Positions 1-64,000 of a DNA stretch of 64,000 bases are shown here, one piece after another. The DNA comes from Runella slithyformis DSM 19594 (GTDB lineage: Bacteria > Bacteroidota > Bacteroidia > Cytophagales > Spirosomataceae): the NCBI RefSeq assembly GCF_000218895.1, contig NC_015703.1:309501-373500 (forward strand), read 5' to 3'. The position numbers and the translations under genes were made by a program. Each line of letters starts with the position of its first letter. The stretch's first letter is position 1. The notes beneath the pieces are model-generated. The model saw only the letters and a program-made list of their open reading frames with translations, searched no databases and was not told the DNA's origin.

Positions 1-248
1 GTAAAGAAATCGCGCAGGGAAAAACGCCTAATTATATTGACATCGGGGTGTTTGCGGAGGAAACCAAGAACAAGATCGGCATGAAGAAGAAAGTGCCTCT
101 GTATCTCCACAAACACAAACTCTCGCCCGGCACACACACCATTGAACTGGTAGTCAAGGGCAAACCCGTCAAAGGCGGTATCGACCCGTACAACAAACTC
201 ATTGATCGGATTTCCGATGACAATGTGACGAAAGTGGAACTATTGTAA
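1..248 (+). CDS. C-terminal end of ABC-2 permease/M1 aminopeptidase-type protein (partial)
   Basis: The reading frame is open from the left edge (codons begin at base 3) to a TAA at 246-248, so about 81 C-terminal residues are present. The stretch contains YIDIGVFAE, GKHTIE-like LSPGTHTIELVVKGKP and GIDPYNKLIDR. I recognise this as the tail of Bacteroidota proteins that join an ABC-2 type permease to an M1 (gluzincin) peptidase domain; the tail is a beta-rich domain after the peptidase. The catalytic HExxH region lies outside the window, so the family call rests only on the tail. A strong terminator follows directly. Confidence 0.7.
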   Translation, partial: KEIAQGKTPNYIDIGVFAEETKNKIGMKKKVPLYLHKHKLSPGTHTIELVVKGKPVKGGIDPYNKLIDRISDDNVTKVELL

Positions 249-255
249 CTCTCCG

Positions 256-287
256 AAGCCGCGTACAGGTATGTACGCGGCTTTTTT
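256..287 (+). terminator. Intrinsic terminator
   Basis: A perfect 12-bp inverted repeat (arms 256-267 and 272-283, loop GGTA) runs into a T tract at 282-287. It sits 8 bases after the stop codon of the peptidase-like gene. Confidence 0.85.
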
Positions 288-600
288 GTGTTATGAAGTG
301 TTGCTGAAGAAGCCCCGGATCAAAACTCCTGCTTAAGAGTTCCCCTCCCGAAAAGCCGAACGTATACTAGCCTTTGTTACTCTTTTTATTCGCTAAGAAA
401 AGAGGTCTATACCCGAACTATGGCTGTATTCGCAGAAGGACATCTAAGTTATTATAATGAGTAAGATCCTCTGCGTAAACATAACTATCGGTTCACCAAA
501 AGCATACTTTTATGTTTGGTTTGGCACTGTTTTTGAAAGCCAATATGAAACATATTTTTTTATGTGAAAATATCATTAATTACCCTTCACGACATAAAAA
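288..600. other. Intergenic stretch without recognisable gene
   Basis: AT-rich spacer between the terminator and the fragment at 601. I see no open frame, tRNA or convincing promoter here. In the frame of the following fragment there are stops at 565, 577 and 595, so that fragment cannot extend upstream. Confidence 0.5.
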
Positions 601-790
601 ATGGCGGTCCCGATATACGTAGCCCAAAAAGACACCGTCATTCTCTCCTCCCCCGCCCGGACACTGTCCGTAGCCGAAGCCGGCAACTATATCGTGGAAA
701 TTGCGCCCGGACAATGCCCTGCCGGTCATTGCTGTCCGATGGTGGTGGTGGAAGATTGCCAATGTAATGAAGTCTGTATTCCGGTTGTGT
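601..790 (+). pseudogene. Fragment of a cysteine-rich surface-type protein
   Basis: From ATG 601 the codon choice (GC-rich third positions) is that of a real Bacteroidota gene for about 63 codons. The peptide holds an EAGNYIVEI strand followed by CPAGHCC and CQCNEVCIPVVW. A Cys-rich tail ending in C-x-P-V is seen at the end of large Ig-like surface proteins of Cytophagales, so I infer a leftover of such a gene. Coding character stops near 790, exactly where the minus-strand DUF418 remnant begins, and the open frame that continues to 936 there is only antisense to that remnant. Upstream in-frame stops show that the 5' part is lost. A genuine small gene is not excluded. Confidence 0.4.
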
Positions 791-1659
791 GGTCAACGCC
801 AATTTTCCGATGGCGGCAAAATTCTGCAAAGCCCCCTGCCAACTTTGCTTTTGCAACAACAGCGTCACCCCCACAATGTAGAAGAACGTCAAAAACAGGC
901 AATGAATGTCATACAGGGCGCTCATCAGTAAGTTGAGCCACGGTTTTGGTTCGGCCGCTTCCAAAGACAATGCCCAAAAGGACCACCACTGCAATAATGC
1001 CCAACGTAGCCAAACTACTGATTTTAAGCTGTTTACTAAAGAAACTTCGGCATTCGTGCCATTTGGAAAACCATTGACGACGTCCCGCCAACAACCCCAA
1101 CAGAAAATAGCCGAGCGTAATGTAAATGCGCCCACTGTCAAACTGAAAATCAATTTTATCTACGATACCGGTTATGTTGGCCGTAAGGCGTTCGCCATAA
1201 TTGCCGCGTTTTGCCATCTCCCGGTACTCCTTGGTTTTCAGTTCGTTTTGCTTTTGCTGCTGCACCGTCGGAGTCCGAGGCTTTTCGAAAAAGAACCATG
1301 ACCAAGCCTACCACGAAATAAATACTCAGAATATCGCCTCGCCGGCGCAGGCTATGCGCCAGACCGATCAAGCCCAGAATGAACAGTCGCCACAGGAAAC
1401 GTCCGATGGTAAAACTTCCGCTTTCCATTTGCAGGGCAAAACTCAACCCGAAAAGGAAAGAGAAGAAGGTGTAGAATTTTTCCGAAATAAAGATCCCTTC
1501 AAACGTAGCCGCGATCTGAAAGCCGATATCGCCGTATTTCTGAAAAACAGCGTCGGGCCGGCGTTGAACCAATACGTAATGTGAGGAATGAGAACTCCCG
1601 GAAGGGCGACCGTCAATGAGCAAAATCCGCTCTTTGGGAGCGCTGGCCGGTATTTTCAT
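791..1659 (-). pseudogene. DUF418-family membrane protein, frameshifted and truncated
   Basis: Reading from ATG 1659, the product starts MKIPASAPKERILLIDG, as in DUF418 proteins. The frame is lost at about 1600: the next frame gives LIPHITYWFNAGP, the expected sequence. It then returns to the first frame for the hallmark EKFYTFFSFLFGLSFALQ and the RRRGDILSIYFVVGL segment. A later frame carries YITLGYFLLGLLAGRR, and another YDIHCLFLTFFYIVGVTLLL and GKLALTT. The family normally continues into a conserved ALTNYL-type end, which is missing because homology stops near 791. At least three frame changes plus the lost C-terminus make this a pseudogene. The protein would have been a multi-pass inner-membrane protein of unknown role. 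Confidence 0.75.
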
Positions 1660-1824
1660 AAAGTTTGTTTTAAATGGCTTGTACGTTAGGCAAAAGATAA
1701 TCAAACCGGACTTTTCCCCTATGCCTTCGGGGAATAATTACCGGGCCTTTTTTTAGGGAATAATTCCCTCCCGTCAACGGCTTTTTAGTAAGTTGCAGGC
1801 AAATTAGACCAACTATTTTTAAAC

Positions 1825-2751
1825 ATGTTAAAACTCGGATTTGTAAGCGCCATTCTGGCTGATTTTGGCTACGAACACGTGATAGATTTTGCGGCAAATC
1901 ACGGATTTTCCTGCGTTGAAATAATGTGCTGGCCCTCCAACAACGCCGATGCCCGCCGCTACGCCGGCGTAACGCACATCGACGCCGATCGCGTCCTGAC
2001 CGACAGTACTTACGCCCACAACCTCATTCATTATGCCAAAGAGAAAAAGGTGACAATCTCGGCATTGGGCTATTACCCCAACCCCTTAGACCCGGACGCC
2101 GAAAAAGCCGCCTTCTATCAGGCTCATATCAGACAGTTGATCAAAGCCGCCGCGAAATTGGGACTGCATAACGTCAATACGTTCATCGGTCGCGACCCTG
2201 CCAAAAGCATTACCGAAAACCTCAAAACGTTTGGAAATGTGTGGCCGGATATTGTAAAATTGGCCGAAGCCCACAACGTTAAGATCGGCATCGAAAACTG
2301 CCCCATGTTTTTTACCGACGACGAGTGGCCCGGCGGCAAAAACCTCGCTACCACCCCTGCCGTGTGGGACCGAATGTTTGAGATCATTCCAAGTCCGATT
2401 TTGGGTTTAAATTATGATCCGTCGCACATGATCTGGCAGATGATGGACGAGGCAAAACCCATTTACGACTACAAAAATCGCCTGCATCACATTCACCTCA
2501 AAGACGCCAAGCTTTACAAAGAAAAGCTCGACCGAGTGGGCATCATGGCCAATCCGCTGGAGTACCACAGCCCCAAACTTCCGGGCTTGGGCGATGTCAA
2601 CTGGCGTAAATTCTTTGCGGCCCTGACCGATGTCCGCTACCGGGGCCCGGTATGCATTGAAGTGGAAGACAAAGCTTACGAAAGCAGTATCGACGACGTA
2701 AAAGAAGCCATTCTGACGAGCCGAAACTATTTACGGCAATTTTTAGGATAA
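1825..2751 (+). CDS. Sugar phosphate isomerase/epimerase (xylose isomerase-like TIM barrel)
   Basis: A 308-residue protein of the AP-endonuclease-2/xylose-isomerase-like TIM-barrel superfamily. Metal-ligand motifs appear in the expected order: KIGIENCP (Glu, about residue 156), GLNYDPSHM (Asp/His), HIHLKDAK (His) and CIEVEDKAY (Glu) near the C-terminus. The N-terminal strand LGFVSAIL and FSCVEIMCWP also fit. Members interconvert keto and aldo sugars or polyols; the substrate cannot be read from sequence. There is no signal peptide, so it is cytosolic. A terminator lies 70 bases downstream, so it is probably a single-gene transcript. Confidence 0.85.
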   Translation: MLKLGFVSAILADFGYEHVIDFAANHGFSCVEIMCWPSNNADARRYAGVTHIDADRVLTDSTYAHNLIHYAKEKKVTISALGYYPNPLDPDAEKAAFYQAHIRQLIKAAAKLGLHNVNTFIGRDPAKSITENLKTFGNVWPDIVKLAEAHNVKIGIENCPMFFTDDEWPGGKNLATTPAVWDRMFEIIPSPILGLNYDPSHMIWQMMDEAKPIYDYKNRLHHIHLKDAKLYKEKLDRVGIMANPLEYHSPKLPGLGDVNWRKFFAALTDVRYRGPVCIEVEDKAYESSIDDVKEAILTSRNYLRQFLG

Positions 2752-2820
2752 GCCATACTCCTGTCAATCAATCCATCACCTGTAAAAAAGGTTGTTTTGA
2801 TCCGGCAGCCAAACAGGAAA

Positions 2821-2857
2821 CTTTCCGAAAGATGTACTACCTTTCGGAAAGTTTTTT
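2821..2857 (+). terminator. Intrinsic terminator
   Basis: An 11-bp perfect inverted repeat (CTTTCCGAAAG at 2821-2831 and CTTTCGGAAAG at 2841-2851) is followed by six T residues. It ends the isomerase transcript. Because it lies inside the longer open frame that begins at 2797, it also argues that the next gene starts at 2875. Confidence 0.85.
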
Positions 2858-2874
2858 ATTTCCACTCCCCACAA

Positions 2875-3897
2875 ATGAATCGGAACATAAACGACGGGCT
2901 CAACTTTTTGTCCAAACTTTCGCGCAGGAGGGTCTGGAATGCCCTGAAGGTGATTTATAGTTTTTACGAATCCAAATGGACAGGCAAAGCCAGGCAGCGC
3001 GGTCTGCCGATGAGCATCTCTTTTGAGCCAACCACAAGCTGCAATCTGCGCTGTCCGGAATGTCCCAGCGGCCTGCGGTCATTTACCCGGCCCACGGGCA
3101 TGCTGGAAGATGGGTTGTTCAAAAAAACCATCGACGAGCTGTCGGACACGCTGATGTACCTCATCTTTTATTTTCAGGGCGAGCCCTACCTGCATCCCAA
3201 GTTTTTGGAACTGGTCCGGTACGCCTCCCAAAAAGGCATCTATACCGCCACCTCCACCAATGCCCATTACCTCAACGATGCCACCGCCCGCCGCACGGTA
3301 GAAAGTGGCCTCGACCGTCTTATTGTCTCAATCGACGGCACTACACAGGATGTGTATGAACAGTACCGTGTGGGAGGAAAACTGGAAAAGGTGTTGGACG
3401 GAACCCGAAATATCCTGAAATGGAAACGTGAACTGAAGTCAAAAACGCCACACGTGGTCTTTCAGTTTTTGGTGGTACAACCCAATGAACACCAGATCGA
3501 AGACGTAAAACGATTGGCGAAGGAACTGGGGGTGGATGAACTTGGGCTTAAAACCGCCCAAATTTACGATTACGAGCAGGGCGACCCGCTGATTCCGACC
3601 ATTGATAAATACTCACGGTACCGTCAAAAACCCGACGGTACGTATCAGATCAAAAACGGTCTCGACGGGCATTGCTGGAAGATGTGGCACTCGTGCGTGA
3701 TTACGTGGGATGGGAAAGTGGTTCCGTGCTGTTTTGACAAAGACGCTCATTATCGCCTCGGTGATGTGTCGGAAACATCGTTTCAACACCTTTGGCAAAG
3801 CGATGCGTACCGTCAGTTTCGCCAAACCCTGCTTCGGTCGCGCTCGGAGATCGAAATGTGTAAAAACTGCACCGAAGGCACACAGGTGTGGGCGTGA
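2875..3897 (+). CDS. Radical SAM protein with SPASM domain
   Basis: A 340-residue protein. C56-x3-C60-x2-C63 (CNLRCPEC) binds the radical SAM [4Fe-4S] cluster, and the GEPYLHP and SIDGTTQ motifs of the SAM barrel follow. The C-terminal third has a SPASM/twitch pattern: CWKMWHSC, DGKVVPCCFD, GDV and a final CKNC, which bind auxiliary clusters. Relatives modify peptides or metabolites; no precursor peptide gene is visible nearby, so the substrate is unknown. I chose ATG 2875 rather than 2797 because the terminator of the previous gene lies between them and the extra 26 residues look non-coding. It is followed by a repeat-rich spacer. Confidence 0.85.
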   Translation: MNRNINDGLNFLSKLSRRRVWNALKVIYSFYESKWTGKARQRGLPMSISFEPTTSCNLRCPECPSGLRSFTRPTGMLEDGLFKKTIDELSDTLMYLIFYFQGEPYLHPKFLELVRYASQKGIYTATSTNAHYLNDATARRTVESGLDRLIVSIDGTTQDVYEQYRVGGKLEKVLDGTRNILKWKRELKSKTPHVVFQFLVVQPNEHQIEDVKRLAKELGVDELGLKTAQIYDYEQGDPLIPTIDKYSRYRQKPDGTYQIKNGLDGHCWKMWHSCVITWDGKVVPCCFDKDAHYRLGDVSETSFQHLWQSDAYRQFRQTLLRSRSEIEMCKNCTEGTQVWA

Positions 3898-3916
3898 CAG
3901 ACAGGAGTGAGGAGCC

Positions 3917-4078
3917 GGAAGCGAGGAGTGAGAATAACAATCCCAAAAGCCTCGGACCGGGCCGCCGTCGTGGGAGCAAAACATTTATTGAATTGGCAGT
4001 GAGGACACCGCCAATGGCAGAAGAATCAGAAGCGGGGATTCGGAAGCGAGCAGTGAGTGCAAACGCCGTCAATGGCAA
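3917..4078. repeat. Degenerate repeat-rich spacer
   Basis: GGAAGCGAGGAGTGAG at 3917-3932 recurs with one change at 4041-4056. CCAATGGCAG (4011-4020) recurs as TCAATGGCAAG near 4068. CAGTGAGGACACCG at 3997-4010 is found again at 63743-63756. Open frames across it are low-complexity and do not look like genes. It is probably a decayed dispersed intergenic repeat. Confidence 0.5.
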
Positions 4079-4128
4079 GAAAACATCAATGACAAAACCT
4101 TTATTATATTAACAATACCCATACGACA

Positions 4129-4920
4129 GTGAATCTGAATCTTAGAGAAAAAGTAATCATTGTGACGGGCGGAGCCAAGGGAATCGGCGAAGCCATTGCC
4201 CGTACGCTGGCTGTTGAAGAAGCCATTCCGGTCATTATCGGCCGAAGTGCGGCCGACAATCAGGCAGTTATTGAAAAAATCGAAGCGTTGGGCGGCCTTG
4301 CTTACGGCATCGAAGCCGAGCTGACCGATCCCGCCGAGTGCGAAAAAGCCATCCGACTCACGGCAGAGCGCTTCGGGCGTATCGACGGACTGGTCAATAA
4401 TGCCGGCGTCAACGACGGCGTCGGACTCGAAAAGGGCAGCTACGAAGCCTTTATGGCGTCGTTGCACAAAAATGTAGTGCATTATTACCTTCTCGCCCAA
4501 CATGCCCTGCCTTACCTCATCAAAACCAAAGGCCCGATCGTGAACATCAGCTCCAAAGTAGCCGAAACGGGTCAGGGAAATACTTCGGCGTATGCCGCTT
4601 CCAACGGAGCGCGCAACGCACTCACGCGTGAGTGGGCCGTAGAGTTGCTCAAATACGGCATCCGTGTCAACGCCGTGATCGTGGCTGAATCCTGGACGCC
4701 ATTGTACGAAAAATGGATTCAGACCCTGCCCAATCCCGAAGAAACCCTCAACGAGATCAACAGCCGCATTCCGCTCGGCAACCGCATGACCACGACCGAC
4801 GAGATCGCGCATACGGTCGTATTTTTGCTTTCCAACAAATCAAGCCACACCACGGGTCAGTTGATTCACGTAGACGGCGGCTATGTGCACCTGGATCGTT
4901 CCGTGAGCAGTTTGCAGTAA
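4129..4920 (+). CDS. SDR-family oxidoreductase (L-fucose dehydrogenase-like), active-site Lys replaced
   Basis: A 263-residue classical short-chain dehydrogenase starting at GTG 4129. The cofactor motif TGGAKGIG is at residues 13-20, followed by NNAG, NISSKV with the catalytic Ser, and LTREWAVELLKYGIRVNAV. The C-terminus has TGQLIHVDGGY. It resembles L-fucose/sugar dehydrogenases, and a FucP-type symporter lies 70 bases downstream, so a role in sugar oxidation is plausible. The YxxxK catalytic motif reads Y155-A-A-S-N159: Asn (codon AAC at 4603) takes the place of the Lys that binds the nicotinamide ribose and lowers the Tyr pKa. Activity may be altered, or the subfamily may work differently. 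Confidence 0.8.
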   Translation: MNLNLREKVIIVTGGAKGIGEAIARTLAVEEAIPVIIGRSAADNQAVIEKIEALGGLAYGIEAELTDPAECEKAIRLTAERFGRIDGLVNNAGVNDGVGLEKGSYEAFMASLHKNVVHYYLLAQHALPYLIKTKGPIVNISSKVAETGQGNTSAYAASNGARNALTREWAVELLKYGIRVNAVIVAESWTPLYEKWIQTLPNPEETLNEINSRIPLGNRMTTTDEIAHTVVFLLSNKSSHTTGQLIHVDGGYVHLDRSVSSLQ

Positions 4921-4990
4921 CCGGTTTGCAGGATACATTTAAGCTGAGTAACAAAATCAATATTTCTGAACCCTTTACTAATCTTACTTA

Positions 4991-6208
4991 ATGAAAAAAG
5001 CCCCTTTACTGACCTCCAAATACGTTCCGACCTATGTCTTTGTGACGAGCCTCTTCCTGCTTTGGGGAATTGCCATCACGATGGGAGATTTGTTGAACCG
5101 TCGTTTTCAAACTGTATTGAATGTATCACTGGCCGATTCCGGGCTGGTGCAATTTTCCATTTTCGGAGCCTATTTTGTGATGGGTATTCCGGCAGGGATT
5201 TTCATGAAAAAATACGGCTACAAAAACGGGGTTCTCTTGGGACTGGGTTTATATGCCATTGGCGCCTTCCTGTTTTATCCCGCTGCCGAAGCGCAGTCAT
5301 TCGGCTTTTTCAGAGCCGCTCTATTTATTTTGGCCTGTGGATTAGCCACGCTCGAAACCGTAGCGCACCCGTTTTCGGCCGCCCTCGGTCACGAAGATAC
5401 CTCAGAGCAACGCATCAACCTTTCCCAGACCTTCAACGGCGTAGGCGCCATCATCGGGCCGGTATTAGGATCTTTCATCATCTTACGCAATGTACCCACG
5501 GGCGACGTTAACGTCGATTTAGCTCCCGTCAAGTACCTGTACATCGCCATCGGTTTGGTGGTCGCCAGCGTTGCTGTGGCTTTCTCATTTATCAAAGTAC
5601 CGCCGCTTACGTCTGAGGCTTCGGAAGAAGAAGGCGGTAATGCTCCTTCCAAAAAAGGATTATTTCAACACCGCCATTTTATCTGGGCCGCCATTGCACA
5701 GTTTTTCAACGTAGCGGCGCAGGGCGCTACCTGGGCGTTCTTTATCAATTACGCCGTTAAATACATGCCCGAAATGACCGACGAAAAGGCCGGGTATTAT
5801 TTCTCGTTCAGTATGGTGCTTTTGTTGGCAGGCCGTGCCGTGGGTACATTTTTGATGCGATTCATTAAGCCAAACATCCTGCTGGCCATTTTTGCCGGAG
5901 CCAATATCGTGATGTGTCTGATCATCTCCCAAACCTGGGGTTGGGTCTCGTTCGGGGCGCTGATGATGCTCAACTTCTTCATGAGTATCATGTTCCCGAC
6001 CATCTTCGGACTGGGATTGCGTAACTTAGGCGAACACAAACAACGCGCCTCTTCCTTCATCGTGATGGGCGTAGTGGGCGGTGCCGTTTTTCCTCCCATC
6101 ATGGGAAAAATCGCCGACGTCAATGTGGCTCAATCCTATCTGGCACCGATTATCTGCTACGCAGTGATCCTGCTGTTTGGTTTGGTCTTTTCCAAGCCGA
6201 AAAACTGA
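4991..6208 (+). CDS. fucP: Sugar MFS transporter, L-fucose:H+ symporter (FucP) family
   Basis: A 405-residue, 12-helix inner-membrane carrier. The GDLLNRRFQ, GYKNGVLLGL and LGHEDTSEQRINLSQTFNGV segments are those of FucP-type permeases. FucP co-transports L-fucose and related sugars with protons. The gene follows the SDR by 70 bases without a terminator and is probably co-transcribed, giving uptake followed by oxidation. Isomerase and SDR neighbours suit fucose or a similar 6-deoxy sugar, but the exact sugar is inferred. Confidence 0.85.
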   Translation: MKKAPLLTSKYVPTYVFVTSLFLLWGIAITMGDLLNRRFQTVLNVSLADSGLVQFSIFGAYFVMGIPAGIFMKKYGYKNGVLLGLGLYAIGAFLFYPAAEAQSFGFFRAALFILACGLATLETVAHPFSAALGHEDTSEQRINLSQTFNGVGAIIGPVLGSFIILRNVPTGDVNVDLAPVKYLYIAIGLVVASVAVAFSFIKVPPLTSEASEEEGGNAPSKKGLFQHRHFIWAAIAQFFNVAAQGATWAFFINYAVKYMPEMTDEKAGYYFSFSMVLLLAGRAVGTFLMRFIKPNILLAIFAGANIVMCLIISQTWGWVSFGALMMLNFFMSIMFPTIFGLGLRNLGEHKQRASSFIVMGVVGGAVFPPIMGKIADVNVAQSYLAPIICYAVILLFGLVFSKPKN

Positions 6209-6225
6209 TACAACATTATTTAAAA

Positions 6226-6267
6226 ATTATCCATGCAATTTTGAACATCAAAAATTGCATGGATAAT
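6226..6267. terminator. Bidirectional terminator-like hairpin
   Basis: Perfect 17-bp inverted repeat (6226-6242 and 6251-6267, loop GAACATCA) between the convergent fucP and deacetylase genes. On the minus strand it runs into a T-rich stretch; on the plus strand the tail is weaker. Confidence 0.7.
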
Positions 6268-6338
6268 ACCCAAAAGGGCCTTTCAGACGGTATTTCCAAC
6301 AGGCTCTTTTCGATCGTCATTCATTTTCAGCATCTCTC

Positions 6339-7097
6339 TTAAAACCGCCCGAAACTGTAGCCCTTGCCTTTCAATTCTTCGATCAGTCGGGGTAGGTAGC
6401 GGTAAAACTTATCGGTCCGCTTGGGGTCCGTCCCAAAATGAATCAGCAGAATGGCCCCGTTTAAGTGATCCGGACTGTTTTTTTCAAAATTCAGTAAGCG
6501 TTCGTAGAGTTGGGCACTGCTGCGATAGTTGGGTAGGTCGGGCGTGGTATAGTCGGCGTTGGTGCCCGTACCGGGGGTAAAGTTGACCAAGATCAGGCCC
6601 ATCGCCTGCGCCCACCGATTGATCTCGGCATTGTACCATTCGTAAGGAGGCATGAAATAAGACGCCTCATGTGGAAGCACCCCGATTTTTCTCAATGCGG
6701 CCCGGTTGTCCCGGATATCTTTTTCAAATTGCGTCTGAGTCACCAAAAGCGAATCCCGTTTTGTCCAGTCACAATAGAGCAAATGTTTGTCGGAATGCAT
6801 GCCGAGGTAATGACCGTCCCGGCGCAGTTGCCGGATAATGCTTGAAAAAGCAGGGTTTCGGTAAAAATCGCCCGTAAAGAAGAAAGACGCTTTGATTTTA
6901 TGCGTTTTGAGCGTGTGCAAAATGGCTTCGCCTCCGTCGCCAAACTCATGCCCGGTAAACGTCAGATACACTTTTTTCTGCGTGGTGTCCATGCGCAGAA
7001 TCGCTCCCTGAGCTTCTTTGAGCACATGCGGCTGCGCACGTAAAACATAGGCATACAGGCACATAGCGACAATTTTAACAAACGACAACGGTTTCAT
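6339..7097 (-). CDS. Polysaccharide deacetylase (NodB-type) family, exported
   Basis: The product is 252 residues from ATG 7097, with a hydrophobic N-terminus ending in LRAQ that looks like a signal peptide; an ATG six codons upstream (7115) is possible. NodB-fold elements are clear: VYLTFTGHE (residues 43-51), IKASFFFTGDF, the zinc-type pair H101-S-D-K-H105, FMPPYEW and a C-terminal ILLIHFGTD. NodB enzymes carry a catalytic Asp pair in a TFDD motif at the first position; here it is T-G-H-E. This may be a divergent Bacteroidota subfamily with another metal arrangement, or a non-catalytic carbohydrate-binding version. Predicted periplasmic. Confidence 0.75.
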   Translation of the reverse strand: MKPLSFVKIVAMCLYAYVLRAQPHVLKEAQGAILRMDTTQKKVYLTFTGHEFGDGGEAILHTLKTHKIKASFFFTGDFYRNPAFSSIIRQLRRDGHYLGMHSDKHLLYCDWTKRDSLLVTQTQFEKDIRDNRAALRKIGVLPHEASYFMPPYEWYNAEINRWAQAMGLILVNFTPGTGTNADYTTPDLPNYRSSAQLYERLLNFEKNSPDHLNGAILLIHFGTDPKRTDKFYRYLPRLIEELKGKGYSFGRF

Positions 7098-7148
7098 CAG
7101 ATAACGGTTAGGCACTTATCAGATTCCGGAAAAAGTAATTTTTAATCC

Positions 7149-10100
7149 TCAGTTCCCCAACAAATCAAGCAGGTCATCTTTTGACAGTGATTTCAGTACA
7201 GAATCGTCCGATTTTAGCAAGTCGCCCGCCAATTTGGTTTTTGATTCCTGCAATTTTACTACTTTTTCTTCGATGGTATTGGGGCAAATGAGCCGTACGG
7301 CAATGACATTTTTAGTTTGTCCGATGCGGTAGCTGCGGTCAATCGCCTGATTTTCAACAGCGGGATTCCACCACGGGTCGACCAGATACACGTAATCCGC
7401 TTCGGTCAGGTTGAGTCCCGTACCGCCGGCTTTCAGACTGATCAAAAACACACGGATATGTTCATTGTTCTGAAACTCATTCACTTTCGCGGCGCGGTCC
7501 TTGGTTTGACCCGTGAGGTATTCAAAAGCGATGTTTTTCACTTCCAGCTCTTTTTTGATCAATTCCAGCATCGACACAAACTGCGAGAAAACCAGAATTT
7601 TGTGTTGGGACGATTTATTTTCGATCTGTTCCACCAGCACTTCGATCTTTGCGGAATGATTTCCCTTAAACTCTTCGTCTTTCAGCAGCGCCGGCGAGTT
7701 GCAGATCTGGCGCAATTTGGTCAGCCCCGTCAGTACGTGCATGCTGCTGCGGGTAAGATCGTCTTGAGTCTTGCCCAAAATATACTCCCGCAGTTCTTTT
7801 TCATAAGCATCGTACACCTTGCGCTGGTCGTCGCCCATTTCGCAGTAGATCACCATTTCCGTTTTGTCGGGGAGTTCGGTGGCTACCTGTTTTTTGGTGC
7901 GCCGGAGGATAAACGGCTGAATACGCTTCTGCAACTGTGCCGATTTTTTACGGTCTTCAAACTTATCAATGGGCATCGAATAAATGGCCTTGAAGAATTG
8001 TTTGCTTCCCAATAGGCCCGGACAGGCAAAGGAAAGTTGACCGTAAATATCAAAGGTGTTGTTTTCGATCGGTGTGCCGGTCAGTACCGCCCTGTTGCGC
8101 GAATGCAGCAGCCGTACTGCCTTATAGCGCTGTGATTCGGGATTTTTGATAGCCTGCGATTCGTCCAGAAAGATGTAATTGAACCGGTAAGCTTTCAGAA
8201 AATGAATGTCGGAAAGCACCGTGCCGTAGGTGGTCAGAATCACTTCATAGCGGCTGAATTCGTGAACGTCTTTCAGTCGATTGGGGCCATAATGCGTAAA
8301 CAGCCGCATGGAAGGCGCAAATTTGGCGATTTCATCCTGCCAGTTAAACAGCAGCGACGTCGGCACCACGATCAGGTTGGTGGTATTGGGATGCCTGCGG
8401 CGCTGCGAAAGGATGAAGGCGATGATCTGAATGGTTTTGCCCAGGCCCATGTCGTCGGCCAGGCAGGCCCCGAAGTTGTGTTCGTCCAAAAAATGCAGCC
8501 AACTGAGCCCCTGCCGCTGATAATCGCGCAGGGTGGCGTTGAGCTCCGGCGGTACGGGCACTTCCCTGATGTTTTTGAGGGATGAAAACGTATGGGTATA
8601 AAACGCCACCTCCTCTTTCACCTCTTGACTAAGCATCTCCTCCTCAAACAGTTCGTCTATCTGACTGAAGTTGCTCTTCGGAATTTTGAGCACCTCTTCC
8701 TCCGGTTCACCGGCCTGAAAAAAGGCCGCGATCTTTTTTATCCATTCTTCGGGCAAAATGCCCATCGTACCGTCGCCGAGCTGAACAAATTTACTCTTAT
8801 TCCGAATGGCCTTGTGCAATTGTTTCAACGATGCTTTTTGCTTTCCGTATTTAATTTCCAGCGACGTGTCAAACCAATCCGTTCCGCTCGTGACCCGGAT
8901 AGATACCCGCGCTTTGTGTTGATTCAGCCGGTTGTTGGTCAATTCGTTGAACCCTAAAACGGTAATGCCCTCGTTTTTCCACGCCTGAAAAGCGTCCAAA
9001 AACCAATCTTCGTCCAAAAATCGGTCTTTGTGCAGGTAGAAAAAATCCATCTCCTGCAATTGTCCCTCAAAATCAGGATGTTGCCGTACTACTTCGGCCA
9101 TAAAGCGCACTTCCAGTTCCTCATCCCGTTCGATCTGAAATACATTTCCGTTTTGGTCGGTGTCATAGATCTGTTTTCGGGAATAAACGGGAATCTCCAC
9201 CGCGCCATACCTGACCACCGGTGTGAGGATGACGTAGCTGTTGCGATCCGACAGATAGATGATCTTCTCGATCGTTCGGTCAAGCTCGTATTCAATGCGT
9301 TGCGCTTGGGTAGCGGGTCGGAGATACGCATATCGGATACTGATTTTATGTTCTAATTCAGCCAGAATGGTTTTCCTGAACTCGTCGTATTTGGAGGCAT
9401 GAATAAGCAAAAGGGGATTGCTCTTTTTGAAGAACTGAATGACGCGCAGCAGGTCGGGATCGGTCACCAAATGCAGCACATTGCCGAGGTGAATGAAATA
9501 ATCGTATTTGAGGGACAGCGTTTTGAGCGGGTAGGCTTTGTCGTTCAGAACCAGTTCGCCCGTAATTTCGTAAAACTGTTTGCGTTGGTCCACCAATAAT
9601 TTTACTTCCAACGGCGTTCGATGCAGCTTGACGGGCACAATGGAATTGGCCGTCACATTCTCTGATTGCCCCGAATCATGGTAGTACGCGTCCAGATTCA
9701 ACGGATTTTTCACGATCACTTTTAAGGCTTCCAACGCCGAGGTGGCTTGATCTGATGCAAAAGGGCGTTGAAATTTAGAAATGGCCGTGTAAAATTTAGC
9801 CTCTTCCAATTGCTCGGTTTTCCAGATCAGGTTCAGCGGGTCCACGGCCGTCAGCGGGTTTTTGAGCTTGCCGTCGCGGGTGGTCTGTCCTTCGTACAAT
9901 TCCACCCCGAAGTGCTCGTAGTATTTATGTTTTCGAAACACAATAACCCGATGGGTGTTGGATGACTCGAAAGGAAGGTTGGGCAATAAAATACTTTTTC
10001 GGGGCAACAAATGTTCCCGAAAATAGTCATTGGTGGCTTTGTTCAGCGGCAGCAGTTCTTTGATCTTCGGTTTAATTTCAACCGACTTTTGGGTATATTC

Positions 10101-10514
10101 TACGTAGAAGTAATCGTCTAAGCGTGCTTCATCTTCCAATCCGTACTCCTTCGCCACCTGCTGCATTTTGGTCTGACGCAGCGCTGCATCAAAGAAAATT
10201 CGCAGGTACGGACGGTCAATGATGTTGTACAACACCTGCGCCTGATGCTCGCACAATTTCTTTTTGGATGCGTTGCAATCACAGGAAAGAACGATAGAAT
10301 CCTCTAACTGCGAGACCGATACCGGAGGAAAGACGGGAATCGTCGAAGGCTGCGTAAACACGCCGACGTTGAGGTCAATGCGTTGGGGATGAATGTCAAA
10401 AAAGCCCCGCGCGCTGACGTCAAAAAAGTCAGCGCTGTGCTTTAACAGATCGGAATAGGTAAGGGTGGCAATGGTGCTGTGTTCAAGAATGTATTCGTGG
10501 GGATGCTCTCTCAT
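7149..10514 (-). CDS. SNF2-family DEAD/DEAH helicase with N-terminal SWIM zinc finger
   Basis: A 1121-residue protein. The N-terminal CDCNASKKKLCEHQ (about residues 94-107) is a SWIM-type CxCx(n)CxH zinc finger. A poorly conserved middle region follows. The C-terminal 470 residues form the Snf2/Rad54 ATPase: GLSWLHFLDEHNFG, Walker A DDMGLGKTIQ, Walker B FLDESQA (DESQ box), LTGTPIEN, and motif VI QAIDRSYRIGQTKNV. Bacterial members are DNA translocases or nucleoprotein remodellers of uncertain role, often linked to RapA-like or repair functions. It is an isolated minus-strand gene; the neighbours give no specific clue. Cytoplasmic. Confidence 0.9.
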   Translation of the reverse strand: MREHPHEYILEHSTIATLTYSDLLKHSADFFDVSARGFFDIHPQRIDLNVGVFTQPSTIPVFPPVSVSQLEDSIVLSCDCNASKKKLCEHQAQVLYNIIDRPYLRIFFDAALRQTKMQQVAKEYGLEDEARLDDYFYVEYTQKSVEIKPKIKELLPLNKATNDYFREHLLPRKSILLPNLPFESSNTHRVIVFRKHKYYEHFGVELYEGQTTRDGKLKNPLTAVDPLNLIWKTEQLEEAKFYTAISKFQRPFASDQATSALEALKVIVKNPLNLDAYYHDSGQSENVTANSIVPVKLHRTPLEVKLLVDQRKQFYEITGELVLNDKAYPLKTLSLKYDYFIHLGNVLHLVTDPDLLRVIQFFKKSNPLLLIHASKYDEFRKTILAELEHKISIRYAYLRPATQAQRIEYELDRTIEKIIYLSDRNSYVILTPVVRYGAVEIPVYSRKQIYDTDQNGNVFQIERDEELEVRFMAEVVRQHPDFEGQLQEMDFFYLHKDRFLDEDWFLDAFQAWKNEGITVLGFNELTNNRLNQHKARVSIRVTSGTDWFDTSLEIKYGKQKASLKQLHKAIRNKSKFVQLGDGTMGILPEEWIKKIAAFFQAGEPEEEVLKIPKSNFSQIDELFEEEMLSQEVKEEVAFYTHTFSSLKNIREVPVPPELNATLRDYQRQGLSWLHFLDEHNFGACLADDMGLGKTIQIIAFILSQRRRHPNTTNLIVVPTSLLFNWQDEIAKFAPSMRLFTHYGPNRLKDVHEFSRYEVILTTYGTVLSDIHFLKAYRFNYIFLDESQAIKNPESQRYKAVRLLHSRNRAVLTGTPIENNTFDIYGQLSFACPGLLGSKQFFKAIYSMPIDKFEDRKKSAQLQKRIQPFILRRTKKQVATELPDKTEMVIYCEMGDDQRKVYDAYEKELREYILGKTQDDLTRSSMHVLTGLTKLRQICNSPALLKDEEFKGNHSAKIEVLVEQIENKSSQHKILVFSQFVSMLELIKKELEVKNIAFEYLTGQTKDRAAKVNEFQNNEHIRVFLISLKAGGTGLNLTEADYVYLVDPWWNPAVENQAIDRSYRIGQTKNVIAVRLICPNTIEEKVVKLQESKTKLAGDLLKSDDSVLKSLSKDDLLDLLGN

Positions 10515-10658
10515 GTTTCAATTCCATCACATTATCTGAATCAGTATGCTTTCTGCACGTTGCAAAAGCATACCGGCAGGACCCACTTATGCTGTCTCAA
10601 TCTACGCTGAAGAACCGAAGAGGAAGAAAAAGACATATCGTCGGCTCCTTCCCGCCGT

Positions 10659-11708
10659 CTACTCCAATACCTCATAGATCATCAGAGGATTTGTCTTGTT
10701 TTTCAGGTTTACTTCGCCGATGGGCTGGCAGTTAAACGATTCTTTGACCTGCTCATACACACTTTGTCCGATCACGATCTGGCCCGGTTTGGCTACCGAC
10801 TGAAACCGTTGCGCTACATTGACGGTATCACCGATAACGGTATAATCCAGCCGCCGCAGAGACGCAGAGCCGATATTGCCCGAAATCATTTCTCCGGAAT
10901 TGATACCGATCGCCACGCGCGGCATGTAGGTGGAATGGTCGAAAAGCTCTTCCTGAATGGTCTCAATGTGGCTGCGCACGGCGAGGGCCGCTTCGATGGC
11001 GTGATCGGCGTGGTATTCGCCCCGAAACACGGCCATGACGGCATCCCCCATGAATTTATCCACATGACCGCCCTGCCCGATGATCTCTTTGACCATGACG
11101 TCAAAGTATTTATTGATAAGTCGCACCACGGTATCGGGATCGGCATTTTCGGTAATGGCCGTAAAGCCGCAGATATCCATAAAAACGACGGAGGCATCGA
11201 CCGTTTCGTTGGCCATCAGAGAGGATTCAAACTCCCGGCGGTTCATAAAACTCAGCACATTTTCGTCCACATACATCCGTAAGATGTTGTTTTCTTTAAT
11301 GGCCTGGAGGGTGTCACGCAATTGTTGAACGTGCACCAGGGTTTTTTGGACCGTCAGTTCAAGGTCTTCAAAATTGACCGGTTTACATACAAAATCAAAC
11401 GCCCCCCGATTCATGGCGGTACGGATATTGTCCATATCGCCGTACGCCGAGACCATGATGACCTTAATGAGCGGGCTCAACTCGCTCACTTTACTCAGGA
11501 GCGTCAGCCCGTCCATGAGGGGCATGTTGATGTCGCTCAGTACTAAATCTATGTCGGGGATTTCCTGTAGAAGTCTGAAGGCTTCCAATCCGTTGGGAGC
11601 AAAAACAAATTGGTAGAGACCTTCGCGGATTTGTCGTCTAAATTTTTGTTTGATCAGCAATTCCAAATCGCTTTCGTCATCTACGACGAGCATTTTGGCT
11701 TTATTCAT
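10659..11708 (-). CDS. Response regulator fused to class III adenylate/guanylate cyclase
   Basis: 349 residues. An N-terminal receiver domain has acidic D10/D11, phosphoacceptor D59 in LSDINMP and K in FVCKPVN. A helical linker leads to a class III cyclase domain (about 165-349). Metal-binding Asp residues lie in VVFMDICGFT and KFMGDAVMAVF, and the transition-state residues in DYTVIGDTVNVAQRF (Asn and Arg). All catalytic residues appear present, so it should make a cyclic nucleotide, probably cAMP, under phosphorylation control. It overlaps the upstream receiver gene by 4 bp, so the two are translated together. Their kinase is not adjacent; the kinases at 24-32 kb are candidates. A cNMP-binding protein is encoded at 20.9-24 kb. 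Confidence 0.9.
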   Translation of the reverse strand: MNKAKMLVVDDESDLELLIKQKFRRQIREGLYQFVFAPNGLEAFRLLQEIPDIDLVLSDINMPLMDGLTLLSKVSELSPLIKVIMVSAYGDMDNIRTAMNRGAFDFVCKPVNFEDLELTVQKTLVHVQQLRDTLQAIKENNILRMYVDENVLSFMNRREFESSLMANETVDASVVFMDICGFTAITENADPDTVVRLINKYFDVMVKEIIGQGGHVDKFMGDAVMAVFRGEYHADHAIEAALAVRSHIETIQEELFDHSTYMPRVAIGINSGEMISGNIGSASLRRLDYTVIGDTVNVAQRFQSVAKPGQIVIGQSVYEQVKESFNCQPIGEVNLKNKTNPLMIYEVLE

Positions 11709-12079
11709 AATGAGTGGGTAAGTTTCTGTTTAAGGTTAGCAAAGTCGATCGGTTTGGTCAGAAAATCGTCCGCACCGTATTTTTTTGCCTGATTAAAGTT
11801 TTCATCGTCGTTGTAGGCCGTGATCATCATCACGGTCGGAGGCGCACTCGGCCGGGCGGTTCGAATACGCTTCAATAATTCAATTCCGCTCATGCCGGGC
11901 ATGTTGATATCGGAAAGGATCAACACGATTTCTGAAAAATGATCATCCAGATACGTCAGTGCTTCTTCTCCGGAATGCGCAAAATCAAAAACCAGTTCAC
12001 CGCTTCTGATCTCGCGCCGAAAGCGTTGTTCAAATAACGTTTTAATATCATGTTCGTCGTCAACTACCAAAATTTTCAT
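11705..12079 (-). CDS. Single-domain response regulator (CheY-like)
   Basis: 124 residues, one receiver domain. D7/D8 and phosphoacceptor D57 (LILSDINMPGMSG), the Thr in MMITAYND and K in FLTKPIDF are all present. Its N-terminal half (FEQRFRREIRSG) closely matches the receiver of the downstream cyclase protein, so the two are recent paralogues. Stop and start overlap by 4 bp, showing coupled translation. It may act as a phosphate sink or partner for the same sensor kinase. Confidence 0.9.
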   Translation of the reverse strand: MKILVVDDEHDIKTLFEQRFRREIRSGELVFDFAHSGEEALTYLDDHFSEIVLILSDINMPGMSGIELLKRIRTARPSAPPTVMMITAYNDDENFNQAKKYGADDFLTKPIDFANLKQKLTHSL

Positions 12080-12154
12080 GAGGGAGAAAAGCTAAAAGGG
12101 ATGTTTTGGAAGTGTAATAATACGAAAAATGTTGGAAACTAAAGCGGTGGCTGA

Positions 12155-12171
12155 TTAGTTAGTCAAACTAA
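12155..12171. promoter_or_regulatory. Palindromic operator candidate upstream of yqhD-like gene
   Basis: TTAGTT-AGTCA-AACTAA is a perfect 6+6 palindrome in the divergent spacer, 27 bases before the reductase start. HxlR-type regulators control aldehyde or quinone detoxification genes in other bacteria, and an HxlR gene lies just beyond this reductase. CTAAAC and GTTAG pieces also occur upstream of the HxlR gene near 14010-14035. Binding is inferred only. Confidence 0.35.
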
Positions 12172-12197
12172 ATAGCGTCATAAAAAATTTCATTCGT

Positions 12198-13352
12198 ATG
12201 AATAATTTTCAATACCATAATCCTGTCCGAATTCTGTTTGGCAAAGGACAAATAGCCCAATTATCAAAACAAATACCTGCTGAAGCTAAGGTGATGATTA
12301 CCTACGGCGGTGGGAGTATTTTCAAAAATGGGGTGTACGAGCAGGTGAAAACAGCCCTGAAAGCCCATCAGATCGTTGAATTTGGGGGCATTGAGGCCAA
12401 CCCCACCTACGAAACACTCATGCAGGCCGTGGCCTTAGGGCGTGCCGAACACGTCGATTTTCTGCTGGCGGTCGGCGGCGGCTCGGTGCTCGACGGTACC
12501 AAATTCATTGCGGCAGCCATTCCGTTTACGGGAGAAGATGCCTGGCAGATCGTAGGCAACCGCGCCAAGATCACCACGGCTCTGCCGCTCGGATCGGTTT
12601 TGACACTGCCTGCGACGGGCTCGGAAATGAATTATTACGCGGTCATCAGTCGCAAGGAAACACAGGAGAAAAAAGGGTTGGGCAATCCGCTTGTTTACCC
12701 AAAATTCTCCATCCTTGACCCTGAAACAACGTTTTCACTGCCTCCGCGCCAAATTGCCAACGGCATTGCCGACGCCTTCACGCACGTGATGGAGCAATAC
12801 ATGACGTACCCCGTACGCGCCGAAATGCAGGACCGAATGGCCGAAGCGGTATTGCTTACGTTAATCGACGAAGGCCCGAAAATGATGGCCAGCCCTACCG
12901 ATTACGACGCAGCGGCCAACGTCATGTGGGCGGCCACGATGGCACTCAACGGTCTGCTGGCCGCAGGTGTACCGACCGATTGGGCCACGCATCAGATCGG
13001 CCATGAACTCACGGCCCTGCATGGCATCGACCATGCGCGTACACTGGCGGCGGTCTTGCCGCATTTGTTGGAAATCAAAAAAGACACCAAACGCGAAAAG
13101 CTCATTCAATACGCCAAACGCGTATGGCAGTTGAGCGGCACGGACGATGAACTGGTAGCGGGAGCCATTCAAAAAACGGCCGATTTCTACGAGTCGCTGG
13201 GCATTCCGACAAAGGCAAGTGCTTATCCCATCGGTGAGGAAACGGTCCGGGAAGTGGTGAAGCGTTTTACCGAACGCGGTATGAACTTCGGCGAGCGCGC
13301 CGACATCACCCCCGAAGTGGTTGGGGAGATTCTGGAACTGAGCCTGAGTTGA
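12198..13352 (+). CDS. yqhD: Iron-containing alcohol dehydrogenase, YqhD-like NADPH-dependent aldehyde reductase
   Basis: 384 residues, the usual length for group III iron-dependent alcohol dehydrogenases. NFQYHNPVRILFGKGQ at the start, the GGGS nucleotide-binding turns (TYGGGSIF, VGGGSVLDGTK) and LPATGSEMN are typical of YqhD/BDH. Metal ligands lie in DAFTHVMEQY, TDWATHQIGHELTALHGIDHA. YqhD reduces short and peroxidation-derived aldehydes using NADPH, a protective cytosolic function that fits the pirin, DJ-1 and HxlR/MarR genes nearby. Transcription ends at the hairpin at 13515. Confidence 0.88.
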   Translation: MNNFQYHNPVRILFGKGQIAQLSKQIPAEAKVMITYGGGSIFKNGVYEQVKTALKAHQIVEFGGIEANPTYETLMQAVALGRAEHVDFLLAVGGGSVLDGTKFIAAAIPFTGEDAWQIVGNRAKITTALPLGSVLTLPATGSEMNYYAVISRKETQEKKGLGNPLVYPKFSILDPETTFSLPPRQIANGIADAFTHVMEQYMTYPVRAEMQDRMAEAVLLTLIDEGPKMMASPTDYDAAANVMWAATMALNGLLAAGVPTDWATHQIGHELTALHGIDHARTLAAVLPHLLEIKKDTKREKLIQYAKRVWQLSGTDDELVAGAIQKTADFYESLGIPTKASAYPIGEETVREVVKRFTERGMNFGERADITPEVVGEILELSLS

Positions 13353-13355
13353 TAG

Positions 13356-13490
13356 GGAACGTTATTTCCTGATGGTAAAAACGGAATAACAAAAGCGGAA
13401 CTATCGGGTGCCGGCGAGCCTCAGGATTATTGTACCGGTACATTGGCCGGGGCATCGGACAAAGTCAAAGAACTTGCCGGACAGCCCTGA
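13356..13490 (+). pseudogene. Possible coding remnant
   Basis: An open frame without a start codon runs from the stop at 13353 to TGA 13488-13490 and translates to a soluble-looking peptide that includes ITKAELSGAGEP and SDKVKELAGQP. Codon use resembles the surrounding genes. No family is recognised. It may be the 3' end of a deleted gene between the reductase and its terminator, or chance. Confidence 0.25.
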
Positions 13491-13514
13491 CACTCTTCTT
13501 TAGGTTAGATTGCC

Positions 13515-13547
13515 GCAGTTGGTGAAAAAACACCAACTGCTTTTTTT
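13515..13547 (+). terminator. Intrinsic terminator
   Basis: Perfect 10-bp stem (GCAGTTGGTG at 13515-13524, CACCAACTGC at 13531-13540), A6 loop, then seven T residues. It closes the yqhD transcript. Confidence 0.9.
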
Positions 13548-13615
13548 ATTTACGGCCGCCTGTGCATACACGTACGGCTTTTAGCCTCTTTGGCATCCGG
13601 TTGTTTTTCAAACGA

Positions 13616-13960
13616 TCATTTCTCAATACCCGCTTCGCGCATAAATTCCAGTCCCAACGCCCGAATCGCCTGCACGATGGGCATCACACGTCGCCCTTTT
13701 TCCGTAAGGGTATATTCTACCTTAGGCGGCACGACCGGATAAACCACCCGATTGACCAACCCATCCTGTTCCAATTCACGCAGTTGGGTCGTCAGCATTT
13801 TTTCTGAGATGTGCGGAATAGCCTTCCGCAGCTCACCGTAGCGCAGCGTTTGATCCTGCAAGCGCCACAAAATGGGCATTTTCCACGTGCCGCCTATTTG
13901 GTCCATCGCAAACTCGACGGGATTATAGTATACTTTATTGTTATACTTAAAATCAGGCAT
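13616..13960 (-). CDS. HxlR-family winged-helix transcriptional regulator
   Basis: 114 residues. The HxlR signature is clear: a short N-terminal segment, then IGGTWKMPILWRL, RYGELRKAIPHISEKMLTTQLRELEQDGLV (recognition helix region) and the wing PPKVEYTLTEKG. The usual N-terminal redox Cys before the winged helix is absent (FKYNNKVYYNPVEF), so it may sense a ligand or aldehyde by another route. It is convergent with the yqhD-like gene and separated from the plus-strand MarR gene by about 220 bp. Likely a dimeric repressor. Confidence 0.9.
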   Translation of the reverse strand: MPDFKYNNKVYYNPVEFAMDQIGGTWKMPILWRLQDQTLRYGELRKAIPHISEKMLTTQLRELEQDGLVNRVVYPVVPPKVEYTLTEKGRRVMPIVQAIRALGLEFMREAGIEK

Positions 13961-14102
13961 AAGAACTGTTCATTTCTGTCGAGGTAAAAATAACGACGTT
14001 GAATCCGCTAAACAATGAATACCCTAAAGTTAGCAAAATGCTTTCAAAATCCCCTTTTGCGCATCTTTCCCGTATTCACCCGCTTTTAAACTCAACATTG
14101 TT

Positions 14103-14132
14103 TTTGACTGTTCAGAATAGCAACTACATTTG
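14103..14132 (+). promoter_or_regulatory. Bacteroidota sigma-A-type promoter for marR
   Basis: TTTG at 14103-14106, an 18-nt gap, then TACATTTG at 14125-14132, a full match to the TAnnTTTG -7 box. The expected start is near 14139, about 40 nt before ATG 14181. TTGACTAAT at 14136-14144, just past the -7 box, matches the left half of the palindrome found downstream of the gene. Confidence 0.7.
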
Positions 14133-14180
14133 TAATTGACTAATGTAACAGAAAAACAAAATTGCGCAATCAACTATAAT

Positions 14181-14615
14181 ATGAACTTTGAAAAAAATAT
14201 TGGACGGTATATAGGTCGGTTAAACTACCTTGGTCTCAAGAGAATGAATGAGTTATTGACAGAGGCCGGTGCCAACATCACCGCCGACCAGTTCCGATTG
14301 CTCACTCACTTGTGGAAACAGGACGGCATCCCCCAAAATCAATTGGCCCTTCACCTTGGCCGCGACCGAGCGGGCGTAACAAGAATGGTTGATATTCTTG
14401 AAAATCAGCATATTATTACCAGAATAGCCGATACCAACGACCGCCGAATTAATTTAATTTATTTAACCAAAACGGGAAAAGAACTGGAAACAAAAGCGGC
14501 CGAGTGTGCACAAAAGTACCTCAACGAAATGATGGAAGATTTTTCGGAAGACGAAAAAATACAGTTTTCGAGCCTGCTTCAGCGCGCAGTAACTAGTTTA
14601 AAAAAACAAAGATGA
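14181..14615 (+). CDS. MarR-family transcriptional regulator
   Basis: 144 residues from ATG 14181; the frame is open to a TTG at 14136, but the promoter lies against that start. The winged helix is typical: ITADQFRLLTHLWKQDG, QNQLALHLGRDRAGVTRMVDIL (helix-turn-helix), and DTNDRRINLIYLTKTGKEL (wing). It probably represses itself and the downstream small ORF/pirin genes in response to phenolic or oxidative ligands. Its likely operator motif, TTGAnTAAT, lies both at its own promoter and right after its stop. Confidence 0.9.
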   Translation: MNFEKNIGRYIGRLNYLGLKRMNELLTEAGANITADQFRLLTHLWKQDGIPQNQLALHLGRDRAGVTRMVDILENQHIITRIADTNDRRINLIYLTKTGKELETKAAECAQKYLNEMMEDFSEDEKIQFSSLLQRAVTSLKKQR

Positions 14616-14636
14616 ACCATTTTTTTTCATATTTAG

Positions 14637-14674
14637 TTGATTAATCAATTATTGAGCGATCAACTTTAAATTTT
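14637..14674. promoter_or_regulatory. MarR-type operator overlapping a weak promoter
   Basis: TTGATTAATCAA (14637-14648) is a perfect 12-bp palindrome, and TTGAnTAAT recurs at the marR promoter. A TAAATTTT -7-like box follows at 14667-14674, so a repressor bound here would cover the -33 region of the promoter for the pirin operon. Binding is inferred. Confidence 0.4.
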
Positions 14675-14684
14675 ATAAAACATA

Positions 14685-14831
14685 ATGGAATCACCAAATA
14701 AGAGAATCGTGATAGCAGGTGCAATAAGTTCCGTTGGGAAAGGTCTAACGGCCTTGGTCAACTCCGGCAAAACGTATTCCTACCGGCACAAATTACAGAC
14801 AGCAAAGGACATTCAATTATCTGAAAATTAA
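14685..14831 (+). CDS. Small ORF, possibly a truncated NAD(P)-binding protein
   Basis: 48 codons from ATG 14685 to TAA 14829-14831. The start reads KRIVIAGAISSVGKGL, like the first strand and glycine loop of a Rossmann protein, but homology-like character ends after about 22 residues. It lies between marR and the next gene with 6 bases to spare. MarR operons often carry an SDR or NmrA-type gene, so it may be a deletion remnant of one. A functional small protein is not excluded. Confidence 0.3.
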   Translation: MESPNKRIVIAGAISSVGKGLTALVNSGKTYSYRHKLQTAKDIQLSEN

Positions 14832-14837
14832 GCAGCA

Positions 14838-15197
14838 ATGACAACGCAGAAATTATTATCAGAAATCATTGACCACGATCAAAACGCCCCCGTGCTGGTC
14901 ATTTTCGGGGGCAACCCGTTTCGCCGTGATGAGGTGCTGCAATTGATAAAGAGTCTATCCGGCATTACTGCCTACGGTGTTTTGAGTGAAGCAGAAGGAA
15001 TGCAGCGACTCAAAACGCTGCCAAAAGTAGATTTGGTCCTCATCGGCGGTCGGTATACTGACGAGCAGCGCGTACGCATTCGGAAGTATGTAACTACGCA
15101 TTTGCCCAACGCCAAAACCACTGAACCCGGCTATGATTATCCCTACCAAAATGCTGCCATTGCAGCCGATATTAAGAAAAAATTAGGAACAAAATGA
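14838..15197 (+). CDS. Conserved-looking hypothetical protein (119 aa)
   Basis: I do not recognise the family. The protein is soluble, without signal peptide or Cys, and has alternating strands and helices (APVLVIFGGNPFRRDEVLQL, KVDLVLIGGRYT), suggesting a small Rossmann or receiver-like fold that lacks phosphoacceptor residues. Its stop overlaps the pirin start by 4 bp, so the two are translationally coupled and probably serve the same response. Confidence 0.75.
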   Translation: MTTQKLLSEIIDHDQNAPVLVIFGGNPFRRDEVLQLIKSLSGITAYGVLSEAEGMQRLKTLPKVDLVLIGGRYTDEQRVRIRKYVTTHLPNAKTTEPGYDYPYQNAAIAADIKKKLGTK

Positions 15198-15901
15198 AAA
15201 CCGTATTTAGAAAGAACGAGGACCGAATCCATAAAAAAGACGCTTGGAAAACGAGCGCGTATGCCTTTGTGCCTTACCAAACCCACTTTGGTGAGTTATG
15301 CGGATTTGCCGATGACATCGTAGCGGGCGGGCAGGGATTTGGCATGCATCCGCACAAAAACATGGAAATCAGCACCATCGTGATGAGCGGTGCACAGGCC
15401 CATAAAGACGATACGGGCGGAGCAGGCACCCTTACCTCCACCGGCGTACAAACCATGAGCGCCGGTACAGGAATCAGGCACAGCGAGTACAATGCCTCCG
15501 CTTCGGAGCCTTTTTGGAGCTTTCAAATTTGGGTATACCCCAAAGAAACAGACATCCTACCTCGCCATGAGTTGTTTACCTTTCAGCCTGCCGACAAGCT
15601 GAATAAACTCTTATTAGCTATTTCTCCCGACCGGCGAGACGGGTCAGCCTTCATCAACCAAGATGCCTTTTTCAGTCTTTCGCGTTTGGAAAAAGACAAA
15701 AGCCTGACCTATGAAATGCTGTTATCCGGCAACGGTGTTTATATCCACTGCGCCGAGGGAGAAGTTCGGATTGGCGAAACGGTCTTACACAAAGGAGATG
15801 CGTTAGGTGCATTTGAAACCGAGCATGTCATGATTACGGCTCTTGCTGACTCCGAGTTGATCTTTGTGGAGGTTCCGATGCAGAGAGGAGTAAAAATATA
15901 A
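15194..15901 (+). CDS. Pirin-family protein
   Basis: 235 residues, two cupin domains. The metal site is in the N-terminal cupin: GMHPHKNMEISTIVMSG gives two His, AHKDDTG a third and IRHSEYNA the His/Glu end. The C-terminal cupin is degenerate. Pirins bind Fe(II); bacterial ones act as quercetinase-like enzymes or redox-linked regulators. It is the last gene of the marR-linked operon and is followed by a terminator, so it is probably induced by the same signal. Confidence 0.9.
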   Translation: MKTVFRKNEDRIHKKDAWKTSAYAFVPYQTHFGELCGFADDIVAGGQGFGMHPHKNMEISTIVMSGAQAHKDDTGGAGTLTSTGVQTMSAGTGIRHSEYNASASEPFWSFQIWVYPKETDILPRHELFTFQPADKLNKLLLAISPDRRDGSAFINQDAFFSLSRLEKDKSLTYEMLLSGNGVYIHCAEGEVRIGETVLHKGDALGAFETEHVMITALADSELIFVEVPMQRGVKI

Positions 15902-15923
15902 GTATTTCTTTCGCATACATTGG

Positions 15924-15954
15924 AAGGCCGGAAAGAACGTTTTCTGCCTTTTTT
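15924..15954 (+). terminator. Intrinsic terminator
   Basis: 11-bp stem with two mismatches (15924-15934 and 15940-15950) followed by a run of T. It ends the marR-pirin transcript. A second hairpin (ACCAAAAAGTGCG/CGCACCCTTTGGT, 15966-15994) follows. Confidence 0.65.
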
Positions 15955-16059
15955 GTACTCATACGTACCAAAAAGTGCGCTTCGCACCCTTTGGTGCATT
16001 ACATGGTTTTTGGGTGCCGGGGCTTCAACTTTGTGTCATCACTCAAATAAAAAACAACC

Positions 16060-16818
16060 ATGACAACGGAAATAAAAAGTTACGTACACTTTCACGGTGC
16101 CCCCACGAAGGGTAAGATCTTAATGGTAGCCGGCAGTCCGGCGGTCTCTCAACAAACGGGCTGGCCCATTGGTTTTTGGGCCGCCGAATTGACCCACCCG
16201 CTCCGGGTATTTCAGGAAGCAGGGTACGAGGTGGAAGTGGTGTCGACGGAAGGCGGCGCGCTCTTTATGGATTCGTATTCCAACCCAACCGACGCGAGCG
16301 GCTACTCCGCGCACGATGTCATATCGCTGGGATACCTGCAACAACCGGCCTTCAACGAATTATTGGCCAATACTCAAAAATTGACCGAGGTTAACCCCAC
16401 CGATTACGATGCCATCTTTTTGGTAGGCGGTCAGGGACCAATGTATACCTTTCGTGGCAATAAAGACCTTGAAAAACTTTTTGCCGCTTTTTATGAATCG
16501 GGCAAGCCGAGCGCAGCGGTCTGCCACTCTACAACGTTGCTGCTGGAGGCCAAAACATCGACCGGAGAACTGATCGTCAAAGGTAAAACATGGACGGGCT
16601 TTGCCAATGCCGAAGAAGAGTTTGCGGACCAGGCCGTAGGCATAAAAATCCAACCCTATCGCATTGAAGACGAGGCCCGTAGCCTGAAAGACACCACCTT
16701 CAAAGTAGCCGAGGCGTTCTCGTCCTACGCCATTCAGGACGGGAACCTTATCACCGGGCAACAGCAAAATTCAGGGGCCGCGGCGGCAGTATTGTTGGTC
16801 AACGCATTGGCAAAATGA
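16060..16818 (+). CDS. DJ-1/PfpI-family type 1 glutamine amidotransferase-like protein
   Basis: 252 residues. The nucleophile elbow AVCHS places Cys155 at the usual site, with Glu in PIGFWAAEL and the YDAIFLVGGQGPMYTF strand-turn. This matches the class I chaperone/glyoxalase III branch of DJ-1/PfpI (Hsp31-like), which handles methylglyoxal and damaged proteins. It is cytosolic. Its place among pirin, VOC and YqhD-like genes suggests reactive-aldehyde defence. A palindromic repeat begins directly after its stop. Confidence 0.88.
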   Translation: MTTEIKSYVHFHGAPTKGKILMVAGSPAVSQQTGWPIGFWAAELTHPLRVFQEAGYEVEVVSTEGGALFMDSYSNPTDASGYSAHDVISLGYLQQPAFNELLANTQKLTEVNPTDYDAIFLVGGQGPMYTFRGNKDLEKLFAAFYESGKPSAAVCHSTTLLLEAKTSTGELIVKGKTWTGFANAEEEFADQAVGIKIQPYRIEDEARSLKDTTFKVAEAFSSYAIQDGNLITGQQQNSGAAAAVLLVNALAK

Positions 16819-16920
16819 ATTTCCCGCAGATCAAAGCAGATTTAATACACGCAGATTCTCGCAGAATAAAAATCAGCGCAAATCTGCGCGGGATTCAATC
16901 CGCGGATATCAGCGGGAAAG
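16819..16920. repeat. Dispersed palindromic repeat, copy A
   Basis: About 102 bp bounded by TTTCCCGCAGAT and AGCGGGAAAG, with inner ACGCAGATT and AAATCTGCGC arms. It fills the whole gap between the DJ-1 gene and the GxxExxY stop. Related copies lie at 17371 and 45561 in the same orientation. Confidence 0.8.
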
Positions 16921-16926
16921 AATCAA

Positions 16927-17304
16927 TTACAATCCATTCACTTTCCGAAAGATACTTTTAGAAATATCATCCGAATTGAAATTTACCAAAATCCCGAGTT
17001 TAAGACCGGAAAGTTTAAGGTATGTGATAAGCTGTTTATGATGAACATCCAACAACATTTCAACCGATTTCAGCTCAATAATGACCTTGTTTTCGACCAA
17101 TAGATCAAGTCGGTACCCAATGTCAACTTTGACGCTTTCGTACACCATTGGCAAACCGAATTGATTTTTGACATTCAATCCGGCGTTTTCCAGTTCATAC
17201 AAAAGAGCCGCTTCATAGGCGGACTCCAAAAGCCCCGGGCCTAAGTTATTGTACACTTTAAAGATACAGCCTCTTATCACGTAGGAAATGTCATTTTCGG
17301 TCAT
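16927..17304 (-). CDS. GxxExxY protein (PDDEXK_3-type nuclease-like)
   Basis: 125 residues. The family signature GPGLLESAYE gives G24, E27 and Y30. A PD-(D/E)XK-like core follows: D67 in YRLDLLV, E77-x-K79 in VIIELKS, then Q91xxxY95 in HKQLITYL, an arrangement like RecB/Cas4-type nucleases. All putative catalytic residues are present. The biological role of this family is unknown. The gene is on the opposite strand to its neighbours and sits between two direct copies of a palindromic repeat, 6 bp from copy A and 66 bp from copy B, which suggests insertion as a unit. Confidence 0.85.
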   Translation of the reverse strand: MTENDISYVIRGCIFKVYNNLGPGLLESAYEAALLYELENAGLNVKNQFGLPMVYESVKVDIGYRLDLLVENKVIIELKSVEMLLDVHHKQLITYLKLSGLKLGILVNFNSDDISKSIFRKVNGL

Positions 17305-17370
17305 TTTCTATAAAAATTAAAAGTCATATAAAATTGATATTTTTTTAGTAACAAATTTGTAGAAACAAAT

Positions 17371-17530
17371 CTTTTCCACAGATAAAACCAGATTTAAATG
17401 CAACGCAGATTCTTGCAGAATTAAAAATCAGCGTGTATCTGCGCAGGATTCAATCTGCATTATCTGCGGGAAAGAAGTATTCCCCGCAGATGACGCTGAT
17501 GTAAATGCACGCAGATTTACGCAGAAAAAG
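17371..17530. repeat. Dispersed palindromic repeat, copy B plus a partial copy
   Basis: 17371-17474 matches copy A along its length (ACGCAGATTCTTGCAGAAT, AAAAATCAGCG, GGATTCAATC, GCGGGAAAG). A truncated second unit, 17480-17530, repeats the CCCCGCAGAT to GCAGATTTACGCAGAAAAAG part. It lies upstream of the GxxExxY gene. Confidence 0.8.
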
Positions 17531-17580
17531 AAAAAACAGTCTTTCTGCCACTATTCACAATTACCGCTAAACAAAACACG

Positions 17581-17955
17581 ATGAATGCAATCCAATGGTT
17601 TGAAATCCCCGCCCTGGACCTGGAACGGGCTTTTACCTTTTATTCAGAAATCCTTCACGGCAATGTACGAAAGGGTACGTTTGGCGACGGAGAGTTGATT
17701 CTCTTCAATGTACCCTTCAACACCGGTGAAGCCGTGGGAGGTTCGATTGTAGCCCGTCCGGACCTGATCCCCACTACCGAGGGGCCCATTCTTTACTTAA
17801 ATACTTTCGGTAAATTGAGTGAAGCCGTCAATAAGGTAGAAAATGCCGGCGGAAAAGTTCTCGTCCCGAGGTTGGATTTAGGAAAATTCGGCTTTTCGGC
17901 CATTATTATCGACAGCGAAGGCAACCGTATCGGTTTACTTTCCAATGAACCGTAA
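17581..17955 (+). CDS. VOC-family (glyoxalase/bleomycin-resistance-like) protein
   Basis: 124 residues with two beta-alpha-beta-beta-beta modules. The start IQWFEIPALDLERAFTFYSEI and the end GFSAIIIDSEGNRIGL are typical of the VOC superfamily. The exact chemistry cannot be assigned. It is a single cytosolic domain whose active form is probably a dimer. The next gene begins 3 bp after its stop. Confidence 0.85.
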   Translation: MNAIQWFEIPALDLERAFTFYSEILHGNVRKGTFGDGELILFNVPFNTGEAVGGSIVARPDLIPTTEGPILYLNTFGKLSEAVNKVENAGGKVLVPRLDLGKFGFSAIIIDSEGNRIGLLSNEP

Positions 17956-17993
17956 TCATGAGACCAAGCAGCAAATGGCTGTTGGCTATGTGA

Positions 17994-18728
17994 TTGCGCG
18001 GGCCGACAGCCTTAGCCCAACTCAATGAAAGTGATACGCTGCGTTTTCAGTTGAGAACTTCCCTGACGGACAGCTATCAGCAGGGAAATGTAGCACTGCT
18101 GACGGTGCGGGGACGTCTGGACTTTTCATCCCGTATCCATAACGACTGGGCGGTAAAATCACAAAATTCGGGCTTATACCAAGAATTCAGTCGCATCAAA
18201 GCTGATAATGATGTTTTCAGTCGTAACTTTCTGTATTATAAACCCTTTCGAAAAGTGTATCCTTTTGCCATCGGATTTGTATCGGCCAACTACCGACGTA
18301 AATTGGATTTTCGGTACTTTGTCGGAGCGGGCGGCACGGTGCAGCTTATCCAACGTCGGCACCATGCGCTTAAAGCTTCTGCGGGGATCGTGCGGGAATC
18401 TTCGCATTTTTTAAACAGCGTCTATACGCTTCCGGTTTGTAATGGCAATCGCATCATCAACGTGTGGCGCATGACGGCCCGGGCTATGGGCAAACACGAA
18501 GTGGCCCGTACATTTCGTCTCTTTTACGATTTTTACTGGCAACCGGCCTTAAGCAATGCCCGGAATTATCGTTGGCAGACGGACGTCGGACTGGAATTCC
18601 CGATTTGGAAAGGATTGGCCGTAAATCTTTTATATTTGTATACGTATGAAAATATGGTGGTTGAAACGATAAAACAACAGGACCAATTACTGACCTTTGG
18701 AGTATCGTTTACCAAAAATATCCCTTAA
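17994..18728 (+). CDS. DUF481-like outer-membrane protein, signal peptide broken by TGA
   Basis: About 244 residues of beta-rich, barrel-like sequence (FLYYKPFRKVYPFAIGFVS, NYRRKLDFRYFVGAGGTVQL, HALKASAGIVRESSHF, LAVNLLYLYTYEN, LLTFGVSF), as in DUF481 salt-induced outer-membrane proteins. An ATG at 17958, 3 bp after the VOC gene, opens a signal peptide (MRPSSKWLLAM) that meets an in-frame TGA at 17991-17993. The same frame then continues into RGPTALAQ, a cleavage-site-like end. The only start downstream of the stop is TTG 17994, which would leave no export signal. A nonsense mutation or a sequencing error is likely, so the gene may be inactive. Confidence 0.65.
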   Translation: MRGPTALAQLNESDTLRFQLRTSLTDSYQQGNVALLTVRGRLDFSSRIHNDWAVKSQNSGLYQEFSRIKADNDVFSRNFLYYKPFRKVYPFAIGFVSANYRRKLDFRYFVGAGGTVQLIQRRHHALKASAGIVRESSHFLNSVYTLPVCNGNRIINVWRMTARAMGKHEVARTFRLFYDFYWQPALSNARNYRWQTDVGLEFPIWKGLAVNLLYLYTYENMVVETIKQQDQLLTFGVSFTKNIP

Positions 18729-18734
18729 CACTGC

Positions 18735-19670
18735 ATGATTGTAAAGAAGAACTTCGACCTCCGTATTGTTTTTTGGAATATTCGTTATGAAACCGGCATC
18801 ACGCTTGTGATTGCTTCCGCGATTTGGCTGCTGCACAGATACGAAGCCATTGACGTAGCGCTGCCGTTCAGCGTAGCGGCTATTCTGGGTTCGGCATTGG
18901 CTATTTTTATTGCTTTTCGCAACCAGAGCGCGTACGGTCGCTGGTGGGAAGCCCGCACGATCTGGGGCGGCATCATCAACAACAGTCGGATCTTTGCCCG
19001 TCAGATCATTGCCAATACCGACAATGCCGTGGCCATCGGTAAGGCCGCTCCGGAGGTAGCCGAAGCCTATAAAAAAGAAATGGTGTACCGTCAGATCGCC
19101 TTTGCCCACGCGCTGCGACTGCATTTGAGACGACAAACCCAATGGGAGGAAGTACAGCCTTTGCTCAGTGACAATGAATTTATGGATTTTCAAAAGGCAC
19201 AAAACAAACCTAATTGGCTCCTGCACACGCAGGGAGTCCGTCTCAAAGAAGCCATGCGAATGGAACTGCTCGGTGCGTTTGATAACATCAGCATGGAGCC
19301 CAATCTGGCCGCATTCAACAATTGGCAGGGTGCGTGCGAGCGCATCAAAAACACGCCTTTACCGCGCAATTATCATTATTTTACGCGCCTTTTTCTGTAC
19401 ACGTTTATCTTTATTATTCCGTTTTGCCTGATCGGCGATTTTACCAAAATGGGCATTGATCACCTGGTTCCGCCGGTCAGTTTTTTGCTTTGCTTTGTCT
19501 TTTCGGTCATGAATCGCGTGGGAGAGATCAACGAAGAGCCTTTTGAAGACCACATTCAGGACATTCCGATGACGGCCCTTTGCAATACCATAGAACGTGA
19601 TTTAAAGGAGCAATTGGGCGAAACCGATTTGCCGAAAAAACTCGAACCTGTCAACGGGTATTTATACTGA
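18735..19670 (+). CDS. Bestrophin-family ion channel
   Basis: 311 residues. ALAIFIAFRNQSAYGRWWEAR is the bestrophin/UPF0187 hallmark. Hydrophobic helices lie near residues 20-60 and 215-255, with FLYTFIFIIPFCLIGDF and GEINEEPFEDHIQDIP after them. Bacterial homologues are pentameric cation channels of the inner membrane; eukaryotic ones conduct chloride. It starts 6 bp after the DUF481-like gene and ends 1 bp before the next channel gene, so the two channels are co-expressed. Confidence 0.9.
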   Translation: MIVKKNFDLRIVFWNIRYETGITLVIASAIWLLHRYEAIDVALPFSVAAILGSALAIFIAFRNQSAYGRWWEARTIWGGIINNSRIFARQIIANTDNAVAIGKAAPEVAEAYKKEMVYRQIAFAHALRLHLRRQTQWEEVQPLLSDNEFMDFQKAQNKPNWLLHTQGVRLKEAMRMELLGAFDNISMEPNLAAFNNWQGACERIKNTPLPRNYHYFTRLFLYTFIFIIPFCLIGDFTKMGIDHLVPPVSFLLCFVFSVMNRVGEINEEPFEDHIQDIPMTALCNTIERDLKEQLGETDLPKKLEPVNGYLY

Positions 19671-19671
19671 C

Positions 19672-20247
19672 ATGCTGAGCAAAAACCGCATAGAAGCCTT
19701 CAGCGACGGCGTCATCGCCATTATCATTACGATCATGGTGTTTGATCTGAAAATCCCTGAATTAGCTGAACACTTCACCGATGCCGAGCTGCATAAGGCC
19801 TTATGGGGTATTGTCCCCAAATTGGCGGCGTATACGCTGAGCTTTATCGTCGTAGCCATTATGTGGCTTAACCACCATTCACTCTTTGACAAAATTCCCC
19901 ACAGCACCTCGAAATTGGTTTGGTACAACGCATTTTTACTCTTCGGTATGTCACTGATACCGTTGCCCACTGCCTTTCTGGCGTCCCACCCTTTCCTGCC
20001 GGAAGCATCCATGCTTTATGGGTTGGTCTTGGGTTTTACTGCCCTTGGATTTACTTTTCTGCGGGCCTATGCACAGGGGAAAGCCAAACTTATTTCGTAT
20101 AATCAATTGGTGCAGCGCAGCAACATCATTGGCACAAGCCTGTATTTACTTTCGGCACCGCTAGCGTTTGTGTCCGTTTATTTATCATTTGCAATTTTTA
20201 TCGGTATCCCGCTTTGGTACTTTCTGCCGGATAAATTTCAGAAGTAA
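19672..20247 (+). CDS. TMEM175-family (DUF1211) potassium channel-like protein
   Basis: 191 residues, six hydrophobic helices. RIEAFSDGVIAIIITIMV at residues 6-23 is the conserved pore helix (FSDGVxAI) of TMEM175 channels. FIVVAIMWLNHHSLFD and WYNAFLLFGMSLIPLPTAF follow the family pattern. Bacterial members form tetrameric K+-selective pores. It follows the bestrophin gene by 1 bp, suggesting an ion-homeostasis pair. Confidence 0.88.
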   Translation: MLSKNRIEAFSDGVIAIIITIMVFDLKIPELAEHFTDAELHKALWGIVPKLAAYTLSFIVVAIMWLNHHSLFDKIPHSTSKLVWYNAFLLFGMSLIPLPTAFLASHPFLPEASMLYGLVLGFTALGFTFLRAYAQGKAKLISYNQLVQRSNIIGTSLYLLSAPLAFVSVYLSFAIFIGIPLWYFLPDKFQK

Positions 20248-20275
20248 CATAACTCATTATCAAAACCTTACACAC

Positions 20276-20890
20276 ATGAACATCGCAATCATCGGAGCAG
20301 GAAACGTCGGCGGGGCGCTGGCGACTCAATGGCACAAAGCAGGACATACCGTAATCATCGGCACGCGCGACCGCCAAAGCACTAAAGTGCAGAAAGTATT
20401 GGATGCCACTCCCAATATGGCCGTAGCTTCCATCGAAGAGGCCGTACATCAATCCGACGTTATCCTCATCTCCACCCCACCTACGGCCATTTTTGATTTG
20501 ATTGCGCAAATGGGCGACGTTACGGGCAAATTCATCATCGACGCCACCAACGCCGTTCGCCAAAAGCCCGAACCTTACGCCACGGTCTATCATGCGCTGG
20601 TCGACAAAACCAACGCCGAAGCGGTCAAATGCTTTAATTCGACGGGGTTTGAAAACATGCAGAATCCCGTCTACCACGGCGAAGGCATCGATATGTTTAT
20701 GGCAGGAAGCAGCCTCAAAGCCAAAGAAATTGCGGCTCAATTGGCCAAAGATGCGGGTTTTGGGGCCTGTTGGGATTTTGGAGGATCCGACAAAGTGGAA
20801 CTATTGGAACAATTTGCGCTCTCCTGGATCAACCTCGCCATCCTACAGGGCCACGGCCGTAACCTGGCCTTTAAAGTCATAAAGCGGTGA
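20276..20890 (+). CDS. NADPH-dependent F420 reductase-like oxidoreductase
   Basis: 204 residues from ATG 20276. NIAIIGAGNVGGALATQW is an N-terminal Rossmann dinucleotide fold with a GxGxxG loop; IIGTRDRQS marks an NADP-binding second strand. IIDATNAV and AVKCFNSTGFENM match the NADPH:F420 reductase/ProC-like family. Cytophagales are not known to make F420, so another acceptor is likely. It ends 3 bp before the stop of the convergent gene, leaving no room for a separate terminator. Confidence 0.82.
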   Translation: MNIAIIGAGNVGGALATQWHKAGHTVIIGTRDRQSTKVQKVLDATPNMAVASIEEAVHQSDVILISTPPTAIFDLIAQMGDVTGKFIIDATNAVRQKPEPYATVYHALVDKTNAEAVKCFNSTGFENMQNPVYHGEGIDMFMAGSSLKAKEIAAQLAKDAGFGACWDFGGSDKVELLEQFALSWINLAILQGHGRNLAFKVIKR

Positions 20891-20893
20891 GTG

Positions 20894-23800
20894 TCACTTC
20901 GCTGCCATCATCCTTAATTTGGTATTTTGATTGCGAATACGCTGACAAAGAATCCGGATGATGTTGCGGAGAACCTCCCCTCGCTCATCCATGAGGTCAT
21001 AAAAATCAGCCTGGTCAACGCGAAAAAGCTGGACGTCGGAAAGCGTAACGACGGCCGCCGAACGCGGTTCGGCATCCAGCAATGCCAACTCGCCGAACAC
21101 ATCTCCCCGACCGAAGGCAGCCAATTGAACCTGCCCGTCGTAAATGCCTACTTCGCCTTCATAGATGACAAACATGCTGGTGCCCAGATCGCCTTTTTTG
21201 AAGATCGTCTGCCCTTCCACATAGTTTACCTCTTTCATGATGGGGGCAATGCTGCTCAATACGTTTTCGGGCGTTTCGGCAAAAAGATCCGTATTTTTCA
21301 AGACCATCACACGCTCCGTGATCGAAACCTTGGCTGTGGCGGAAGAATGACTCATGAGTTGTAAATCAGGATAGTTGAATAATTGAGCAGGCGACATGCC
21401 CCGGAGCGTAAGACGAATGCTCCAATCGGTAAAATACCGCGCTCCCTGTTGAAGAATATACTCTTTGATGAAGTTTTTACTCGAAAACGCGCCCATCTGC
21501 GCATCAATCCGTTTGATCTTCTCGGCATCCGAGACATCATCGAGCAGCGCGTGCAAGCTGCCGTACACCTGACGGGGAACAATGTTTTCGAGCAATTCGA
21601 GTGAATTCGCCCGCCGTTCTTTTGAGCTGTGCAGCACACTGTTTTGGGTATCGGCGATCAGGTCAGGATCATAAAGCTGCATCAACAACCCAAAAATTCG
21701 CTGCACCGCCACTTCCTGCTCGTAGAAAAGGCTGCTTTTCAGGTCTGATTCAATGGCCTCTGCCTGTCCGTGAAGCAGACGCTGTACCAACAGAAGCTCC
21801 TCCAGCAGGAGTTTTTCAAACAGCTTAGCTTCTTTGGAGGTGTTAAAATTCCGCAGAGCATGCAGCGCGGCGGTTCGTACCGATACATGCGGCCGCTGAA
21901 GCAGTTTCAACAATAATTGATACGCTTCTTTGGACTGCATTTGGGCACAGACCGCTACAATTCGTCGCTCCAAATCCGCAGAAACGGTCTTCTCTACCCG
22001 CTCTGTGAGCCGGGACAAGGCCTCCGTCCCCCCCTGTGCAAGGCTCTTGACCGCCGTACGCCAATGGTGCTTTTCCGACAGCAGGTCGATCAGTTTTTCG
22101 CTCAGCATTGTCGTTGGCAATACGCCGGCCGTTTCAATGGCTGCCCCGACAACGTCCGCGTCAGGGTGCGATAAAGATACGTTGACAAACTCCGTAAACC
22201 GGGTCAGCTTCAGCGAACGAATAATGGCTAAGGCCGCCAGTTGGCTCTCCGAATTCGGATTTTGGCGCATGGCTTCCAGTGCCGTCAGCGCAAACGAGTG
22301 ATTGGGCTGCTGGGTCATAAGCCCAATAATGGCCCCTTTCCGCACGGGAATGTCGGGTAAATAAAGCAGTTCATTACCGATCTGCGCCGATTTTTTGCTC
22401 ACCATCCGGGCTGCCGCCTCCCGGATAGTCGGATACGAATCGTCCGTGGTCAGCTTGCGTAATTGACCCGTCTTTACTTCCAATCCAAGTGTATCCACAG
22501 CTTCAAGCGCTGCAAAGCGTACGCGGTCATCACGGTGGGTAAAAAGGGCGGTGAGATAATCATTGATCTTGTCCTGCGGAATGCCATGGTTTTGATTGTT
22601 GGTCAACCAGTCTACCGCATTAATCACTTCCCGAGGCTTGGTACTTTGCAGATTTTTCAGAACCGCTTTGATGGCTTCGTCCGGAATAGCCAGGTCTTCG
22701 GCCGCCACGAAACGTTTACTGAGCGCCTCCTGCAACGTGGCCACGTACTGCACATAGGTTCGTCGTAAAAACCAAAGGGCAAAAATGGCCCCGACCACGA
22801 TCTCTTCCACCAAAAACCACTGTCCGCCTTCCCACCAATGGTGGCTTAGGTACAGCATCAGCCCGCCCAGCCCAAGGCCCAGCGGCTCATAAAATCCCTT
22901 GACGAGGGTGTGCCCCCGCAAGCGCTGATGTGGTGAAAGCGGCTGAAAAAGCACCAGAAAGACCGGGTCAAAGAGCGCTCGACGCACCACTTCAAACCCC
23001 AGATAGACAAAGCAATAAGCAATCAACTGAATGGATTCGTCGTATTGCAGAAAAAAAATAAGGCCCAGGCTTACCGCCACGGCTAAGCCGCCTACGGGCA
23101 GCAACGCCAATACTTTATTGATTCCAAAATATTCGATGGTCTGCCGCGAAACGATCAGCTTCACAAAAGTGGCCAGCAGGTACGTAAGGGTCAATACGCC
23201 CCCTAGGTATTTCATTACTTCGGCCTGACTGTGCAGTTTGTATTTTACGTTGATAAAGAACGCATACTCCACCCCCGTAGCCATCACCGCTACCGCGGTC
23301 AGGCTCAGACACATGGCAAAGATCAACTGACTTCCGCCAAACAATTGGGTGATCAAACGGGGCATTACGCGCCGCTGAACGGGCTCTGTCCCGTGCGAAG
23401 TATTGACATGATGAGAGCGAAACGTTAACACCGCCGTGTACATGGCCGCCCAAAAGAAACCAAAGGCCAGAAAGAGTAAAAAAATCAGCTCGGTATGTCC
23501 GTGTACCAAGACGGCCAACATCCCGCCCAAGGCCTTGGCAGGCATGTCGCCGGCGCTGATGACCCCAAACAATCGCTTGCTTTGACGCACGTCAAACACC
23601 ACGGCCGATACGCCCCAAAATTCCAGATTGGTCAATAGATAAATGGCCCGAAAACCCACCATGATCGCCACCGCGGCTGTAACCGAATGCGCAAAGAACA
23701 CCAGCAGCAGGAGCACGGCCGTAAGTACAACAACCGCCCACAAAACCCTGATCACCAATTGATTTAAATGCAGGTGATGTTCAAAATACGTATACACCTT

Positions 23801-24007
23801 TCCAATCACCATCATTCCGAGCGCCGAAGCCATATAGGCAATGGGCAAACTGCTCTCCGGATGGTTTTCGAGCAGGATGACATTGGCCGATACATAGATC
23901 AGCATGGTGCCGAAGCCCAGAAAAAAATGGTGCAGAAAAAACAGGCCGACGGTTCGAATTTCATCGGCTCGGATTCCTAACGAACGGTACAGGGAAGATG
24001 AAGACAT
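20894..24007 (-). CDS. Transporter-like membrane protein with HEAT repeats and cyclic nucleotide-binding domain
   Basis: A 1037-residue, three-part protein. Residues 1-420 form about 12 transmembrane helices like MFS or NTT (ATP/ADP translocase-type) carriers. Residues about 450-860 are helical HEAT-like repeats (VRFAALEAVDTLGL, VRTAALHALRNF). Residues about 895-1025 are a cNMP-binding domain: EGQTIFKKGDLGTSMFVIYEG and the phosphate-binding cassette FGELALLDAEPRSAAV with its conserved Glu and Arg, which favour cAMP. So transport or scaffold activity may respond to a cyclic nucleotide, perhaps made by the cyclase at 10.7-11.7 kb. The transported substrate is unknown. Confidence 0.85.
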   Translation of the reverse strand: MSSSSLYRSLGIRADEIRTVGLFFLHHFFLGFGTMLIYVSANVILLENHPESSLPIAYMASALGMMVIGKVYTYFEHHLHLNQLVIRVLWAVVVLTAVLLLLVFFAHSVTAAVAIMVGFRAIYLLTNLEFWGVSAVVFDVRQSKRLFGVISAGDMPAKALGGMLAVLVHGHTELIFLLFLAFGFFWAAMYTAVLTFRSHHVNTSHGTEPVQRRVMPRLITQLFGGSQLIFAMCLSLTAVAVMATGVEYAFFINVKYKLHSQAEVMKYLGGVLTLTYLLATFVKLIVSRQTIEYFGINKVLALLPVGGLAVAVSLGLIFFLQYDESIQLIAYCFVYLGFEVVRRALFDPVFLVLFQPLSPHQRLRGHTLVKGFYEPLGLGLGGLMLYLSHHWWEGGQWFLVEEIVVGAIFALWFLRRTYVQYVATLQEALSKRFVAAEDLAIPDEAIKAVLKNLQSTKPREVINAVDWLTNNQNHGIPQDKINDYLTALFTHRDDRVRFAALEAVDTLGLEVKTGQLRKLTTDDSYPTIREAAARMVSKKSAQIGNELLYLPDIPVRKGAIIGLMTQQPNHSFALTALEAMRQNPNSESQLAALAIIRSLKLTRFTEFVNVSLSHPDADVVGAAIETAGVLPTTMLSEKLIDLLSEKHHWRTAVKSLAQGGTEALSRLTERVEKTVSADLERRIVAVCAQMQSKEAYQLLLKLLQRPHVSVRTAALHALRNFNTSKEAKLFEKLLLEELLLVQRLLHGQAEAIESDLKSSLFYEQEVAVQRIFGLLMQLYDPDLIADTQNSVLHSSKERRANSLELLENIVPRQVYGSLHALLDDVSDAEKIKRIDAQMGAFSSKNFIKEYILQQGARYFTDWSIRLTLRGMSPAQLFNYPDLQLMSHSSATAKVSITERVMVLKNTDLFAETPENVLSSIAPIMKEVNYVEGQTIFKKGDLGTSMFVIYEGEVGIYDGQVQLAAFGRGDVFGELALLDAEPRSAAVVTLSDVQLFRVDQADFYDLMDERGEVLRNIIRILCQRIRNQNTKLRMMAAK

Positions 24008-24027
24008 AAAAAGTAATCAATATTCGA

Positions 24028-24057
24028 CAAAAATACAGATATTGGAGAAAAAACAAC
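24028..24057 (-). promoter_or_regulatory. Promoter for the transporter/HEAT/cNMP gene
   Basis: Read on the minus strand, a TATTTTTG -7 box (complement of 24028-24035) follows a GTTG -33 box (24054-24057) by 18 nt. The start would be about 15 nt before ATG 24007. Confidence 0.55.
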
Positions 24058-24115
24058 GGTAAGACCGATTTTAGGCCCTTTAATCATTTATTAAATCTTT
24101 ACCATTTCCCCGGCT

Positions 24116-25495
24116 ATGAATTTTTTTCCTCCTTTCATGGTTGCTTTTTTTTTATTGCCTTTTGTTCAAAAATTCCTGCAAACCAAAGAGCGTCTGCCGG
24201 AATGGGACCAACGGCTCAAATATGCCCGCTTCGGCGCTTTCGGTGTATTGGCCGTGGAGGTTGTGGCCGATACTAACTTTATTTCACCGCCCGTTTTTTT
24301 TCTTTTACTGGCCGCAGCTGCCGTTCCTGCCTATTTATTACGGGCTGAGGTATCCAATGCCCGGCTGTTGCTGTGGATGATCGTGCCTTTGGGGGTGGCG
24401 TATCTGCTGGATAATCTCGCCGAGTTTTGGGTTCCTGCGTTTTACAAAAAATACGATAATTTTTTTGGTTCCCTCAAAGGAATTGCCATGACCGCCAGCT
24501 TTATTCTGGCCATTTTGGCCCGAAATCAACAAAAAACCTTTGATAAAGCCCTCAAAGAAGAACGCCTCAAACGCGAGCAGGAAGCAGAAGCCAATCGTAT
24601 TCTGGAGTTAAAAAAACTGGATCTGGAATCACAGGTCGCTGCCCGAACGGCCGAGATATTACAACAAAAAGAAGAACTCCAACACGCCCTCGACAACCTG
24701 AAAGCCACCCAGGAGCAATTGATCCAATCGGAAAAGTTGGCTTCCCTGGGGGAATTGACGGCGGGGATTGCCCACGAAATTCAGAATCCGCTCAATTTCG
24801 TTAATAACTTTTCGGAAGTATCGGTGGAGTTATTGGATGAATTGAAACAGGAAAGAGCCCGAGAACAAGGCAAGCGCGACGAAGGGCTGGAAGAGGAAAT
24901 TCTGAATGACCTCGTGCAAAACCTTCAGAAGATCAATTATCACGGCAAGCGCGCCTCGGGCATTGTGACCGGCATGCTGCAACATTCGCGCGCCAGTACA
25001 GGGGTCAAAGAATTGACCGACCTCAATGCCCTGGCTGATGAATACCTGCGACTGAGCTACCACGGACTGCGCGCCAAAGACAAGTCGTTCAATGCCCACC
25101 TGGTGACTGATTTTGACCCCGATCTGCCGAAAATAAACGTCATTCCGCAGGATCTGGGCCGAGTATTGTTGAATTTGATCAATAATGCCCTTTATGCGGT
25201 CCAAAAGAGAAGTCAGTCCGATGGAACGAATTACAAACCAACGGTTTGGGTGATCTCTAAAAAAAACGACGACCAACTTACTATTTCCGTTAAAGACAAC
25301 GGCACGGGCATTCCGGAAGAACTTCAATCTAAAATCTTCCAGCCGTTTTTTACCACTAAGCCCACCGGTCAGGGCACAGGGTTGGGATTGAGTTTAGCCT
25401 ATGATATCGTGACCAAAGGCCACGGCGGTGAGTTGGAAATGAATTCAAAAGAAGGTGAAGGGACGACATTTGTGGTAAGATTACCCATTACTTAA
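24116..25495 (+). CDS. Membrane sensor histidine kinase (paralogue 1 of 4)
   Basis: 459 residues. About four transmembrane helices occupy residues 5-135 with no periplasmic domain. A coiled coil (140-205) leads to the dimerisation domain with phospho-His H220 in [14 protein letters not shown]. The ATPase domain has LNLINNALYAV (N box), DNGTGIPEE (G1) and [12 protein letters not shown] (G2). No receiver domain is attached. The sensor is membrane-embedded, so it may detect membrane state or a hydrophobic ligand. It is the first of four head-to-tail kinases with near-identical catalytic halves. Confidence 0.92.
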   Translation: MNFFPPFMVAFFLLPFVQKFLQTKERLPEWDQRLKYARFGAFGVLAVEVVADTNFISPPVFFLLLAAAAVPAYLLRAEVSNARLLLWMIVPLGVAYLLDNLAEFWVPAFYKKYDNFFGSLKGIAMTASFILAILARNQQKTFDKALKEERLKREQEAEANRILELKKLDLESQVAARTAEILQQKEELQHALDNLKATQEQLIQSEKLASLGELTAGIAHEIQNPLNFVNNFSEVSVELLDELKQERAREQGKRDEGLEEEILNDLVQNLQKINYHGKRASGIVTGMLQHSRASTGVKELTDLNALADEYLRLSYHGLRAKDKSFNAHLVTDFDPDLPKINVIPQDLGRVLLNLINNALYAVQKRSQSDGTNYKPTVWVISKKNDDQLTISVKDNGTGIPEELQSKIFQPFFTTKPTGQGTGLGLSLAYDIVTKGHGGELEMNSKEGEGTTFVVRLPIT

Positions 25496-25510
25496 AGTCC
25501 AAAAATACCC

Positions 25511-27535
25511 ATGAAAAAGTGGAGTACCGTCTGTTTTTTATTCCTTTTTCTTAATACTTCTTTCTCTCAGCCCACCGTCAGCCCCCTGCTTGCCGACAGC
25601 TTAAAGCGGGAGCTTACTCAGGCAAAGGAAGATACCAACAAAGTACTGCTTTTGGTCCGACTGACGCAGTGTTATACTTCGCTCAATACCGACATTGCCT
25701 TACAGTATGCCCGTTTAGGAAAAGACTTAGCCAATCGGCTGGATTACGCACAAGGCAAAATCCGTTGTGCCATTGCCGAGGGATTTATATTGGCCCATAC
25801 CAATGAATACGTAAGCGGTCTGGCGGTGCTGATCGAGGCACAACGATTCAGTGATAAATTCGGCACGCCCTCCGAAAAGGCTGCTATTTTAGCCAATATT
25901 GCCTATATCTACGCCATGAACAAAGATTACGTGAAGGCAAAACACTACCTTAATGAAGTTAACCTTGTTCAAAAAATCCCTCCGGTTTCAGACATTCAAT
26001 TAACGCTTGGCATCATTTACAAAGAAATGAACCGCCTTGAGACGGCCATTTTTTACCTGCGGCGGGCCTATACGATCGGCTTAAACAACCAATTACCCAC
26101 TTACCTTATCTCCTCAGCGTATTTTTTAGGGACCGCCTACGCTGCTTCCGGAAAAACGGACAGTGCGGTAGCCTATTACCGAAAAAGTATCGAATGGGCC
26201 GAACTGTTCAATATTCGCCATGCCGGAGCAAGGGCCTATCAGGGCCTGGCTCAGATCTGCAAAAACAACAATCAATTGGATTCAGCCGTCATTTACAGTC
26301 AAAAGGCCCTGAACGAAAACGGGAATCACGCTTATCGTTGGTCAACCGTCATTGAAGCTTCTACCCTGCTGTCGCAGGTATACGAACAAAAAAATGACCT
26401 CCGCGCCGCTTTTCATTATTTCAAACTGGCGATGGCGGCCAAAGACAGCCTCGGCATTCAGGAAAAAAACAGTCAGATCCGAAAACTGGCGTACGAAGAG
26501 CATGAACGGGAAATACGCACTAAACGACGCATCGAAGCCAATAAAGAAGCTTTTCAAAATCAACTCAAGATCTATGCTTTATCGGGCCTGTTGGGAGGCT
26601 TGGTATTGCTGGCGTTTTTGCTGTATCGCAACAACCGCCAAAAACAAAAGGCCAATACCCTCTTACATCGTCAGAAAGAAGAGATCATTCATCAACGCCA
26701 AAAAGCCGAAAAAGCCCTTTCGGAGCTTAAATCCATGCAGGCACAACTGGTTCAATCGGAAAAACTGGCCTCTTTGGGTGAACTCACGGCCGGTATTGCG
26801 CACGAAATTCAGAATCCACTGAATTTTGTCACTAACTTTTCAGAGTTGAGCATAGAGTTAGCCAAAGAGTTAAAAGAGGAAAGGTTAAAGCTCAAAGAGG
26901 ACAGGGACGAAGAACTGGAAAATGAACTGGTGGATGACCTGATTCAAAATCAGGAAAAAATCAATCACCACGGCAAACGAGCCTCGTCTATCGTCAAAGG
27001 TATGTTGGAACATTCCCGTACCGGCACGGGAGAACGACAACTGACCGATATCAATCAACTGGCCGATGAATATTTGCGCTTGAGCTATCATGGCTTAAGA
27101 GCCAAAGACAGCAAATTCAACTCGGCCTATGAATTCATTTCAGATGAAAATTTACCCGAAATGAACGTCGTCCCCCAAGACATGGGAAGGGTATTGTTGA
27201 ATTTGATCAATAATTCATTTTACGCAGTACAGGAGCAGAGCAAAAGGAAAACCAAACAGGGTATCTCAGATTACAAGCCAACCGTAATCGTTCGCACAAA
27301 AGCCGAAAAAGACCAAATCATTATAACAGTAACCGACAACGGCACCGGAATGCCGGAAGAAGTACAATCCAAAATTTTCCAACCCTTCTTCACCACCAAA
27401 CCCGCCGGCGAAGGCACGGGCTTGGGGCTGAGTTTGGCTTATGATATCGTAACCAAAGGCCACAGCGGAACGCTTGAAGTCGAAAGCAAAGAGGACGAAG
27501 GAACAACATTCACCCTAAAGTTGCCGATTTTATAA
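25511..27535 (+). CDS. TPR-sensor histidine kinase (paralogue 2 of 4)
   Basis: 674 residues. A signal peptide precedes about 320 residues of periplasmic TPR-like helical repeats ([38 protein letters not shown]). One transmembrane helix (about 350-372, [17 protein letters not shown]) joins a coiled coil. H431 lies in [14 protein letters not shown]; the N, G1 (DNGTGMPEE) and G2 ([12 protein letters not shown]) boxes are intact. It starts 15 bp after the first kinase, so they are probably one transcript. TPR sensors of this layout are common in Bacteroidota; the ligand is unknown. Confidence 0.92.
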
Positions 27536-27612
27536 AAATAATGTAACAACAAAATGCCGGCACATGAATACCTGTATGCTGCGGAATGACCAACTATTCG
27601 TCCTAATTTTAG

Positions 27613-27620
27613 TACATTTG
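27613..27620 (+). promoter_or_regulatory. -7 promoter box between kinases 2 and 3
   Basis: TACATTTG is a full match to TAnnTTTG, about 41 nt before the start of kinase 3. No clear -33 TTTG is seen at the right distance. It suggests that kinases 3 and 4 can be transcribed separately from 1 and 2. Confidence 0.4.
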
Positions 27621-27661
27621 TTCATTTCTTACCCCATTCACTCCTAAACCCACGCTATTGA

Positions 27662-29842
27662 ATGAAGTACAGATCTCTTTTTTTCCTGCTTTTTTGTACT
27701 GCACCACTTTGGGGACAAACCATTTCTCCCTTAGGCCCCATCCCCGAAAACGGCAGTATTTTGGCCAAGCATTGGAAATGGCAGAGCGGCGACAACCCCG
27801 CGTGGGCATCCCCAACCTTTAACGATCAGAAATGGCAGCCCATTGATCTTACCAACAGCATTCATGAGCTGCCCGACCTGCAAAAAAACCGGATCGGTTG
27901 GTTTAGGCGTCCGGTTCGTATTAATGCGTCATTGGTCAATAAGCCCCTGTGTTTTTTTATCCGTCAAACAGGGGCTTCCGTCATTTTTCTGGACGGCAAA
28001 CCTCTGGATACGTTAGGTACGGTAAGCCCCTCATCGGCGGATGAAATCACGTACACCCGCCCCAAAATCATTGCGTTCAGTCTGCCCGATACCAACCTGC
28101 ACAGCATTGCCGTTCGGTTTTCGTTAACCAAAAACAATTTTTATTACCCCGGCTCAGGAAGAGATATTTTTAACCTTAAAGTGTTTACCCTGAATGACAT
28201 AGGGACGTCCATTCAAAAAGCAGCCCGGCGCAATTCAGGTATCCCTTTTTTCAGCATCGGCCTCTTTCTGGTTTTCAGCATTTTACACTTTGCCTTCTAT
28301 ATCACCAATCGAAGCACCAAAGTGAGCCTTTGGCTGGGGGTTACGATGCTCATCTTTGCCATTGCTTTCTTTTCTCAAAGTCAGGAAGACTATCAGCAGC
28401 ACGTCACCGGACAACAGATCAACGAATTGATTACCCTTATCACTTTCTATCTGGGCGTACTGCTGATCAATGTATCGCTTTATCATTATCTGAAGCAGCC
28501 GTTCAAATACTTTTTTTTCGTACAGGTCGTCTGGATGGCTGCCGGCTTGGTATGCAGCATTATGGCGGTAGAGGAGCCCTATGGTTTAGCGACATGGCCG
28601 CCGTTTCTGCTGATTTTCAGTGATTTTATTCGGGTAAGTATTTTAGCCGAACGTCGTAAGGATGTGAATGCAAAAGTGCCGATCTATTCACTTGTGGTAG
28701 CGGCGATTTTGCTGGTAGCCATCCTTGCTTTTATTTTTTTTATCAGCTTTTCGGTCAATTACAAAAACGCCGGATTAGAAAACGCCGAGCTCATCGTCAC
28801 TATAAGTCAACTGCTTGTCTTCCTGCTGCTTTTCAGCATTCCCGTGGGGCTTTCTTTCTCCATTGTCCTTGAGTACTCCCGGACCCAGCAATCCCTGCGC
28901 GCCAAGATCAGGCAAATTGAAAGCCTTTCGGCCAAAAATCTGGCGCAGGAACAGGAAAAACAGCAAATTCTGGCCGCTCAAAATGAAACCCTTGAACGAC
29001 AGGTAGCCGAACGAACGGCCGAGCTCAAGGAATCTATCGAACACCTCAAAACCACGCAGGCCCAACTCATTCAATCCGAAAAACTGGCTTCGCTGGGAGA
29101 ATTGACGGCGGGTATTGCCCACGAAATTCAGAATCCATTAAACTTCGTCAATAACTTTTCGGAGGTATCGGTTGAGCTGCTGGAGGAACTCAAAGAGGAA
29201 GGCCCGACGGGCGAATTGGGCGCAGAACTGTTGGCCGATATTGAGCAAAACCTACAGAAAATCAATCAGCACGGCAAGCGTGCTTCGTCGATTGTGAAGG
29301 GCATGCTGGAGCACTCGCGGGCAAGTTCGGGAAAAAAAGAACCCACCGATATCAACACGCTGGCTGATGAGTACCTGCGATTGGCCTACCACGGTCTGCG
29401 CGCCAAGGACAAAAGCTTCAATGCTGATTTCAAAACTGATTTTGACGAAAATGTGTCTAACGTCGATATTGTTTCACAGGATATCAGCCGCGTTTTGTTA
29501 AATTTGATCAATAATGCCTTTTACGCGGTTCAACAAAAAACACTCCTGCATCCGCCGGGGTATAAACCTGTTGTCACGGTCAGTACGCGGCATATCACTG
29601 ACCCCAAAACGGGCAGTTGGGCGGAAATCCGCGTCCAAGACAATGGAACGGGCATTCCCGAAGAAGTACAGGATAAAATATTTCAGCCGTTTTTTACCAC
29701 TAAACCTACGGGTCAGGGCACAGGACTGGGGCTGAGTTTGGCCTATGATATCGTGACCAAAGGCCACGGAGGTACGCTTGAAGTGCAAAGTCAGGAAGGA
29801 GAAGGAACGGAGTTTATTGTAAAATTGCCCGGCAGAGCGTAA
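27662..29842 (+). CDS. Jelly-roll/7TM sensor histidine kinase (paralogue 3 of 4)
   Basis: 726 residues. After a signal peptide, residues about 25-170 look like a galactose-binding-type jelly roll (HWKWQSGDNPAWASP, IGWFRRPVRI). Seven hydrophobic helices span about 195-405, a DISM-like layout. A coiled coil (AAQNETLERQVAERTAEL) leads to H487 in [14 protein letters not shown], then the ATPase boxes LNLINNAFYAV, DNGTGIPEE and [12 protein letters not shown]. The jelly roll suggests sensing of a carbohydrate-like ligand in the periplasm. Start is ATG 27662, and the next kinase follows after 27 bp. Confidence 0.92.
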   Translation: MKYRSLFFLLFCTAPLWGQTISPLGPIPENGSILAKHWKWQSGDNPAWASPTFNDQKWQPIDLTNSIHELPDLQKNRIGWFRRPVRINASLVNKPLCFFIRQTGASVIFLDGKPLDTLGTVSPSSADEITYTRPKIIAFSLPDTNLHSIAVRFSLTKNNFYYPGSGRDIFNLKVFTLNDIGTSIQKAARRNSGIPFFSIGLFLVFSILHFAFYITNRSTKVSLWLGVTMLIFAIAFFSQSQEDYQQHVTGQQINELITLITFYLGVLLINVSLYHYLKQPFKYFFFVQVVWMAAGLVCSIMAVEEPYGLATWPPFLLIFSDFIRVSILAERRKDVNAKVPIYSLVVAAILLVAILAFIFFISFSVNYKNAGLENAELIVTISQLLVFLLLFSIPVGLSFSIVLEYSRTQQSLRAKIRQIESLSAKNLAQEQEKQQILAAQNETLERQVAERTAELKESIEHLKTTQAQLIQSEKLASLGELTAGIAHEIQNPLNFVNNFSEVSVELLEELKEEGPTGELGAELLADIEQNLQKINQHGKRASSIVKGMLEHSRASSGKKEPTDINTLADEYLRLAYHGLRAKDKSFNADFKTDFDENVSNVDIVSQDISRVLLNLINNAFYAVQQKTLLHPPGYKPVVTVSTRHITDPKTGSWAEIRVQDNGTGIPEEVQDKIFQPFFTTKPTGQGTGLGLSLAYDIVTKGHGGTLEVQSQEGEGTEFIVKLPGRA

Positions 29843-29869
29843 TTTAACGGATGACAAACAGCCCCTTTC

Positions 29870-32095
29870 ATGAAAAATCGCTTATTCACTCTCCTGCTTT
29901 TTCTTATTCCCTTTACCCGACCGGCCGCGCAAAGTATCATCAGTGTAGACTCCCTTCCCAGCCAAGGAGTCGTGCTTGACAAAAACTGGAAATGGCAGGC
30001 AGGCGATAATCCCCAATGGGCCGATCCGGAGTTTGATGACAGTGAATGGAAGGAGGTAAATCCCACGCAGGATGTCAACACGATTCCGCAGCTTACCCAA
30101 AAAAGCATCGGATGGTTTCGGGCTACGCTGGAACTGTCGCCCGTGGTAGCCCAAAAACTGACCACTCTGCTCATCAGTCAGAGCGTGGCTTCCGAAATCT
30201 ACATCAATGGGCTTTTGGCCCGTAAGATCGGTACGGTGAGCACGAATCCTGACGACATTCGGGCCGTCAATATTTTCAAAACCAACGTTATCGGCCTGCC
30301 CTACTCCGTCAGTTATCCTTTTGTTCAGATTTCCATTCGGGTAGCCTACGAGCGGAGTTCGTTCTATAACCGCGTGGGATTCAGCAAAAATCACTGCTTT
30401 AAGGCCACCGTTATCGAAACCTCCTACGCCGGCGATGTCAACAAATACCAACGGCATCAAACCTATTACGGATGGTTTCAGGTGGGCGTATTTTTTATCC
30501 TTACGTTTTTGCACCTGGCCTTTTTTATTCTCTACCCTACCCAACGCGCCAACCTCTATTTTTCCTTTACAACCTTTTTTTTAGGGACAGCCTTCCTGTG
30601 CATCCCGCTGACGTTCGATTATTTTGAGAACCTTTCCGACTATTTCGTGGCCGAATTTGTCCAGACCATTGCCTTTCCGATTGCGTATCTATTTTTGATT
30701 CGGGCCATTTATGAGATCTACCATCAGCCCACGGGCATTCTGTTTTGGATGATCGTAGTGTTTGGCTTTCTGGTGGTCATTTCTCTTTTTACCCCTTACT
30801 CATTGGGCTCCATCTGGGCCGAATTGGGCACTGAATTGCTGATGACCACCGAAGTCATCCGGGTAACCTCCCTGGCCCTACGCCGCCACCAACCCGGCGC
30901 GCGATTAATCATGATCGGCATGGCCATCTCACTGGTGATGTTTTTGGCGTTTTATGTTGACATTTTACTCAAAAATTACGGCTTTGAACCTATCGTTGAG
31001 AAAGGTATAGGGGGAATTATCACGTATCAAATTGCCGTTTTGTGCGTTCCGGTATCCATTTCTCTTTATTTAGCCATCAGTTTTTCCAAAACCAACCGTG
31101 AACTCATCGAAAAGCTGCGCGAAAATAATGCACTCAGTAAGAAAACCTTGGCGCAGGAGCAGGAAAAGCAGCAATTGCTGGCGGCCCAAAATGAAACTCT
31201 CGAACGGCAGGTAAAAGAACGTACGGCCCAATTGGAGCAATCGCTGGAAGAACTCAAAGCCACTCAAAATCAATTGATCCAGAAAGAAAAAATGGCGAGT
31301 TTGGGAGAGCTGACGGCGGGCATTGCGCACGAGATCCAGAATCCGTTGAATTTTGTCAATAATTTCTCGGAAATAAGCATTGAGTTGCTGGAAGAATTGA
31401 ATGAGATTAAAGAAGACAAAAAAGCATCCGACCAAAAAGGGCAGGCACAGGACGATACCCTGGAAATGGAGCTCCTGAGCGACATTGAGCAAAATTTACA
31501 GAAGATCAACCACCACGGCAAGCGCGCTTCGTCGATCGTGAAGGGCATGTTGGAACATTCACGCACGGGTTCGGGCGAAAGGCAATCCACGGATATCAAC
31601 GCCCTTGCCGACGAATACCTGCGCCTGAGTTATCACGGATTGAGGGCCAAAGACAAGAGCTTCAATGCTGATTTTAAAACGGATTTTGACGAAAACCTGC
31701 CCACCATTAACGTTGTTCCCCAAGATCTCGGACGCGTATTGCTCAATCTGATCAACAATGCCTTCTATGCCGTTCAGCAAAAAAAGCTGTCAGACATCGA
31801 CGCCGCTGATTCTGCAACAGGTGCCTACAAGCCCATGGTTTCGGTTTCAACCCGAAAAAAAGCCAAATGGATCGAGATACGGGTCAAAGACAATGGAACG
31901 GGTATTCCCGAAACGGTCAAAGAAAAGATATTTCAGCCCTTTTTCACCACCAAACCTACGGGGGAAGGCACCGGGCTGGGGCTGAGTTTGGCCTACGATA
32001 TCATCACCAAAGGCCACGGCGGCACCCTCAACGTACAAAGCACCGATGGCGAAGGGACAACATTTATCATCCAATTGCCCTACGACAAAAAATAG
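29870..32095 (+). CDS. Jelly-roll/7TM sensor histidine kinase (paralogue 4 of 4)
   Basis: 741 residues with the layout of kinase 3: signal peptide, jelly-roll-like domain with NWKWQAGDNPQWADPEFDD, seven helices, coiled coil, H487 in [14 protein letters not shown], and complete N, G1 and G2 boxes. It is clearly a tandem duplicate of kinase 3, with a more diverged sensor than kinase half. The DHp-ATPase linker carries a charged insert (NEIKEDKKASDQ). No response regulator gene is adjacent. It ends about 60 bp before the CotH-like gene. Confidence 0.92.
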   Translation: MKNRLFTLLLFLIPFTRPAAQSIISVDSLPSQGVVLDKNWKWQAGDNPQWADPEFDDSEWKEVNPTQDVNTIPQLTQKSIGWFRATLELSPVVAQKLTTLLISQSVASEIYINGLLARKIGTVSTNPDDIRAVNIFKTNVIGLPYSVSYPFVQISIRVAYERSSFYNRVGFSKNHCFKATVIETSYAGDVNKYQRHQTYYGWFQVGVFFILTFLHLAFFILYPTQRANLYFSFTTFFLGTAFLCIPLTFDYFENLSDYFVAEFVQTIAFPIAYLFLIRAIYEIYHQPTGILFWMIVVFGFLVVISLFTPYSLGSIWAELGTELLMTTEVIRVTSLALRRHQPGARLIMIGMAISLVMFLAFYVDILLKNYGFEPIVEKGIGGIITYQIAVLCVPVSISLYLAISFSKTNRELIEKLRENNALSKKTLAQEQEKQQLLAAQNETLERQVKERTAQLEQSLEELKATQNQLIQKEKMASLGELTAGIAHEIQNPLNFVNNFSEISIELLEELNEIKEDKKASDQKGQAQDDTLEMELLSDIEQNLQKINHHGKRASSIVKGMLEHSRTGSGERQSTDINALADEYLRLSYHGLRAKDKSFNADFKTDFDENLPTINVVPQDLGRVLLNLINNAFYAVQQKKLSDIDAADSATGAYKPMVSVSTRKKAKWIEIRVKDNGTGIPETVKEKIFQPFFTTKPTGEGTGLGLSLAYDIITKGHGGTLNVQSTDGEGTTFIIQLPYDKK

Positions 32096-32155
32096 GTTAT
32101 ATTTTCTCAGCGTTCATTCAAGTACATCAGCCAATCCTTAAAACAGCTATTTCCC

Positions 32156-33220
32156 GTGACCCATTTACGCAAACGCGCACTCATCGCAGGCCTCTTCTTT
32201 GTCATTAGTTTACAGGGCTTTACCCAAAAAGAACCGAAAGATTCGACCAAAGTAAAATTAGGTCCGCTTTTCAAAAAAGAAGAGATGCTGGAATTTACCC
32301 TTACGACCGATTTTACCTCGTTGATGAAAGACCGCAAAAATGCAAAGCAGCCTTACCGATGGGCGCGGCTGGAATACGGACGGAAGAAAAAAGGAGCGGT
32401 AGCCCTCAATATACGCGTCAAAGTAAGAGGTAATTTTCGGCGTTCGCCTTCCAATTGTACATTTCCGCCGCTGTTGCTGAATATCCCCAACAAAAAAGAC
32501 AAAAACACCGTATTTGAGCGTCAGAACCTGCTCAAACTCGTGACGCATTGCCAAAATGAAGAATATATTTTTCAGGAATACCTGGTCTATAAAATGTTTA
32601 ACCTGCTCACCGACCAAAGCTTTAAGGCCCGTTTGGCCAAAGTGACCTATCAGGACTCGGCCGGCAAACGTGAATCCGAAACCCGGTTGGCCTTCCTGCT
32701 GGAGGAAGAAAGTTACATGGCTAAGCGCAACGGAACCAAAAATCTCTATCGAAAACAGATTCCCATGTACCTCATTGACTCGGTCAACATGGCGACGGTT
32801 TCGGTATTTGAATACATGATCGGCAATACGGACTGGTCGGTGCCGTTCTTGCATAATATCAAACTGCTCGACCATACCACCTACATCACGGCCGTACCCT
32901 ATGATTTTGACCATTCGGGCATTATCGAAGCCAAATATGCCCGACCGCCGGTGGCTCTCGACCTGTATTCGGTACGGCAGCGTATATACCGGGGCATCAA
33001 CTATCCGCCGGCGGTGATGCAGCAGGTGTTTGAAAATTTTCGGCGGGTCAAACCGCAGATCTACGCGCTGTACGAAGAAAATCCCCAACTGGACAAAGGC
33101 TATATCAAACGTACCCTCAAGTATCTGGATGAGTTTTACAAAACCATCAATGACCCCAAAGCCGTCAAAGAGGTATTTAGCATTGACAACACTCCCAAAC
33201 CTACCATAAAAAAAGACTAG
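32156..33220 (+). CDS. Exported CotH-kinase-like protein
   Basis: 354 residues from GTG 32156, with a signal peptide (LIAGLFFVISLQGFTQ). The middle carries RVKVRGNFRR, VFERQNLLKLVTHC, YIFQEYLVYKMFNLL, MYLIDSVNMATVSVFEYMIGNTDWSV and AVPYDFDHSG. The N-x-D-W and YDFD motifs recall the catalytic loop and DFG-like metal motif of CotH-type atypical kinases, so I infer a distant relative; it may equally be inactive. It follows the kinase array, and its stop overlaps the stop of the convergent DUF5706 gene by 4 bp. Confidence 0.6.
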   Translation: MTHLRKRALIAGLFFVISLQGFTQKEPKDSTKVKLGPLFKKEEMLEFTLTTDFTSLMKDRKNAKQPYRWARLEYGRKKKGAVALNIRVKVRGNFRRSPSNCTFPPLLLNIPNKKDKNTVFERQNLLKLVTHCQNEEYIFQEYLVYKMFNLLTDQSFKARLAKVTYQDSAGKRESETRLAFLLEEESYMAKRNGTKNLYRKQIPMYLIDSVNMATVSVFEYMIGNTDWSVPFLHNIKLLDHTTYITAVPYDFDHSGIIEAKYARPPVALDLYSVRQRIYRGINYPPAVMQQVFENFRRVKPQIYALYEENPQLDKGYIKRTLKYLDEFYKTINDPKAVKEVFSIDNTPKPTIKKD

Positions 33221-33813
33221 GCCCGGTATAACGTAATGAGGTAGCTGATGAGTACCAGTGGAAAGCCGATGATAAAAATGGTGTAGGCGATCTTAATCAG
33301 GCGGTATTTACGCTCCATGACTTTGCCCTGCACGTAAATATTTTGGAGCAAACTGTCGTGCAGTTTTTCTTCTTTGGCCATCATGTCTTTCATTGCTTTT
33401 TGGTACTCTTCCAACGTAAGCGCAGTATAATCGGCAAAAAACAGCAAGTCCATCTTGTGAATGTGCTCGGCATCCAATTTTTGGGACTGCGGTCTGACCG
33501 AAGGGCGGGTGGCCCACAGCGCAAACGTAATGGTCAACAGACACACCACCACAAGCAGGCAGGTAGGAATGATAAGGTAGGGATTATCGAACGATTCACG
33601 CACCATAAAGGACGCCATGATTGAAATAATAATGGCATTGACCGACACCAGCAGGCCCGCTTTCTGGTCAGCCAAGCTGCTCAGTTGCATATGATTGGCC
33701 AGCGTAGAGCGGTACATCGTCTCTACCGTGCGGCTTTCTTTCTTCTTTTTATCCTTTTTGGACTTGTCTTTTATTTTTTCGGGTTTGGAAAAACTGCCGG
33801 GTTCCTGCTCCAT
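33217..33813 (-). CDS. Pycsar effector-type membrane protein (DUF5706/PycTM-like)
   Basis: 198 residues. A Lys-rich N-terminus (KDKSKKDKKKKES) precedes the domain hallmark TMYRSTLANHMQLSSLADQK, then two close transmembrane helices (VNAIIISIMASFMV and IIPTCLLVVVCLLTI), a soluble helical part and a last helix (IAYTIFIIGFPLVLISYLI). I recognise this as the family named for Pycsar phage-defence effectors, which damage the membrane after cyclic pyrimidine signalling. No cyclase is adjacent. The family is often fused to an HD domain; such an HD gene lies 1.4 kb away on the same strand. Confidence 0.75.
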   Translation of the reverse strand: MEQEPGSFSKPEKIKDKSKKDKKKKESRTVETMYRSTLANHMQLSSLADQKAGLLVSVNAIIISIMASFMVRESFDNPYLIIPTCLLVVVCLLTITFALWATRPSVRPQSQKLDAEHIHKMDLLFFADYTALTLEEYQKAMKDMMAKEEKLHDSLLQNIYVQGKVMERKYRLIKIAYTIFIIGFPLVLISYLITLYRA

Positions 33814-33937
33814 ACGAATTGATTGGGGATTATGAAAGTAAACTTCTATTCAGTACCACAGTACCCGCGTATTTCGGTTGTTGAGCGCCCGAAAAGAAAC
33901 GGTTTTCTAAGGCTGCATCAAAACCCGACACGCTGAT

Positions 33938-33968
33938 TTTGTGGATACGCAATTTAAGAATATATTTA
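33938..33968 (+). promoter_or_regulatory. Promoter for the alpha/beta hydrolase gene
   Basis: TTTG at 33938-33941, a 19-nt gap, then TATATTTA at 33961-33968 (7 of 8 bases fit TAnnTTTG). It overlaps the upstream GTG at 33941, which supports the ATG at 34049 as the real start. Confidence 0.55.
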
Positions 33969-34048
33969 CTCATACCCATGCTCCGTACCATAACGGACGG
34001 TTTTGGGCATTTATCTTTTTACATTCATCAAGAAATCCTTTTAACCCT

Positions 34049-35083
34049 ATGCGTAACTATTACCTTCTTTTTGTACTGAGTTTGCTCTTTAAAACGGGTA
34101 TCTGCCAAACGACTCCCGCCGACCTCGCTGACCGCCTCAAAGCACTGGAAGACAACCTTCGTTTTTCCGATCAGGCCCTGACCAAAAACATCGACGACCT
34201 GCTCTGGTACCAGAAACTGGGCGATGTAGCCATCATTGACAAAATTCAGTACACCAGCAAACCCGCCCACACGATCAAAAATCCAACGGGGCAGGGAGCC
34301 AATAATCCCCTCGTTATTCCGGCCTACACATTTGTACCGAAAAAATTTGCTTCTTCCAAAAAGCTGCCGCTCATGGTACTCATCCACGGCGGAGTTCACG
34401 GTGATTTCAGTACCTTCAACGCCCACATTGTCAAAGAATTACTTGAACAGGGATACATCATCATTGCCCCCGAATACCGGGGCAGCACGGGCTACGGCGG
34501 TACGTTTTACCGCCAGATCGATTATGGCGACTACGAAAACGACGATGTATTGGCAGGCAAGCGTTGGGCCGTCGAAAACATGCCGCAGGTGGATGCCGAG
34601 CGCGTAGGGATCATGGGCTGGAGCCACGGCGGCATGATCACGCTGATGAACATTTTCGACCACCCCGAAGACTACCGCGTGGCCTATGCCGGCGTGCCGG
34701 TCAGTGATCTGATTGCCCGGATGGGGTACAAAACGCAAAGCTACCGCAACGAATTTTCGGCCGCTACGCATTTAGGCAAAGATGCTTCTGAAAACGTAGC
34801 CGAGTACCGCCGGCGGTCGCCGATGTGGAATGCCCACAAGCTCAAAACGCCGCTGTTGGTGCATACCAATACCAACGACGAAGACGTCAATGTGCTGGAA
34901 GTGGAAGGATTGATCAACGCCCTGAAAGCCCACGGCAAGAAATTTGAGTACAAAATCTATCAGGACGCGCCCGGAGGACACATTTTCAATCGAATTGATA
35001 CAAAGTTGGCAAGGGAATCGCGCGAGGAAATATATCGTTTTATGGCCCCGCACCTGTCGCCGCCCAATCCGGTGAAGCAGTAA
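34049..35083 (+). CDS. Exported alpha/beta hydrolase, prolyl oligopeptidase (S9)-like
   Basis: 344 residues from ATG 34049, with a signal peptide (YYLLFVLSLLFKTGICQ). The fold markers are LPLMVLIHGGVHGD (oxyanion region), APEYRGSTGYG, and the nucleophile elbow GWSHGG with Ser192. The acid is likely Asp in HTNTNDEDVN and the base His in APGGHIF. It lacks a propeller domain, so it belongs to the short S9-type peptidases/esterases of the periplasm. It has its own promoter and terminator and lies between the DUF5706 and HD genes. Confidence 0.85.
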   Translation: MRNYYLLFVLSLLFKTGICQTTPADLADRLKALEDNLRFSDQALTKNIDDLLWYQKLGDVAIIDKIQYTSKPAHTIKNPTGQGANNPLVIPAYTFVPKKFASSKKLPLMVLIHGGVHGDFSTFNAHIVKELLEQGYIIIAPEYRGSTGYGGTFYRQIDYGDYENDDVLAGKRWAVENMPQVDAERVGIMGWSHGGMITLMNIFDHPEDYRVAYAGVPVSDLIARMGYKTQSYRNEFSAATHLGKDASENVAEYRRRSPMWNAHKLKTPLLVHTNTNDEDVNVLEVEGLINALKAHGKKFEYKIYQDAPGGHIFNRIDTKLARESREEIYRFMAPHLSPPNPVKQ

Positions 35084-35088
35084 TAAAC

Positions 35089-35123
35089 AGAAGGGGCTAC
35101 GTATGCCTTGCCCCTTCTATTTT
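35089..35123 (+). terminator. Intrinsic terminator
   Basis: Perfect 9-bp stem AGAAGGGGC (35089-35097) and GCCCCTTCT (35110-35118), followed by a short T run. It ends the hydrolase transcript. Confidence 0.7.
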
Positions 35124-35207
35124 CCTGTACGGTATAAAAAAATGTATTAACGACAAAACACACCACAACTACCTTTATGTGAAGCATTTACGCCATTAAA
35201 ACTTCAT

Positions 35208-35795
35208 TCAGTAGGTTTTCACGATCTCTTTCAGCTCATCCAAAACCGCCTGTTTTCCGGGATTACGTCCTGCCTGCGCGGAGGGCGTCCAGTACGCATG
35301 TGCCGTCAGAAAACTGACCTGAATTCTGTTCCATGCCTGAATGTCAGTTACCATTTCGCGCTCGCGCAGTTCGTTGTAGAGCGAATCGGCAACGGACCAA
35401 AAATTCACGCCGCCGAGGTAGTCCAGGTCGGCATCTGCAATGATCCGTTCTAAATGCGTGTGAGGCGTCTGCGGGATTTTGGTGGCCATCACCATTCCGC
35501 ACACTTTTTCAATTTGCGGGGCATCATACCCGAAGGTGGGCAGCGTCAGGCGGGCGATACGGCAGCCTTCTTCTTCATGACTGCGATAAGTAGTAATAAA
35601 TCCGATATCATGATACAGTGCCGCCGTTTTGAGCAGGATCAACGATTCTTCGTCGGTAATGCCTTCCGCTTCGGCTATTTTCAATGCCGCTTCCGTTACT
35701 TCAACGGTGTGATGAGGCCCGTGGTAAAAGAGCGTTGGTGAAAGGTTTTTGGTAAGTTTATCAAGAATATAGATTTCTGCGGCGTCAACATTCAT
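35208..35795 (-). CDS. HD-domain phosphohydrolase (PycTM-associated type)
   Basis: 195 residues from ATG 35795 (an upstream in-frame ATG at 35822 is less likely). HD-superfamily metal residues are present: YHGPHHTVEVTEAAL, LYHDIGF (the HD pair) and IIADADLDYLGG. GITDEESLILLKTAALYHD and MVMATKIPQTP closely follow the N-terminal HD half of fused HD-DUF5706 proteins of Bacteroidota. That points to hydrolysis of a nucleotide or cyclic nucleotide. It is a stand-alone gene here, 1.4 kb upstream of the DUF5706 gene and on the same strand. Confidence 0.82.
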   Translation of the reverse strand: MNVDAAEIYILDKLTKNLSPTLFYHGPHHTVEVTEAALKIAEAEGITDEESLILLKTAALYHDIGFITTYRSHEEEGCRIARLTLPTFGYDAPQIEKVCGMVMATKIPQTPHTHLERIIADADLDYLGGVNFWSVADSLYNELREREMVTDIQAWNRIQVSFLTAHAYWTPSAQAGRNPGKQAVLDELKEIVKTY

Positions 35796-36128
35796 AAGAT
35801 TTCGTTCAAGATAAAGACACAATTTTCAGGAAAAGATTGATATTTCCAAAAGCCTGAAATACCTGAGAGTGAAAAACGTAAACAGGATGAAACGTAAAAA
35901 AGGGGATTCTATGGATAACAAATGCTTTTATTCCTGTAATCGCAACTAAAAATTTCACTTCGCACTTCCGGCATTTCGTTCATTAGCATATTGTTTTTGA
36001 GCTTCTCTTCCCTTTTTTCAAAGATGTCTAGGGAACGCTTAAAAAGTAACTTCCTTTTTGGAAATCATACCTTTTTGATCACCAATACCGTTACATTTTA
36101 AATTTACCCCTTTACATTTTGCGGTTTC
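35796..36128. other. Intergenic stretch upstream of the HD gene
   Basis: AT-rich spacer between two minus-strand genes. A small inverted repeat, TTTCAGG...CCTGAAA, lies just upstream of the HD gene (about 35824-35860). I see no open frame of note and no consensus promoter on the minus strand. Confidence 0.4.
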
Positions 36129-37595
36129 TTAAATAACCTTTTTCAGAATGCCTACACTTTGTTCGAGTTCCTCCGGGGTAGAGGAAGCAAACCCCAAGCG
36201 CGTAGCATTCAGCACATTATCCGAATCATTATGTTGCAGGCCATTGGAAAAGAAAAGGTCTTTTTTCAACGCTTTTTCCGACAATTTCTCCATATCTATG
36301 CTTTTATCAAACCGTGCCCAAACGGCCATACCCCCGTTGGGAACCTGAAAATCAAGGTAATTTCCCAATTCGGTTTTCAACAATTCACAAAATACATCGC
36401 GTCGCTCGCGATAGGCGCGCAGCGATTTACGCAGGTGCCGCTGAATGACACCGTTTTGCAGTAATTCGGCCAGACTGTTTTCCAACATCGTATCTCCCTG
36501 ACGGTCAATGATCCGCCGCAGTTGGGCTAAATGCGAAATGACGTTTTCGGGACCGACCAGATAGCCTACCCGGAAGGCCGGAGAAATGGTTTTGGTAAAC
36601 GAACCGCAATACAGCACCATGCCCGCACGGTCGACCGCCGCCAAGGGCAGGAGCGGTTTGCTTAGATAATGAAAATCGTAGTCATAATCATCTTCAAAAA
36701 CGATAAAACCGTAGGTTTCCGCCAATTGTAAAAGCTTAAGGCGACGATCGGCCCGCAAGGCAACGGTGGTGGGATAATGGTGGTGCGACGTAAGGTAGAC
36801 CAACCGGATCGTTTTTTTTTGGCAAAGCTGTTCCAACTCTTCCACCACGGGTCCGTGATCATCAACGGTCAATGAATGCAAATGCGCCCCTGCCTGTCGA
36901 AAATTCATATTGGCTCCCAGCCAGCTCAACGCCCCCACGGCTACATTATCCCCTTTGTTCAGCAACCCGGTCGCTACCAGATACAATCCCATGACCGTAC
37001 CGCGCGTGATGAGTACATTTTCTTCGGTGATTTTCAACCCTCGGGTTTCGTTCAGGTACACCGCCAACTCCCGCCGAAGCCACGACGAGCCTTTGGTATC
37101 GCCATAGCCCAAACGTACGTAGGAATTACCGTGCAGAAGATTACTGCGATAGGCTCCGGAAAGCTCATTCAGCGGTGCCATCCGAGGGTCGGGAAAACCG
37201 TCATCTAAATGATACGGACGACCCGAAACCATTACCGGACGCTGTAAATGAGGGGTTTCGTTAAAGGAAAAACCGGCTGTTTTTGCGGGATTCAGAACGT
37301 TTTTGGAAACGTCGCCAAAAGGTTGCGGGGTCATTTCGGGCAGGTTTTCGACCACATAGGTACCGCTGCCCGTTCGACTTTCCAGCCATCCCTGCGCCAG
37401 CAATTCATCGTAGGCCTGCACCACGGTTTTGCGGTGAAGGCCTAACAACTGCGCCAATTGTCGCGTTCCCAACAGTTTTTGCCCCGCCCGCAACTCTCCC
37501 CCGCGAATCAAATTCATCATTTGGTTTGCGAGTTGGAGATACGCCGGCAGTTTCGCCGTTTTATCAATAACTAACAGTGACTGGTAAGCGGTCAT
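36129..37595 (-). CDS. MocR/PdxR-type regulator (GntR HTH + aminotransferase domain)
   Basis: 488 residues. The N-terminal GntR winged helix is clear (LANQMMNLIRGGELRAGQ, RQLAQLLGLHRKTVVQAYD, GSGTYVV). Residues about 120-488 form a fold-type I aminotransferase domain, with the PLP Lys in CGSFTKTISPAFRVGYL and FEDDYDYDF holding the Asp that pairs with the PLP ring. Such proteins sense PLP and often regulate vitamin B6 or amino-acid genes; a PNPOx-like and a YggS (PLP homeostasis) gene lie within 5 kb, which fits but does not prove a PdxR role. Confidence 0.88.
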   Translation of the reverse strand: MTAYQSLLVIDKTAKLPAYLQLANQMMNLIRGGELRAGQKLLGTRQLAQLLGLHRKTVVQAYDELLAQGWLESRTGSGTYVVENLPEMTPQPFGDVSKNVLNPAKTAGFSFNETPHLQRPVMVSGRPYHLDDGFPDPRMAPLNELSGAYRSNLLHGNSYVRLGYGDTKGSSWLRRELAVYLNETRGLKITEENVLITRGTVMGLYLVATGLLNKGDNVAVGALSWLGANMNFRQAGAHLHSLTVDDHGPVVEELEQLCQKKTIRLVYLTSHHHYPTTVALRADRRLKLLQLAETYGFIVFEDDYDYDFHYLSKPLLPLAAVDRAGMVLYCGSFTKTISPAFRVGYLVGPENVISHLAQLRRIIDRQGDTMLENSLAELLQNGVIQRHLRKSLRAYRERRDVFCELLKTELGNYLDFQVPNGGMAVWARFDKSIDMEKLSEKALKKDLFFSNGLQHNDSDNVLNATRLGFASSTPEELEQSVGILKKVI

Positions 37596-37617
37596 TTTTC
37601 AATTAGCGAGTTTTTTT

Positions 37618-37775
37618 GAATGACGAATTTTTCGAATGACGAGTGACGAATTAATGAGTAGTCCGGCATCGCGGTGATGAATGTGGTTAATTTAAGGGCA
37701 ACCTATTTCAGGCAATGACAAAGGACAATTCGTAACTCGTCATTCTACATTCGTCATTCGAAAAATTCGTCATTC
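37618..37775. repeat. Long inverted repeat between minus-strand genes
   Basis: A 25-bp perfect inverted repeat (37618-37642 and 37751-37775) whose arms are themselves made of repeated GACGAAT/ATTCGTC units. The 108-bp interior also contains GACGAGTGACGAATT and its approximate complement. It lies between the M20 gene stop and the MocR gene start. Confidence 0.75.
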
Positions 37776-37778
37776 GCC

Positions 37779-39212
37779 TCAGTCTCTATAATTCAAGGCC
37801 GGTTTGCGATCGCCGATCAGGGCCTTGTATTGAAAGCCGGGCCCTCTGCGTTTTTCAAATTCAGCTTTGGCCTCGGCAATAGTCTTTTCATCCTGAAACA
37901 AATCAATAGCCGTCAGCGCCAGTGTTTTCGCCGCTACTATCATGCCTTTGCGGCCGATGCTCATTCCTCCGGCCGCCACCGCCTGCCAGCTGTGTGCCGG
38001 AGTGCCCGGCACCCACGTAGCCGTACGTAAACCTACGGTCGGTACGGCCCAACTTACGTCACCTACGTCGGTAGAGCCACCGCCACCACCCTCACTTGAC
38101 AACGGGTCTACTTGGGCCGCCGATGCAATCTCGCGGATACCCATGCCTTGCGAGGTACTGATCTGCTCGGCAAATTTTACCTCTTCCGGCGTGTATTTTA
38201 CCCCTCCGACCGTTTTCAGGTTTTTATACATGACTTGCGCCAATACTTCGTTGGGGAGCAGTTCATGAACCCCGCTTATTACTTCTTCATCAACAGTAGT
38301 GCCCGTAGCCAATGCCGCTCCCTGGGCCGCTTTCTGTACCCGTTCCCAAATCGACACTACATACTCACGGCTCGGATGGCGTACGGTATAATATACCTCG
38401 GCAAAATCCGGAACGACGTTAGGGGCTTTGCCTCCGTTGGTGATCACATAATGGATCCGCGAAGCCGAAGGAACGTGTTCCCGCATCATATTGACGGCAT
38501 AATTCATCACTTCCACGCCATCCAACGCCGAGCGGCCCCGTTCGGGGGCACCTGCTGCGTGCGCAGAGATGCCGTGGAAACGAAATTTAGCTGATTTATT
38601 GGCCAACGAAGAGGAAGGATTTGCACTGTTGCCATCTCCCGGATGCCAATGTAACACCACGTCTACGTCATTGAAAAGCCCTGCCCGTACCATGTATATT
38701 TTGCCCGCGCCGCCTTCTTCGGCGGGGGTTCCGTAAAAACGGACCGTTCCTTTGTGCCCCGATTGTGTAAGCCAATTTTTGACCGCAATGGCCGAGGCCA
38801 TCGACGCCACGCCAAACAAATGGTGCCCGCAGGCATGACCCGCAATACCGCCGATCGCTTTTTTGACGGGAAGGGAATCCTGCGAAAGACCCGGCAAGGC
38901 ATCAAATTCACCTAGAATCCCAATAACAGGCTTGCCTTCTCCGAACGTTGCCACAAACGCCGTCGGAATATCCGCCACGCCCGCCTGCACCTTAAACCCT
39001 TCTTTACGAAGCTCTGCCTGCAACAGCGCCGAGCTTTTCACCTCCTGATAGCCCACCTCGGCGTAATTCCATATCTGCTTGGCCATTGCACCGTATTGCT
39101 TTTCTTTTTGGTTGATTTCCTTAATGGCATTTTCATGGTCTTTGTTGGAAGACGTTTGAGCCCGCAGCATCGCCGTGGCCAGGACTAAAAAAAGGGTACA
39201 ATAGATTTTCAT
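37779..39212 (-). CDS. Exported M20-family amidohydrolase (AbgB-like)
   Basis: 477 residues with a signal peptide (TLFLVLATAMLRAQ). The M20 di-metal site is visible in GEFDALPGLSQ, AGHACGHHLFG, PAEEGGAGK and VVLHWHPGD. The lid domain follows (FHGISAHAAGAPERGRSALDG), and GGGGGSTDVGDVSWAVPT holds the last metal ligands. The closest function is p-aminobenzoyl-glutamate hydrolase or a related aminoacylase, here predicted to be periplasmic. It is divergent from the PNPOx-like gene. Confidence 0.88.
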   Translation of the reverse strand: MKIYCTLFLVLATAMLRAQTSSNKDHENAIKEINQKEKQYGAMAKQIWNYAEVGYQEVKSSALLQAELRKEGFKVQAGVADIPTAFVATFGEGKPVIGILGEFDALPGLSQDSLPVKKAIGGIAGHACGHHLFGVASMASAIAVKNWLTQSGHKGTVRFYGTPAEEGGAGKIYMVRAGLFNDVDVVLHWHPGDGNSANPSSSLANKSAKFRFHGISAHAAGAPERGRSALDGVEVMNYAVNMMREHVPSASRIHYVITNGGKAPNVVPDFAEVYYTVRHPSREYVVSIWERVQKAAQGAALATGTTVDEEVISGVHELLPNEVLAQVMYKNLKTVGGVKYTPEEVKFAEQISTSQGMGIREIASAAQVDPLSSEGGGGGSTDVGDVSWAVPTVGLRTATWVPGTPAHSWQAVAAGGMSIGRKGMIVAAKTLALTAIDLFQDEKTIAEAKAEFEKRRGPGFQYKALIGDRKPALNYRD

Positions 39213-39290
39213 TGGGTTTTAGTTTTGGGTGAAAGAAGCGGACTACCTGCTTTATCAAAAGTGGACACTTACAGCAAGCCGGTAAAGATA

Positions 39291-39298
39291 TACTTTTG
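39291..39298 (+). promoter_or_regulatory. -7 promoter box for the PNPOx-like gene
   Basis: TACTTTTG matches TAnnTTTG and lies 27 nt before ATG 39325. No good -33 box is visible. Confidence 0.35.
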
Positions 39299-39324
39299 CC
39301 CAAAAAAAGACAATAGTTCAACCC

Positions 39325-39960
39325 ATGCAGCCCACTCCCCGTACCATCCCCAGTCGCTTGGCCAAACGCGCTCAGTACGACGACCAAACCGTGTATTCCA
39401 TTCTGGATGAAGCGCTTTTCTGCACCGTCAGTTGCGTCATTAATGGTCAGCCTTTTTCCCTCCCCACGGCTTTTGTCCGCTACGAAAATGTGCTGTACCT
39501 GCACGGCTCGGTAGGCAGTCATTTTATTCGCGAAATCGAAAAAGGCATTCCCGTATGCATCACGGTCATGCTCACCGACGCCCTTGTCGTGGCCAAATCG
39601 GCGTTCCATCATTCGGTCAATTACCGCTCAGTGGTGCTGTTTTCTTCGGCGGAGAAAATTGAATCGTACGAACAAAAAGCGGAAGTATTGAAATGGGTCA
39701 CCGAAAAAATGGTGCCCAACAGTTGGGAGTATCTGCGTCCCATGACCGAAAGTGAAGTAAAAAAAACGACCGTTTTGGGCTTTAAAATTGAAGAAGCATC
39801 GGCCAAGATACGCACAGGTATGCCCATCGACGATGAGGAAGATACCGCGCTTCCCATTTGGTCGGGATTGATTCCTTTAGGCAGCGGTCGCGGCACACCG
39901 ATTGCGGATGATTTCAGTAAAAATGTACCTTTGCCGGAGCATTTACGTCATTTACAGTAA
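39325..39960 (+). CDS. Pyridoxamine 5'-phosphate oxidase-family (FMN-binding split barrel) protein
   Basis: 211 residues. LAKRAQYDDQTVYSILDEAL, then INGQPFSLPTAFVRYENVLYLHG and ITVMLTDALVVAKSAFHHSVNYRSVVLFS match the PNPOx-like flavin-binding family (NimA/pyridox_oxase_2 type). It should bind FMN as a dimer; the substrate is unknown and it is not a canonical PdxH. It heads a set of small plus-strand genes that runs to 40884. Confidence 0.85.
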   Translation: MQPTPRTIPSRLAKRAQYDDQTVYSILDEALFCTVSCVINGQPFSLPTAFVRYENVLYLHGSVGSHFIREIEKGIPVCITVMLTDALVVAKSAFHHSVNYRSVVLFSSAEKIESYEQKAEVLKWVTEKMVPNSWEYLRPMTESEVKKTTVLGFKIEEASAKIRTGMPIDDEEDTALPIWSGLIPLGSGRGTPIADDFSKNVPLPEHLRHLQ

Positions 39961-40012
39961 ATTTGAGTGTTTAACCCAACAGACAGACCATTCGCCGTAC
40001 CGCAATTTGCTT

Positions 40013-40540
40013 ATGAAACGTTCCGATATTCAGCACATGCCCCAATTTTTTGACCGTTATATCCTGCTCGTCAATGACATCGACGTGGTGGAAGGTCTCG
40101 AAAAAACGGCCCATCTGTACCACGACGAAGCTATCCGCACGGCCCTGCTCCGATTGGGCGACCAAGTCTATGCCCCGGGCAAGTGGACGGCCAATGATAT
40201 CTTACAGCATATCATTGACAACGAGCGCATTATGTCGTACCGAGCCATGCGTTTTGCCCGCAATGACGCAACCGCGCTTCCCGGCTACGACGAAGAGTTG
40301 TTTGGGGCCAATACCACCGCCAACAGCCGCAGCCTCGACGATCTGCTGAATGAATTTTCGTTGGTGCGCCAATCGACCATTGCCCTTTTCAAAAGTTTCA
40401 GCGACGAAATGCTCCACCGCGAAGGCATCAGTTTCAATCAACGCATCAGCCCGCTGGCGTTGGGATTTGTACTGATCGGTCATCCGATCCACCACCTGAG
40501 CGTGTTGCAGGAGCGTTATTTCCCGCTGATTCAAGACTGA
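40013..40540 (+). CDS. DinB-family protein
   Basis: 175 residues from ATG 40013; the frame extends upstream into the previous gene, but those residues are not family-like. The four-helix DinB fold shows KWTANDILQHIIDNERIMSYR and LGFVLIGHPIHHLSVLQERY, giving His ligands at three places (HIIDNE, GH, HH) for a divalent metal. DinB proteins are often thiol-dependent S-transferases or stress proteins; no specific role can be given. Confidence 0.85.
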   Translation: MKRSDIQHMPQFFDRYILLVNDIDVVEGLEKTAHLYHDEAIRTALLRLGDQVYAPGKWTANDILQHIIDNERIMSYRAMRFARNDATALPGYDEELFGANTTANSRSLDDLLNEFSLVRQSTIALFKSFSDEMLHREGISFNQRISPLALGFVLIGHPIHHLSVLQERYFPLIQD

Positions 40541-40557
40541 CTTTTATTCATATACCA

Positions 40558-40884
40558 ATGTTTTCCAACAAAGTAAGCCTCGCCGAAGCAACCGACCGGT
40601 TACGCCATCACCCCACAGAATTTTTGTTACTTTTTCAGAACAATACATTGGAGGTGGAATTGTACAAACCTGATGTTATTGATAAGCAAACCCCGCACGA
40701 CCGCGATGAAGTGTATGTCATTGCCTCGGGCGAGGCTACTTTTGAATTGGAAGAAAAAACCACTGAGGTCAAAGCGGGTGATTTCCTGTTTGTGCCGGCC
40801 CATGCCGCTCACAAATTCACAGCCTTTAGCGACGATTTCTCGACTTGGGTCCTGTTTATTGGCCCTGCAGTAGTGCAGGAATAG
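40558..40884 (+). CDS. Small cupin-domain protein
   Basis: 108 residues, one cupin barrel. Motif 1 is DRDEVYVIASGEATFELE and motif 2 AGDFLFVPAHAAHKF. The usual His pair of motif 1 is reduced (PHDRDE), leaving Glu and the later His as possible metal ligands. It lies 18 bp after the DinB gene, probably in the same transcript, and is followed by a hairpin. Confidence 0.85.
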   Translation: MFSNKVSLAEATDRLRHHPTEFLLLFQNNTLEVELYKPDVIDKQTPHDRDEVYVIASGEATFELEEKTTEVKAGDFLFVPAHAAHKFTAFSDDFSTWVLFIGPAVVQE

Positions 40885-40890
40885 ATTTTA

Positions 40891-40935
40891 CCCGTCAGAC
40901 GGTTACACTTACTCGGAGAATAACCGTCCGACGGG
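40891..40935. terminator. Bidirectional terminator between convergent genes
   Basis: A 15-bp stem with one G-T wobble (40891-40905 and 40921-40935), flanked by T-rich sequence on the plus side and AAAAT on the other. It separates the cupin and yggS stops. Confidence 0.65.
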
Positions 40936-40940
40936 TACTT

Positions 40941-41591
40941 TTATCTTGAACCGAAAATCGCACTCCCAACTCTCACCAGAGTGCTGCCCTCTTTCACGGC
41001 CATGCGATAATCTCCGCTCATACCCATTGACAGTTCTGTCATTGAAGGATAAAGTGCGCGGAGGCTGTCAAACAATTGCTTCAATCCTTTAAATTCCCGT
41101 CGAACTTGGTCTTCGTCTTCGGTATTGGAGGCCATACCCATCAATCCCGCAATGCGTACATTTTTCAGTTGTTGAAAGGCTTCCGAAGCCAGCAGTTCAG
41201 TCGCCTCTTCTTCCGAAAGACCGAATTTGGTTTCTTCCTGCGCAATAAAAATCTGCAGCAGGCAGTCGATGACACGATCATTTTTAACCGCCTGTTTGTT
41301 GATCTCCTGCAACAGTTTGAAGCTGTCGACCGAGTGGATCATGGCCGCAAACGGCGCGATGTATTTTACTTTATTGGTTTGTAAATGGCCGATCAAGTGC
41401 CACTCAATGTCTTTGGGCAACTGCTCGTATTTGGTTACCATTTCCTGGACTTTGTTTTCGCCGTAGCACTTAAAGCCTGCTTCATAGGCTTCCATGAGCA
41501 TTTCCACGGGCTTGGTTTTGGTCACGGCGATCAATCGGGCATTGGGAGCGATCTCCGCCTTTATTTTTTGAATATTCTCAGCAATGGACAT
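40941..41591 (-). CDS. yggS: YggS/PLPBP-family pyridoxal phosphate homeostasis protein
   Basis: 216 residues from ATG 41591; the frame is open to 41678, but family homology begins at MSIAENIQKIK. LIAVTKTKPVE holds the PLP-binding Lys. YGENKVQEMV, EWHLIGHLQTNKVKYIAP, GLMGMAS and LSMGMSGDYRMAV are the conserved PLP-barrel segments. The protein has no known catalysis; it binds PLP and keeps B6 vitamers and amino-acid pools in balance. Cytosolic. Confidence 0.93.
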   Translation of the reverse strand: MSIAENIQKIKAEIAPNARLIAVTKTKPVEMLMEAYEAGFKCYGENKVQEMVTKYEQLPKDIEWHLIGHLQTNKVKYIAPFAAMIHSVDSFKLLQEINKQAVKNDRVIDCLLQIFIAQEETKFGLSEEEATELLASEAFQQLKNVRIAGLMGMASNTEDEDQVRREFKGLKQLFDSLRALYPSMTELSMGMSGDYRMAVKEGSTLVRVGSAIFGSR

Positions 41592-41854
41592 AGTTCGTTG
41601 AATCTTTGGCCGTAAAAATACCTCTTTCATCGGCTGAAAAAAAGTGCTCTTCCGAAAGCGCTCGACGTCGACCGGCAAATCATTATATTAATCATTGTTA
41701 TTTTATAACTTATACGATATAATATTCTAAAATACAGCTAATTACTAAAATAATAATGGGGTATTTATTATTTTGCAATACCATAAACGTTCTTGGCCCC
41801 GAGTGGCGTTAAGACGAAACGTACGACACTTCATTCATAAATCTTCGATTCAAC

Positions 41855-43972
41855 ATGCTGAAAAAATGTACCCTTTTTGCGGTTTTAATCACCGCAATTT
41901 TTCAGGTCCAGCGTTCCTTTTCGCAGGGGAAAGTCACCTACAAACAAGCCGAGATTCTGTGGGATACGTGGGGTGTGCCGCATATATACGCTAAAAATGA
42001 CGAAAGCCTTTTTTTCGCGTACGGCTGGGCGCAAACCCAAAACCACGGCAATCTCCTTCTTCAACTCTACGGACAGGCGCGCGGAAAAGGGGCCGAATAT
42101 TGGGGAGAAAAATACGCTCAGGCCGACCGTTGGGTCATCATCAACGGCATTCATGAACGCGCCGCCGAATGGTACGCGCTGCAAAAACCCGCCATGCGCA
42201 AAAACCTGGACGCCTTTGCCCTCGGCGTAAACAAGTACGCGAAAAAGTACCCCGACAAGCTAAGCGCTGAAGCAAAGCGGGCGTTGCCCATTACGGCCGT
42301 CGATGTCATTGCGCATGTACAACGGGTGACGCACTTCGTTTTTCTGGCTCCGCAGGGACAGGTCGCCGCCGCCGAAAAGCGGCAGGGAGACCAAAACGGC
42401 TCCAATGCCTGGGCCGTTGGCCCTTCCAAATCAGCAAGCGGCAATGCACTTTTGTTGACCAACCCCCACCTTCCGTGGTCAGACCTTTATTTGTATATCG
42501 AAGCGCAGCTGGTATCGCCCGGCGTCAATACGTACGGCATCAGCCGCATGGGCTTTCCGGTGCTGACGATGGCGTTCAATGCCACGGCCGGCTACTCCCA
42601 AACCGTCAATACCAACGACGGACAGGATTTCTACGAACTCACGCCCGCCGAAGGAGGCTACCGATGGAACGGAAAAGTAAAGGCATTTGAAACCAAAGAA
42701 CGAACGCTCAACATCAGACAGCCTGACGGGACGTTGAAGGAAGAAAAAATGGTAATTCGTCATTCCATCCATGGTCCCGTGGTGAGCGACAAAGGCGGCA
42801 AACTCATCGCCATGCGCGTAGCCGGATTGGGACAATCGGGGATTTTTGAACAATATTGGGACATGGCGCGGGCCAAAGATCTGGCGGCGTTCGAAGCCGC
42901 TGTCAGCCGGTTGCAGATTCCGATGTACACGCTGATGTTTGCTGATAACAAAGGCAATATCTTCAACCTTTTCAACGCCGAAGTGCCCGTTCGCCCACTG
43001 GGCGACTGGAAGTATTGGTCGGGCGTGGTCAAAGGCGATACCTCGGCTACTTTATGGACCAAAACACACCCGTACAAAGATTTGCCTAAAGTCCGCAATC
43101 CCGCCACGGGTTGGCTGCAAAATACCAACGAGCCGCCTTGGACCGCTACCGTGCCCATGGTCAATCATTACAAAGATTTTCCGGCGTACATGGCCCCGGC
43201 TCCCACCATGTCTTTCCGCACGCAGCGCTCGGTGCGTATGCTGATGGAGTCCGGAAAGATGTCACTGGATCAGTTTATTGAACTGAAACTCTCCACCCGG
43301 ATGGAGCTGGCCGACCGCATCGTCAACGACCTGATCACCGCCACCGAAGCCAACGGAAGTGCCGAAGCCAAAGAAATCGCCGTCGTGCTGACCCAATGGG
43401 ACCACAACACCGACAACGACAGCAAAGGAGCCTTTTTGTTCGACCGTTTTGTCAGAAAATGGGTGGGAGGAACGGAAAAACTGAACAGTCTGGGAACCGC
43501 TTCCCCTTTATTTTCAACCCCCTGGAACCTCAGCGACCCCGTCAATACCCCCAACGGTATCGCCGACCCCAAAGCAGCCCTTGCCGCGTTGTTGGAAGCC
43601 GCCAAAGAGGTTAAAGCCACCTACGGACGCTTGGACGTACCCTGGGGCGAGGTATTTCGGTTCAAAATAGGTGAGGTAGAAGTGCCGGGCAACGGCGGCC
43701 CGGGTCCAATGGGCGTATTCCGAACCATGACGCTGGGGCCCCCTTCGGGCGGCAAATATTTTCCCGCTCACGGCGATACCTACGTAGCGGCCATTGAATT
43801 TTCAAAACCCTTAAAGGCAAAGGTCCTGACCAGCTACGGCAATGCCACTCAGCCGGAGTCCAAACACCGCAACGATCAATTGCCGTTATTGTCCGAAAAG
43901 AAAATGCGTCCCGTTTGGTTTACCCGTGAAGAAGCGGAACAGCATTTGGCCGAAAAAACGGTCTTTAAGTAA
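41855..43972 (+). CDS. Penicillin acylase-family (S45) exported amidase
   Basis: 705 residues with a signal peptide (LFAVLITAIFQVQRSFSQ). This is an Ntn-hydrolase precursor: the alpha chain runs to about residue 182, and autocleavage before Ser183 in NGSNAWAVGP would free the catalytic N-terminal Ser of the beta chain. LTNPHLPW, WGVPHIYAKNDESLFFAYGWAQ (in two parts around residues 33-54) and FNATAGYSQTVNTND fit acyl-homoserine-lactone or cyclic lipopeptide acylases. The substrate could be N-acyl signals or antibiotics. It is preceded by an AT-rich spacer (41679-41854) and forms its own unit. Confidence 0.9.
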   Translation: MLKKCTLFAVLITAIFQVQRSFSQGKVTYKQAEILWDTWGVPHIYAKNDESLFFAYGWAQTQNHGNLLLQLYGQARGKGAEYWGEKYAQADRWVIINGIHERAAEWYALQKPAMRKNLDAFALGVNKYAKKYPDKLSAEAKRALPITAVDVIAHVQRVTHFVFLAPQGQVAAAEKRQGDQNGSNAWAVGPSKSASGNALLLTNPHLPWSDLYLYIEAQLVSPGVNTYGISRMGFPVLTMAFNATAGYSQTVNTNDGQDFYELTPAEGGYRWNGKVKAFETKERTLNIRQPDGTLKEEKMVIRHSIHGPVVSDKGGKLIAMRVAGLGQSGIFEQYWDMARAKDLAAFEAAVSRLQIPMYTLMFADNKGNIFNLFNAEVPVRPLGDWKYWSGVVKGDTSATLWTKTHPYKDLPKVRNPATGWLQNTNEPPWTATVPMVNHYKDFPAYMAPAPTMSFRTQRSVRMLMESGKMSLDQFIELKLSTRMELADRIVNDLITATEANGSAEAKEIAVVLTQWDHNTDNDSKGAFLFDRFVRKWVGGTEKLNSLGTASPLFSTPWNLSDPVNTPNGIADPKAALAALLEAAKEVKATYGRLDVPWGEVFRFKIGEVEVPGNGGPGPMGVFRTMTLGPPSGGKYFPAHGDTYVAAIEFSKPLKAKVLTSYGNATQPESKHRNDQLPLLSEKKMRPVWFTREEAEQHLAEKTVFK

Positions 43973-44059
43973 TATTCCTTCAGCCTTCTCAATGCAGGTA
44001 AAACATACCATTCGTTAACATTTTTTGACAAAAACGTACCTTAGAGTGGGCAAAGCGCC

Positions 44060-45546
44060 ATGTGTAGTCAATTCCTGCTACGCTGCGATGTATTGAAAAA
44101 GCTTTTTACATTTCTGTTATGGGTCGGGGCTATTCTCCAACTCTACGCGCAAAGCACTACCTTTACCCCGCAGGTAATGGTTCCGCCCCGGCTGTCGTAT
44201 GACGCCCTTATCGCCATTCCATCCCCCATGGAGGGAAGTATGGTCTTTGATACCACCCACAAGGTCGTCAGAGTATTCAAAAAAATAAATGGTTTCCGCT
44301 GGCCTATTCCACACAACAAACGCTGTCGCCCGGTCTGCTGACCTGACAGGGAAAAGGCACGAAAAGTCAGGGATTGGTGGAATACGCCCGGGACATTGCC
44401 GTCGATACCGCAGGCCATGTGTACATCACGGGTGCCTTTTCCGGTACCCTTCGTTTTGGTACATTGAGCATTCCCTACTCGGGAGGATATGATATGTTTA
44501 TTGCTAAATTCAACGGCAGCGGTGCCGGACAGGATTATGGCAAAGACATTACCGTAGATGCGGCGGGCAATATTTATGTTACCGGACAATTTCAGGGCCC
44601 GGCCGCCTTCAGCACCATCAATCTTACGTCTTCTGCCGATGATTTTTTTGTGGCCAGGTACAACAGCGCCCACACTCTCCGATGGGTCCAAAAAGGGGAC
44701 GGTAAGTTACAGGATGCGGGCAACGGAATCGCCGCAGATGCTCGCGGCAATGTGTATGTCACGGGTTTTTTCAGCGATGTCGCTACCTTCAGCTCCACCA
44801 CCCTGACCTCCGCAGGCAGTACCGATATTTTTGTTGCAAAGTACAACACCGACGGGGCGCTCCAATGGATCAACCGGGCGGGCGGCACCGACAGCGACCA
44901 GGGACACGCTATCACCGTAGATTCCAACGGCAATGTTTACCTTACCGGGGCTTTCTACGGACAAACCTTTTTTGACAAAACGGGTCTTTATGCAAGTTTT
45001 GGATTAAGTGATACGTTTTTGGCCAAGTACAACGGCAACGGGTTCTTTCAGTGGGTGCTGAAAGCAGGCCGGCCGCTGAGCGGCAACGAAAATGACATTG
45101 CTGTTGACACCAAGGGCGATGTGTACATTACACCCGGCTCGGGCAGTATTTCCATCGCAAAATACAGCGGCGACGGCGCTACCCAATGGTCACATCAACT
45201 AAAAGAGAATGGCGGCAGTACGTTCAGCAGTTCGGGTCTGGCCGTGGACGCCTCCGATAATGTGTACCTCACCGGAAAATTTGCCGATAAAGTCGCCTTC
45301 GGCAGCACAACTCTTACTTCCGCCGGCAGCAGTGATATTTTTGTGGCCAAGTACAACGTGACGGGCATGCTCCAATGGGCCAAACAGGCAGGCGGCCCGG
45401 GCAGCGACAGCGGAGAAGGAGTAGCCGCCGGCCCGGAGGGTGCAGCGTATGCCACCGGACAGTTTGCGGCCACGGCCGCCTTCGGTGCCTCACGCCTGAC
45501 ATCGACAGGGGCACAGGATATTTTTGTCGTGAAATTTGTGGATTAG
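44060..45546 (+). pseudogene. SBBP-repeat beta-propeller surface protein, frameshifted
   Basis: The first frame (44060-44341) has a signal peptide and a typical Bacteroidota N-terminal module ending in INGFRW. The propeller continues in another frame, whose upstream part, 44307-44352, reads AYSTQQTLSPGLLT, a TGA, then QGKGTKSQG. The open part, 44374-45546, has about seven SBBP units of the kind AVDTAGHVYITGAFSG...FIAKFN and ends in FVVKFVD. In the first unit the usual LQWVKKAGG link is missing after FIAKFN. One frame change, one nonsense codon and a small internal deletion indicate decay. The intact protein would be a secreted propeller. Confidence 0.7.
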
Positions 45547-45560
45547 TATCTTCCTAAATT

Positions 45561-45645
45561 ATTTCCCGCAGATTGTCGGGAATTAAATGCACGCAAATTT
45601 GCGCAGAAAAAAATCAGTATTTACCTGCGACCGGCTGTGGGAAAG
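45561..45645. repeat. Dispersed palindromic repeat, copy C
   Basis: 85 bp starting ATTTCCCGCAGAT and ending GTGGGAAAG, with ACGCAAATTTGCGCAG and AAAATCAGTAT in between, clearly related to copies A and B near 17 kb. No GxxExxY gene accompanies this copy. The rest of the spacer to 45958 holds no supported gene; an imperfect hairpin lies at 45856-45918. Confidence 0.7.
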
Positions 45646-45958
45646 AATATATCTTCACCTACAATCCTTCCGGTTCGGGCCCGAGAAATGCGTCTTTTTT
45701 TATCAACGGCCGATAATTGCACCGGGCGCCCTTCCCGCACAGCTCTATTGCTTCATTCAGCAAGCCCTTACGGAGGCCCTCACGAAGAGAATCCCAATTA
45801 TCTTTTAGTATATGAGCCCGTGAGCGGTCTTTATTTATCTTTCCGGGAGAAAGAAATGGTATAGAACGGCGTTTGAGCCGTAGTTAATAAACATCTATCC
45901 GCTAAACGCCTATACCATACGCTCTTTTCCCAAAGCAGCCTTTTCGAAACCCAATTGT

Positions 45959-47188
45959 ATGAAAAAGAAACCCTTCATATTCAGTATCGTTTTAGCCGTC
46001 ATGGCCTTTGCCTTCGGGGCCGTCATGGCCCAAAACTCACCCAAAAGCCCCGGCACCTTTGAACTTAAAGACAACGACCGGGTGGTTTTTCTGGGAAACT
46101 CACTGTTTGAAAATGAACTTCAATACGGCTACCTGGAGCTGGCCCTCACCACGCGGTGGCCCGGCCGAAATGTGACATTCCGGAATCTTGGCTGGACCGG
46201 CGACAATGTTTGGGGCGAAGCCCGCAGTACGTTTACCAATCCGCCCACGCCCTACCAGCACCTCATGACGCAGATCACCAACGCAAAGCCAACCCTCGTT
46301 TTTGTGGCTTACGGGGGCGTAGAAGCGCAGGAGGGTGCCGCAGGTCTGTCCCGTTTTACCGAAGGTCTGGGAAAACTTATTGATAAGATCGACTCGCTCG
46401 GAGCTAAAACCATTTTGCTTTCGCCCATTCCCATCATGTATGAGGATACGGCGGTCCATGTGGCTAAGCGCAATGCCGACCTTACATTGTACGCTTCGGC
46501 CATCGCCAAAATGGCCGCCGAGCGCGGCAAACAGTTCATTGATATTTATGCACCTATTTCAGAATTCAGCAAAAAAACAATGATACTGGAAAACGGTGTA
46601 CACCTTAATGAGCTTGGCTACTATTATTTGGCGAGTGTATTGGAGAAAAATTTGGGGCTTGATCCATTGCCTCAACCGGTCAGTATTGCCGTCGCTAAAA
46701 ATGCCGCCGAAGCAACGGGACCGGCCAAAATTCTCGCGTCAGACCCAAAGAACGTTACGCTGCAATTCAGCATCGACGAAGGCTTTCTGCCCTTGCCGCT
46801 TCCTGAAAACGGAACCGCATTCACTGCCAATACCCCGCAATTGAAAATCAGCGGCTTGAAAAAAGGGTTTTATACCCTAACCACCGAAAATCAGCAGATC
46901 ATCACCGCGTCGGCGCAGCAGTGGGCACAGGGCGTGGCTATTACGCAAGGCCCTGCGTACACCCAAGCAGCTCAAATTCGGGAGATGATCCTAAAGAAAA
47001 ATGAGCAGTTCTTTTTCCAATACCGCCCCCTGAACCGAACCTATATTCTCGGCTTTCGTTCCTATGAACAGGGCCGACACGCCAAGGGTCTTGAAGAGCA
47101 AAGCCTCATAATAAAATGGTTGGAGGGACAGATTGCCCTCCACAGCACGCCAAAAACAAGAGTGTATCAACTTTCTCCCGTCAAGTAG
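45959..47188 (+). CDS. Exported SGNH/GDSL-like hydrolase
   Basis: 409 residues with a signal peptide (IVLAVMAFAFGAVMAQ). The SGNH core occupies about residues 35-230: VVFLGNSLFEN (block I, GNS rather than GDS), FRNLGWTGDNV (block II), VFVAYGGVEAQEG (block III; the Asn is replaced), and GVHLNELGYYYLA (block V with the catalytic His). A C-terminal beta-rich extension follows. This variety is regularly seen next to PVC-type cytochrome proteins, as here, and may deacylate polysaccharides in the periplasm. Confidence 0.85.
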   Translation: MKKKPFIFSIVLAVMAFAFGAVMAQNSPKSPGTFELKDNDRVVFLGNSLFENELQYGYLELALTTRWPGRNVTFRNLGWTGDNVWGEARSTFTNPPTPYQHLMTQITNAKPTLVFVAYGGVEAQEGAAGLSRFTEGLGKLIDKIDSLGAKTILLSPIPIMYEDTAVHVAKRNADLTLYASAIAKMAAERGKQFIDIYAPISEFSKKTMILENGVHLNELGYYYLASVLEKNLGLDPLPQPVSIAVAKNAAEATGPAKILASDPKNVTLQFSIDEGFLPLPLPENGTAFTANTPQLKISGLKKGFYTLTTENQQIITASAQQWAQGVAITQGPAYTQAAQIREMILKKNEQFFFQYRPLNRTYILGFRSYEQGRHAKGLEEQSLIIKWLEGQIALHSTPKTRVYQLSPVK

Positions 47189-47190
47189 TC

Positions 47191-50100
47191 ATGAATCCTA
47201 CTAAAGATACTATGAAATTTCTTCAACGAATCAGCATTGTTCCGTTGGTGCTGCTCATTACTTCTTCCGTTCATCAGGACGACCGAAAGTCAACGCCTGA
47301 TCCGGATGTACAGAAAGAACTCCAATCGTTTAAAATTGCGGATGGTTTTGAAGTAAGCCTGTGGGCTGCCGAGCCGCTCGTAGCCAAACCCATTCAGATG
47401 AACTGGGATGCCGACGGACGCCTGTGGGTGGTCAGCAGCACTGCTTACCCGCACCTGAAAACGGGCGAAGAAGCCAATGATAAGATCTTTGTCATCGAAG
47501 ATACCGACAACGACGGCAAAGCCGACAAATCGACCGTGTTTGCCGAAGGGCTCATCACGCCCACGGGAATCCTGCCGGGCGATGGCGGGGTATACGTGGC
47601 CAACTCCACGGAAATCCTTCATTTTTCGGATACGGACGGTGACGGCAAAGCCGACAAACGCCGCCGTATCCTGAACGGTTTCGGGACCGCCGACACCCAC
47701 CACCTCATTCATACCTTTCGCTGGGGGCCCGAAGGAAGGCTTTATTTCAACCAGTCGATCTACATTTACAGCCACGTCGAAACCCCCTTCGGCATCCGAC
47801 GGCTCGAAGGCGGCGGCGTGTGGCAGCTCAATACCAAAAACCTCGACATGAATGTGTACGCCCGAGGGCTGGTTAATCCCTGGGGATTGCAATTTGACCG
47901 TTGGGGGCAGTCCTTCCTGACCGACGGAGCCGGAGGCGAAGGCATCAATTACGCCTTTCCGGGCGCTACGTTTCTGACCGCTCCGGGGGCAGCAAGAATT
48001 CTTCGCGGACTGAATCCGGGCCAGCCCAAACACAGCGGTCTGGAGGTCATATCGGGGCGTCATTTGCCCGAATCGTGGCTGGGAAGCGTGATCACCAACG
48101 ACTTCCGAGCCAATCGTATCAATCGTTTTAAACTGGAGGAACAAGGCAGCGGGTACGCCTCCAAACAGATGGAAGACCTTCTCTGGACCGATCATGTCGC
48201 TTTCCGTCCCGTAGATATTTCAGTAGGACCCGACGGTGCGATTTACGTAGCCGACTGGTACAATCCTATCATTCAGCATGGAGAAGTGGACTTTCACGAC
48301 CCGCGCCGCGACCAGCAACACGGCCGTATCTGGCGCATTGTGGCCAAAAACCGTCCGTTGGTCAAAAAGCCGGCATTGACCAAAGCAACCGTCAATGAGC
48401 TGTTGGAAGCCCTCAAACTGCCTGAAGACTGGACCCGCGCGCAGGCGAAGCAGGTCCTGAAAGCCCGGGGAGCCAAAGAAGTACTGCCGGCGCTGCAAAA
48501 GTGGGTACAGGAGCTGGACAAAACCGGTGTCGATTATGAGCACAACCTGCTGGAAGCCCTGTGGGTGTACCAAACGCTCGACACCGTCAACGAGCCGCTG
48601 CTTGTCAGCCTGTTGAATGCCAAAACCCACAATGCCCGCGCCGCCGCGTTACGGGCTCTTGGCTTTTGGTATCCCAAACTGCCCAACGCACCCGCCCTGC
48701 TGACCAAAGCGGTGGCCGACCCTCATCCGCAGGTGAGGCTGGAAGCCGTGATCGGACTTCGTAACGTAAAAACCGCCGAAGCCGCCCGCACGGCGCTTTC
48801 GGTATTAGACAATTCCATGGATGAGTTTTTGGATTTTGCCCTCTGGCAGACCGTTCGTGAGATGGAGACATTGTGGGCTAACCGCCTGAAAACAGAGCCT
48901 AATTTCCTTGGAGATGCCAAAAAGACGGTCTTTGCGCTCAAATCCGCAAGCAGTCCGGAAGCGGTTTCTCAATTGGCCGAACTGTATCAAAAAGACCAAG
49001 TACCGGAGATGTATCAAAAAGAGGTACTCGCCTCCATCGCCAAATTCGGCAAAGCCGCTGACCTGACCGCCCTGTTTGTGAAAACGCTTCAGGGAAATAC
49101 CGATAAAAACAAAGCAACCGCTGACCGATTGGCCGCCCTCGAAGAAGCCGCCCGACGCGGGATAAAACCCACGGGCGATCTGAGCCGCATCACCGGTTTC
49201 ATCGAAAGTGACGATGAAGCCGTCACCACCTCCTCCATCCGCCTGATTGGTTTATGGCAACTCAGCGAGCTGAACGGAACCTTGGTCAGCCGGGCCGAAA
49301 AAGGGGAAAAGAACACCCGAAAAGCCGCACTGGGAGCTTTGGCAGCCATGAAAAATGACCAAGCCCGTACCTCACTGATCAATATGACCGGTTCAAAAAG
49401 CCCCGTCGATCTGCGATTGGCCGCGGCTTCTCAACTCGTTACGGTCGATGCCGGCGAAGCCGCGCGGATCGGTGCAGATCTGTTTCGCACGCTGCCGGCC
49501 CAAACCGATGTATCCGAATTGTTTCAGGCATTTGTCGTCAATAAGGCAGGAACGACCGCACTGGCTGAAGAGCTGACCGCCAAAAGAATCCCCGAAAGTA
49601 AAGCCATTGCCGGGCGTCAGGTGCTGCAACGTTCCGTTCCCTATAATCGACGCAACAGCGACGAAGTAAAACTCTTGGCAAAGGCGCTGGAAGCCTCAGG
49701 TGGCGTGCTGCCTGCTGAAAAAATGCCGCAGGAGTTGAACGAAAAAGAAATCAGCAGTCTGGCAAAAACAGTTGCCGAAACCGCCGACCCGGCCAAAGGG
49801 GAACTCATTTTCCGTAAAAGCGGACTTGCCTGCCTTACCTGTCACGCCATTGGCGGTGCCGGCGGCCGCATCGGTCCCGACCTGAGCAGTTTAGGAACCA
49901 GCTCTCCGGCGGAGACCATCATTCGGTCGATTCTGTACCCCAATGCCTCCATTAAAGAAGGATATGAGCTTCAGCGCATTGTAAAGAAAGACAAAAGCGA
50001 AATGATGGGTTACATCGTCAGCAACGGCAACGCCGAACTTGTACTGCGCGATGTGACGGGTCTGGAAGTATCCGTACCCAAAAGCCAGATCAGTGTTGTC

Positions 50101-50676
50101 GAAAAGGTCCCCGGCTCACTGATGCCGGCGGGGCTTACGGCGGGTTTGAGCAAAGAGGAGTTCCGAGACTTAGTAGGCTTCCTTTCCAAAATGGGAGAGT
50201 CCGGCCCGTTCCGAGTGCCCACGGCGCGCTTCGTCCGTCGCTGGAATGCCGTTTCGGCCGACAAAAACCTGACCAAAAAACTCATCGCTGAAGGCCCGGG
50301 TTACGTGGTCAAAGACAATGCCAAAGCCCTCTTCGAACCCGCCTACGGCAAAGTATCCGGCGACTTACCGCTGGATGAGCTGCCCGTGGTGGAAGCGGGT
50401 ACCGGCAAAAAGTATACTTTCGTAAAGTTTGACATTGAAGTGGTCAGCAAAGGAAACGTTACGCTGGATTTCAACACCACAGCGGGCATCACGGCTTGGG
50501 TAGGCGGGAAACCGCTCAAATTGACGGAATATGGCGTAACGACCGAACTGCCCACGGGGATTCACTCGTTTACGCTCGCCTTAGACCGTACAATTTTGAA
50601 AGAGAACGCGTTAAAAATAAAATTGGTTGACACGGAAAGCGGTTCAGCACAGACCCGTTTGGTCATGGGAAGATGA
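47191..50676 (+). CDS. PVC-type CxxCH cytochrome/membrane-bound dehydrogenase-like protein
   Basis: About 1161 residues from ATG 47191 (ATG 47212, at the signal peptide MKFLQRISIV, is an alternative). The N-terminal 400 residues form a beta-propeller like sugar dehydrogenases (FEVSLWAAEPL, DADGRLWVV, DTDNDGKADKSTVFAEGL, GPDGAIYVADWYNPI). HEAT-like repeats follow (about 430-800). A cytochrome c domain carries GLACLTCHAIGGAGGRIGPDL near residue 890, and a beta-domain ends the protein. The family oxidises unknown substrates in the periplasm and passes electrons to a haem. It follows the SGNH gene by 2 bp, so they form one transcript. Confidence 0.9.
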   Translation: MNPTKDTMKFLQRISIVPLVLLITSSVHQDDRKSTPDPDVQKELQSFKIADGFEVSLWAAEPLVAKPIQMNWDADGRLWVVSSTAYPHLKTGEEANDKIFVIEDTDNDGKADKSTVFAEGLITPTGILPGDGGVYVANSTEILHFSDTDGDGKADKRRRILNGFGTADTHHLIHTFRWGPEGRLYFNQSIYIYSHVETPFGIRRLEGGGVWQLNTKNLDMNVYARGLVNPWGLQFDRWGQSFLTDGAGGEGINYAFPGATFLTAPGAARILRGLNPGQPKHSGLEVISGRHLPESWLGSVITNDFRANRINRFKLEEQGSGYASKQMEDLLWTDHVAFRPVDISVGPDGAIYVADWYNPIIQHGEVDFHDPRRDQQHGRIWRIVAKNRPLVKKPALTKATVNELLEALKLPEDWTRAQAKQVLKARGAKEVLPALQKWVQELDKTGVDYEHNLLEALWVYQTLDTVNEPLLVSLLNAKTHNARAAALRALGFWYPKLPNAPALLTKAVADPHPQVRLEAVIGLRNVKTAEAARTALSVLDNSMDEFLDFALWQTVREMETLWANRLKTEPNFLGDAKKTVFALKSASSPEAVSQLAELYQKDQVPEMYQKEVLASIAKFGKAADLTALFVKTLQGNTDKNKATADRLAALEEAARRGIKPTGDLSRITGFIESDDEAVTTSSIRLIGLWQLSELNGTLVSRAEKGEKNTRKAALGALAAMKNDQARTSLINMTGSKSPVDLRLAAASQLVTVDAGEAARIGADLFRTLPAQTDVSELFQAFVVNKAGTTALAEELTAKRIPESKAIAGRQVLQRSVPYNRRNSDEVKLLAKALEASGGVLPAEKMPQELNEKEISSLAKTVAETADPAKGELIFRKSGLACLTCHAIGGAGGRIGPDLSSLGTSSPAETIIRSILYPNASIKEGYELQRIVKKDKSEMMGYIVSNGNAELVLRDVTGLEVSVPKSQISVVEKVPGSLMPAGLTAGLSKEEFRDLVGFLSKMGESGPFRVPTARFVRRWNAVSADKNLTKKLIAEGPGYVVKDNAKALFEPAYGKVSGDLPLDELPVVEAGTGKKYTFVKFDIEVVSKGNVTLDFNTTAGITAWVGGKPLKLTEYGVTTELPTGIHSFTLALDRTILKENALKIKLVDTESGSAQTRLVMGR

Positions 50677-50678
50677 AA

Positions 50679-50726
50679 AAAATGCTTTGGAAGGTTCCTG
50701 TGGTCAGGGATCTTCCCAAACATTTT
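50679..50726. terminator. Bidirectional terminator between convergent genes
   Basis: An imperfect stem of about 19 bp (50679-50698 with 50708-50726) flanked by A5-7 and TTTT. It separates the cytochrome gene from the minus-strand response regulator. Confidence 0.6.
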
Positions 50727-50758
50727 CACCTTTGGTAACGTTGCCCGCCGCCGCAATG

Positions 50759-51223
50759 TTACACTGCTTCTCTCCACTCATCTCGTATGACAAAATCCTG
50801 AAAATCAGGGCGAAACTCGCTTTTTTGGCGGCACAGGTCCACGATGGTTCTGATGGTTACTACGAGTTGTTCAAAAACAGCCGGCTTTTCAATGTAATAC
50901 AAAGCCCCGAGGCGATATATCTCTTCCAATGGTTTAAAGTAAATACTTGTAGCGTAAATAACCACGGGCAATGATTGTAACACCTTATCCTTTTTCATTT
51001 CTTCCAGACAATCAAACCCATTCTTTCGAGGCATCTTCATGTCTAAAAACAGCACATCCGGCAGGGTATCTTTATGTTCATTCAGCCAATCCATGAGTTG
51101 TTGGCCGTTATGAACCGTAGACAAACGGATGGGCAGTGCGATCTCTTCCAGCGCTTCCCGAAAAATTTCACAATCATCTTTATCATCATCCGCTAACAAC
51201 AGGTGAAATTGCTCCGTATTCAT
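50759..51223 (-). CDS. Single-domain response regulator (Rcp1-type)
   Basis: 154 residues from ATG 51223; upstream ATG 51295 adds residues without family character. Receiver features are LLLADDDKDDCEIF (acidic triad), phosphoacceptor D61 in VLFLDMKMPRKNG, the Thr in VVIYATSIY and K in YIEKPAVF. This short-loop type works as a phosphate relay with multi-domain kinases in Bacteroidota. No kinase gene is adjacent. Confidence 0.88.
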   Translation of the reverse strand: MNTEQFHLLLADDDKDDCEIFREALEEIALPIRLSTVHNGQQLMDWLNEHKDTLPDVLFLDMKMPRKNGFDCLEEMKKDKVLQSLPVVIYATSIYFKPLEEIYRLGALYYIEKPAVFEQLVVTIRTIVDLCRQKSEFRPDFQDFVIRDEWREAV

Positions 51224-51599
51224 ACAAAAAAAGGTAAGGTAATTGAGAGGTGTCAGCTCCTGTTCGCCACAGGGTAAGTTATTTAGAATAAACAATTAAT
51301 AGCACGAATTGTTTGACATCAACTTTCTGCCTTCGCGCCCGAAAAAGTTCATTTTTCTTAGTCTACCGGCTAATAGGTTGGTTGATATTTCAATTTTTAG
51401 CCCCCCCCCTTTCCATTTTCAGAATCAACCCATCCATGCTGACAGCCCCTCCCCTAATCGTTACAATTACACTTTCCGGTAGAATTATCACGGATAATCC
51501 ACCAAAAAACACCTTAGTATACTCAACCTATATTCTGTTTTTTATTCTATAAATCCATCAATTTTAAGGGGTAAATTATCGAAAAAATTAAATTTTTTG

Positions 51600-51631
51600 T
51601 TTGGTATTCTCAAAATGACTCTCTAACATTG
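51600..51631 (+). promoter_or_regulatory. Promoter upstream of the structured leader
   Basis: TTTG at 51600-51603, a 20-nt gap, then TAACATTG at 51624-51631 (7 of 8 bases fit TAnnTTTG). Transcription would start near 51638, some 460 nt before the SusC-like start. Confidence 0.45.
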
Positions 51632-51752
51632 CAGTATCAAACAATACTTATCCAACCAACGTTATAGTTTTTCCATTTTCGTAGGTCAAACATTTTTTAC
51701 AACTACTGCGGTCTCTTTGTAAACCACCTGCAAAAAGACGGCACCGGGGTAA

Positions 51753-51884
51753 GATACCGGTATCCCAAAATGGGAGGGACTGGAATATACCTGATTCAAT
51801 AGGTCTGCCCGACGGCAGACGCATATGGGTGGCATGGCTCTTCATTAAGAGTCATCAATGGAAGATCACAGGCCGGAACTGTGA
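51753..51884 (+). ncRNA. Candidate structured RNA or leader of the susC-like gene
   Basis: Five compact hairpins in 132 nt: GATACCGGTATC (51753-51764), TCCCA-AAA-TGGGA (51763-51775), GTCTGCC-CGAC-GGCAGAC (51803-51820), an 8-bp stem around CTCTTCATTAAGAG (51835-51854) and TCACAG-GCCGGAA-CTGTGA (51866-51884). No known riboswitch core (B12, TPP, SAM, c-di-GMP) was recognised. Either a small RNA or a regulatory 5' leader is possible; strand is inferred from the promoter. Confidence 0.35.
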
Positions 51885-51922
51885 CGCTTTAAACTCCCTC
51901 AACTGATATAAAAATTGCTTTG

Positions 51923-51995
51923 ACGCATAATGCGGGCAATCGGCCGTCTTCGACGGTGGTTGTCTAATGCGTGTCCGATTGCTCGGTTATGCGCC
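51923..51995 (+). promoter_or_regulatory. Long imperfect hairpin before the susC-like gene
   Basis: Arms of about 21 nt (51923-51943 and 51975-51995; shared GCATAA and GCAATCGG complements) enclose a second stem CCGTC-TTC-GACGG at 51944-51956. It could end the upstream small RNA or control read-through into the SusC gene. It lies about 106 nt before ATG 52102. The spacer 51224-51600 holds nothing else recognisable. Confidence 0.4.
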
Positions 51996-52101
51996 AAAGT
52001 AACTATATATATTCTATCGAATTAAATCTATTTTAAAAATCGCTGACAACCGTATTCGACGTTTAACACACCCTATCCATTCATTTAACCAATCCAAAGA
52101 A

Positions 52102-55100
52102 ATGAAAAAAAGGCTACTCCTGTGGGGTTTAGTTATTTGGTTTCCCATTCTATCCCAAGCGCAAAACAACCCGATCATTAATGCTACCCTTTCGGGTAAG
52201 ATCATTGATGCCAAAACCAAAGAGCCTCTCATTGGGGCGGCAGTACTCATCAAAGGGACCACCAATGGCGGCAGCACCGACACAAACGGTGAATTTTTCC
52301 TGAAAACAGGCCAAAAACTGCCCTTTACGATCGTGGTGAGTTTTATCGGTTACGAACCCAAGGAAACCGTCGTTGAATCCAATACCGTCGAAATTGCCCT
52401 TACGCCCGATTCCAAACAACTCTCGGAAGTGGTCGTGGTAGGCTACGGCTCGCTTGAACGTAAAAACCTGATTGGCTCCATTGCCAAAATCGACCCAAGC
52501 GAAACCAAAACCATTCAGGCGGGCAGTTTTGACGCCCAGCTGCAGGGGAAAGTATCCGGCGTGCAGATATCTTCCAATACGGGAGTACCCGGTGAAGCGG
52601 TCAATATTCGGGTACGCGGTGCTACGTCCATCAACGCCGACAATGACCCGCTGTACGTCGTCGACGGGGTTTTTATCAACAACAACAGTCTGCAAACCAT
52701 CGGCACCGGCGGCAAGGCTACCTCTCCCATTGCCGATCTGAATCCCAACGATATCGAAAGTATTGAAGTGCTGAAAGACGCCGAAGCAACCGCGCTCTAC
52801 GGCTCGCGCGGGGCCAACGGAGTCATTTTGATCTCCACCAAACGGGGCAGTTTTGAACAAAAACCGCGCGTCAATTTTAATGCTTCCTACGGACAGGCCA
52901 AAGCCACCAAACTCTGGGAGCTGACCACCGGGCCCGAGCACGCGCAGCTCGTCAATGAATGGTGGATCAACACGGGCAAAGATACGCCTTCGCTGAACCG
53001 TACCTTTGCCAACCGTCCCTTCCGACCCGTTTCCGAAGGCGGTCGCGGGCTGCCCGAAGAGCAACAAACCTATGACCGGTTGGGCGAATTATTCCGCACG
53101 GCCCATCTCTCAAACTATGACTTATCCCTCGCCGGTGGGACCAAAACCACCAAATACTACATCGGCGGCGGGTTCAACAATCAGGAGGCGATCATCAGGC
53201 CCATCAACTTCCAACGTGCCAGCTTCAAGGTCAATCTGGACCAGAAGGTCAACGATAAAATTCAGGTAGGCGTAAGCAACAGCTTTACCCGCACCTACCG
53301 CAATCAGGCCCGCGCCGGCGACGGCCCCGCCGGGGGATTGTTGCAGGCCGCTCTGCACACGCCTACGTATTTATCACCGGTGAATGAGCAGGGCGTGTTG
53401 GTAGGCCGTGCGGGCTTTGACAACCTGACGCTTTTATTGGATAACTATAACGTCAATTCTACCAGTCTGCGCTACATCGGGAATTTATATACAGATATTG
53501 AATTGCTGCCCAATCTTAAATTCAGAAGCAGTTGGGGGATCGATTATAACAATTACAACGAATCGGAATACTGGAACAATCTGCTGATCTCCGGAAGCCC
53601 CAACGGTTTGGCAACTTCGTCCATCACGCAGTTTACCACTTGGCTGAATGAGCAAACGCTGACTTACCGTAAGAAGATCGGCACGCAGCACTCGTTTGGG
53701 GTATTGATCGGAAACACCCTGCAAAGCGACCTGCAAACCCGTACCTACGCCGAAGGAAGAGGTTTTGCCAACAATCAGTTTACGCAGATATCATCCGCCG
53801 CCACCACGGCCGGTTCCCAAAGCTGGACCAAGAGCAATCTGGCGTCGTTTTTCGGAAAAGTCGATTACAGTTTTGCGAGCAAATACCTGATCGACTTCAG
53901 CCTGCGCGCCGACGGCTCATCCCGTTTCGGCAACAACCGCCAATGGGGCTACTTCCCGTCGGTCGGATTGGCCTGGCGCACCAAACAGGAATCCTTTTTG
54001 CGGGATGTGCAATGGCTGAGCGACCTCAAGATCAGAAGCAGTGTCGGTCTCACCGGAAACCAAAACGGCATCGGAAACTTTGCTTCTCAAGGACTTTGGA
54101 CGGGTGGCGCGTCGTATCAGGGAAACGCGGGCATTGCGCCGCAGCAACTCGGCAACTCTGATCTGCAATGGGAACGCACCCGTCAGTTCAACGTAGGATT
54201 AGACGCTTCCCTTCTGAATTCACGTGTATCGTTTGAACTGAATTATTACAACAAATACACCTCCAATGGTCTGTTGCAGTTGGCATTGCCCGCCGCCACC
54301 GGCTTCAGCGGATACTGGTCAAACGCCGCCGAGATCAGCAACAAAGGCTTTGAATTTGTGCTGAATACGGTCAACGTACGCAAAGGCGATTTCAACTGGA
54401 CCACAAGCTTTAACGTGGCCCAAAACGTTAACAACATTGAAAAACTTCCCAATCCTCTGCGCTACGGAAGCCGTGACCTGATCTTACTTCAGCAAGGCAC
54501 GCCGATGTATTCGTTTTGGGTGTACAAAGAACTGGGCGTTAATCCGGAAACGGGCAACGTGATCTATGACGATGTCAACAAAGACGGACAGATCACCGTG
54601 GCCGACCGTCAGATCGTAGGCAGTATCTGGCCTAAATTTTTCGGAGGACTGACCAACAACCTGTCTTACAAAGGCTTTGACGTCAATTTCTTTTTCTCTT
54701 TCCAATACGGCAACGAAATCTATAACCACAACCGCTTCTTCGGCGAAGGCGGCGGTGCCCGCGATGCCGCACGGGTGATCCTGGCGAGCAACAACGACCG
54801 CTGGCAAAAACCCGGCGACATTACCGATACGCCCCGCCCCGACGGTGTCAACGTCAACAACTACCGCGACGGCGGCAGCCGCTGGCTGGAAGACGGCTCT
54901 TTCCTCCGTTTGCGCTCACTCAACATCGGTTACACCCTTCCCAAGGCCGTGACTCGGAAGATCGGCGCGGAATCCCTGCGGGTGTACGTGGCCGGTACCA
55001 ACCTGTTTCTGCTCACCAAGTACACCGGTCTTGACCCCGAATCCAGCGCGAGCAGTGATCAAAACCAACAGGGAATTGATCTGGGAACGCCTCCGCAGCC

Positions 55101-55137
55101 GCTGGGCGTACAGGTAGGAATCAATATCTCTTTGTAA
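52102..55137 (+). CDS. SusC/RagA-family TonB-linked outer-membrane protein
   Basis: 1011 residues. After the signal peptide, a carboxypeptidase-regulatory-like domain (LSGKIIDAKTKEPLIGAAV, about 30-110) leads to a TonB-box-like segment LSEVVVVGYG. The plug follows (LQGKVSGVQI, IRVRGATSINADNDPLYVVDG, IESIEVLKDAEATALYGSRG), then a 22-strand barrel ending in VQVGINISL. It forms the import complex with the SusD lipoprotein encoded next. The substrate is not evident; no glycoside hydrolase lies nearby, so a non-glycan substrate is possible. A long structured leader precedes it. Confidence 0.95.
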   Translation: MKKRLLLWGLVIWFPILSQAQNNPIINATLSGKIIDAKTKEPLIGAAVLIKGTTNGGSTDTNGEFFLKTGQKLPFTIVVSFIGYEPKETVVESNTVEIALTPDSKQLSEVVVVGYGSLERKNLIGSIAKIDPSETKTIQAGSFDAQLQGKVSGVQISSNTGVPGEAVNIRVRGATSINADNDPLYVVDGVFINNNSLQTIGTGGKATSPIADLNPNDIESIEVLKDAEATALYGSRGANGVILISTKRGSFEQKPRVNFNASYGQAKATKLWELTTGPEHAQLVNEWWINTGKDTPSLNRTFANRPFRPVSEGGRGLPEEQQTYDRLGELFRTAHLSNYDLSLAGGTKTTKYYIGGGFNNQEAIIRPINFQRASFKVNLDQKVNDKIQVGVSNSFTRTYRNQARAGDGPAGGLLQAALHTPTYLSPVNEQGVLVGRAGFDNLTLLLDNYNVNSTSLRYIGNLYTDIELLPNLKFRSSWGIDYNNYNESEYWNNLLISGSPNGLATSSITQFTTWLNEQTLTYRKKIGTQHSFGVLIGNTLQSDLQTRTYAEGRGFANNQFTQISSAATTAGSQSWTKSNLASFFGKVDYSFASKYLIDFSLRADGSSRFGNNRQWGYFPSVGLAWRTKQESFLRDVQWLSDLKIRSSVGLTGNQNGIGNFASQGLWTGGASYQGNAGIAPQQLGNSDLQWERTRQFNVGLDASLLNSRVSFELNYYNKYTSNGLLQLALPAATGFSGYWSNAAEISNKGFEFVLNTVNVRKGDFNWTTSFNVAQNVNNIEKLPNPLRYGSRDLILLQQGTPMYSFWVYKELGVNPETGNVIYDDVNKDGQITVADRQIVGSIWPKFFGGLTNNLSYKGFDVNFFFSFQYGNEIYNHNRFFGEGGGARDAARVILASNNDRWQKPGDITDTPRPDGVNVNNYRDGGSRWLEDGSFLRLRSLNIGYTLPKAVTRKIGAESLRVYVAGTNLFLLTKYTGLDPESSASSDQNQQGIDLGTPPQPLGVQVGINISL

Positions 55138-55147
55138 CCCCTCCCTT

Positions 55148-55166
55148 CCCTCCCCTGTAGGGAGGG
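55148..55166 (+). other. Intercistronic hairpin between susC and susD
   Basis: CCCTCCC (55148-55154) and GGGAGGG (55160-55166) form a stable stem 10 bp after the susC stop. There is no T tract directly behind it, so partial attenuation or mRNA stabilisation is more likely than full termination. Confidence 0.5.
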
Positions 55167-55194
55167 TTATAAAAAAATTTAACGTATTACGACA

Positions 55195-56568
55195 ATGCAA
55201 ACAGTACTTACAAACGGGATAAAATATATCCATAAAAAAACATTACCGGTTTGGGGATTGGCATTTTTGCTCTCCTCCTGCGATTCTTTTCTGGACGTAA
55301 AACCCAAAGAATCCATTTCTGACGCGGTAACCATCGTAGACCGAACCTCCGCCGAAACCGCCATTCGGGGTGTTTACAGCGCTTTGGCAAGCGGTGACTA
55401 TTACGGCACAAGCTTTCAGTCCATCGGCTACCTGTCGGGCGATAATATTCAATGGACCGGCTCACAATCGCAGGTACAGGAGTTTATCAACAAAAAAGTA
55501 AACGCCGACAACTCCACCATCAGCGGCGCGTGGATCGCGATTTACCGCACCATCAACCGCGCCAACAATGTCATCGAAAAAGTATCGACTGTTACGGACC
55601 CGCAACTCACGCAGGCGCTGAAAAACCAGTACATCGGCGAGGCGTATTTTATTCGCGCGTTGGCCTATTTTGATTTGGCCCGCACGTGGGGTGGCGTACC
55701 GCTGATCACCAAGCCGACCGTTAATCCCACCGACAACGTGGGCATCGCCCGCAGCAGTCAGGCCGAAACCTACGCGCAGGTGTTGAAAGATTTGGAGGCC
55801 GCCGAGCCGCTGCTTCCCGCCACGACCGACCGCTACCGCGCCACCCGCAAAACCGTGTGGGCCCTGCGCGCACGTTACCATTTGTACCAAAAAGAATGGG
55901 CAAAAGCGGAAGAATACGCCGAAAAGGTCATCACCGACGCCGCCAATTATAAATTAACCAAGCCGTTCAGTGCGTTTTTTGCCAATGATGCCCGGGGCAC
56001 GACCGAATCTATCTTTGAGCTCTTTTACAACGGAACCACCGAAGTCAACAGCCACCGAGGACAATGGCAGCCCCAAACCAACGGCGGCACGCGTCAGTGG
56101 GCCCCCAACGACGCGCTGGTCGCGCTGCTCAATAATCCCGCCGTGGGCGGAACGCGCAGCTCGTTGGTGGCCAAAGACAACCAAAACCGCTGGTACGGCA
56201 ACCTGTATTACCGCAACCCCGCATCAGACCCTTCTTACATCCTTCGGACGGCAGAACTGTACCTGATCCGGGCGGAAGCACGGGCGCAGCAGGACAAACT
56301 CGCCACCGGGCTGGCCGATCTGAATGCCGTACGTGACCGCGCCGGTATAGCGGCGGCAACCGCTGCCACCAAAGAAGAGCTGCTGTTGGCCGTGGAGAAC
56401 GAGCGACGTCTGGAATTTGCGCTGGAGCCGCACCGCTGGTTTGACATTGTACGCACCGGCCGTGCGGCGGCCGTCTTTGGCGTTACGGACCCCAATCGAC
56501 TGCTGTTGCCCATTCCGGTACAGCAACTGTTGTCGGACAAATCTTTAACACAGAACCCGGGTTACTAA
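55195..56568 (+). CDS. SusD/RagB-family substrate-binding lipoprotein
   Basis: 457 residues. The lipobox LLSSC (Cys about residue 29) directs lipidation and export to the cell surface. SusD elements include FLDVKPKESISDAV, AYFIRALAYFDLARTWGGVPL, TPR-like helices with ALRARYHLYQKEWAKAEEYA, and the C-terminal YLIRAEARAQ, LNAVRDRAG, ERRLEFALEPHRWFDIVRTG and LLPIPVQQL. It caps the SusC transporter and binds its ligand. It belongs to one operon with susC and probably the two DoxX-like genes downstream. Confidence 0.95.
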   Translation: MQTVLTNGIKYIHKKTLPVWGLAFLLSSCDSFLDVKPKESISDAVTIVDRTSAETAIRGVYSALASGDYYGTSFQSIGYLSGDNIQWTGSQSQVQEFINKKVNADNSTISGAWIAIYRTINRANNVIEKVSTVTDPQLTQALKNQYIGEAYFIRALAYFDLARTWGGVPLITKPTVNPTDNVGIARSSQAETYAQVLKDLEAAEPLLPATTDRYRATRKTVWALRARYHLYQKEWAKAEEYAEKVITDAANYKLTKPFSAFFANDARGTTESIFELFYNGTTEVNSHRGQWQPQTNGGTRQWAPNDALVALLNNPAVGGTRSSLVAKDNQNRWYGNLYYRNPASDPSYILRTAELYLIRAEARAQQDKLATGLADLNAVRDRAGIAAATAATKEELLLAVENERRLEFALEPHRWFDIVRTGRAAAVFGVTDPNRLLLPIPVQQLLSDKSLTQNPGY

Positions 56569-56613
56569 AGACTCTCCAAGTTTACCCTTTCATACATTCC
56601 ATTTTTTACGACG

Positions 56614-57957
56614 ATGGCCAACAGGAAAAAAATCATTTTGGATTCAACGTGGTCGAACACGGAAAAGGCACTCTTCCGGTTCTTTGCGCTGTACTTTTTC
56701 ATTCAGGTGTTGCCGCTGGATGCCCGATTTTTTAAAAATTTGGGAACAATAGATTGGTTGAATATCAGTTACCGTGACCTATTTTATCTGTCACGGTACT
56801 CCCCCTCTTTTGTTGGGCCGGATACGTTCCTTAATTGGTTTATTGTAGCGGCGTTGGCAGGCGTCGGCGCGGCGATCCGGTCGCTCCGCGATACCCCGAA
56901 AACCGATTACGACCGACTGTACTATTGGGTTCGGGTACTCGTTCGGTATCGATTGGCCATCGGCGTCATTGCCTACGGCTTCATCAAGTTGTTTCCGTTG
57001 CAGGCACCACTGCCCTCCCTGAGCAACCTCAATACCCATTACGGCGATTTTACGGCGTGGAAACTGTTTTCGCTGGGCTTGGGGGTGGTTCCCAATTACC
57101 AATCCTTTCTCGGACTGGTGGAAGTCATCGGCGGTCTGCTGTTGCTCAACCGCAAAACCGCCACGATCGGTACGCTGATCATCATTCCTTTCACGGGCAA
57201 CGTGTTTGTATCCAACATTGCCTATGAGGGCGGCGAATACGTCTACAGCTTTTACCTGATCACGCTGGCGCTGTACCTCTTTGCGTACGACGGCCTGCGG
57301 TTGTTCAACCTGTTTTCTCTCGAACAGCCCACCGCCCCGGCACATTTCAAGCCCGTTTTTTCGGAGAAAGGCCAAAAAGTCCGTTTGATCCTCAAAACCG
57401 CTTTTATGTTCTTTTTCGTCGCCTTGTACGGCTATAAAACCTACGCGGGCTACCGCCGGGGCCCGTATCAATTCCCGCAAAAAGCAGGCTTGCCCAAGAC
57501 CGAGGGCCTTTATAACGTCAGTGAATTTAAACTGAACGGCACGATTTTGCCCTACTCAAAAACCGATGTCAATCGCTGGCAGGACGTGGTGTTTGAGAAA
57601 TGGAACACCATCAGCATCAGGTCCAATCGCCCGGTGATCTTGGATCTGAGCAACACCGAAGAGATCCATCGGAACGATGAAGACCGCAATTATGAATACG
57701 CTGGCGCACAGGGGCGGCATTATTACAGCTACGAAGTGGATACGGAGAAGCAGGTATTACACCTCAAAAACCGCAACAAAAACCACGCAACCGAAACGCT
57801 GACGCTGCACTTTTCGCAACCCAACGACTCGACCATCGTGCTGAAGGGAGTCAATGAGCGCAAAGACTCGCTGACGGCGGTACTGAACAAAATCAATAAA
57901 AAATACCTAACGTTTGAAGCCCAAAAAACGGGGCGTCGGCGCGGTCTGAAACTCTAA
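56614..57957 (+). CDS. DoxX-like membrane protein with C-terminal periplasmic domain (copy 1)
   Basis: 447 residues. Helices at about 20-40, 70-90, 110-130, 160-235 include the DoxX-type core: YRLAIGVIAYGFIKLFPLQ, SFLGLVEVIGGLLLLNRK and NVFVSNIAYEGG. The C-terminal 180 residues are soluble and beta-rich (VSEFKLNGTILPYSK, RWQDVVFEKW). DoxX/DoxD relatives pass electrons to quinone in thiosulfate oxidation, but many members have no known role. It starts 46 bp after susD, so co-transcription is likely, and a longer paralogue follows after 27 bp. Confidence 0.7.
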   Translation: MANRKKIILDSTWSNTEKALFRFFALYFFIQVLPLDARFFKNLGTIDWLNISYRDLFYLSRYSPSFVGPDTFLNWFIVAALAGVGAAIRSLRDTPKTDYDRLYYWVRVLVRYRLAIGVIAYGFIKLFPLQAPLPSLSNLNTHYGDFTAWKLFSLGLGVVPNYQSFLGLVEVIGGLLLLNRKTATIGTLIIIPFTGNVFVSNIAYEGGEYVYSFYLITLALYLFAYDGLRLFNLFSLEQPTAPAHFKPVFSEKGQKVRLILKTAFMFFFVALYGYKTYAGYRRGPYQFPQKAGLPKTEGLYNVSEFKLNGTILPYSKTDVNRWQDVVFEKWNTISIRSNRPVILDLSNTEEIHRNDEDRNYEYAGAQGRHYYSYEVDTEKQVLHLKNRNKNHATETLTLHFSQPNDSTIVLKGVNERKDSLTAVLNKINKKYLTFEAQKTGRRRGLKL

Positions 57958-57984
57958 TCTCTACGTTTAAAATCTTTTCAAACC

Positions 57985-59673
57985 ATGGCTAAGACATTAA
58001 AAATCACTGCCGAACGACTGGATTTAGGAATTGGCGCACCGCCCTCCGCCTCCTCTTCTCCATCAGCCGAACCTTTCCCCCAACACCTCGAACCAAGTAC
58101 GGCTTCCGCATGGAAGCCTTGGCAAAAAGTGCTGTTCCGCATTGCGTTTGTGTTTTTTGTCAGCATGTCGCTGCCCAATAATTTGGACTGGTACAAAGAG
58201 GTATTTACGTTTGACTGGCTGCACCTGCACTACCGCGACCTGTACGATGTGGCGCGTTTTGGCTCCGGACTGAATTTTTTCGGCAATACCCTTTTCGGCA
58301 GCCCCCTCAATGGCTATGCCGTGTGGATCATCACCCTGATCTTTGCCACGGTAGTGGGCTTCCTTTGGACCGGGATTGCTGCCTATCGACAAAAAGAAAG
58401 GGCCGAATACAACCTGCTCTATTATTGGCTGAAGGTCATCGTGCGCTACCGGGCGGGCATCGGTATCATCGGCTTTGGGTTTACCAAATTGACCCCGACG
58501 CAACTTCCGTACCCTTCGTGGGGGATTCTCAACACCAACTTCGGCGACCTGACCCTGCAAAAGATCTATTGGCTTTCCATCGGCATCGTACCTTGGTATG
58601 AGGTATTTACGGGCGTGGTGGAAGTATTGGCCGGGGCGTTTCTGTTCTTCCGAGCCACTACGTTCTGGGGAGCCGTTCTGCTGTTTGGTGCCTTGGCCGA
58701 CATTGTGTACGTCAATTTTGCCTACGACGGCGGCGTCCACGTGTACAGTTCGTACTTTGTCCTGTTTTCGGCTTTCCTGTTGGTCGATTACATTCCAAAA
58801 CTCTACCATCTGCTGATCTTGGAAAAATACACGTTTCCCAACACCTATTATCCGGTGTTTTCGGAAGCCTGGCAGCGCATTACCCGCATCACTCTCAAAA
58901 CCGCGACCATCATCATTTTTCTGCCCGTATTTACGTATTTAGCGGTGGTTAATTTCCTGTACGATCCCTACAAACAGCCGGCGCTCAAAGGCATCCCCGA
59001 ACTGCGCGGCAATTACAACGTGACCGAATTTAAGCTGAACAATAAGCTCATTCCGTACTCGCCGTTGGATACGGTTCGCTGGCAGCAGGCCACGTTTGAA
59101 AAATGGACTACGCTTACCTTCAAAGTCAATAAGCCCGTAGAACTTGATCTTTCCAACGGCGGCGGCGCCCCCATGCGCGACATCAACCGCACCTTTGAAC
59201 TGACCGGAGTTGCCGGCGGACAGAGGGTATTCTATTATGAGGCCGATACGGTGCATAGAACCCTTTATTTGCAGGATAAAAATCGCGGAAACCGTCAGGA
59301 AGGGCGCGAGTTTTTGGGGAATCGAACCGATTTCGGCGGCGACGGGCGCACCGATGCCGCCGCTAAAAAGAAAGACGAAAAGCCCAAAGAAGACCACTGG
59401 ATTCCGAAAGAAGCCCTGGCCGTCATCGGACCGGAAGACCCGAAGATCGACCCCATTGCCCGTTCTGCACGGCGTACCAAGGGCATCCGGGCAGAATCAC
59501 GCCCCGCCAAACGCAAACGCATGATCCTGAACTATGAAGTGTTCAACGGCGGAGCACGGGTGATCCTGTCGGGCATCAACGAAAACAAAGACTCCATCCG
59601 GGTAGTGCTGGACCGCTACGACAAAAAATATGCCTTGTCGAGAAGTACGCTCGAAGCCGGAAAATACAACTGA
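57985..59673 (+). CDS. DoxX-like membrane protein with C-terminal periplasmic domain (copy 2)
   Basis: 562 residues, a paralogue of the previous gene (YRAGIGIIGFGFTKLTPTQ, VFTGVVEVLAGAFLFFRA, DIVYVNFAYDGGVHVYS, VTEFKLNNKLIPYSP, RWQQATFEKW). A Ser/Pro-rich N-terminal tail of about 40 residues precedes the first helix. The C-terminal domain carries an extra charged segment of about 80 residues (DAAAKKKDEKPKEDHW) before a shared ending GARVILSGINENKDSIRV. Both copies probably act as a pair in the inner membrane. A hairpin follows the stop. Confidence 0.7.
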   Translation: MAKTLKITAERLDLGIGAPPSASSSPSAEPFPQHLEPSTASAWKPWQKVLFRIAFVFFVSMSLPNNLDWYKEVFTFDWLHLHYRDLYDVARFGSGLNFFGNTLFGSPLNGYAVWIITLIFATVVGFLWTGIAAYRQKERAEYNLLYYWLKVIVRYRAGIGIIGFGFTKLTPTQLPYPSWGILNTNFGDLTLQKIYWLSIGIVPWYEVFTGVVEVLAGAFLFFRATTFWGAVLLFGALADIVYVNFAYDGGVHVYSSYFVLFSAFLLVDYIPKLYHLLILEKYTFPNTYYPVFSEAWQRITRITLKTATIIIFLPVFTYLAVVNFLYDPYKQPALKGIPELRGNYNVTEFKLNNKLIPYSPLDTVRWQQATFEKWTTLTFKVNKPVELDLSNGGGAPMRDINRTFELTGVAGGQRVFYYEADTVHRTLYLQDKNRGNRQEGREFLGNRTDFGGDGRTDAAAKKKDEKPKEDHWIPKEALAVIGPEDPKIDPIARSARRTKGIRAESRPAKRKRMILNYEVFNGGARVILSGINENKDSIRVVLDRYDKKYALSRSTLEAGKYN

Positions 59674-59698
59674 TTCACTTCAACAACTTCTATAAATA

Positions 59699-59730
59699 CT
59701 GTTTTCCGGGCTTCCACGCTCGGGAAACAG
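59699..59730 (+). terminator. Terminator-like hairpin
   Basis: 13-bp stem with two mismatches (59699-59711 and 59718-59730), followed by GCAATCTTTTA. It probably ends the SusCD-DoxX transcript. Confidence 0.45.
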
Positions 59731-59777
59731 GCAATCTTTTACCGCAAAGCACATCCTTAATTATTAGTAAAACACGT

Positions 59778-59912
59778 ATGAATAGTAGAACACTACCCAT
59801 TATTGTTCTTTTAATAGCGAGCACCGCCTTATCGACGTTTGCCCAATTAAAAGCAATTTCAGGAACCATTCGAGACAAAGAGGCGGGGGAAAAACACCAC
59901 GGTGACCATTAA
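59778..59912 (+). pseudogene. Truncated start of a TonB-dependent receptor
   Basis: 44 codons from ATG 59778 to TAA 59910-59912. A clear signal peptide (PIIVLLIASTALSTFAQ) is followed by AISGTIRDKEAG, the first strands of a carboxypeptidase-regulatory-like domain seen at the start of TonB-linked receptors. The frame then ends in KHHGDH. The remaining 700-1000 codons are absent, so this is the 5' remnant of a deleted gene. Confidence 0.55.
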
Positions 59913-59987
59913 TCGCTCTTTTTTTCTCAATTTGTTTTAACTTACCCCTTCAATGACAAATTGAACGAATAACCTCTATTGATTCCA

Positions 59988-60605
59988 ATGCAAAAATCAT
60001 TTGCTGTAAGTGTAAAGTTGTCTATTCAACTCCCGATACTGTTTTCAGTGTTGGGAGTTTTGTATACCGGAGGCCCTGATAATGAGCTTCATCGTCAATC
60101 GTTCATGCTTTCCGACACCGCCCAACTGCCTGCTTCTTTCGGTTTCGGGCGTCCGGCTACCAAGGCCGAAATTGACCGATGGGACATTGACGTCCGCCCC
60201 GACGGCAAAGGCCTGCCCGCAGGCGCCGGGGTAGCCGCCAAAGGAAAGATCATTTTTGATGCTAAATGCGTGGCCTGCCATGGCGCGGGCGGCATCGGCG
60301 GGCCCAACGGCTCGTTGGTGACCACCACCGATGGTGAAAAAAGTAAACGGACTGAAAAAACCATCGGCAATTATTGGCCCTACGCCACCACGGTGTTTGA
60401 CTACATTCGCCGAGCCATGCCGTTCAACCAACCGGGCTCGCTGACCAACGAAGAGGTCTATCACCTGACGGCCTATCTGTTGAGTGCCAACAAACTCATT
60501 GACGAAAAAACCATGATCGATGCCAAATCGCTCCCCAAAGTCATCATGCCCGCTCAAAAATTGTTTGTTCCCGACGACCGGAAAGGAGGACCGGAAGTAA
60601 AATGA
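59988..60605 (+). CDS. Exported c-type cytochrome
   Basis: 205 residues from ATG 59988 with a signal peptide. One haem site, CVACH at about residue 92, is followed by GAGGIGGPNGSL; the axial Met is probably in RAMPFNQPGSL. The fold and spacing match SoxD/SorB-type monohaem cytochromes. Its stop overlaps the start of the molybdoenzyme gene by 4 bp, so the two form an electron-transfer pair in the periplasm. Confidence 0.85.
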   Translation: MQKSFAVSVKLSIQLPILFSVLGVLYTGGPDNELHRQSFMLSDTAQLPASFGFGRPATKAEIDRWDIDVRPDGKGLPAGAGVAAKGKIIFDAKCVACHGAGGIGGPNGSLVTTTDGEKSKRTEKTIGNYWPYATTVFDYIRRAMPFNQPGSLTNEEVYHLTAYLLSANKLIDEKTMIDAKSLPKVIMPAQKLFVPDDRKGGPEVK

Positions 60606-61837
60606 AAAATACACGTATTCAACTCAGTCAGTTTACGGAGAAACTCTCCCGGCGTAAACTTCTCGGCGGAGCGGCCACGGTCGCCGTTGCCCTTGTCCAA
60701 AACGCGCACGGACAGACCCTCCAAAAAGGCATTCCGCAATCCGACTTGGACGATGACCCCACCAAAGTTCCGGGGGTTCCGCCCGGCGAACTGGGCACCC
60801 GGTCGCCTTTTGAAAAATTACTCAAAGACCCTTCCGCCACCTCTTCGCGGTCGCCGTTGCAGGATATTTACGGGATGATCACGCCCTCTGACCTGCATTT
60901 TGAACGTAACCACGGCGGCGTACCGGCCATTGATCCCGCCAAACACGAATTGCTGATCCATGGATTAGTGGAAAAACCGCTCATTTTTAAAGTAGCTGAC
61001 CTAAAGCGCTTTCCATCGGTATCGCGCATTGCCTTTTTGGAATGTTCGGGCAATTTCCGTTCGGGCAAAGAAACCCTCCGGCCGCAGGATATTTGCGGAT
61101 TGACCAGTCAAAGTGAATGGACCGGCGTGAAGCTCTCCACGATTTTTCGGGAAGCAGGTGTCAAACCCAATGCCACGTGGTTTTTGGCCGAAGGAGGCGA
61201 TGCCGCCGTGATGACCCGCAGCATTCCCGTCAAAAAAGGTTGGGACGATGCCATTTTGGCCTACGCCCAAAACGGCGAAGCCCTCCGCCCAGAGCAGGGC
61301 TACCCGCTGCGGTTGTTTTTGCCGGGCTGGGAAGGAAACACGAGCGTGAAGTGGCTGCGCCGACTGGAACTTTCCGATCAGCCGTTTATGACCCGCGAAG
61401 AAACCTCCAAATACACCGAAGGCGTCAACGGCAAAGTCCGGCAGTTCAGTTTTGACATGGATGCGCGCTCCATCATTACCTTTCCGTCGTACCCCCAACG
61501 CGTCGAAAAAGGCTGGATCGAGATTCGGGGCATTGCCTGGAGCGGACGCGGAAAAGTAGTACGGGTAGAAGTCAGCACCGATGCCGGCAAGTCCTGGCAC
61601 CCGGCCGCCCTTCAAGACCCCATTCTGGACAAAGCACATACTGCTTTTCGGTACCTGTGGCAATGGAAAGGCGACGAAACCGAGATCATGAGCCGCGTTA
61701 CCGACGAAACGGGCTATACCCAACCCACGATGAAGCAATTGGTGGAAGCGCGCGGCGAGACCGGCGGCTACCATTTCAACCCCATTACAGCCTGGCAGAT
61801 CAAGCCCGACGGGGCGGTGCTATTCAAGCCGATTTAA
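60602..61837 (+). CDS. SoxC-like sulfite dehydrogenase (molybdopterin sulfite oxidase family)
   Basis: 411 residues. A Tat-type signal, LSRRKLLGGAATVAVALV, sends the folded protein to the periplasm. The molybdopterin domain carries the Mo-binding Cys148 in FLECSGNFRSG, with LHFERNHGGVP and GYPLRLFLPGWEGNTSVKWL. A C-terminal dimerisation domain follows (GWIEIRGIAWSGRGKVVRVEVSTD, in parts). SoxC/SorA enzymes oxidise sulfite or protein-bound sulfane, with a cytochrome as acceptor; the cytochrome gene overlaps it by 4 bp. Other Sox genes (XYZAB) are not in the window, so free sulfite is the likely substrate. Confidence 0.9.
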   Translation: MKNTRIQLSQFTEKLSRRKLLGGAATVAVALVQNAHGQTLQKGIPQSDLDDDPTKVPGVPPGELGTRSPFEKLLKDPSATSSRSPLQDIYGMITPSDLHFERNHGGVPAIDPAKHELLIHGLVEKPLIFKVADLKRFPSVSRIAFLECSGNFRSGKETLRPQDICGLTSQSEWTGVKLSTIFREAGVKPNATWFLAEGGDAAVMTRSIPVKKGWDDAILAYAQNGEALRPEQGYPLRLFLPGWEGNTSVKWLRRLELSDQPFMTREETSKYTEGVNGKVRQFSFDMDARSIITFPSYPQRVEKGWIEIRGIAWSGRGKVVRVEVSTDAGKSWHPAALQDPILDKAHTAFRYLWQWKGDETEIMSRVTDETGYTQPTMKQLVEARGETGGYHFNPITAWQIKPDGAVLFKPI

Positions 61838-61866
61838 AAAGATCTTGTGGTTTTATAAGGAATATT

Positions 61867-62016
61867 ATGAAACTATTTCCTTTAATCTTCTATTTGTTAA
61901 TAAGTTGTCATGAACTAAGGATTGTTTTTCACAAAATATATTATGCATTAACCGGTTTTATTCCGTTTAATATCTATCTTATATCCCTAATTAACTTGCC
62001 GTTGTTTTTACCATAA
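61867..62016 (+). CDS. Small hydrophobic ORF, uncertain
   Basis: 49 codons from ATG 61867. The peptide is almost wholly hydrophobic (LFPLIFYLLISCHE, LTGFIPFNIYLISLINLP). Base use is AT-rich, unlike neighbouring genes, so it may be chance. ACTTGCCGTT is repeated at about 61994 and 62017, just before the next gene. Confidence 0.2.
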   Translation: MKLFPLIFYLLISCHELRIVFHKIYYALTGFIPFNIYLISLINLPLFLP

Positions 62017-62029
62017 CTTGCCGTTAAAT

Positions 62030-62842
62030 ATGACACCTTTTAAAGCGCAGACATTCACGTTAGGAGAAACGCTGACACCCGAGCAAATTGCCTTTTTTAA
62101 TGAATACGGTTTTTTACATTTTAAGCATTTTATCTCAAAAGAAGTTGTCGCCTTATTTTTAAAGGAAGCAAAAGCGGTTGAAGAAAATTTCTTTGCCCGA
62201 TCTGTCGATAAGATCAATGGCGTGCCCCTAAAATTCGGACAGGACTTGGACGGCAGTCGATTGATCCAACGTCTTTGTTTTACTTCTCAATACAGCACGG
62301 TCTTACAGGAATACCTCCGCGACCCCCGTATTCAATCGCTGGCTAAACTCTTGGGCGGGAATGCCCGCATCGGTGAAAATGAAAAAGATGGCTTGGTTTT
62401 CAACCATTATGTAAGAGGAGAAAACAGCAAATTTACCTCTATGGGCTGGCACACCGACAGTCCGCGTGACTTGTTTTTGGGTCAAAAGATCAACAAAATG
62501 CTCAATATCGGCACCCATCTGGATGATTGCCTCCAAAAAAACGGCGGCCTGAAAGTATTGCCGGGTACACACAAACAGAATATTTTCCAAACCCTCTTCC
62601 GCAAAAAGCAATTTATCGACCACAATCCGGACATCAATGAAGTTGGATTTGACATCGAAGCCGGCGATCTGACGGTACACGACGGAGACTTGTGGCATCG
62701 GGTGGAGGCCAGTCCGTTTGTCGGCGAAAAATCCCGCCGCCGGGTGATGTACGTTCCGATCGTGACCGGAAAGTACGACCCCAAACACGAAAACAGTAAA
62801 ACTCCGCTGTATCAGCGCTTCGCAAAGTACGTTGTAAAGTAA
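62030..62842 (+). CDS. Phytanoyl-CoA dioxygenase (PhyH)-family protein
   Basis: 270 residues from ATG 62030. The double-stranded beta-helix Fe(II) site is H141-x-D143 in GWHTDSP and a distal His223 in DLWHRVEASP, with Arg in SRRRVMYVP to bind 2-oxoglutarate. EQIAFFNEYGFLHFKHF and NGGLKVLPGTHK also fit. The family hydroxylates many small substrates; none is indicated here. It is cytosolic and 17 bp upstream of an SDR gene, so the two may process one metabolite. Confidence 0.88.
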   Translation: MTPFKAQTFTLGETLTPEQIAFFNEYGFLHFKHFISKEVVALFLKEAKAVEENFFARSVDKINGVPLKFGQDLDGSRLIQRLCFTSQYSTVLQEYLRDPRIQSLAKLLGGNARIGENEKDGLVFNHYVRGENSKFTSMGWHTDSPRDLFLGQKINKMLNIGTHLDDCLQKNGGLKVLPGTHKQNIFQTLFRKKQFIDHNPDINEVGFDIEAGDLTVHDGDLWHRVEASPFVGEKSRRRVMYVPIVTGKYDPKHENSKTPLYQRFAKYVVK

Positions 62843-62858
62843 CCCCTGCCCTCTCGCT

Positions 62859-63662
62859 ATGAGCTCTACTCAACCGTATGCGTTGGTCACCGGCGCCTCC
62901 CGGGGCATTGGCAAGGCCATTGCCAAAGAACTCGCCGCCCGGCAGTACAACCTGCTGTTGGTAAGCGTCGATGAACCCACCCTGCGCGCTGCCGCTTTTG
63001 GTTTGAAGCAGGAATTCCCAACGCTTGATATTCGGTATTTTGCGCAGGACCTGTCGGCTCACGGAGCCGTGGGGGCCATCAAAGAATGGTCAGCCCCTTT
63101 TCGTTCCTCCCTCAATGTGGTGGTAAATAACGCCGGCTTTGGTCTGACGGGGCGGTTTGAAGAACTGTCCGTAGAAGAGCAGCTCAATATGATTGATGTT
63201 AACTTCAAGGCCCTTGTGGCCTTGTCCCACGCATTTATTCCCATTTTAACCCAAAGTTCGGCCAAAAAAGCTTATTTACTCAACGTTGCCAGTACGACGG
63301 CCTACCAATCCGTGCCTTACCTCTCGGTCTATACCGCGACCAAAGCGGCAGTGTTATCCTTTTCCCGAAGTATCCGGCATGAACTGAGCGGCAGCAAGGT
63401 GTCGGTGTCAGTGGTCAGTCCGGGAAGCACCGATACGAATTTTGTCCAACGGGCGCGCATGGGCGAAGAGGTAAAAAAGCTGGCCGAAAAAGTGAACATG
63501 ACTCCCGAAGAGGTCGCAAAAATAGCCGTTGCCGGCTTATTTCAGGGCAAGGCAGAAATTGTTCCGGGCTTTCTTAACGTATTGAATGCCTTCTTACCCC
63601 GGCTTGTTCCTAAAATTTTGGTTGAAAAAATTGCCGGAAATATTTACAAACCCAAAGGGTAA
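62859..63662 (+). CDS. SDR-family oxidoreductase
   Basis: 267 residues. TGASRGIGKAIAKEL (cofactor loop), NNAGFGLTGRFEE, NVASTTAYQ (catalytic Ser) and the active-site YTATK are all present, unlike the SDR at 4.1 kb. VVSPGSTDTNF and the C-terminal GLFQGKAEIVPGFLNVL match the DltE/YqjQ-like branch acting on fatty or ketoacyl-like substrates. It forms a two-gene unit with the PhyH-like gene. Confidence 0.88.
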   Translation: MSSTQPYALVTGASRGIGKAIAKELAARQYNLLLVSVDEPTLRAAAFGLKQEFPTLDIRYFAQDLSAHGAVGAIKEWSAPFRSSLNVVVNNAGFGLTGRFEELSVEEQLNMIDVNFKALVALSHAFIPILTQSSAKKAYLLNVASTTAYQSVPYLSVYTATKAAVLSFSRSIRHELSGSKVSVSVVSPGSTDTNFVQRARMGEEVKKLAEKVNMTPEEVAKIAVAGLFQGKAEIVPGFLNVLNAFLPRLVPKILVEKIAGNIYKPKG

Positions 63663-63741
63663 ACGCCGAAGACACATTGGCACCGTTTAACCCTTTATTT
63701 AGCTAAAAAAATAGATACTGTAATTAATCCGTTGATTTAGG

Positions 63742-63791
63742 TCAGTGAGGACACCGGCCGAGGCAATTTCGGTGGTCAGTGTCCTCACTGA
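63742..63791. repeat. Inverted repeat between convergent genes
   Basis: Perfect 12-bp arms TCAGTGAGGACA (63742-63753) and TGTCCTCACTGA (63780-63791). The left arm plus CCG recurs at 3997-4010. It lies between the SDR gene and the minus-strand receptor and may act as a terminator, though T tracts are weak. Confidence 0.6.
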
Positions 63792-63886
63792 TCACTTTCG
63801 ACCAATTACCTGAAACGGATTATTTACAGCATCAAAAAATACAGAAAAATGGGGTTGGAGTCTGCTAAACCCTCACCCCCCGGGCT

Positions 63887-64000
63887 GTTAAAACGTATAT
63901 CTCAAGGTCACACCGTAGGTACGCGGATCGCCTAATATCCCTCCGATCTGTCCGGCACTGCCGGGGGCTACCAGCAGCTGCTCGTAGTAGTCTTTGTTAC
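63887..64000 (-). CDS. C-terminal end of a TonB-dependent receptor (partial)
   Basis: The last 37 codons lie in the window (stop at 63887-63889). The end reads GDPRTYGVTLRYTF: an outer-membrane barrel strand with the C-terminal Phe used in barrel assembly, and the DPRTYGVTLRYTF ending is that of TonB-dependent siderophore-type receptors. Its substrate cannot be told from this piece. Confidence 0.75.

Follow-up and report, generated by a model that had tools for sequence, protein, structure and literature searches.

What is a small nuclease-like gene of Runella slithyformis DSM 19594 doing between copies of a palindromic repeat, and does the encoded protein act on that repeat? The window analysed here is a stretch of 64,000 nt of this genome (NC_015703.1, positions 309,501 to 373,500), and a sequence-only reading of it had proposed, by analogy with REP sequences and their RAYT partners, that the layout is that of a repeat family moved or maintained by a partner nuclease. 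The features on which the question turns are the following.

16819..17580, no strand: interval from the DJ-1 stop codon to the VOC start codon, 762 nt long with the insert (two relatives have 4 and 5 nt here)
16819..16919, no strand: left palindromic repeat copy, words of CGCAGAT/CGCTGAT type in inverted arms, DNA fold z -4.49
16927..17304, minus strand: GxxExxY gene for a PD-(D/E)XK nuclease of 125 aa, with D67, E77, K79, Q91 and Y95
17371..17474, no strand: right palindromic repeat copy, in the same orientation as the left one, DNA fold z -4.36
about 17480..17529, no strand: partial third repeat unit, one arm of CGCAGAT words
45561..45645, no strand: solo weaker repeat copy without a gene, fold z -2.0

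An imperfect palindrome of about 100 nt occurs twice in the same orientation, at 16819-16919 and at 17371-17474, by the boundaries used here 7 and 66 nt from the gene. The sequence-only reading, which gave 6 and 66 nt, had described these copies correctly, and the partial third unit that it saw adjoining them is also present. Folded as single-stranded DNA, both flanking copies (z -4.5 and -4.4) surpass every one of 200 shuffles, while the gene-less copy at 45561-45645, likewise noted earlier, is degenerate and is equalled by 7 of 200 shuffles. No Rfam match was found within 16000-18500, down to E 1. The neighbors of the gene encode a DJ-1/PfpI protein and a glyoxalase-like (VOC) protein, the latter with a match just below the Pfam cut-off.

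In profile searches the window protein matches TIGR04256 (GxxExxY; E 1.6e-41, 141.3 bits against a curated cut-off of 35) and PF13366 (PDDEXK_3; E 2.2e-40, 138.1 bits against 22). The complete PD-(D/E)XK pattern previously read from its letters is a property of the family: in an alignment of 107 of 108 representative proteins (L188 was left out) D67, E77 and K79 are invariant, and Q91 and Y95 are kept in at least 90% of the sequences. The catalytic D...ExK lies in a conserved PD-(D/E)XK fold, which AlphaFold2 models with a mean pLDDT of 95.6. The solved fold closest to this model is SSO0001 (4ic1; Foldseek E 1.7e-3; by VIA, Z 9.9 over 99 residues with an rmsd of 3.7), followed by a Spirosoma restriction-endonuclease-like protein (Z 8.4) and then by Hjc, AddAB and restriction enzymes; lambda exonuclease is also among the Foldseek matches. 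We take SSO0001 to be a Cas4 nuclease, and the QxxxY motif is presumably a further link to the Cas4 and RecB-family nucleases. Cas4 carries a four-cysteine Fe-S cluster, and as cysteine is absent from all columns conserved in at least 90% of the 107 sequences, the window family is not a Cas4 with such a cluster. A Cas4b model is matched by the paralogues L006 (1.2e-6) and L001 (9.5e-4); the window protein itself has no Cas4 profile match, and there is no cas gene among the four neighboring genes scanned. The closest fold, the QxxxY motif and the match of L006 hint at a kinship of GxxExxY with the Cas4/RecB nucleases, whereas its length of about 125 aa, the lack of a conserved cysteine and the lack of a cas neighbor distinguish it from Cas4.

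By sequence, no solved homologue of the window protein was recovered, S100 proteins alone being matched at E 0.24 or worse. Among named proteins the closest come from Dyadobacter (80% identity to the paralogue L001), in agreement with a place of the window in the Bacteroidota. Assignment to a defence family was rejected, the best PADLOC match (0.012) being unconvincing, and matches to PHROGs were weak (best 0.026). The protein shows no HUH/Y1 transposase character, its sole family matches being to PD-(D/E)XK families. The fold also resembles parts of the Wolbachia CinB/CidB factors (Z 6.0-8.3), a resemblance that may be just that of the common PD-(D/E)XK core.

The association of gene and repeat was examined at loci from genus relatives, a phylum sample and named genomes. 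From 279 gene calls (L001-L268), 252 full ones were obtained, of which 13 were dropped (10 with short flanks and 3 with repeated proteins) to leave 239; distant PF13366 members are under-sampled among these because loci were mostly picked by best profile score or by likeness to one clade. At least three words of the form CRCRRAG lie within 200 nt of the gene at 158 of the 239 loci, against 7 of 233 distal windows. GxxExxY genes of related genomes are thus broadly, if not at every locus, flanked by repeats, and the dissociation of the two that would have told against the sequence-only reading is not what we find. The counts are 127 of 168 loci (distal 7 of 163) in the first batch, where the word was discovered, 31 of 71 (distal 0 of 70) in the second, and 58 of 83 (distal 2 of 80) in the held-out loci. 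Averaged over 163 loci, the number of words per 400 nt is 5.06 next to the gene, as against 0.45 in distal windows and 0.31 inside the gene. When any 7-mer is allowed, one that recurs in inverted form at least three times within 150 nt is present at 157/239 loci and 3/233 distal controls, and at 47/239 loci if the downstream flank is swapped for that of a random other locus.

The words are oriented. Within 60 nt of the gene at the 239 loci, 225 point inward and 51 outward on the upstream side, and 301 and 48, respectively, on the downstream side, so that either a large imperfect palindrome encloses the gene in its loop or two palindromes bracket it. Successive words are mostly 8-12 nt apart, with spacers that have no strong consensus across loci. 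A scenario in which the words alone are kept and the palindrome is not was rejected on the strength of 115 matched spacer pairs from the two arms, which agree in length in 61% of cases (24% when shuffled) and in their letters at 0.52 (0.32 when shuffled); given this partial symmetry, hairpin shape may matter beside the word. No listed word class accommodates 35 of the 239 loci, 7 of which have another recurrent word, and 38 fall in a loose GAT class, part of which may be due to chance; this class was dropped as a measure as it also fires in distal windows (15/163 and 13/70).

The window's own genome of 6.92 Mb contains six intact GxxExxY genes and a seventh that is interrupted. Their flanking words, as judged by eye, differ from gene to gene (CGCAATG, CGCAGAT, CACAAAG, CGCGGAT, CACTAAG, CAGGATT and CGCAAAG). 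When exact 7-mers are compared with shuffled sequence, the signal is clear for the window gene, L005, L006 and L008 (0/100) and weak for L003 (1/100) and L001 (6/100), the latter two not standing out in a second test; L004 does so in neither. A series of CGCAAAG-type palindromes is still found behind the interrupted seventh gene (G000:C4:1001762-1002111; L007, L008). The layout first described from the window, repeats bracketing the gene, therefore stands but is richer than was noted, with arms that point inward and words that differ between paralogues.

Within the window's phylum GxxExxY occurs in 152 of 296 sampled genomes, 149 of which pass the TIGR04256 cut-off, often as several paralogues per genome. 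Beyond it, the gene is found in records titled Ignavibacteria/Melioribacter, Chlorobiaceae, Acidobacteria, Planctomycetota, Anaerolineales, Treponema, Anabaena, Methylobacter, Rhizobium and Spartobacteria; as many of these are MAGs, some of the taxon names may result from wrong binning. Most of these loci show clear word recurrence (e.g. L143, L148, L175, L179, L181 and L184), which the Spartobacteria record (L159) does not; L185, from the record titled Anabaena, has a textbook layout with arms that abut the start and stop codons. Very large arrays surround the gene in L061 (one 7-mer 33 times in two 350-nt flanks together), L146, L176 and L084, and several loci are series of whole palindromes. 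In the literature searched, outside which lie subscription papers and preprints, the consulted records contain no function or repeat association for TIGR04256, PF13366 or GxxExxY and, by title, no bacterial genome repeats with six of the word strings; a search for papers on Geobacter repeats gave no match, and CoCoNuT restriction systems were the sole match of a topic search.

Mobile DNA is nearly devoid of the family: one query gave 1 relative in IMG/VR, and it was seen in 7 of 72,556 plasmid records and 0 of 50,697 phage records, on which basis we rejected the view that it is phage, plasmid or viral cargo. The same scarcity would suit a domesticated host function, in which the arrays are sites for a nuclease of chromosome maintenance or repair, for instance one that trims cruciforms, and gene and repeats persist because they serve the host, not because they spread; the strong folding of the two palindromes in the window and the partly symmetric spacers would also be in keeping with this. 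Comparison of the same sites among close relatives speaks against it.

At the window site, in two of 13 genomes of the genus (G004 and G008) the DJ-1 and VOC homologues are separated by 4 and 5 nt in place of 762 and neither gene nor repeat is present; the remaining ones besides the window's have no close VOC homologue. The leuA-leuB interval holds an intact gene in six of the 13 genomes and a broken one in two; it is empty in four, where it measures 16 nt with the leuA stop codon included, and is cut by a contig end in one. Upstream of argH an intact CACTAAG-type gene is found in four genomes and a relic, made up of arms and little of the gene (by eye), in two; seven genomes have neither directly upstream, and in one of these (G010) a CACTAAG array lies about 0.8 kb farther upstream. 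The search for empty sites that the sequence-only reading had proposed thus yields them at three places, and the opposing outcome it envisaged, a gene at the same locus in relatives without repeats, is not seen, the two comparable relatives being without both. No target-site duplication is readable at the compared sites, the relatives being too diverged. As a separate observation, the argH frame is 477-488 aa long in the seven genomes without a directly upstream unit or relic, with an in-frame signal-peptide-like stretch before the usual start, and 446-458 aa in the six with a GxxExxY unit or relic (loci L300-L312).

In five genomes the leuA-leuB site carries units of more than one type. The N-terminal stretches of LeuB are 98-100% identical among them, yet the GxxExxY proteins are 66-73% identical between types and the arm words differ, which suggests that the gene and both arms swap as one cassette or else diverge very fast; immediately beyond the left arm G005 and G010 have the same sequence. 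Different unit types at one site, a patchy presence in which close relatives have broken copies or empty sites, and several paralogues per genome, with different words in the genus genomes examined, speak against a purely domesticated function. The RAYT/REP systems illustrate that benefit and spreading can hold together. We consider the host-function explanation unlikely.

Gene-less arrays of the same kind are scattered through these genomes, and their number depends on the presence of the gene. Among the 296 phylum genomes, at least 10 CAC-type arrays are found in 65 of the 152 with GxxExxY and in 4 of the 144 without it, and at least 10 CGC-type arrays in 57 and 2, respectively. The mean number of CAC-type arrays is 15.3 in gene-bearing and 1.9 in gene-less genomes (1.8 and 1.2 for reversed-pattern controls), a difference that persists in within-family permutation (p<=0.0005, 21 families), and a single pattern reaches 184 arrays in one genome. 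The gene loci themselves hold a mean of 0.85 and a median of 0 CAC-type arrays. Six gene-less genomes nevertheless have at least 10 arrays (4 CAC-type and 2 CGC-type). Two genomes without a TIGR04256 match, G119 with 21 CAC-type and G063 with 17 CGC-type arrays, may have lost their genes or have another partner.

The genome-wide count called for by the sequence-only reading gives 18 matches to the window word in the window's genome, 2 of which belong to the window's own unit. Across the genus (a few partial gene matches were left out, and G002 is 83% complete), the abundance of this word follows its gene: 15, 18, 31, 54 and 54 matches in the five genomes with a CGCAGAT-flanked gene and 0-4 in the eight without one (exact p 0.0008). 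No GxxExxY gene lies within 1.5 kb of 18 of 20 inspected window-word places. Two other words behave differently, CACTAAG arrays away from the gene being equally common in genus genomes without that gene and CACAGAG counts showing no clean separation by gene presence. A comparison of array type elsewhere in the genome with observed gene type (29 against 18 genomes, one-sided p 0.007) gives a modest effect with much overlap, the gene types resting on 1-3 fetched genes per genome.

The proteins and their words co-vary. In a set of 131 loci whose surroundings are not homologous, a locus has the same word as that of the nearest protein in 47.3% of cases (mean of 5000 permutations 12.3%, maximum 26.7%). 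Two loci with proteins 30-40% identical have a word in common in about 1% of cases, whereas above 80% identity 5 of 6 pairs do. The list of word labels in this test was drawn up after seeing the data and leaves 71 of the 239 loci unlabelled. One word may also occur in different subclades, as does CGCAGAT at L002 and L255. Taken together, the association and co-variation of gene and words are, in our assessment, established almost beyond doubt.

The co-variation can be followed to single positions (residues are numbered as in the window protein). In 95 CRCRRAG loci residue 122 is Ile at 46 of 58 with A at base 2 of the word, and Val or Ala at 36 of 37 with G. In close disjoint pairs that differ at base 2 the change from A to G is accompanied by Ile to Val/Ala at this residue in 32 of 35, with none backward, the second-best column standing at 14:1; for base 5, in 40 close pairs, residues 103 (24:0), 7 (23:2) and 8 (18:1) lead. 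The resulting rule was fixed in writing before 83 further loci, free of identical proteins, were analysed, and its test also excluded proteins at least 90% identical to earlier loci. The residue-122 rule was correct at 35 of 43 loci (the carriers of Ile, Val or Ala among 49 usable ones), and at 27 of 34 when the upstream flank alone was read; Ile always went with an A word (13/13) and a G word always with Val (22/22), the exceptions being eight loci with Val or Ala and an A word. The other six loci have Lys or Met at this residue, all with A at base 2. The residue-7 rule was correct at 34 of 43.

Over all columns, residue 122 again came first for base 2 in the held-out pairs (17:0 in 22 pairs, with Val alone as the G-side residue), closely followed by the tail columns 125 (15:0), 124 (15:0) and 123 (14:0), and for base 5 residues 7 (13:0) and 8 (12:0) came first in 20 pairs, with column 76 (11:0) next; given how closely 123-125 trail 122, and 76 trails 7 and 8, single residues are not isolated by these data. 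Overlap of the word with the coding frame was rejected as the source of the residue-122 signal, as just 6 of 131 ORF ends contain a word and the upstream flank alone performs similarly. On statistical grounds we infer that the C-terminal tail reads base 2 and helix 1 reads base 5.

An alternative account of the same correlations is linkage alone, with gene and arms as cargo of another element and the word-protein correlation reflecting shared descent without recognition. Word and clade are indeed partly confounded, and the protein tree is poorly resolved, so few contrasts fall on supported branches (4 and 7 pairs, median p 0.25 and 0.06). But shared descent should spread its signal over many columns, whereas residue 122 led by 32:0 against 14:1 and was first again in new loci, its neighbors 123-125 close behind; words at ORF ends are rare, and the number of arrays depends on gene presence even though the gene loci supply few of them. 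This account is therefore improbable. As shared descent would hardly pick the same few columns twice, we read the covariation as recognition of the word by the protein, which these sequence correlations make likely.

Recognition by itself would also be compatible with autoregulation, in which the arms are operators, the arrays across the genome constitute a regulon and the nuclease fold is used for binding DNA and nothing else. At loci that have CRCRRAG words these are close to the start codon (median distance 27 nt, 123 loci) and to the stop codon (median 11 nt, 127 loci), and residue-base covariation speaks for recognition, not for cleavage. On the other hand, D67, E77 and K79 are invariant in the 107 sequences, as expected of an active nuclease, arms are equally frequent after the stop codon and ahead of the start codon, and whole units are present or absent at given sites. 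We regard autoregulation, too, as improbable.

The system to which GxxExxY is best compared is that of RAYT (TnpA-REP), in which the gene is also flanked by repeats in inverted orientation (PMC2817692, PMC8266576); at the window itself the two whole palindromes are direct copies. The two systems are also alike in that the repeats co-vary with the protein, that their abundance is linked to its presence and that many copies are solo. Orthologous RAYTs are described as diverging faster than their neighbors, with the repeats changing in step (PMC2817692); GxxExxY is likewise more diverged than its neighbor at the one shared site compared, where replacement is the alternative. The differences concern the enzyme, RAYT being an HUH/Y1 transposase and GxxExxY a PD-(D/E)XK nuclease, and the repeat: REPs are short with a GTAG/GT(A/G)G head, whereas GxxExxY arms consist of 7-nt words of the type C[AG]C[AG][AG]AG that succeed each other at intervals of 8-12 nt and make up palindromes (of 85-104 nt in the window), and several words coexist in one genome. 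By flanking, co-variation, divergence at one site and abundance (CACTAAG and CACAGAG excepted), GxxExxY behaves like RAYT/REP, as the original analogy had it, while enzyme and REP form place it outside that class. Insertion sequences and MITEs offer a further parallel in a gene between inverted arms, short gene-less derivatives, occupied and empty sites, and relics; the GxxExxY unit differs in having no transposase, in arms that are word arrays, and in that no target-site duplication was read.

These observations can be accommodated in a single scenario. GxxExxY would be a small Cas4/RecB-like PD-(D/E)XK nuclease that recognizes a DNA word of about 7 bp, repeated in arms that point at its gene from both sides. 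Gene and arms would form one unit, present, broken, absent or replaced by another type at a given site, with gene-less arms of the same kind scattered through the genome. We propose that the protein attaches to its word array and cleaves it, and that repair at the break would copy the arms elsewhere, with or without the gene, or keep the population of arrays alike, giving an autonomous unit with non-autonomous derivatives that resembles RAYT/REP but is built on an unrelated enzyme. The sequence-only proposal that the nuclease acts on the repeat thus gains backing for recognition from the residue-base covariation; binding, cleavage and copying or movement are steps that we infer. We consider cutting together with spread or maintenance of the arrays to be probable, and a word-recognizing GxxExxY nuclease by which arrays are spread or maintained, in the way that REPs are by RAYT, to be the somewhat favored interpretation of the whole. 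Spread, host benefit or both may keep the units.

This raises the possibility, which we hold to be evenly balanced, that GxxExxY is a second, independently evolved class of repeat partner, a stand-alone nuclease of about 125 aa without a transposase, with several words per genome and a residue-to-base code; it extends over about half of the sampled phylum genomes and records titled as eight or more other phyla. If so, repeat-partner systems would have arisen at least twice, with unrelated enzymes, and dispersed intergenic word arrays that are otherwise unexplained would be accounted for. A family known in the literature searched solely by the name of its motif, yet present in 152 of 296 genomes, would then offer a natural library of hundreds of nuclease-word pairs, in which the recognition code of a small nuclease could be tested directly.
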